A stretch of 33,850 nucleotides of DNA from an uncultured Pseudomonadota bacterium (GTDB taxonomy: Bacteria > Pseudomonadota > Gammaproteobacteria > Methylococcales > Methylomonadaceae), in contig CAINHP010000002.1 of NCBI GenBank assembly GCA_903848905.1, positions 1 through 33,850 on the forward strand, read 5' to 3'. This document shows positions 1 through 33,850 of the stretch, one piece after another. Positions within the stretch are counted from its first letter, which is position 1; every line of letters starts with the position of its first letter. Both the position numbers and the translations under genes were made by a program. The notes under the pieces were generated by a model. That model was given only the letters and a program-made list of their open reading frames with translations. It was not told where the DNA came from and did not search any database.

Positions 1-20
1 ATGACAGTGATCGCAATCAA

Positions 21-821
21 ATGTTTCCATTAACTGGAAAAGTGCAGGAAAATCCAGCATGGTTAGCGTCATTTTTGATGCAAACAGGTTTGTTTTTGCT
101 GATTGTGCTTCTAACACGCAAACAGCTTATTGATTTACGCACTCGTCGCACACTGAATTTTTTAGTAGTGACGCAACTATTAAGTGCGTTACTCGTGTCG
201 CAAAGTCATACATTATGGCGGACGAGTTATACACACTGGCAACAAGCACAAACGGTGATGATTGTGTTGTTTAGTGTGTGGCTGATTTTTTTAATATTGC
301 AACGGATGTTAATTTTACTTAATGAAAAAGTACGCAATGCTAAAAATAGCGAACGTTTATATTATTCTCTATTAACGGTTGTCGCGTTTGCATTGATGAA
401 AACCGTAATTTTAGCGTGGGATGGGCGTTACGTGGTTTTTCCTACTGCGGTGACGCAAATTATGGCGGCAGGCTTGCTTGGGCTCGTGAGTGTGAATCTT
501 CTTTTTGGTAAAATGTCGTTTTCACGCAGTCTGCAATGGCAGGCTTTACTGGGATACACACTCGAAAATAAGCAAATTTGCACACAAGTTGCCGCTGTGT
601 TTATGGGACTTGGCGTCGCATTGCTGGTGGGGGAAACATTCGCGTTTATGATAAGCCGTGATTTGATTATGGCGTACCCGCAATTTTTTACACGGTTGTT
701 GACGGCAAGTTGGTTTACAATGAGCAATGGTCAGTTGCAAGGCTGGTTGCTTAGTTTGTTAATATTGGGATTACCTTTTTATATGAACAAAAAAGCGCCT
801 CATCTGAATGAAAATTATTGA
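21..821 (+). CDS. Multi-pass integral membrane protein of unknown function
   Basis: 266-aa ORF with several long hydrophobic segments; no recognised family motif. Confidence 0.7.
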   Translation: MFPLTGKVQENPAWLASFLMQTGLFLLIVLLTRKQLIDLRTRRTLNFLVVTQLLSALLVSQSHTLWRTSYTHWQQAQTVMIVLFSVWLIFLILQRMLILLNEKVRNAKNSERLYYSLLTVVAFALMKTVILAWDGRYVVFPTAVTQIMAAGLLGLVSVNLLFGKMSFSRSLQWQALLGYTLENKQICTQVAAVFMGLGVALLVGETFAFMISRDLIMAYPQFFTRLLTASWFTMSNGQLQGWLLSLLILGLPFYMNKKAPHLNENY

Positions 822-899
822 CGCAATGCGTTGACGCCCCTATAGTTTGATGGCCTTTAAAATTTTTATTTTTATTTTTATCTATCTGGAGAAAAAAAC

Positions 900-1229
900 G
901 TGAGTAGTGACGCTGTAGTGCATATCAATGACAGTGATTTTAACGAATTGGTTTTAGAATCTGAGTTACCCGTATTACTTGATTATTGGGCAGAATGGTG
1001 TGGCCCTTGCAAAATGATTGCACCCATTTTAGATGCGGTAGCAGAAGAATTTGAAGGTAAATTAACAGTCGCAAAACTTAACATTGATGACAATCCACAA
1101 ACCCCACAAAAATATGGCGTTCGTGGTATTCCAACGTTGATGATTTTCAAAAACGGTGAAATTGAAGCAACGAAAGTTGGTGCGTTAACGAAAGCGGCAT
1201 TAGTTGATTTTATCAACAGCCATTTGTAA
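900..1229 (+). CDS. trxA: Thioredoxin
   Basis: 109 aa with [13 protein letters not shown] active site and [15 protein letters not shown] start preceded by ctggag. Confidence 0.96.
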
Positions 1230-1253
1230 TCGACGCCTCAATTCACGGATGAT

Positions 1254-1290
1254 AACGCTAAACTTGGCTAAGCTAAGTTTAGCGTTTTTA
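1254..1290 (+). terminator. Rho-independent terminator after trxA
   Basis: aacgctaaactt / aagtttagcgtt 12-bp perfect stem followed by a T-rich tract (TTTTTAGTTTT). Confidence 0.85.
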
Positions 1291-1318
1291 GTTTTACGCA
1301 ACGGATAACGAGATTTTA

Positions 1319-2191
1319 ATGCAACGTTCTTTTAATACTATTGGTGTTATTTGTAAACTCAACGATCCACGTGTGGCGAGGACACTCACTAATGTGTGCG
1401 CGTATCTGCGCGAGCATAAATATCACGTTTTTGTTGAGCAAGGTAGCGCGCAATTTGTATGTGATAGCGCTGATGTCAATATTGGCAGTGTTAAACAACT
1501 CGGTGAAGCATGTGATGTCGTAATTGTGTTGGGGGGTGATGGCACATTTTTAGCGGCTGCTCGAGATATTGTCGCGAGTAATATTCCGCTTATTGGCGTG
1601 AATTTAGGTCGACTCGGATTTTTAGTCGATATTTCACCTGATAGGTTAACGCAAACGCTGACGCAAATTCTCTCGGGAAATTACACGCAAGAGCAACGTT
1701 ATTTGCTTCGCGCAAAAATTCTGCGCAATGAACATGTCATTCACGAAGAAACTGCTGTGAATGAAGTAGCGATTCATCGTTGGATTACGCCGAGTATGAT
1801 TGAAATTGTCACCAAAATTGATGGTGTATTTCTCAACTCACAACGCTCAGATGGTTTAATTATCGCCACGCCAACGGGTAGTACTGCGTATTCACTTTCA
1901 GCAGGCGGGCCTATTTTATATCCATCACTTAACGCCTTAGTGCTTGTGCCACTCAATCCACATACGCTGTCTAATCGACCGATTGTGATTCACGATTCGG
2001 CTGAAATTGAAATTAGTTTTTGTCAGCGAGAACAAATTAACGCGCTGGTCACTTGCGATCATGTTGAAATTCCAGATGTGTTAATTAGTGATAAAATTCT
2101 CATTACAAAAGAACCTTTGCCAATTACTATTCTGCATCCAGCAGGACATGACTTTTTTGATATTTTGCGTAGTAAACTCAATTGGGGTTAA
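1319..2191 (+). CDS. nadK: NAD kinase
   Basis: GGDGTFLAAAR, GVNLGRLGFL, ATPTGSTAYSLSAGGPI motifs. Confidence 0.95.
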   Translation: MQRSFNTIGVICKLNDPRVARTLTNVCAYLREHKYHVFVEQGSAQFVCDSADVNIGSVKQLGEACDVVIVLGGDGTFLAAARDIVASNIPLIGVNLGRLGFLVDISPDRLTQTLTQILSGNYTQEQRYLLRAKILRNEHVIHEETAVNEVAIHRWITPSMIEIVTKIDGVFLNSQRSDGLIIATPTGSTAYSLSAGGPILYPSLNALVLVPLNPHTLSNRPIVIHDSAEIEISFCQREQINALVTCDHVEIPDVLISDKILITKEPLPITILHPAGHDFFDILRSKLNWG

Positions 2192-2251
2192 TTGAGCGGC
2201 ATTTATGCCATCGTCATCAATAATGAAAATGAAATTTTAATGGAGTTTGTC

Positions 2252-2635
2252 ATGAGTTTGTTACCTGAAAATTTAAAATATGCGCTCTCACACGAATGGG
2301 CAAACGCGGAAGCTCAGCATATCGTTCGCGTGGGTATTACTGATTTTGCACAAGAAGAACTAGGTGATTTAGTTTATGTTGAGCTACCTGATGTGGGGCG
2401 CAGAGTGGACGCAAATGAAAGTTGTGCTACCGTTGAGTCAGTCAAAACAGCCTCTGATATTTTAAGTCCGGTCAGTGGTGAAATTGTCGATGTCAACTCT
2501 GCCGTCGTCGATGATCCTGAAAAAATCAACGATGATCCCTATGGCGCATGGCTGTTTTGCGTGAAAGCCGATGATATGTCACAACTTGAGCAATTACTCA
2601 CCCTAGATGCTTACCAAAAAATGATTACAGGATAA
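2252..2635 (+). CDS. gcvH: Glycine cleavage system H protein
   Basis: LKYALSHEWA..., ESVKTASDILSPVSGEIVDVN lipoyl-lysine region. Internal ATG at 2252 (after tggag) preferred over the ORF-track TTG at 2192. Confidence 0.93.
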   Translation: MSLLPENLKYALSHEWANAEAQHIVRVGITDFAQEELGDLVYVELPDVGRRVDANESCATVESVKTASDILSPVSGEIVDVNSAVVDDPEKINDDPYGAWLFCVKADDMSQLEQLLTLDAYQKMITG

Positions 2636-2641
2636 AATAAA

Positions 2642-3004
2642 ATGGCGTACCAAACGGCAACAGGATTAAAGCGAATTATCAATGCTGCACATTATTCAGC
2701 TGCAGGATTTAAAGCAACATGGGCGCATGAAGAAGCGTTTCGACAAGAAGTTATTTTATTTTTACTTGCGGCGCCAACCGCTTTTTTTGTAGGCAAAAGT
2801 GCGGTTGAAATTGTATTACTGGTATCGAGCGTGATTGTAATTTTACTCGTTGAATTGCTCAATTCAGCGGTTGAAGCGGCGGTGGATAGAATTGGTTTTG
2901 AGCATCATGAATTGTCAGGTCGTGCAAAAGATATTGGCTCAGCAGCGGTGATGTTATCAATTTTAGGCGCAGCGGCAACGTGGTTAATTATTTTATTTTA
3001 TTAA
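2642..3004 (+). CDS. dgkA: Diacylglycerol kinase (prokaryotic, DgkA type)
   Basis: 120 aa; ELLNSAVEAAVDRIGFEHHELSGRAKDIGSAAVML signature. Confidence 0.93.
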   Translation: MAYQTATGLKRIINAAHYSAAGFKATWAHEEAFRQEVILFLLAAPTAFFVGKSAVEIVLLVSSVIVILLVELLNSAVEAAVDRIGFEHHELSGRAKDIGSAAVMLSILGAAATWLIILFY

Positions 3005-3020
3005 ATTGTAAAGGATTCAA

Positions 3021-3956
3021 ATGAGTGCGTTAATTTGCGGTTCAATGGCTTATGATACGATTATGGTGTTTCATGATAAATTTAAACACCACATCCTGCC
3101 TGAAAAAATTCATATCTTAAATGTCTGCTTTTTAGTGCCTGTAATGCGTCGTGAATTTGGTGGTTGCGCGGGAAATATTGCCTATAATCTCAAGCTACTT
3201 AAAGAAGAGCCGCTCATTATGGCCACCGTGGGGCATGATTTTGAACCTTATGCAAAGTGGCTAAATCAACACAGTATTAGCGGTCAATTTATTCGCAGTC
3301 TTGATAATGAATATACCGGTCAAGCCTATATCACCACCGATGAAGACGGCAATCAAATTACCGCGTTTCATCCTGGCGCCATGAATTTTTCCCATTTGAA
3401 TCATGTGCCAACAGTTGCGAATAGTGTCCGTATTGGCATTGTATCGCCTGACGGTAAAGAAGGCATGCAGCAACATGCACAGCAATTCTTTGATCTTGAA
3501 ATTCCGTTTATTTTTGATCCCGGTCAAGGTATGCCGATGTTTGATGGCGCGGAGTTATTAACGCTTATTGAGCAGGCCACATGGCTCACGCTAAACGACT
3601 ACGAAGCAGAAATGATGCAAGAGCGCACCGGACTTAGCTTAGATGATTTGGCGCAAAAAGTAGAGGCATTAATTGTCACGCAAGGCGGTGAGGGGTCAAC
3701 GATTTACGCTGGCGGTGATAAAATTCATATTCCAGTTGCACCAACGTCAACATTGGCTGATCCAACAGGTTGCGGTGATGCGTACCGTGCTGGCTTGCTT
3801 TATGGGCTGCTTAATAATTTAGATTGGAACGTGACAGGACGTATTGCGTCGCTCATGGGTGCAATGAAAATTGAGCATCATGGTACACAAAATCATACGT
3901 TCACACTTGAGCAATTCAAAGCACGTTATGTTGAAAGTTTTGGTAGCCATTTTTAA
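3021..3956 (+). CDS. PfkB-family carbohydrate/nucleoside kinase
   Basis: GGCAGNIAYNL near the N-terminus and DPTGCGDAYRAGLLYGL at the C-terminus. Confidence 0.88.
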   Translation: MSALICGSMAYDTIMVFHDKFKHHILPEKIHILNVCFLVPVMRREFGGCAGNIAYNLKLLKEEPLIMATVGHDFEPYAKWLNQHSISGQFIRSLDNEYTGQAYITTDEDGNQITAFHPGAMNFSHLNHVPTVANSVRIGIVSPDGKEGMQQHAQQFFDLEIPFIFDPGQGMPMFDGAELLTLIEQATWLTLNDYEAEMMQERTGLSLDDLAQKVEALIVTQGGEGSTIYAGGDKIHIPVAPTSTLADPTGCGDAYRAGLLYGLLNNLDWNVTGRIASLMGAMKIEHHGTQNHTFTLEQFKARYVESFGSHF

Positions 3957-3959
3957 ATT

Positions 3960-4754
3960 ATGCTAAAAAATACGCAAAATCTATTAGAAATCATGACGCA
4001 ACTGCGCCATAAAGAAACCGGTTGCCCGTGGGATGTGAAGCAAGATTTTGCGAGTTTAATTCCTTACGTTATTGAAGAAGCCTACGAAGTGGTGGACGCG
4101 ATTGAACGTGAGGATTTAGACGATCTTCGTGCAGAGCTGGGTGATTTACTTTTACAAGTGGTGTTTCATTCGCAAATTGCCAGTGAGCGTGGCTTATTTA
4201 CGTTCGACCAAGTAGCGCAGTCCATTGCAGATAAATTGATTCGTCGACATCCTCACGTTTTTGGGGATGCGGTGTTTGAAAATGACGCACAGCGTCACGC
4301 CGCGTGGGAGCAAGCAAAAGCCGATGAGCGAAAAGAAAAAGATCCCGCATCGCAAAGTGTTTTATCGGGCGTGGCGCGTTCACTCCCTGCACTTTTAGAA
4401 TGTGAAAAAATTCAAGATCGCGCGGCGCAACATGGCTTTGACTGGAAAACTGTTCCACCTGTATTTGATAAAGTGCTCGAAGAACTCGACGAAGTGAAAG
4501 AAGCGTGGGAATCTGGTGATCAAGCGCATATTCAAGAGGAAATTGGCGATTTGCTGCTTGTCGTTGTCAATTTAGCGCGGCATTTAAACGTGAATCCCGA
4601 AATTGCGCTCAAACAAAGTACACAAAAGTTTTCAAAACGATTTCACTACATTGAAAAAAGCGTCGCCTCTTCGGGGCGTGAATTAAAATCATGTGAACTT
4701 GACGAACTTGATGCACTTTGGAATGAAGCAAAGCGGGAACTGAAAAGTTCCTAA
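3960..4754 (+). CDS. mazG: Nucleoside triphosphate pyrophosphohydrolase MazG
   Basis: CPWDVKQDFASLIPYVIEEAYEVVDAI, ELGDLLLQVVFHSQ and a second EEIGDLLLVVVNLARH half. Confidence 0.95.
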   Translation: MLKNTQNLLEIMTQLRHKETGCPWDVKQDFASLIPYVIEEAYEVVDAIEREDLDDLRAELGDLLLQVVFHSQIASERGLFTFDQVAQSIADKLIRRHPHVFGDAVFENDAQRHAAWEQAKADERKEKDPASQSVLSGVARSLPALLECEKIQDRAAQHGFDWKTVPPVFDKVLEELDEVKEAWESGDQAHIQEEIGDLLLVVVNLARHLNVNPEIALKQSTQKFSKRFHYIEKSVASSGRELKSCELDELDALWNEAKRELKSS

Positions 4755-4781
4755 ACTTATCGTTAATTAAAGAGGCCTAAC

Positions 4782-4967
4782 ATGAACAAAATAATCAATA
4801 TTGTTTCAATTGTCGCAGTTGTCGTGATGGCAATTTATGTTGCACCGTTTTTAATTACGGTAATTTCCTCTGGAGTTGTTCAATTTTTAGTGAGTGTAGG
4901 AATGATTTATCTTATTGTCAAAACCGCATTAAAGTCTAACTCGAATGATTATGATAAGTATCAATAA
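4782..4967 (+). CDS. Small hydrophobic membrane protein
   Basis: 61 aa, largely hydrophobic; aagagg upstream of ATG. Confidence 0.55.
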   Translation: MNKIINIVSIVAVVVMAIYVAPFLITVISSGVVQFLVSVGMIYLIVKTALKSNSNDYDKYQ

Positions 4968-4981
4968 CTCAAAGGATTCCC

Positions 4982-5542
4982 ATGGCCATTCAAGAAGCGG
5001 AATATAAGATCGTCGAAAAAGACGGTTGTTTTGAGTTGCGTGATTATGCCGCTCATATTCTTGCCGAAATAATGATTGATGCGCCTTTTGAAAAAGCGGG
5101 AAATAAAGCGTTTCATCCACTTTTTGAGTATATTTCTGGCGCCAATCAGCTAAAAAATACGCTTGAAATGACAGCACCTGTATCACAGCAGGTTGTCAGT
5201 CAGCAAATTGAAATGACCGCGCCAGTGAGTCAACAGCGAAAAGAAGGTAAATGGGCAATCAGTTTTATGATGCCCGCGTCGTATAGATTTCAAACGCTTT
5301 CCGCCCCAACAAATAGCGCAATTCAGCTGCGTCAAGTACCCGCGCGACGTATCGCGGCAATCACGTACAGTGGTTTTTGGAGCGAAAAAAATTACCACCG
5401 TCATAAAATAAAATTGGAATTATGGATTACTCAACACCCGTGGCGCGTCACCGGTGAGCCTGTGTGGGCGCGTTATAATTCGCCTTTTACATTGCTGTTT
5501 TTTCGACGTAATGAAGTATTGATTCCAGTTGATGTCGATTAG
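4982..5542 (+). CDS. SOUL heme-binding family protein
   Basis: EYKIVEKDGCFELRDYAAHILAE... EMTAPVSQQ twice, W-F-MP pattern typical of SOUL proteins. Confidence 0.85.
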   Translation: MAIQEAEYKIVEKDGCFELRDYAAHILAEIMIDAPFEKAGNKAFHPLFEYISGANQLKNTLEMTAPVSQQVVSQQIEMTAPVSQQRKEGKWAISFMMPASYRFQTLSAPTNSAIQLRQVPARRIAAITYSGFWSEKNYHRHKIKLELWITQHPWRVTGEPVWARYNSPFTLLFFRRNEVLIPVDVD

Positions 5543-5543
5543 T

Positions 5544-5831
5544 TTATAAATGCGATTCGCTACGCTGTTTGTGATTTTTCCATTTAGAATAAAAATAAGC
5601 ACTACTTGAGATCACGCCAGTGACAGTGGCAACACCTGCAATAATTGGCGCTGCGGTAACAATAAGTGGCTCAGATGCAAGACCAAGCGAAACGCCAATA
5701 GCATAAAACCCGCTCGGCTCTGCGTAAGTGGCGCCAATTCCAACAATGGCGGAAATAACGGTTGCTGTCATGGCAATATCTTCAGCGCGCTTAGCCACTT
5801 TTTCGTGTGTGTGTTCGTTTTGGTCTGTCAT
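5544..5831 (-). CDS. Small membrane protein of unknown function
   Basis: 95 aa with two hydrophobic stretches; no overlap with flanking genes. Confidence 0.55.
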   Translation of the reverse strand: MTDQNEHTHEKVAKRAEDIAMTATVISAIVGIGATYAEPSGFYAIGVSLGLASEPLIVTAAPIIAGVATVTGVISSSAYFYSKWKNHKQRSESHL

Positions 5832-6158
5832 AAAGAGTGAAGTAAGTTATGCCAAGTAAGTTATTTGCACCATTTTATCAAAAAATGGCTGCTAATTTAA
5901 AAATCTTCAAAAAATGACATTTCATTTTCGTCGTTTCATTTGATTGTTTTTGTAAAGTAGATGATATCCATATTCATTTCTTCAATTTTGTGCTGAATTG
6001 AAATTTGGCGGCAACAAGGGTGGATTTGCCCAAACACTAAAAAAACCATTAATCATAATACTGGAATCCTTTTTTTATGTCTAACACCTTATTTTTTAAA
6101 CGCTAAAAAAATTCTATTTCTATTAACCTAACAATTAATCAGAAAAATTAAATTATCA

Positions 6159-6184
6159 AAAAGTGTGAACTGCGTCACACTTTT
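6159..6184. promoter_or_regulatory. CRP/Vfr-type cAMP-receptor-protein binding site (predicted)
   Basis: aaaagTGTGAactgcgTCACActttt: 10-bp perfect palindrome arms around 6 nt, matching TGTGA-N6-TCACA. Confidence 0.7.
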
Positions 6185-6344
6185 GACGTAAATTCTCCAT
6201 TCCCAAAAATATAACCGTTAAACTGTAAGTAGATTTAATGATACAAAAAACGTACATGATTGTCTGAAAGGCTCATGTATTTTTTATATCGTTATTCCAA
6301 CATATTGGAATTTATAGATTCTTAGTAGATGAGATTTAACGAAA

Positions 6345-8015
6345 ATGCCTAAAAAACTGACTTTAAAATTCACATTGATTTCTGCATTTTGTGGATTATC
6401 GTTAATTGGCTCTATCTTGCTCACGGTGATTACGTCGTATGAAGTAAAAAGTTTTATTCGTGAGCAACTGCGTATTCGTATCACAGATACGGCAAATATC
6501 ATGGCAACGCAAATTGAAGGTGAGCTACATCAAAGTATTCAAACCGTTGAAGATGATAAAAGCGATGCGTATTTAAAGCTCAAAAACGCGTTACAAATTA
6601 TGCGCGAACACGGAACAGGCATTGCCAATGCGTATACTATGCGCAAACAAGAAAATGGTGAATTTGCCTTTATTGTGGATGGTTCGGAGAAAGATCAAAA
6701 TGCAACGGGCGATATTTACCCACAGTCTTCTGTCACGCCAGTGCTTAATAGTGCGTTAAATATCAATTCAGACGATAAATCTCCACGAAGCGAGACCGAT
6801 ATTTATAAAGATGACTGGGGTGTTTGGCTTTCCGCTTATGCGCCCATTTTTACGAAATCAGGACAATTTGATGGTATAGTCGGAATTGATGTTTCTGCTC
6901 AAAGCATACAGGATCAAGAGTTTAAATATATCGTGACGATTTCCTCTATTTCATTGGTGTGTATTTTTTTAATGATGCCGCTTGGTTTTGTGTTTGCTAG
7001 TCGAATTCGGCGTCCTTTGGAGGCACTCACCACTGAAATGGAAAAAATTGGTCGGTTTGAGCTTAACGATGAGATTTTTGTTCCTACACGCATTTATGAG
7101 ATAAATAGAATGGTGCAGCGACTTGAGAGTATGCGACGTGGTCTTCGGTCTTTTGAAAAATATGTTCCATCTGATTTAGTTCGGGATTTGATTGAGCTTG
7201 GACGCGATGCAAAATTAGGGGGTGAAAAAAAGAATTTAACCATCTTTTTTTCGGATATTGCGAATTTCACCTCTATTTCAGAGCGATTAGAGCCTGAAAA
7301 ATTAGTCGGCTTTTTGGGAGAATATTTGACGGTGGTGAATGATGCGTTGTCGCAAAATCAAGCGACGGTGGATAAATATATCGGTGATTCAGTCATGGCT
7401 TTTTGGGGAGCGCCTCGCAATGTAGAGAATCCCGCAATAAAATCGTGTCAGGCGGCACTTGAATGTCAACGAAAAATTAATTTGTTGAGTCAAAAGTGGC
7501 AGTCTAATGGGCTTGACGTTGAATTTAAAACTCGAATTGGCATTCATACAGGGGATGTCATTGTTGGAAATATTGGCTCTGAAACACGTATGAACTACAC
7601 AATTATTGGTGATAATGTGAACTTGGCTAGTCGCATTGAATCAGCTAATAAATTTTATGGGACATCTATTCTCGTCAGTGAAACCACGCATCAACAAGCA
7701 AAGAAACGTTTTGTCATGCGACTGATTGATTTTGCAGTTTTAAATGGCAAATCAACGCCTATTCGGCTTTATGAATTAGTAGGCTATAAAGGTGATATGA
7801 ATAAAAATCAGCTTTATCAAATTGAATTATATGAAAAAGCGTTTCATTTTTACACAGAGAAAAGGTTTCCAATGGCTATATTTTTGTTAAATAGATTGCT
7901 TAAGAAAAATCCATTCGATTACGCTGCGTATTTATTACTCGAGCGTTGTGAGAAATATCAACTTTATGCGCCAAGTAAAGATTGGCAAGGTGAGTATATT
8001 TTAGAGGTTAAGTAA
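6345..8015 (+). CDS. Membrane-bound class III adenylate cyclase: periplasmic sensor domain, HAMP-like linker, cyclase domain
   Basis: Two TM segments flanking a Cache-like region; LTIFFSDIANFTSISE, VDKYIGDSVMAFWGAP, TRIGIHTGDVIVGNIGSETRMNYTIIGDNVNLASRIE. The K and T positions fit adenylate rather than guanylate specificity. Confidence 0.9.
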   Translation: MPKKLTLKFTLISAFCGLSLIGSILLTVITSYEVKSFIREQLRIRITDTANIMATQIEGELHQSIQTVEDDKSDAYLKLKNALQIMREHGTGIANAYTMRKQENGEFAFIVDGSEKDQNATGDIYPQSSVTPVLNSALNINSDDKSPRSETDIYKDDWGVWLSAYAPIFTKSGQFDGIVGIDVSAQSIQDQEFKYIVTISSISLVCIFLMMPLGFVFASRIRRPLEALTTEMEKIGRFELNDEIFVPTRIYEINRMVQRLESMRRGLRSFEKYVPSDLVRDLIELGRDAKLGGEKKNLTIFFSDIANFTSISERLEPEKLVGFLGEYLTVVNDALSQNQATVDKYIGDSVMAFWGAPRNVENPAIKSCQAALECQRKINLLSQKWQSNGLDVEFKTRIGIHTGDVIVGNIGSETRMNYTIIGDNVNLASRIESANKFYGTSILVSETTHQQAKKRFVMRLIDFAVLNGKSTPIRLYELVGYKGDMNKNQLYQIELYEKAFHFYTEKRFPMAIFLLNRLLKKNPFDYAAYLLLERCEKYQLYAPSKDWQGEYILEVK

Positions 8016-8095
8016 TGCTTGAAAAACGACAGTTAATAACATAATAAGACTACAATTACAGTGCATTTTCACTTTATCAATATAAAGAGGTATTT

Positions 8096-8335
8096 ATGTC
8101 CAAAAAAAGAGCGAAAAAATCGGTAACGATCGAATTACCCAGTGCGATCAAATCATTCGTGCAAAATCCTGTTGCCAAGTTTGCACATCATTTTAATAAC
8201 GCTGTATTTTTCCGCGATCGTACTGCGTATTCACGCCAAAACAAACACAAAGGCTCTGAGCCTTTCTCTCTATATTTACACGCGGCAGTGACAGTATATA
8301 GAGAAAGGTTCACGCACTTTTTTTTACAATCTTAA
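8096..8335 (+). CDS. ArfA-like alternative ribosome-rescue factor; the annotated 3' part may not be the natural C-terminus
   Basis: 79-aa basic ORF; FFRDRTAYSRQNKHKGSEPF resembles the ArfA core (LFRxRV..KKGKGSYxRKxKHxGxEP); hairpin within the 3' coding part. Confidence 0.55.
   Translation: MSKKRAKKSVTIELPSAIKSFVQNPVAKFAHHFNNAVFFRDRTAYSRQNKHKGSEPFSLYLHAAVTVYRERFTHFFLQS
8249..8265 (-). terminator. Short hairpin, possible radA terminator on the minus strand
   Basis: aaaggct-ctg-agccttt; read on the minus strand it is followed by gtgtttgtttt. Confidence 0.5.
8257..8325 (+). terminator. Long hairpin inside the 3' end of the ArfA-like ORF followed by T8
   Basis: Arms 8257-8275 (tgagcctttctctctatat) and 8296-8312 (atatagagaaaggttca), about 17 bp with one G-U and a 2-nt bulge; T8 at 8318-8325. 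Confidence 0.65.
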
Positions 8336-9708
8336 ATTTCAAATAAAATATCCAGCATTTCCATTAGCGTCGTCACGCCGTAGATTGTCAAACCTGGAAT
8401 GACATTTTTGGGTGCATTGGCTTTAGGAATGACGGCTTTTTTAAACCCATGTTTAGCCGCATCATTTAAACGCGCATGACCGTTTGCCACAGGGCGGATT
8501 TCACCATTGAGTCCCAATTCACCAAAGAAAAACGCTTCTTGCGATACCACTTTGTTTCGCAAACTCGACACGATACAGGCTACAATGGCAAGGTCTGAGC
8601 TGGTTTCGCTAACGCGAATACCGCCGACGACGTTAGCGTAAATTTCATCACTAGCCGTGGATAGTCCACCGTGGCGCGACAGCACTGCAAGCAACATAGC
8701 AAGGCGATTTTGATCAAGACCGACGGCTAATCGACGAGGATTGCCGTATTGGCAATCAGTCACCAAGGCTTGTATTTCAACAAGCAGGGGGCGTGTGCCT
8801 TCCCAAAGAACAGTAACAACGCTACCTGATGAGGGTGTTTCAGCGCGATTTAAAAACATTGCTGAGGGATTTTTCACTTCTTTTAGACCAGCGCCGTCCA
8901 TCGCAAAAAAACCTAACTCCCCAACACTTCCAAAACGATTTTTATCAGCACGTAGAACCCGATAACGTGCATCATCCGTTGAGGCAAGCATCACTTGTGT
9001 ATCGACAATATGGCTAAGGGTCATCGGGCCTGCGAGTGAATGATCTTTGGTGACGTGACCGACCATGAAAATCGACACATTATGTTGCTTGGCGTATTGG
9101 GTGAGATAACTCGCTGATTCTCGCACTTGCGAGACACTGCCAGCGGCCGATTCGCAGTGCGGTGCATACATCACTTGAATTGAATCAATGACAAGCATTT
9201 GTGGTGCGATGTCGTTTAAGACATCACAAATACGCTCCACTGACGTCTCAGCCAGCATGAATATTTTATCAGCGGGTAATTTCAACCGATTGGCGCGTTC
9301 TGCAATTTGCTGAAGGGATTCTTCACCTGATACATACAAGACTGAAATATCGCGTGCGGCAATGTTTGCAATGGCTTGAAGCAAAAGTGTACTTTTTCCC
9401 GCACCCGGTGCGCCGCCAATCAATACCACACTGCCGCGGACAATTCCGCCACCTAAAACGCGATCAAATTCAGAAATTCCGCTGGAAATGCGCTCCGCTT
9501 GTGATAAATTGACATCAGATAAACGTTTTACTTCAGAGTGATTGCCTGCATAACCGCTACTTGGCGGGTGTTTTTCTAAGGCTGCGGGCGCAAGGCGAAT
9601 CTCTTTAATGGTGTTCCATTCGCCACAACTCGCACATTGTCCGTTCCAGCGTGGATAATCTGCGCCACATTGATCGCAGACGAAAGCGGTTTTTGTTTTT
9701 TTGCTCAT
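8332..9708 (-). CDS. radA: DNA repair protein RadA
   Basis: N-terminal CDQCGADYPRWNGQCASCGEWNT zinc motif, GGAPGAGKSTLLLQ Walker A, KNRFGSVGELGFF. MSKKTKTAFVC start preferred over the ORF-track start at 9744. Confidence 0.95.
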   Translation of the reverse strand: MSKKTKTAFVCDQCGADYPRWNGQCASCGEWNTIKEIRLAPAALEKHPPSSGYAGNHSEVKRLSDVNLSQAERISSGISEFDRVLGGGIVRGSVVLIGGAPGAGKSTLLLQAIANIAARDISVLYVSGEESLQQIAERANRLKLPADKIFMLAETSVERICDVLNDIAPQMLVIDSIQVMYAPHCESAAGSVSQVRESASYLTQYAKQHNVSIFMVGHVTKDHSLAGPMTLSHIVDTQVMLASTDDARYRVLRADKNRFGSVGELGFFAMDGAGLKEVKNPSAMFLNRAETPSSGSVVTVLWEGTRPLLVEIQALVTDCQYGNPRRLAVGLDQNRLAMLLAVLSRHGGLSTASDEIYANVVGGIRVSETSSDLAIVACIVSSLRNKVVSQEAFFFGELGLNGEIRPVANGHARLNDAAKHGFKKAVIPKANAPKNVIPGLTIYGVTTLMEMLDILFEI

Positions 9709-9752
9709 GGAGAGAATTCGTTGGATTAAGCGTATTTTTAACAAGAGTTTAG

Positions 9753-10463
<711 letters not shown>

Positions 10464-10468
10464 GAAAA

Positions 10469-11881
10469 ATGGCAGGGAAAACGTTATACGATAAACTTTG
10501 GGCAGACCATGTTGTGCATACGGAAGATGATGGCTCGTGTTTAATTTATATTGATCGGCATTTAGTGCATGAAGTTACCTCACCGCAAGCCTTTGACGGC
10601 CTGCGTTTAGCAAATAGATTGCCTTGGCGCGTTTCACGTAACTTAGCGGTTGCAGATCATAACGTCCCAACGAATCATCGTGATCGTGGGATTGAAGATC
10701 CCGTTTCGCGTTTGCAAGTAGAAACGCTCGATAAGAATTGCGCCGAATTTGGCATTACCGAATTTGGTATGAATGATATTCGCCAAGGTATTGTGCATGT
10801 TATCGGCCCAGAGCAAGGTGCAACGCTACCTGGTATGACGGTGGTTTGTGGTGATTCACATACTTCAACGCATGGTGCATCCGGCGCGTTAGCGTTTGGG
10901 ATTGGCACATCTGAAGTGGAACACGTGCTTGCCACGCAATGTTTAGTACAGAAAAAAGCCAAAAATTTATTGATTAGCGTCAATGGTCAAGTCGGTGCGG
11001 GCGTGAGCGCAAAAGATATTGTACTCGCCATTATCGGTCAAATCGGCACAGCCGGAGGTAATGGCTACACGATTGAATTTGGTGGAAGTGCCATTCGTGC
11101 GCTGTCAATGGAAGGTCGCATGACGGTTTGTAACATGGCTATTGAAGCGGGTGCGCGTGCAGGTTTAGTAGCCGTTGACGAGATTACCATTGATTATTAT
11201 CGCAATCGTCCGCTCTCACCTAAGGGGGATGATTGGTTTATGGCGGAGCGCGTTTGGCAACATTTGCATTCAGATAAAGAGGCGGTTTTCGATAAAGTCG
11301 TCAATATTGATGCAACGCAGATTAAACCGCAAGTCACATGGGGAACATCACCTGAATTAGTGGTTGCAATTGATGCAAACGTTCCTAATCCAGCAGACGA
11401 ATCCGATGCCGTGAAAGTGCAAAGTATGCAACGAGCTCTTGATTATATGGGGTTGCATGCGGGTCAAAAAATGACCGATATTCATATTGATAAAGTGTTT
11501 ATTGGCTCATGTACCAATTCGCGTATTGAAGATTTGCGTGCGGCAGCGGTCGTTGTCGAAGGTAAAAAAGTGGCAGCGAACGTGAAATTAGCGCTAATTG
11601 TTCCCGGTTCAGGTCTTGTCAAAGCACAAGCAGAATCAGAAGGCTTAGATAAAATTTTCATTGATGCAGGATTTGAATGGCGCGACGCGGGTTGTTCTAT
11701 GTGTCTTGCGATGAATGCAGATCGTTTAGAAGAAGGTGAGCGCTGCGCATCGACATCGAATCGTAATTTTGAAGGACGACAGGGTTATGGTGGACGGACA
11801 CATTTAGTGAGTCCTGCGATGGCCGCTGCAGCTGGTATTGCTGGGCATTTTGTGGATGTTAGTACATGGACGGGAGAATAA
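10469..11881 (+). CDS. leuC: 3-isopropylmalate dehydratase large subunit
   Basis: [68 protein letters not shown]. Confidence 0.97.
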
Positions 11882-11885
11882 AAAC

Positions 11886-12521
11886 ATGAGAGCGTTTACA
11901 ACATTAACTTCCCTTGTCGTGCCACTTGATCGCGCAAATGTAGACACTGACGCAATTATTCCAAAACAATTTTTAAAATCGATTCGTCGCACGGGTTTTG
12001 GTGTGTACTTGTTTGATGAATGGCGCTATTTAGATCAAGGGCAACCCGATATGGATTGCTCGCGTCGACCTATTAACAAAGAGTTTGTACTCAATAAACC
12101 GCAATATAAAACCGCGCAAATTCTGCTCACACGCGAAAATTTTGGCTGTGGTTCATCGCGGGAACACGCGCCTTGGGCACTTGAAGATTACGGTTTTCGT
12201 GCGATTATTGCACCGAGTTTTGCCGATATTTTCTACAATAATTGCTTTAAAAATGGGTTATTGCCTATCGCACTCGACGCGGATACGGTAGATGCGCTGT
12301 TTAAAGAATTAACAGACGATTATGTGTTAACGATTGATTTATCTGTGCAAACCATTACGACGCCAAGCGGCAAAGTGATTGTTTTTGCGGTGGATGAAAA
12401 TCGCAAATTTCGTTTGCTCAATGGACTCGATGATATTGGTTTAACGCTCAAGCAAGCGGATAAAATTCACGAATATGAAGCACAACGCGCAAAACGTGCG
12501 CCTTGGTTGTTTGCTCAGTAA
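11886..12521 (+). CDS. leuD: 3-isopropylmalate dehydratase small subunit
   Basis: [55 protein letters not shown] at 11886 preferred over 11838, which overlaps leuC. Confidence 0.96.
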
Positions 12522-12537
12522 CATTAGGTGCTAACGA

Positions 12538-12723
12538 ATGAGTGAAATTATTTTTTTAGTCGAAGATGACGAAGACGGCGGTTTTATTGCCAAAGCCTTA
12601 TCTGCGTCTATTTATACGCAAGCAGATACTATTGAAGAGTTACGTGTGAATATTAAGGATGCTGTATCTTGTCATTTTGAAAATAATACAAATCATTCCA
12701 AACTGGTTCACTTATATTTTTAA
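12538..12723 (+). CDS. Orphan HicB-like small protein (antitoxin-fold family)
   Basis: 61 aa: MSEIIFLVEDDEDGGFIAKALSASIYTQADTIEELRVNIKDAVSCHF, a HicB-type partial RNase H fold pattern; no HicA-like ORF adjacent. Confidence 0.65.
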   Translation: MSEIIFLVEDDEDGGFIAKALSASIYTQADTIEELRVNIKDAVSCHFENNTNHSKLVHLYF

Positions 12724-12764
12724 TACGCAATCAAAAAAAATTAACAAAAAAGGTTTTTACATAG

Positions 12765-13850
12765 ATGACAAAAAAAATTGCAGTTTTACCCGGTGACGGG
12801 ATTGGAACAGAAATTGTTGAACAGGCAATTAAAGTGTTAGATTTTCTTAACACAGATATGAATTTAGGATTTGAGTTTGAAAATGGATTAATTGGTGGCG
12901 CGGCGTATGATGTCCATGGCACGCCATTTCCACAACAAACTATTGATTTAGTCAAACCCGCTGACGCCATTTTACTTGGTGCTGTAGGTGGTTATAAATG
13001 GGAATCACTTGATATTTCAGTTCGCCCAGAAAAAGGTCTACTCGGTCTGCGTTCAACATTGAATTTATTTTCAAACTTGCGTCCTGCCATTTTGTATCCA
13101 CAACTCGCTGATGCGTCAACACTAAAACCTGAAGTGGTTTCTGGCCTTGATTTAATGATTGTGCGTGAATTGACTGGCGGTATTTATTTTGGTCAACCAC
13201 GTGGCGTGCGTGTACTTGAAAATGGCGAGCGTCAGGGTTTCAATACAGCCACTTATACAGAATCTGAAGTCCGTCGTATTGGACATTCGGCTTTTAGAAT
13301 TGCCCAAAAACGCCATAAAAAATTATGTTCAGTAGATAAAGCGAACGTGTTGGAATGTACGGAGTTTTGGCGCGAAATCATGATTGATTTAAGCAAAGAA
13401 TATCCCGATGTAACGCTTTCTCACATGTATGTTGACAATGCAGCGATGCAGCTTGTTCGTGCGCCTAAACAATTTGATGTGATTGTTACGAGTAATCTGT
13501 TTGGTGATGTGTTGTCAGATTGTGCATCAATGTTGACAGGATCAATTGGTATGTTGCCTTCTGCGTCACTTGATGAACACGGCAAAGGGATGTATGAACC
13601 TATTCACGGCAGTGCGCCTGATATTGCAGGTCAAGATATTGCCAATCCATTAGCGACGATTTTATCTGTTGCGATGATGCTGCGTTATACGTTCAACAAC
13701 GAAGCAGCGGCATTACGTATTGAAAAAGCGGTGAATGATGCACTGGATTCGAATGTGCGTACAGCTGATATTTACGCGGCAGGCACGCAAAAAGTAAGTT
13801 GTTCACAAATGGGCGACGCTGTCGTGTCAGCGCTCAAAAACAGAGGCTAG
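12765..13850 (+). CDS. leuB: 3-isopropylmalate dehydrogenase
   Basis: [52 protein letters not shown]. Confidence 0.97.
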
Positions 13851-13853
13851 GGA

Positions 13854-14876
13854 ATGAGCAAAACATATAATATTGCTGTCGTTGGTGCGACAGGCGCCGT
13901 GGGCGAAATGATGCTCTCTATTTTAGAGGAGCGTCATTTTCCTGTGGGTGAAGTGTATGCGTTAGCGAGTGCAAACTCAGTGGGTAAACGTTTACCTTTC
14001 AAAGGCGGTACGCTTAAAGTTGAAGATTTGGCGACATTTGATTTTTCAAAAGTGCAAATTGGTCTGTTTTCACCGGGTGCGTCGGTTTCAGAAATTTATG
14101 CGCCTATCGCTGCTGCGGCAGGCTGCGTAGTGATTGATAATACATCTCAATTCCGCTACGACGATGATATTCCGCTCGTTGTGCCTGAAGTCAATCCACA
14201 GGCGATTGCGCAATATAAAACACGCGGCATTATTGCTAATCCAAATTGCTCAACGATTCAAATGCTCGTGGCATTAAAACCTATTTATGATGCGGTCGGC
14301 ATTACACGTATTAACGTGGCGACCTATCAAGCGGTATCGGGAACAGGTAAAGAAGCCATTGAAGAATTAGGGCGTCAAACATCGAATATCTTCAATTTAC
14401 AGTCATTTGAACCTAGTGTGTATCCAAAGCAAATTGCGTTTAATGTATTACCGCAAATTGATGTCTTTATGGAAAATGGTTACACCAAAGAAGAAATGAA
14501 AATGGTGTGGGAAACCCAAAAAATTATGGGCGACAGCAACATTTTAGTGAACGCAACAGCGGTGCGTGTGCCTGTTTTTTATGGTCACTCTGAAGCGGTG
14601 CATATTGAAACGCGCGATAAAATTAGTGCAAGTGAAGTGCGTGCTTTGCTTGAAAAAGCCGATGGCGTAACGGTTGTTGATGAGCGTGTTAACGGGGGTT
14701 ATCCAACCGCTGTGACGCATTCAGCAGGCCATGATGCCACGTTTGTGGGTCGAATTCGTGAAGATATTTCACATCCACGCGGTATTGATTTGTGGGTCGT
14801 ATCAGATAATATTCGCAAAGGCGCAGCACTCAATAGTATTCAAATCGCTGAAGTATTAATACGCGATTATCTCTAA
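13854..14876 (+). CDS. asd: Aspartate-semialdehyde dehydrogenase
   Basis: VVGATGAVGEMMLSILEER, IIANPNCSTIQMLVALKPI, TYQAVSGTGKEAIEEL. Confidence 0.95.
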   Translation: MSKTYNIAVVGATGAVGEMMLSILEERHFPVGEVYALASANSVGKRLPFKGGTLKVEDLATFDFSKVQIGLFSPGASVSEIYAPIAAAAGCVVIDNTSQFRYDDDIPLVVPEVNPQAIAQYKTRGIIANPNCSTIQMLVALKPIYDAVGITRINVATYQAVSGTGKEAIEELGRQTSNIFNLQSFEPSVYPKQIAFNVLPQIDVFMENGYTKEEMKMVWETQKIMGDSNILVNATAVRVPVFYGHSEAVHIETRDKISASEVRALLEKADGVTVVDERVNGGYPTAVTHSAGHDATFVGRIREDISHPRGIDLWVVSDNIRKGAALNSIQIAEVLIRDYL

Positions 14877-14920
14877 TGTTATCGCGGTAGGTTATTTTTA
14901 AAGTAAGGTGAAACGGTTCT

Positions 14921-16606
14921 ATGCCTCTTATTAGTTTTATTATGACGTTTTGGCTGGTGATGTGCTCGCCAGTGGCTTTTGCAACAGATATTACAGTTTC
15001 TGTGGATCGTCATCCGATAAGTTTGGATGAATCGTTTCAAATTATTTTTACGGCGCCCAGTTCACCCGATGCTGATCCCGATTTTAGTCCGCTTGAACAA
15101 GATTTTACGATTATTTCGCAAAGTCAAAATAGCAGCTCATCATGGGTAAATGGGCAATCACGTCAGAAAATTGAATGGGTTGTGAATGTCACGGCAAATG
15201 ATTCGGGTAATTTAATTATTCCTGTTATTAAATTTGGCCATGATGCGAGTCACGCGCTGCCCATTTCAATTTTGCCTAGCTCAGCAAACAAAGGTGTGCA
15301 AGACGATGACGATTTATTCTTGGAAGTGACGGCAACACCCGAAAAACCCATGATTCAATCGCAAGTGCTTTATACACTGAAATTATTTCGGAAAATTGAT
15401 TTAGCGAAAGCGAGTTTGAGTGATCCTGAATTAAATGACGCGGTGATTGAAAAACTCGGTGATGATGCTAATTACACCACGCAAGTGAGTGGCGTGACAT
15501 ATATGGTCATTGAGCGTAAATATGCCATTTTTCCACAAAAAAGCGGTGTGATTACCATCAAGCCGCTCGTTTTAACCGCGGACGTGATTTCACGTGGTCG
15601 ACAAAATCCCAATTCGTTTTTTAATTCACAAATGACGCAGCGTCGCATTGTCAAATCCAATGCCGTGACGCTCAATGTTCAAGCTATTCCAAGTACGTTC
15701 GCTGGGCATTGGCTTGCAGCTGAGCATGTTGAGCTGACACAAACATGGTCAGATGATACGTCGCAAATGAAAGTGGGTGAGCCGCTAACGCGTACGATTA
15801 AACTCGTGGCAAATGGGTCAACCGTTGGACAGTTGCCTGAACTCAATACCGCCAAACTGGATCCACAGCTCAAAGCCTATAATGATCAACCTGTTTTGCA
15901 AGAAATGAAAAAATCCGATGGTTTAATGGCTATTCGTGAAGAAAAAATTGCCTTGATTCCATCCAAAACAGGGGATTATACGTTGCCAGCAATTCATGTT
16001 GCCTGGTTTAACACTAAAACGCAGCGCATGGAAAGTGCTGATTTACCGGAAACCGTGTTGCATGCCACCGCCAATGAAAATGGCTTACAAACACAAGTCA
16101 CGCCAGCCCAATCTAACCAAGCATCCACTGCAAATGAGTTTGCACTCACACCAAGTAATTCATCAAATGAATCGGGTACTTGGAAAGGCATTGCTATTTT
16201 TTCTAGTATCGGTTGGCTGATCACGTTGGGGCTTTTAGCAGTAAAATGGTTTATTTCGCGTCGAAAAGTGGTTGAGGTTATCGAAACGCCAGCGGAAATA
16301 TCACTTAAAATGTGCTCAAAATTGTTGAAGAAAGCCTGTTTAAGCAATGATAAACAAGCGGCAAAAGAAGCATTGCTTCACTGGGGGAAAATTCAATTTA
16401 ACGCCACTAGTTTAGGGGCGATTGCGCCGCATTGTGAAGCGCGTTTGCGTGATGCCATTTTAGAACTCAATACCGCGCTTTACAGTCAACATAATGTCGC
16501 ATGGGAAGGTAAAAAACTTTTTCAAGGATTTAGTGAAAATGCGGCTCGCGCTAAATTGTCTAGTCGCAGCGAAGATGACGTATTAAAAACGCTTTATCGT
16601 TTGTAA
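14921..16606 (+). CDS. BatD-like (oxygen tolerance family) membrane-anchored protein
   Basis: Signal peptide; SVDRHPISLDESFQIIF, DFSPLEQDFTIISQSQNSSSSWVNGQ, NLIIPVIKFG; one TM near 16190-16250. Confidence 0.8.
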   Translation: MPLISFIMTFWLVMCSPVAFATDITVSVDRHPISLDESFQIIFTAPSSPDADPDFSPLEQDFTIISQSQNSSSSWVNGQSRQKIEWVVNVTANDSGNLIIPVIKFGHDASHALPISILPSSANKGVQDDDDLFLEVTATPEKPMIQSQVLYTLKLFRKIDLAKASLSDPELNDAVIEKLGDDANYTTQVSGVTYMVIERKYAIFPQKSGVITIKPLVLTADVISRGRQNPNSFFNSQMTQRRIVKSNAVTLNVQAIPSTFAGHWLAAEHVELTQTWSDDTSQMKVGEPLTRTIKLVANGSTVGQLPELNTAKLDPQLKAYNDQPVLQEMKKSDGLMAIREEKIALIPSKTGDYTLPAIHVAWFNTKTQRMESADLPETVLHATANENGLQTQVTPAQSNQASTANEFALTPSNSSNESGTWKGIAIFSSIGWLITLGLLAVKWFISRRKVVEVIETPAEISLKMCSKLLKKACLSNDKQAAKEALLHWGKIQFNATSLGAIAPHCEARLRDAILELNTALYSQHNVAWEGKKLFQGFSENAARAKLSSRSEDDVLKTLYRL

Positions 16607-17535
16607 TGTTTTTACCCAAAGATTTTATTCAAACCGCGCAAGGACTTTTATTTGCTGTTGTTGTCGCAGGCGTTGAAGAAAACAAAGTCCGTTGCTTTTT
16701 GCGTTATGTGTGCCATGAAAATGGACAATGGCGAAAAATCGCTACCGATCAAGCCAATGCGCTATTAACGGCGCATTATCCCTTTTATTGTTTTCATTCC
16801 CCTTCGTTGGATGCGTTTTTGCATGGCGTTTCACTCGATGCGGTTACCCATCATCATCGACCTACTGAGCGCTTAACTCAGCTTTTACATGAAAAGACTC
16901 ATGACGCGATTGAAAAAGATTGCGTGGATTTATGTCGGTTATTTGAAACGCAGGGCGTTGATTTATCGAAAGTAGGCGTAACAGGTTCACTGCTTATTTC
17001 ACAGCAAAATACGAATTCAGATATTGATTTAGTGTGTTATGACTTGGCTGTTTTTACACAATGCCGCGCCACGCTGAGAGAATTACTCGCGCAACACACA
17101 TTGACCGATTTAAGCGAAACGGATTGGCAAGCGTCTTATGAACGACGTGATTGTGAATTAGATTTTGACTCTTATGTGTGGCATGAGCGTCGCAAATTCA
17201 ATAAAGCGTTAATTAACGGACGTAAATTTGATTTAAGTTTGGTTGAGCCACAACCCATTTCTACTATTTCTTATCGTAAATGTGGCGCGATAACCTTATC
17301 TGTGCGCGTGAAAGATGATGCTCGCGCGTTTTGTTACCCAGCGGAGTTTCAATTAGCGCATCCGCGCATTCAAAGCGTGGTGTGTTTTACCGCCACTTAT
17401 ACGGGGCAAGCGATAGTGGGTGAAATGATTGAAATTGCTGGCATGCTTGAAGAAGATGAACACGGCAATCAGCGTATTGTCGTGGGATCAAGTCGAGAAG
17501 CGCAAGGTGAATATATCAAAGTGATACGCGCATGA
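16606..17535 (+). CDS. Nucleotidyltransferase-domain protein
   Basis: VTGSLLISQQNTNSDIDLVCYD (GS...DxD) and C-terminal IVVGSSREAQGEYIKV; start overlaps the batD-like stop (TAATG). Confidence 0.8.
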   Translation: MFLPKDFIQTAQGLLFAVVVAGVEENKVRCFLRYVCHENGQWRKIATDQANALLTAHYPFYCFHSPSLDAFLHGVSLDAVTHHHRPTERLTQLLHEKTHDAIEKDCVDLCRLFETQGVDLSKVGVTGSLLISQQNTNSDIDLVCYDLAVFTQCRATLRELLAQHTLTDLSETDWQASYERRDCELDFDSYVWHERRKFNKALINGRKFDLSLVEPQPISTISYRKCGAITLSVRVKDDARAFCYPAEFQLAHPRIQSVVCFTATYTGQAIVGEMIEIAGMLEEDEHGNQRIVVGSSREAQGEYIKVIRA

Positions 17536-18173
17536 ATTTACGCGATTTTGACGCGGTTATTTTTGATTTAGATGGGTTAATTCTCGATACCGAGCCAACG
17601 TATTTTATCGCATGGCAAAAAGCAGCGGCGCAAATGGGATTTGATTTACCGTTTGAATTTTTTACGCATTTTTCTGGGCTTTCATATGTGGAAATTCGAG
17701 CGCATTTTCAATCGCAATGTGGTGAGGATTTTGATTTTGATTTGTTTCATGTGACGAGCAGTCAATGTTGGCGTGACATTGTTTTGCATCAAGGGATTGC
17801 CGTTAAACGGGGTGTACTCAATGTGGTTGCGCGGTTAAACGCTAAAAAAATACCTTATTGCATCGCGACGAATAGTCCGCGTGTGAATGCGCTGGAATGC
17901 TTAGCCTTAGCAAAAATAGACCATGTATTTCCCCTGGTCATCGGGAGAGATGATGTGATTCACGGTAAACCGATGCCGGATATTTTTTTCAAAGCGGCTG
18001 AGATGCTGGCGGTAAATATTCAATCATGCGTGGTGCTTGAAGATTCTCCTACGGGTGTTCAAGCCGCAAATCGGGCAGGGGCGTTCACGGTATTTGTGCC
18101 GTCGGCTTTTCCTGTGGATTTGCAGGCAAAAGCGCTTGCTGATTTAACGTTAGCGCATTTGGATGAATTGTGA
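17532..18173 (+). CDS. HAD-superfamily hydrolase (beta-phosphoglucomutase-like)
   Basis: AVIFDLDGLILDTEPTYF, CIATNSPR, GKPMPDIFFKAAEML, VVLEDSPTGVQAANRAG; ATGA overlap with the upstream gene. Confidence 0.9.
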   Translation: MNLRDFDAVIFDLDGLILDTEPTYFIAWQKAAAQMGFDLPFEFFTHFSGLSYVEIRAHFQSQCGEDFDFDLFHVTSSQCWRDIVLHQGIAVKRGVLNVVARLNAKKIPYCIATNSPRVNALECLALAKIDHVFPLVIGRDDVIHGKPMPDIFFKAAEMLAVNIQSCVVLEDSPTGVQAANRAGAFTVFVPSAFPVDLQAKALADLTLAHLDEL

Positions 18174-18196
18174 AATGGCTTTTATTTGCGATTTTT

Positions 18197-18652
18197 TTAA
18201 GAATAGGATTTAGCGAACTTTTTCACATGATTAAACATTTCCAGCAAATTACCCGCTAGTCTATAGGACTGATTTAAAAGGCTAGTCTGCAACGCTAAAT
18301 CATCGGGGTAATCGTGAGAAAACGCATTATGAACTTCTCGTAGTAGCAGCCGATCGTCTGCGCTGTGAATAGCGCCAATTTGTTCTAATCGATTTAATTT
18401 ATCAATAAACGCTTTTAAGTCCCCTTGTTCTTTCGTGGCTTCGAGAACAGCAGGGAATGGCTTTGCACCAATTGCATCCTGTCATTTACCAAAGCGTGTT
18501 GAAAATTGGTTGAGAATCGCAATATCGACATCGGATAAATTTTCTAAACTACTAGCCGAAAGCGGGAAATGGTTTTGTAATGCGGTCATTGCCCAATTTA
18601 AACGATCCGCATGGCGATCGCAGATTTAAATAATTTCAATCATCGGGTTCAT
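18197..18652 (-). pseudogene. HEPN-domain protein (nucleotidyltransferase-partner / HepT-like), interrupted by two in-frame stops
   Basis: My minus-strand translation: MNPMIEII*ICDRHADRLNWAMTALQNHFPLSASSLENLSDVDIAILNQFSTRFGK*QDAIGAKPFPAVLEATKEQGDLKAFIDKLNRLEQIGAIHSADDRLLLREVHNAFSHDYPDDLALQTSLLNQSYRLAGNLLEMFNHVKKFAKSYS*; stops at 18626-18628 (TAA) and 18482-18484 (TGA), frame otherwise intact over 152 codons. Confidence 0.8.
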
Positions 18653-18954
18653 TGTAATTGAATACCCGTATCTTTATCGATGCCATAAATAGGAAGTATG
18701 TTAGTATTTTCTAAACGGAGTACGACATCAATTCTTTGCTCACCCAGTTCAGAATGAAGTGAACGCAAAAAGTGTAATTTTGCCATGGCGATCAGTGAAA
18801 TGTCTTGATTTTCGGGTTCGATATAAAGATCAATGTCGCCGCCACGTTTTGTATCATCCACACGCGAACCAAATAATCAAACATGCGTCATCTCACCGAA
18901 ATAGAGACGCGCCCTTTCGCAAATGGTTTGCTGTTGAAAATACGTTAAACGCAT
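18649..18954 (-). pseudogene. MNT-type minimal nucleotidyltransferase (antitoxin-like), interrupted by one in-frame TGA
   Basis: MRLTYFQQQTICERARLYFGEMTHV*LFGSRVDDTKRGGDIDLYIEPENQ...; GSR and DxD motifs present; TGA at 18877-18879; ATGA overlap with the HEPN frame. Confidence 0.82.
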
Positions 18955-18994
18955 CTGGCTATTCTCTCTGTTGAATGTACTTTTAGACTACAAT

Positions 18995-19120
18995 TTAAGC
19001 AAAAACCAACTTAATCAGCATAACATATGATATTGCAATTAATCCTAAAAATGCTCGATTCTTTATTTTTGTATTCTGCATATCTTGTTGCATCATTGAA
19101 AGTTGGGTAATTATTTGCAT
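18995..19120 (-). CDS. Possible small single-TM protein or remnant
   Basis: 41 aa MQIITQLSMMQQDMQNTKIKNRAFLGLIAISYVMLIKLVFA; not in the ORF track; sense frame continues upstream across a TAA at 19121-19123 to 19186. Confidence 0.35.
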   Translation of the reverse strand: MQIITQLSMMQQDMQNTKIKNRAFLGLIAISYVMLIKLVFA

Positions 19121-19323
19121 TTAAGAATCTTTTATTTTTAATTCCGTTTGCAATATTCTTGCATAAAGTGATTTATTGGTAACTGCTCAATTTACACCAA
19201 AATAAATCTTTCCTTTTTACTTTTTTCATTTAAATTATTAACTGCTTGGTCGATAACGCTGTTTCCTAGAATCTAAAATTAAACGTTTTTTTCCACAAAT
19301 TTAAAAATTTTCGGTGATTTATT

Positions 19324-21240
19324 ATGGCTCTTATCAAAAAATCCTCGAGCGCTCCTATAACAAAAAATACAGAACGCTCAGACTCCGCTGAAACCCTTCG
19401 TAATGTAGAAGTTCAACGCAAAAAAGCGAGAACACTCGCAAAACAACAACAGGCCGCAGAACGTATTGCTGCAGCCACAGGTCAATTATCCTCGGGTATC
19501 AATGAAGCGGCGTCTGCAGCTGAAGAACTACGTCGCGCCTCGGATCAAATTGCAGCAGGCGCTGAAGAGGCATCAGGTGCTGCAGAAGAATCTACCGTTG
19601 CATTAAAGCAGGTAGTTAGTGCAATTGGTCGTCAACTGCAAAATGCAGAAACCTCCCAAACAAAAGGCGATAATGCTTACAATTTAATTGCCCGTGTTAA
19701 TACGGATATCAATGAATTGATTAAAAATGTCGGTCAAGCGGCTAGACGTCAAGCCTTATCAGTTGATATGGTTATTGAGTTGGAAAATCAAGCCGCGAAC
19801 ATTGGTGACATTGTGAAAGCGGTTGCGCGTATTGCCGATCAAACGAATTTATTAGCATTGAATGCTGCCATTGAAGCCGCGCGTGCAGGTCAGCACGGTA
19901 AAGGCTTTGCGGTAGTGGCTGATGAAGTACGCACATTAGCGGAAACCTCTGAAAAAAGTGCAAAACAAATTCAGGAATTAGTGGCGCAAATTCAAGGTGA
20001 AGTGAAAGTGATTGCTGAAGGGATTAATACGTCAGCGAAAACGGTGGAAGTCGAAGTTGAAAACGGTCGTCTGATTACCGAGCAACTCGAAAAAATTCGC
20101 GGGATTAGTATTGAAGTGGTTAATGGTATTCGTGATATTGCTACGGGTGCACAGCAATCAGTGACCGCGTCACAGCAGGCACTTATTGGCTCAGAAGCCA
20201 TTGCCGCAGCCGCTGAAGAGCAATCGGCCGCCGCTGAAGAAACCAGTAAAACCATTGATGAACAAGCACGTGCGCTTTCTGAATGTGAGCAACTTGCACA
20301 AAGTTTATCTGAGCTTGCTGAAGATTTGAAAACCTCAACTGATGTTGCTAAAAGTGCTGAAGAGGTTGCCTCTTCTGCAGAGGAATTATCCTCAGCGGTG
20401 CAAGAAATTAACCGTTCAGGTTCACAAATTATGGAGGCGATTAATCAAATTCGTGAAGGTGCTCGCTCACAAGCGTCGGCTACTGAAGAATCGGTTTCTG
20501 CGTTGACACAAATTCAAAAAGGCTTAGAAATTGCCCAAGAGCGCGGAACCAAAAGTTTAGATGCGGTGCGTGAAATTCAAGATTCGCTAACAACCAATAA
20601 AAAATTGGTGGACTCACTGATTAATGGTATTGGTAATTCGATGTCGAGTACACAAGACAGCATCAAACGTGTGACGGATTTAGAATTATTGTCACGTCGA
20701 ATTGATAAAATTGTGGATGCGATTGCAACCGTGTCTATTCAAACCAATATGCTTGCCGTGAACGGTTCGATTGAGGCGGCTCGCGCAGGTGAATTTGGTA
20801 AAGGCTTTGTGGTCGTTGCCACGGATATTCGTAATTTAGCACATGATTCAGCTGAAAATGCAGATCGCATTAAAGATTTAGTTAAAGCCGTACAAGATCA
20901 AATTGGCGTTGTCGGCAAAGATTTAGCTGAAATCGTTGTCAGTGCACAAACTGAAGTCGAAAAATCAAAATTGAGTACCAATAATTTACAAATTATTGAA
21001 ACAGATGTGTCGGAAATTGAGAAAGGCGCTGCGGAAATTTTAGCGGTGTCAGACGAAATTGCAGCGGCCATCAATCAAGTGAAAACGGGTGTGGATCAAA
21101 TTTCAGCCGCCGCGCAAGAAGCTGAAAAAGCGGCATCAGAAGCCGCTGCAGCGGCAACACAGCAATCACAAGGTGCTGAAGAATTGGCCACAGCAATTGA
21201 GGAAATTGCATCATTAGCGGATGAATTGCAAAGTGCGTAA
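19324..21240 (+). CDS. Soluble methyl-accepting chemotaxis-type receptor with two tandem signalling domains
   Basis: Two distinct hairpin-tip motifs: [37 protein letters not shown] and [37 protein letters not shown]; no TM segment. Confidence 0.9.
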
Positions 21241-21270
21241 GCCTTGCAGCTCAATCTTTAGGAGATTGTT

Positions 21271-22878
21271 ATGACTAACGAGAATCTAAACGATCAGCCC
21301 GATTTTGAGCCGGTCGAAGATTTAGCACAGGCGTTGCCCGAAAGTGAGGAGCCATCATTCGATGAGTTGCAAGCTGAATTGCTAACTGAAGAATCGAATG
21401 TACAGCAATTCGTGACGTTTTATGCAGGCGGTGAAACCTTTGCTGTCGACATGGCGCCTGTACAAGAAATTATTCGTGTGCCTACCGTTGTGCGTGTCCC
21501 CCTTGTGCCTGATACGCTTGAAGGATTAGCGAATTTGCGTGGCAAAGTGTTGCCGATTATTTCATTGCGTCGTGTGTTTGGTTTTCCAGAACAAGAGTAT
21601 AACGACGCAACGCGCGCCATTGTGATTGATTTAGGCCAGCCTTTAGGGTTTGTAGTTGATCATGTGGCAAGTGTGGTTGGCGTTGAAATTAATAAAGTAC
21701 AAGATGTGACTTCAATTGGTGGCGTCGTGAATACCGAATTTTTGGCTGGACTGCTCAAAGATGTGGGTGGTGTATCCATGACCATGATTGTGGATTTTGC
21801 ACGATTAATTGCGCATGAGTTTTCGGATATTGCGCAAGCATCGAGTAATACGTCTGCAATGCGAAGTTTGACAGGGCAAGATGAGACGGTTGATGAAGGC
21901 TTTAGCGATGAACTGCATTTAGTGAGTTTTAGCGTGGCTGAGCAAGAGTACGCCATTGATATTCAAGACGTGCAGGAAATTGTCCAAATTCCCGATCAAA
22001 TTATCCATGTACCGCATTCGGATTCACACGTTTTAGGGGTGATGACGCTGCGTCAACGTATGTTGCCGCTCGTCAGTTTACGTCGAATGTTTGCGCTGCC
22101 TTTCCAAGAGGTGGATGAGAGTAGCCGTATTGTGGTGATTTCTGTAGGTAATGCGGCTGTAGGTGTTGTCATGGATACGGTCAACGAAGTCTTGCGCGTA
22201 TCAAAAAACGATGTCAGCGTGATGCCAGCCATGTTAGCGCGAGATGGCGATTTGTCTGAAATTAGCGAAATTTGTCGTTTAGATAATGGTAAACGCTTAG
22301 TGTCGATTATTTCAGCAGATAATATGTTCCGACATCAGGCCGTGCAAGAGGCATTGGGGGCTATTGACGGGAAAGGTGATGAGATGGAGCATCACGATGC
22401 GGCACGGGATGCAATTGAAGACGATGAACAAATGGTGGTTTTTCGTTTAGGAACTGAAGAATATGGCGTGCCTATTGAAAGCGTTCAAGAAATTGTGCGT
22501 GTGCCAGAGGAATTAACGCATGTTCCTAAAACACCTGCATTTGTGGAAGGGGTGATGAATTTACGTGGTAGTGTCTTGCCGGTTGTAGATCAACGTTTGC
22601 GTTTAAATTTACCCAGTTTGGCGCGCTGTGAGCAGCAACGGATTATGGTGTTTTTATTTGATGAATTGCGCACGGGCTTTATTGTGGATTCGGTGGCGGA
22701 AGTGCTTAAAATTCCGCGCTCGGCTATTGAACCTGCGCCACATTTATCAGTGAGTCAAGCGCATTTGATTTCGCGCGTGGCGAATTTAGAAAAACAAAAA
22801 CGATTAATTTTGTTAATTGATCCAACGCATTTACTGGAATCAAAAGATTTGAAAACGTTAAATGCGATGAATGTCTAA
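21271..22878 (+). CDS. Triple CheW-domain protein
   Basis: Three repeats of the F.(l)..e.yaV.i..VqEI...p.....VP..p....GvmnLRg.vlPvvslr pattern (around residues 45-150, 215-325, 390-495). Confidence 0.9.
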   Translation: MTNENLNDQPDFEPVEDLAQALPESEEPSFDELQAELLTEESNVQQFVTFYAGGETFAVDMAPVQEIIRVPTVVRVPLVPDTLEGLANLRGKVLPIISLRRVFGFPEQEYNDATRAIVIDLGQPLGFVVDHVASVVGVEINKVQDVTSIGGVVNTEFLAGLLKDVGGVSMTMIVDFARLIAHEFSDIAQASSNTSAMRSLTGQDETVDEGFSDELHLVSFSVAEQEYAIDIQDVQEIVQIPDQIIHVPHSDSHVLGVMTLRQRMLPLVSLRRMFALPFQEVDESSRIVVISVGNAAVGVVMDTVNEVLRVSKNDVSVMPAMLARDGDLSEISEICRLDNGKRLVSIISADNMFRHQAVQEALGAIDGKGDEMEHHDAARDAIEDDEQMVVFRLGTEEYGVPIESVQEIVRVPEELTHVPKTPAFVEGVMNLRGSVLPVVDQRLRLNLPSLARCEQQRIMVFLFDELRTGFIVDSVAEVLKIPRSAIEPAPHLSVSQAHLISRVANLEKQKRLILLIDPTHLLESKDLKTLNAMNV

Positions 22879-22888
22879 ATAAGGAAGT

Positions 22889-22911
22889 AGGGGCGGATTC
22901 ATTTCGCCCCT
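22889..22911 (+). terminator. Hairpin downstream of the CheW gene, possible terminator
   Basis: aggggcg / cgcccct 7-bp stem; weak U-tract. Confidence 0.45.
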
Positions 22912-23151
22912 TATGACTTGATTAATTTATCCGCCAAGTTACGCCGTATGTTTGAAAAACCCTCCAAAAAATTCTCCGACTGGTAAAAATCAGTTTTTGT
23001 CGTTATCCCGATTATCGTTAAGCATTCTTCCAAGTGATTAGTTTGTCTATCTGTGTATGGAAATTAAATTTGGATATTTGTAATAAGTATCCGACAATTA
23101 ATGGCATTTTTTAAATAATGCTTAATTTCAAATTTACTTTCATGGATAGTT

Positions 23152-25197
23152 ATGCTTATTCGCCTAATCAGTTGTATTTTGTTAACGCATTTTTCTGTCG
23201 TAATGGCGGATACGTTAGATGTGGCTAAAATTCATAAAGCGTCCATTTCATTAACGTCTCATTTAGGTATTTTGGAAGATAAGGACCAAACGCTTACATT
23301 CGAAGAGATACAAAAAGAGCCTGTCCAATTCAAAACGAATTTGCCAGCAAGTGAAGCAATCAATTTATCTTATACTGCATCAGCATTTTGGTTAAGGTTC
23401 AATTTCGATAATAGCAGTAACGAGTCAATTGAAAAAGTCATTGAGATTAATCAATCTTTGCTAGAAAACGTGGATTTTTATTGGCAAACTCAAGGTAAAA
23501 CCATCAAAACGATTCACACGGGTTATGCCCACCCTTTTCAGAATCGCGCCTATAAAACCCGAGTATTCGCTTTTCCCTTGATGCTCAAGCCGCATAGTCA
23601 AAATGTTATCTATATAAGAGTTGCTTCACCTAACGCAATGAATATTCCTGTTCGATTATGGAATTTAGAGGAATTTCAAATCAAAGATCGCAATGCGCAT
23701 GTCTTTCAAGGTGTTTATTTTGGCATTTTGTTTGCCATTGCCATTTTTAGTTTAGCGATGGCAATGGTGTTGAAAGAGCTTGATTACGTTATTTACGTGT
23801 GTATTATTTTTTCGATTGCAATAAGTTTTATGTCGTTTCGAGGGTTGGGAACAGAACTTATTTGGCAAGATGCACCTGAATTCACAAAAGTGGGCACGTT
23901 ATTGTTTTCGTCTTTTGCGGCGATGGCGCAATTATTTTTTATTCGGCGAATATTGGATGTACGAACATTGATTCCAGGACTCGAGTACATTATGACGGGC
24001 GTGATGTTTTTGCTGTTATGTATTTCAATAGGTGTTGTATTGAATTTCACTATGACAGCCAAATATTCATCATTCGTATTAGTGGGTTATGAAATTTTTA
24101 TATTAGGGATTAGTTTCATTGGTGTTCTAAAACAAAGACGCAGTGCTCGATTCTTATTTGTGGGTTTATTGATGCTCACCATTGGTTTTATAACCTCTAT
24201 TCTCTATGCACTAGGATTTCTTCCCAGTAATACGTTTACGATGTATAGCTCTCAAATAGGGTCTGCACTGGAGTTATTGATTTTTACATTACTGCTAACG
24301 GATCGCTATCAGTTGATCCATTTGGAAAAATTGCAAAGCGATAGAAATTTAGAAGAAACAAATCTGCTTTTGCTAGCTGAAATCGAAGAACGTAAAGACA
24401 GTGAAAAGCGTCAAGTCGCATTAACCCATCAACTTAATCAAATGCAGAAGTTGGAGAGTATTGGGCGATTAACCTCGGGTATTTCACATGATTTTAATAA
24501 TCTCTTGATGGCAATATCGGGCTATAACGACTTGAATAAACTCTCAGCGAAAGATTTGACCCCAAGTCCGCTTATTGACGTTGAAAATATTAAAAATGAG
24601 TTATTGGATAATTCAAAACAAATTGATATTGCTTGCTACAAAGCTAAAAAGTTAATTGCTCAAATGCTGAGTTATTGCCGCCGCGATCAAAGTGAAGTCG
24701 TCGAAAATCCGGTATTTAATGTCAATAATGAAATACATGAATCGCTAGATATGATTCGTAAAATGATTCCAAGTACTATTCAATTTGAGCTCAATCTTTC
24801 TGATAAAGTCATTGCCTTGCAGCAACTTGATGAATCAAAATTTAATCAAATTATTGTCAATTTATGCGTCAATGCTTCACACGCTATTGCCTTCGCGAAG
24901 GGGACGATTCAATTTTACACAGGACAGACACAATTAAAAGGGGTGTGCAGCTGTTGTCAAAAACATTTTGATGGCAATTTTGTGGAGGTTCGCGTTTCTG
25001 ATAATGGATCGGGCATTGATCCTGTCGTCGTAAAACGTATTTTCGAGCCGTTTTATACGACTAAAGAGGTGGGTGAAGGGACGGGTTTAGGCTTATCAGT
25101 GATTGCTGGTATTGTACATAATGCGAATGGCTACATTTTACTCGAAAGCGAAGTAGGCGTAGGCACCACATTTAGATTGCTCTTTGCTTATCAATAA
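23152..25197 (+). CDS. 7TMR-DISM-type sensor histidine kinase
   Basis: Signal peptide, extracellular 7TMR-DISM-like domain, seven hydrophobic segments, GRLTSGISHDFNNLLMAISGY, N-box NQIIVNLCVNASHAI, DNGSGIDP, GEGTGLGLSVI. Confidence 0.88.
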   Translation: MLIRLISCILLTHFSVVMADTLDVAKIHKASISLTSHLGILEDKDQTLTFEEIQKEPVQFKTNLPASEAINLSYTASAFWLRFNFDNSSNESIEKVIEINQSLLENVDFYWQTQGKTIKTIHTGYAHPFQNRAYKTRVFAFPLMLKPHSQNVIYIRVASPNAMNIPVRLWNLEEFQIKDRNAHVFQGVYFGILFAIAIFSLAMAMVLKELDYVIYVCIIFSIAISFMSFRGLGTELIWQDAPEFTKVGTLLFSSFAAMAQLFFIRRILDVRTLIPGLEYIMTGVMFLLLCISIGVVLNFTMTAKYSSFVLVGYEIFILGISFIGVLKQRRSARFLFVGLLMLTIGFITSILYALGFLPSNTFTMYSSQIGSALELLIFTLLLTDRYQLIHLEKLQSDRNLEETNLLLLAEIEERKDSEKRQVALTHQLNQMQKLESIGRLTSGISHDFNNLLMAISGYNDLNKLSAKDLTPSPLIDVENIKNELLDNSKQIDIACYKAKKLIAQMLSYCRRDQSEVVENPVFNVNNEIHESLDMIRKMIPSTIQFELNLSDKVIALQQLDESKFNQIIVNLCVNASHAIAFAKGTIQFYTGQTQLKGVCSCCQKHFDGNFVEVRVSDNGSGIDPVVVKRIFEPFYTTKEVGEGTGLGLSVIAGIVHNANGYILLESEVGVGTTFRLLFAYQ

Positions 25198-25277
25198 GAA
25201 TACAAGTGTTTCATTATTTGAAGAAATACGTGATGAGCTGAAAAATCGTACACTAACATTTTTTTGAAAAAAAAACA

Positions 25278-25318
25278 GCTATATACGGTAAAATAAAATT
25301 CAATTAACCGTATATAGC
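25278..25318. terminator. Bidirectional intrinsic terminator between convergent genes
   Basis: gctatatacggt / accgtatatagc 12-bp perfect stem; minus strand followed by tgttttttttt, plus strand by cttgtttta. Confidence 0.85.
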
Positions 25319-25346
25319 CTTGTTTTATACACTATTCAAATCAGAC

Positions 25347-25790
25347 TTACTTCATATCCACGTAGTTGCTTGATTTGAATTTTGAGCCTTTGACTTGGCA
25401 TTGCAGAATGGCTTCATTCCACGTTGTACCCGCATGAATTTGTTTTTGGAAACAAGAAATGGTTTGATCGGAATCATTTGTTCCCGAGCATAAACGCAGT
25501 GCATTTTCCCATTCCCATTTGTCGCCTTCACCCCATTTGACATGACCGTTCATGACTTTGTCAAAGCATTCACCGGGTTCTTTGGCAACGGTGGTGCCGT
25601 TGCATAGCTTGGTAATATTGTTTTTTTCCCACTTGGTGTGGCCACTGCTATCCCAAGCGACTTTATCTTGAATGTGTTTTGCACAGTCCGCTTCATGTTC
25701 ATTTGCCATGGCTGGACTCATATGCAATGCGGTAAGAAAACCTAAAATTGAAATAGATTTTAAAATTGTTTTTGGATTAATTGCGACCAT
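25347..25790 (-). CDS. Small secreted protein with three Cys-pair repeats, function unknown
   Basis: 147 aa, signal peptide (ILGFLTALHMSPAMA); C-x26-C, C-x25-C and C-x17-C units with conserved W and LCxGT. Confidence 0.75.
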   Translation of the reverse strand: MVAINPKTILKSISILGFLTALHMSPAMANEHEADCAKHIQDKVAWDSSGHTKWEKNNITKLCNGTTVAKEPGECFDKVMNGHVKWGEGDKWEWENALRLCSGTNDSDQTISCFQKQIHAGTTWNEAILQCQVKGSKFKSSNYVDMK

Positions 25791-26241
25791 TATCTTCCCC
25801 TGAATATTATAGTTTTTTGATTCATAAAGTAAAAAATAACCAACTGCGGAGCTAGGTTATCACCAGTCGTAATTTGTTGTCAATTAAAAAAGATATCCAA
25901 CGAAAGCAGGAGCTCTATTTGCCGTTTATTTAGTGGGGTAGGGGCATTGATTGAGCGCGGTATTGGCTGCTTGAGAGGCGGTATTAAAATTTTTTAGTGA
26001 AAAATAAAAAAATGATTAGTATTAACTGATTTTATGTGGTAAATTTAAATCGAACAGAAAGTTTGGACTTCTGCTAATGTAATTTTGAAGTTTTTTTTCT
26101 GTGTATGGTTGTTAGCGGCTACATGTTTGTTTCGTGTTCTTGTAGATGAGTTAACACTGTTTTGCGTACTGTTACAGACAGCTTAGATTTTTCTTCTGTA
26201 TTTTCCTCTTTGTAGATGGATGTTGAAGTTAGTTTTTGGTT

Positions 26242-26263
26242 GCCGCCGCAAAGGTGGCTTTTT
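26242..26263 (+). terminator. Intrinsic-terminator-like hairpin in an ORF-free region
   Basis: gccgcc-gcaaa-ggtggc-TTTTT. Confidence 0.5.
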
Positions 26264-26280
26264 AGAAGTATAATTTGTGT

Positions 26281-26357
26281 AATGTTCAATTCTCAATTGA
26301 AGTATATATTTTAACTCTAATGCGCAAAAGAAAGCCGCCTAATAAGCGGCTTTTTTT
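26281..26357 (+). ncRNA. Candidate small RNA (-10 box, hairpin, AU-rich segment, terminator)
   Basis: TATAAT at 26269-26274; ttcaatt-ctc-aattgaa hairpin at 26285-26301; terminator below; no ORF. Confidence 0.4.
26331..26357 (+). terminator. Rho-independent terminator
   Basis: aaagccgc-ctaataa-gcggcttt, with a T7 run at 26351-26357. Confidence 0.85.
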
Positions 26358-26631
26358 ATTGCCTAAAATAACATATCTCCGCTGATTTTCCTGAGTGAAT
26401 TTATTTAAATTTAAGATAAATAATAAGATTCTCAAATTCAAAATCATTCAAACTAAATTACTCTAATCTAGATGTTGATCTCACTATTTCATGACATTTC
26501 TTTTTTATGAATTGTTTGAAATGTCGAAGACATATTTTTATTAAAAATAAATTGGTTTTTCGTGAGGCTAAAATTGTTGACAAATATTTTAGGTGTTTGC
26601 AAACTATGGATAAAATGACTTAAGGGCTGTT

Positions 26632-28494
26632 ATGAATAACCATGAATATGTCTTAACTGAGCATGATATTATTGTGACGAGAACCGATTTACATGGCGTT
26701 ATTACGTTTGTGAATGAAGATTTGTTGCGCATTTCAGGATTTACGCGCGAGGAATTAATGGGTTTTAAACATAATATTTTTAGGCATCCCGATATGCCAG
26801 CAGACGTTTTTTCAGATTTATGGCGCACTATTCTTAGTGAATGTACATGGTCGGGCATTATTAAAAATAAAACAAAGGAAGGGGGTTTTTATTGGGTTCA
26901 GGCCGATGTGACGCCACTTTATGAGAATGATGTTTTAATTGGGCATATGTCGGTTAGACGACAACCGGCGCTTCATGATATTAAAAGGGCAGAATTAGCT
27001 TATAAGCAGATGAAAGCCGGCGTATTTAAAGGAAAGCTAAGCTTCGGGGCGATTGTCGAAAAACCATTTTTTCATAAAATTCAACGCAAATTTATTAATA
27101 TCAGTGTCGCCATAAAACTGGGTATATTGCTCAGTTTAAGCGCCTTTTTCATTTTATTTCTTGCTGCAATCAACCACCATACCTTAAATACGCTCAATGA
27201 TTATTATCAACAGCGCCTAGTTCAAATTCAAAGCGATACAACAAAAGTCTATCAAACGCAACTCCAGCAATTGCATGAGGATGAGATTAAAATTCAAGAA
27301 CTCGAAGATAAAATTGCGCTTTTGGAAAATTTGCCCGTAGAGTCGAGTCATCGCGTTATAAATCAGAAAGTGGATACGAAATTACTGGATTTTTTTTATG
27401 AAGAAAAATCACAGTTAAATAACAATTTTCTAGATATACAGAATAAAAATATTTTTTTCGGGATCATGATTCTGATTGCTCTGGTTCTATTATGTGAATT
27501 TATCATTCGCAGTATTCTTGTTCCGCTAAAAGAAGCCACGCATGTATTAACGCAAGTTGCCAATGGCAATTATCGGGTGCCTATTGTTTATCGCTCGAAA
27601 AATGAAATTGGACGAATGATGGAAGCGTTACGTTCAACGTCCGTGCGTTTGGGTTTTGATATTGCCAATGAGAAAAAAACGAGCACGGAAATAATTCAAG
27701 CACTCGAAAAAAATCAGGCACTTAACCGTCAAGTCACTCAAATGCAGAAAATAGAAAGTTTGAGTCGATTAACATCGGGAATTGCGCATGATTTTAATAA
27801 TATTCTCGCAGTCATTGTGGGTTATACGCAATTAAATCAATTTGTCGCCGATGACTGTCAAGATGAAAAGTTAAAAGAAGATCTTTTGTTTAACACGAAT
27901 CAAATTGAGATTGCAAGTGCGCGTGCAATGAGTTTAATTAAAAAAATGATGCTCTATTCACGTCAAAATCCCGTTGATCATGAAATGGAGATTAAGCCTA
28001 CAAAACAGGTTATTGATGAAGTCTTAGAGATGATAAAGCCGGCATTAACCAGTGCATTTCATCTTCACGCAATGATAGATTGTGAGCGAGATATTCAAAT
28101 TGATTCTATTGGCTTGCATCAGATTTTAACTAATTTGATTGTCAATGCGCGAGATGCCATGAGAGGTATTGGTGGCGGTATTGAAGTTTCCCTCAAAACA
28201 ATGACAACGCATGGGCTAGTTTGTAGTGCCTGTTCACATCATCTGGAAGGTCAATATATTGAATTGCGTGTGAGCGATAGTGGCACAGGGATTGGGGAAA
28301 GCGTGATTGAAAACATTTTTGATCCCTTTTTTACTACAAAACCCGCTGGTGAAGGCACTGGGCTGGGTCTTTCAACAGTGAGTGGTATGGTGCATGATGC
28401 ACAAGGGCATATTATTGTGGAGACCAGAACGACTGAGCCAAATCAAGGGACGGCTTTTAGATTATTATTTCCGATTTTAAGTAATCTGCCCTAA
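26632..28494 (+). CDS. Sensor histidine kinase with N-terminal Aer-type PAS, TM segments and HAMP
   Basis: N-terminus VTRTDLHGVITFVNEDLLRISGFTREELMGFKHNIFRHPDMPADVFSDLWRTI...WSGIIKNKTKEGGFYWVQADVTPLYE resembles Aer PAS; then HAMP, SRLTSGIAHDFNNILAVIVGY, GEGTGLGLSTV. Confidence 0.88.
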   Translation: MNNHEYVLTEHDIIVTRTDLHGVITFVNEDLLRISGFTREELMGFKHNIFRHPDMPADVFSDLWRTILSECTWSGIIKNKTKEGGFYWVQADVTPLYENDVLIGHMSVRRQPALHDIKRAELAYKQMKAGVFKGKLSFGAIVEKPFFHKIQRKFINISVAIKLGILLSLSAFFILFLAAINHHTLNTLNDYYQQRLVQIQSDTTKVYQTQLQQLHEDEIKIQELEDKIALLENLPVESSHRVINQKVDTKLLDFFYEEKSQLNNNFLDIQNKNIFFGIMILIALVLLCEFIIRSILVPLKEATHVLTQVANGNYRVPIVYRSKNEIGRMMEALRSTSVRLGFDIANEKKTSTEIIQALEKNQALNRQVTQMQKIESLSRLTSGIAHDFNNILAVIVGYTQLNQFVADDCQDEKLKEDLLFNTNQIEIASARAMSLIKKMMLYSRQNPVDHEMEIKPTKQVIDEVLEMIKPALTSAFHLHAMIDCERDIQIDSIGLHQILTNLIVNARDAMRGIGGGIEVSLKTMTTHGLVCSACSHHLEGQYIELRVSDSGTGIGESVIENIFDPFFTTKPAGEGTGLGLSTVSGMVHDAQGHIIVETRTTEPNQGTAFRLLFPILSNLP

Positions 28495-28547
28495 AATACT
28501 TGGTTAATTTTAATGAAATATGCTTATCTCAAGTCAACAGCAAATTT

Positions 28548-31500
28548 ATGTTAACCACTAAATTCTTCACGCTAATGCAAATTCTGGCTTTAGCTTTTGT
28601 GTATTTGCTGAGCAGTCAGTTATGTAGCCTGGTAGGCGCACCTAACGAATTTGGTAGCGTTATTTGGCCACCTGCTGGAATTTCACTGGCTTGTCTTGTT
28701 ATATTTGGCTCTCGACTTTGGTTGGGGGTATTTATGGGGGCATTTTTAGCAAACCTCTATTTCATTTTCAATCTAGCGAATACGTTAACGTCGTTGTCTT
28801 ATATTACGGCAAGTATTGAAGCTGTTGGCGCTACCTTGGAAGCGTTGGCGGGTGTTTGGTTAATGAAGAACCTAGCCCATTTCCCTAATCCGCTGCATAC
28901 AGAAAAACAAATTGGTTTGTTTATGGTGTGTGCTTTTTTGTCTTGTTTTACCTCGCCTACTGTTGCGATGGCAGCACTGACCTTAACGAATCAAATTTCC
29001 CTCAATGTTGCTGAGTCACATTGGATTGATTGGTATCTAGGCGACTTTATCGGCATGCTCATTTTTACACCGTTGGTGTTGATTTGGCTACATCGTTCTG
29101 CCTATTTTGATGGAAGACGGTTGGTTTTTAGCGTATCGGTGCTTACTGCCTTGCTACTGACCGTTTTACTTGTGAGCTATGAATTTGATGAAGAGCAAAA
29201 GCGCCTTCGCATTGAATTTGAAAAAGATACGCAAGTGATTAACGCGGCTGTAGAAAAAAAACTCTTAGGACATTTTAATTCACTTTATGCGATCGGCAGT
29301 TTATACAGTAGCTCAGAAGGGGTAAATCGACGTGAATTTGGGGCATTTGTCCGTCATCTCTTTCATGTATTTAGAGGCATTCAAGCACTCGAATTCAGTC
29401 AAGTGGTCACGAATTCCCAGCGTAAAGCGTTTGAAGCGTCTATTCGACAAGAAGGTTTTAGTAACTTTTACATTACCGAGCGAGACAAAAATAAAAACAT
29501 GTTAACTGCCGCGCAACGTGACCGTTATGTAGTGGTGAATTTTATTGAACCCATGAAGGGTAATGAAAAAGTATTTGGCTTTGATACGTTTTCTGATGAA
29601 AGTCGCAAGCAAACTTTCAATCAAGCCATCGACAGCGGTAAATTGACCTTAACGTCAAAGTTATCGCTCGTGCAGGAGCGCGGCACACAATCGGGGGTAT
29701 TAGCCATTTTGCCTGTGTATCGCAATGATATGGCTCACAATACAGTCGATGAGAAAAGGGCGAATATCCAAGGCTTTATTGTCGGTGTTTTTCGGATTGG
29801 TGACATGATTGATTCGGCATTAAATGAAATCAAGCATGAAAATTTAGCTATTCAACTTTATGATAACAGCAGTGATGCAGAATCAGATGTCTTATATGAA
29901 ACTCAAGAAATGTCAGCACGCGCATTAAATCTGACGAATTCGTTCATGATGAAGTTGGGTGATCGTTTTTGGCAAATGAAAATTTCAGCAACAAAAGACT
30001 ATTTAGAGAATCATGATGGATTAAGCTCAAATCACATTCATTCCAATTTTGCTTGGCATATTCTGCTAATGGGATTAATCATCACCAGTTTAATCGGTAG
30101 TGCTACCTTAATTATCACTGGCCGCAAGATGCTACTTGAAGATCTCATTAAAATTCGCACGGCTGAGCTGGCAAAAAGTGAGGAAAATTTTCGTACGATG
30201 GCTGATGCCACGCCTGTACTTATTTGGCAATCAGATAATGATGCGATCTGTTTTTGGTTTAATCAAGTGTGGCTAGATTTTGTTGGGCACTCACTTGAAG
30301 AGGAGATCGGAGAGGGTTGGTTGGACGGTGTTCATCCTGAAGATATTGAACATTGTTTTGATATTTATCATATCAATTTTAATTTACGTCTTCCGTTTAA
30401 AATGGAATATCGACTTAAACATCATAATGGTGACTATCGCTGGATACTCGATACGGGCATACCACGCTTTAATGCATTAGGTGATTTTGATGGCTACATA
30501 GGGTCTTGTATTGATGTTTCGGAGTTTAAACATACTCAGCAAATCATGAATGAAGCCAAAGAAGCCGCCGAAGTCCTTGCGCAGTCAAAAACCGATTTTC
30601 TGGCGAATATGAGCCATGAAATTCGCACACCCATGAACGCGATTATTGGCTTATCTCAATTAGCGCTGAATGTACCCGCTAATCGACAAAGTGATTATCT
30701 CGAAAAAATATTAGGAGCATCTGAAACGTTGCTGGATATCCTAAATGATATTTTAGACTTCTCAAAATTGGATTCTAACGCCATCAAAATGGAGTATGCC
30801 TCCTTCAATTTAGACCATTTACTCAATAATTTACATAATTTATTTAGCGTCACTGCAAGACAAAAAAATATAAAATTCATCTTAGATATTGACCCCCTCA
30901 TACGTCGCGAATTAATGGGCGATGCGCTCCGTTTGCAACAAGTATTAACCAATTTACTTAACAATAGTATTAAGTTCACTCAAATTGGACTTGTGCAATT
31001 GATTGTCACTCTTGTGCACCAAGAAAATGAAAAAATCGCATTAACATTTTCGGTCATTGACACGGGCATTGGAATGAACGAAGCCCAGCAAAAAGGGTTA
31101 TTTCAAGCGTTCTCGCAAGCGGATACTTCAATTAGTCGGCGTTTTGGTGGTTCAGGACTTGGCCTTGTCATTAGTCAAAAATTCGTTGAATTGATGGGCG
31201 GTAAAATTACTTGTCAGAGTACGCCTGATTTGGGTAGCGAGTTTTCCTTCACAATCCCTTTTGATATAGCAAAATCAGGTAAAGGCTCAGAAGCGATTAT
31301 ACCAAGTCCCCCTAAAAAAACACTTGCGCAGCGCCTTGCTGAGGCCGCAGAGTCGCTCAAAAATGTTCGGGTACTTCTCGTTGAAGACACACCACTCAAT
31401 CAACAAGTAGCGAGTGAATTCTTGCGCAATGCTAAATTAGATGTCACTGTGGCTGATAATGGCCAAGAGGCGTTAGATTTGCTTGAACACAATTCGTTTG

Positions 31501-31739
31501 AAGTAATTTTAATGGACATACAAATGCCAGTGATGGACGGGTTAGAAGCGACAAAAATGATTCGGGAGAATCCAAAATTTTCACAGCTGCCCATTATTGC
31601 GATGAGTGCAGGGGTGACTTTGGATGAACAAGAAAAATGTCACTTAGTGGGTATGAGTGATTTTATTCCCAAGCCGATTAATCCTGTTCAGATGCTAGAG
31701 AAAATTCAGCAGAATTTAATTTCACCATCCAATGTGTAG
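28548..31739 (+). CDS. Hybrid sensor histidine kinase: MASE1 - CHASE - PAS - HisKA - HATPase - REC
   Basis: MASE1 (GSVIWPPAGISLACLVIFG), CHASE region, PAS (MADATPVLIWQSDN), FLANMSHEIRTPMNAIIGLS, SGLGLVISQKFVELMGG, REC VLLVEDTPLNQQVA...VILMDIQMPVMDGLEAT. ATG at 28548 preferred over TTG 28500. Confidence 0.9.
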   Translation: MLTTKFFTLMQILALAFVYLLSSQLCSLVGAPNEFGSVIWPPAGISLACLVIFGSRLWLGVFMGAFLANLYFIFNLANTLTSLSYITASIEAVGATLEALAGVWLMKNLAHFPNPLHTEKQIGLFMVCAFLSCFTSPTVAMAALTLTNQISLNVAESHWIDWYLGDFIGMLIFTPLVLIWLHRSAYFDGRRLVFSVSVLTALLLTVLLVSYEFDEEQKRLRIEFEKDTQVINAAVEKKLLGHFNSLYAIGSLYSSSEGVNRREFGAFVRHLFHVFRGIQALEFSQVVTNSQRKAFEASIRQEGFSNFYITERDKNKNMLTAAQRDRYVVVNFIEPMKGNEKVFGFDTFSDESRKQTFNQAIDSGKLTLTSKLSLVQERGTQSGVLAILPVYRNDMAHNTVDEKRANIQGFIVGVFRIGDMIDSALNEIKHENLAIQLYDNSSDAESDVLYETQEMSARALNLTNSFMMKLGDRFWQMKISATKDYLENHDGLSSNHIHSNFAWHILLMGLIITSLIGSATLIITGRKMLLEDLIKIRTAELAKSEENFRTMADATPVLIWQSDNDAICFWFNQVWLDFVGHSLEEEIGEGWLDGVHPEDIEHCFDIYHINFNLRLPFKMEYRLKHHNGDYRWILDTGIPRFNALGDFDGYIGSCIDVSEFKHTQQIMNEAKEAAEVLAQSKTDFLANMSHEIRTPMNAIIGLSQLALNVPANRQSDYLEKILGASETLLDILNDILDFSKLDSNAIKMEYASFNLDHLLNNLHNLFSVTARQKNIKFILDIDPLIRRELMGDALRLQQVLTNLLNNSIKFTQIGLVQLIVTLVHQENEKIALTFSVIDTGIGMNEAQQKGLFQAFSQADTSISRRFGGSGLGLVISQKFVELMGGKITCQSTPDLGSEFSFTIPFDIAKSGKGSEAIIPSPPKKTLAQRLAEAAESLKNVRVLLVEDTPLNQQVASEFLRNAKLDVTVADNGQEALDLLEHNSFEVILMDIQMPVMDGLEATKMIRENPKFSQLPIIAMSAGVTLDEQEKCHLVGMSDFIPKPINPVQMLEKIQQNLISPSNV

Positions 31740-31750
31740 CGGTCAAGATT

Positions 31751-33649
31751 ATGTCGATAAAAAATAGAAAGAATCCATCCGCGACGAATTTTTTTATCGT
31801 GTTGCTCTCATCACTTTTTATAAGTGAAACGCTCATTATGTTGCTTATGAGTGAATTGCCGGCGATGTCAGAGTGGCACGAAGCCTTTATAGATGCTTCA
31901 CTGCTGGTGACCATTAATTTTCCGTTGATTTATTATTTTTATTTTTTGCCTTTAATTCGTTTTACAAACCTTGTTAACATCAATCGAGACGAGTTACTCG
32001 CTAAAAATAATGCATTAGAAATAGAGGTGAATACCAATAAACGCCAAGCATCGTCCTTAGCGTTACTCATGGCTGATCGTAAAAAAATCGATGCGGAAAG
32101 AGAGCGATTGTTAAAGATTTTAAATGAAGCGAGTGATTTTATCGGAATGGCCGATATGCAAGCGAATATAACGTATCTTAATCCCGCAGGAAAAAGAATG
32201 GTGGGGTTAGCGGAGGAAGCGGATGTTTTGACACTTAAAATTCATGATATGCACACGCATGAAGCCGCGCAATTTGTGTTAAACGAGGCGATTCCCTATG
32301 TGTTAGAGCATGATAGTTGGCAAAGTGAAAATACGTTATTGCACAAATCAGGACACGAACTTGCGGTATCACAAATTTTGAGTCTTCATCGAGATAGTCA
32401 AGGCAAGCCAGAATTTTTATCGAGCATTATGCGCGATATTACGGGGGTAAAACAGGCAGAACAAGCGATGCTTGACGCTAAAGAAGCCGCTGAAACGCTC
32501 GCGCAATCCAAAACCGATTTTTTGGCGAATATGAGCCATGAAATTCGCACGCCAATGAACGCCATTTTGGGTTTATCTGAACTGGCTCTGCATTCAACAG
32601 AAAATAATCAAAACGACTACCTTGAAAAAATTCATGGTGCATCTGAAAATTTACTCATCATTCTCAATGATATTTTAGAGTTTTCAAAATTAGATTCAAC
32701 AGGCGTTGAAATTGATTCCGATTATTTTAATTTAAGTCTATTAATAAACAATCTTAATAACTTATTTGAAGAAACCGCTCGACAAAAAAATCTCACGTTT
32801 CATTTAGAGGTTATGCCTGATGTGCAGCGACATTTGATTGGCGATGCACTGCGACTGCAGCAAGTGTTAACAAACTTACTCAACAACAGTATTAAATTCA
32901 CGAAAACGGGTTTTGTGCGTCTTAAAATAGCCGTTTCACAGCAAGATGAGAAGCCTATTTTATTAACATTTTCCATTGAAGACAGTGGCATTGGCATTAG
33001 CCCAGAACAGCAAAAATTGCTATTTCAGCCCTTTACACAAGCGGATACGTCTATTACGCGTCGTTTTGGTGGCACCGGTCTTGGCCTTGTCATTAGCCAA
33101 AAATTTATTCATTTAATGGGCGGGGAGATTTCCTTAGAAAGTACCTTAAATGAAGGCAGTCATTTTTGGTTTACGTTGCCTTTTGAAATTGCGAAGAAAT
33201 CGCACTCAACCGAGTTTTTACCTGTCAAACAAAATAAACGCGCAACGAAAGAGCAATTAGAAGAAGCCGCAAAATTACTTTTCAATAAACGGGTTTTATT
33301 GGTTGAAGATATGCCGCTTAATTAGCAAGTAGCCAGTGAATTTTTGCGTAACGCAAAACTGAGAGTGGTGGTTGCCGACAATGGCAAAGAAGCCTTGGAC
33401 ATACTCGAATTTAGTAATTTTGATGTCGTTTTAATGGATATTCAAATGCCGGTCATGGACGGCTTGGAGGCAACACGGTTAATTCGCGAGCAACCCCAAT
33501 TTGCGACGCTACCCATTATTGCCATGAGTGCAGGGGTAACGCTTGACGAACAAGAAAAATGTCAGGCAGCGGGCATGAGCGATTTTATTGCCAAGCCGAT
33601 TAATCCACTAAACATGTTAGAAAAATTAAGAGATTTGTTAATCAAATGA
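31751..33649 (+). pseudogene. Hybrid sensor histidine kinase (2 TM - PAS - HisKA - HATPase - REC) interrupted by an in-frame TAG
   Basis: ORFs 31751-33325 and 33344-33649 share one frame; TAG at 33323-33325 lies in EDMPLN*QVASEFLRNAKL, where the upstream paralog has EDTPLNQQVASEFLRNAKL. Confidence 0.85.
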
Positions 33650-33670
33650 AATAACTATGTCATAAAACAT

Positions 33671-33711
33671 AAAAGGCTTTCAGGCGTAATTAGTAGGCTT
33701 AGAAGCCTTTT
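33671..33711 (+). terminator. Hairpin downstream of the kinase operon, probable terminator
   Basis: aaaaggctt / aagcctttt 9-bp perfect stem, 23-nt loop. Confidence 0.5.
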
Positions 33712-33850
33712 CATGCTTGACGTATTTTTACATGTAGATTAACTATTACGCCATCTTCATGATGATAAATATTGAATAAATTCAGTTACCTCCTGCGATA
33801 GCAGGATTGTTGAGAGCTCGAATGTACACAATAATACGAAAAAATTATTG

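Follow-up and report, generated by a model that had tools for sequence, protein, structure and literature searches.

ArfA, BrfA and ArfT are the described ribosome rescue factors closest to the gene analyzed here. ArfA is characterized by RF2-dependent release of peptides from non-stop ribosomes and by becoming essential where tmRNA is missing. ArfA (PF03889), found in Escherichia coli and other Gammaproteobacteria, has a tail region that sits in the mRNA tunnel, and its truncation is tolerated at Asn47 but not after Met40 (PMC5378476). The E. coli arfA gene carries a terminator and an RNase III site ahead of its stop codon (PMC6299226). The brfA gene of Bacillus subtilis has a terminator internal to its ORF, which places it under non-stop control, and its discoverers call BrfA distinct from ArfA (PMC6881298). 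Both of these known factors with an in-ORF arrangement are rescue factors (PMC6299226, PMC6881298). ArfT of Francisella tularensis resembles the protein described below in being very short (40 aa), in showing little overall similarity to ArfA and in having a basic motif at its C terminus; it differs in that neither a terminator nor an RNase III site precedes the arfT stop codon, and F. tularensis and F. hispaniensis are the only species in which homologues were found (PMC6299226).

The window analyzed here is a 33,850-nucleotide stretch of DNA from an uncultured member of the Methylococcales (contig CAINHP010000002.1). On its plus strand, an ORF of 79 codons plus a TAA stop codon (8096..8335) begins with an ATG closely preceded by a probable ribosome-binding site, AAAGAGG (8084..8090, plus strand). 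A gene for a membrane protein with HAMP and guanylate/adenylate cyclase domains lies upstream on the same strand (6345-8015). The neighbor on the other side is the convergent radA gene (8332..9744, minus strand; TIGR00416, 614 bits), and the TAA at 8333-8335 overlaps its end, as the original prediction had described.

That prediction had also assigned the ORF to ArfA by family, an assignment that was rejected. PF03889 (curated cut-off of 25.5 bits) matched neither the window protein nor anything else in its genome, and none of 21 diverse members of the family identified below matched it at E values up to 1. The KGKGS motif, which in ArfA lies in the mRNA tunnel, is absent from the window protein, whose sequence there reads RDRTAYSRQNKHKG. 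The protein instead matches DUF7230 (PF23876) with 58.4 bits (E=7.6e-16; curated cut-off of 27 bits). Its conserved core, NPVAKFA...FRDRTxYxRxxKHKGxEPF, is encoded at 8159..8269 on the plus strand, as located by a whole-genome profile match and family alignments, and the latter give the near-invariant family pattern N.VA..A......F.D...Y.R..KH. By its relatives, the window genome is that of a Methylococcales methanotroph: the closest named ones are two MAGs, one labeled Methylococcaceae and one uncultured proteobacterium, and the other hits belong mostly to Methylomonas, Methylobacter, Methylovulum and similar genera. No ArfB match of the kind expected from NF006718 (RF1-like GGQ domain, above 100 bits) was found in the 79-residue protein. 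Searches of the PDB by sequence and by profile returned no DUF7230 relative, and the profile search returned no ArfA chain. Among open-licence papers, none naming the family or giving its function was found, and no description of DUF7230 was found in those on Methylococcales or on phage-encoded rescue factors.

The 3′ part of the window ORF contains an in-frame RNA hairpin (8257..8312, plus strand), whose first bases overlap the last codons of the core. The hairpin followed by a T8 run ahead of the stop codon was found as originally predicted, with a stem of 22 base pairs (13+6+3) in place of the predicted ∼17. Its minimum free energy is -26.9 kcal/mol (z = -5.0; none of 200 shuffled sequences was as stable), and folding with the flanks gave -34.1 kcal/mol (z = -6.2). 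The T8 run (8318..8325, plus strand) begins five bases 3′ of the stem. Because of this gap the hairpin is not a textbook terminator, and it was not among the predictions of a terminator scan. An Rfam search of the window returned no match.

To place this hairpin in a family context, 140 DUF7230 loci were collected; almost all belong to Methylococcales, and distant Gammaproteobacteria supplied the few others. In 92 of these loci, the ORF contains the whole of the strongest hairpin near its end; in 46 that hairpin spans the stop codon, and in only two does it follow the stop. Among 54 representatives with less than 80% core identity, a set that excludes the two "after" cases and the members outside the order, the hairpin is inside the ORF or across the stop codon in all 54 and reaches -23 kcal/mol or lower in 52. 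Hairpins of -28 kcal/mol or lower inside or across the ORF end were found at 107 of 140 DUF7230 genes, compared with 16 of 250 other gene ends from the same loci. The hairpin starts about ten bases upstream of the end of the conserved core. Relative to that end, its midpoint varies with a standard deviation of 7 nt, against 30 nt for the stop codon.

Covariation indicates that the base pairing of this hairpin is under selection. In an alignment of 40 loci, 17 of 21 pairs show two-sided compensatory changes (score of 0.537), and in an alignment of 22 loci compensatory changes occur in 12 of 21 pairs (score of 0.440). Controls with slid partners scored at most 0.181 and 0.122, respectively, and the real scores were reached in none of 500 shuffles. 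A mobile hairpin element was considered and rejected, as the hairpin sequence varies through compensatory changes at one fixed site.

The stop codon behaves differently from the hairpin. In the 5′ arm after the core, none of 687 in-frame codons is a stop codon, whereas the two other frames have 70 stops in 1298 codons (p = 8e-14); the reading frame is held open as far as the loop. In the loop, the 3′ arm and beyond, in-frame stops occur at about the chance rate. A model in which the in-frame stop falls at a random distance fails on this pattern of depletion in the 5′ arm and none beyond. Sequence conservation also drops: pairs of loci with 81% mean core identity are 38% identical across the next 17 codons, and beyond the hairpin their nucleotides, at 27% ungapped identity, are unrelated. 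The window and its nearest relatives illustrate the drift, with one hairpin and three stop positions: inside the hairpin in one relative (L167), 20 bases past it in the window, and far past it, antisense of radA, in the other (L168). In one group of relatives (family f2; L091, L092, L105, L107, L111, L113, L118), EPFPIR[AV]A is consistently the end of the ORF, and the stop codon falls at the hairpin loop or close to it. The simplest reading of the wandering stop codon is that it would never be used; the window's in-frame TAA (8333..8335, plus strand), whose position varies among relatives, is probably not normally reached.

How the message would lose its stop codon appears to differ within the family. 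The median stem has 26 pairs, and T runs of at least five near the hairpin end occur in 6 of 128 loci; long stems with rare T runs indicate RNase III in most members. In the distant members L008, L009, L119 and L137, short G+C-rich stems are immediately followed by T runs, which indicates termination. The window hairpin may in principle be either kind of site ahead of the stop codon. Its long stem is common to L167 and L168, and its T8 run occurs in neither. Because the T8 run is not conserved even in these nearest relatives, an RNase III-type cut in the long stem is more probable at the window locus than intrinsic termination.

The anatomy of these loci is that of arfA. When 24 true ArfA loci were run through the same pipeline as a positive control, their hairpins also lay inside the ORF or across the stop codon, a placement by which the mRNA would lose its stop codon and which DUF7230, judged by sequence, shares. 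The two proteins are alike in being small and basic, in having a tail with Y.RK.KH and in occurring in tmRNA-bearing hosts. The DUF7230 hairpin starts at a point about equivalent to the truncation limit of ArfA, so that cutting the message there would leave the coding region of the core intact. In a comparison of the DUF7230 and ArfA profiles, the only similarity is short and confined to the tail Y.RK.KH, with a probability of 42-45% and a profile-alignment score of 21.9, which exceeds all 300 column permutations (maximum 18.1). The DUF7230 tail K..Y.RK.KH thus weakly resembles the mRNA-tunnel tail of ArfA. Unlike ArfA, DUF7230 has no PF03889 match, no KGKGS motif and another N-terminal half (NPVAKFAHxFNKA, against DNAIEALLHDPLF in ArfA). 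BrfA, compared by description only, comes from another lineage, and its in-ORF terminator differs from most DUF7230 hairpins, in which the stem is long and no strong T run follows.

The distribution of rescue systems was examined in the window genome and across the order. The window genome encodes tmRNA, which is also present in Methylococcales where checked. It contains no ArfB above cut-off; the weak matches found (best E=5e-8) were interpreted as RF1/RF2. ArfA was found in none of 201 Methylococcales genomes. ArfB is present in 27 of 139 DUF7230-positive genomes versus 28 of 62 DUF7230-negative ones (p = 0.0003, uncorrected for kinship). Complementarity is loose, because 34 of the 201 genomes are without DUF7230, ArfA and ArfB, and the 27 genomes above have both DUF7230 and ArfB. 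In a class sample of 369, DUF7230 (13) and ArfA (6) never co-occur, although these numbers are too small to carry meaning. Overall, this distribution fits a backup role for DUF7230 without proving it. Several individual genomes stand out. DUF7230 is missing in four of six other genomes of the window's genus; at the corresponding loci (L251, L252, L254 and L255), radA is present and a profile search found DUF7230 neither adjacent to it nor elsewhere, consistent with recent gain or loss. Some genomes have two DUF7230 genes (L115 and L116 in G558; L065 and L103 in G461; L114 and L129 in G552). Among cultivated relatives, Methylotuvimicrobium buryatense 5G has a DUF7230 gene (L203), and others occur in Methylomonas species. 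One genome without a DUF7230 match (G540:C1:1914818-1915219) has an ArfB-like frame that is interrupted by a TAA and may represent a broken arfB.

Taken together, we consider it likely that DUF7230 is a backup ribosome rescue factor under non-stop tmRNA control, with a mechanism like that of ArfA and BrfA but from a separate protein family. We infer a non-stop mRNA, its control by tmRNA, a rescue activity and a partnership with RF2. The DUF7230 mRNA would be cut in, or end at, the long hairpin just past the core codons and so carry no stop codon; the architecture is observed, and the event itself is proposed. With tmRNA-SmpB working, ribosomes at the broken end would be subject to trans-translation, and the product would be tagged and destroyed. 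If trans-translation failed, an untagged protein ending near KHKGSEPF would accumulate. Its basic tail K..Y.RK.KH would then sit in the vacant mRNA tunnel, with recruitment of a release factor (probably RF2) for peptide release. The original prediction of a hairpin-made non-stop message, with a coding part ending near KHKGSEPF, is strongly supported by the conserved hairpin position, the covariation, the drifting stop codon and the ArfA-like anatomy. It had further described the last ∼20 residues as a degradation-prone tail; most of this tail is probably left untranslated, rather than made and then degraded. Several findings run counter to the rescue reading: the DUF7230 profile resembles that of ArfA weakly and over a short stretch, the complementarity among DUF7230, ArfA and ArfB is loose, four of six other genomes of the genus lack the gene, and several members outside the order, like the T4-like and Pakpunavirus phage copies, end at an ordinary stop codon without a strong hairpin.

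Three other explanations were weighed against this reading. The least probable, and in our view an improbable one, is that the hairpin is an ordinary terminator, perhaps shared with a convergent neighbor, which overlaps a slightly long frame and exerts no non-stop control. The window gene does converge with radA and has a T8 run after its hairpin, and textbook terminators exist in some distant members. A shared convergent terminator is not general, however, because, among 79 related loci, the nearest long downstream frame (judged by ORF length only) converges on the gene in 37 and runs in its direction in 35. The more specific possibility that the hairpin is radA's own terminator was rejected, since the hairpin stays with DUF7230 where the neighbor differs or is co-directional. 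The scarcity of such hairpins at control gene ends and the lack of any in-frame stop in the 5′ arm also speak against an ordinary terminator, and the stem length and rarity of T runs bring most members closer to RNase III substrates.

The remaining two explanations are both unlikely, to about the same degree, and accept much of the architecture. The message could be non-stop and tmRNA-controlled while the protein has another ribosome or RNA role, such as hibernation or mRNA binding, the hairpin merely coupling its level to trans-translation or RNase III. A small basic protein would suit such a role, the HPF/YfiA model matches the window protein below threshold (E=0.085), and the phage copies sit within clusters of small genes of unknown function. 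However, the YfiA match is below cut-off and was seen in only 1 of 21 members, the well-described genes with the in-ORF arrangement encode rescue factors, and the DUF7230 tail is similar to the tunnel-binding tail of ArfA. It is likewise doubtful that DUF7230 is a diverged true ArfA homologue missed by an over-strict profile, an explanation that differs from ours in ancestry and not in mechanism. The common K..Y.RK.KH tail, similar size and same hairpin position favor it, but the absence of PF03889 matches even at permissive E values, the different N-terminal half, the missing KGKGS motif and a PDB profile search without an ArfA chain speak against it. The tail similarity by itself may reflect homology or convergence, which cannot be told apart here.

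DUF7230 is also carried by phages. The core matches five PHROG families of unknown function (1359, 6310, 4586, 2701 and 5724), and all five phage proteins sampled passed the PF23876 cut-off. With tblastn, one query found 144 phage records and another 296, including Pakpunaviruses, T4-like, T5-like and jumbo phages of Gammaproteobacteria. In the large lytic phages (loci L258-L281), these proteins are nearly always annotated as hypothetical. The PHROG proteins share the core of the bacterial ones, but many terminate at an ordinary stop codon and lack a strong hairpin. Short versions are found, for example, in RB16 and PAK_P1. In T4-like phages and Pakpunaviruses, most copies have a plain stop codon with weak structure, and the jumbo phages CBB, GAP32, Munch, PHA46, SNUABM_44 and 121Q have a hairpin in or at the ORF end. 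In Salmonella phage Munch (L265), a depositor-annotated transcription terminator (503-527) lies wholly inside the DUF7230 CDS (377-529) and reaches its stop codon. The use of DUF7230 for rescue by phages is a conjecture. Tentatively, DUF7230 may be an unrecognised rescue-factor family of Gammaproteobacteria and large lytic phages, in which bacterial copies would be silenced by trans-translation via the in-ORF hairpin, and the normal-stop versions of T4-like phages and Pakpunaviruses might escape this control and supply rescue during infection.

In the bacteria examined to date, at least one route for freeing ribosomes from broken messages is required, and many genomes are without known backup factors. 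The authors who described BrfA and ArfT predicted that further rescue factors exist (PMC6881298, PMC6299226). This family of small uncharacterised proteins is, on present comparative evidence, a strong candidate for a new one, and gives a named, testable candidate for a methanotroph order in which ArfA was not detected and ArfB is often absent. More widely, a conserved in-ORF hairpin combined with a drifting stop codon can flag rescue factors that lack sequence similarity to known ones. The presence of DUF7230 in hundreds of large phages is a further point that calls for explanation.
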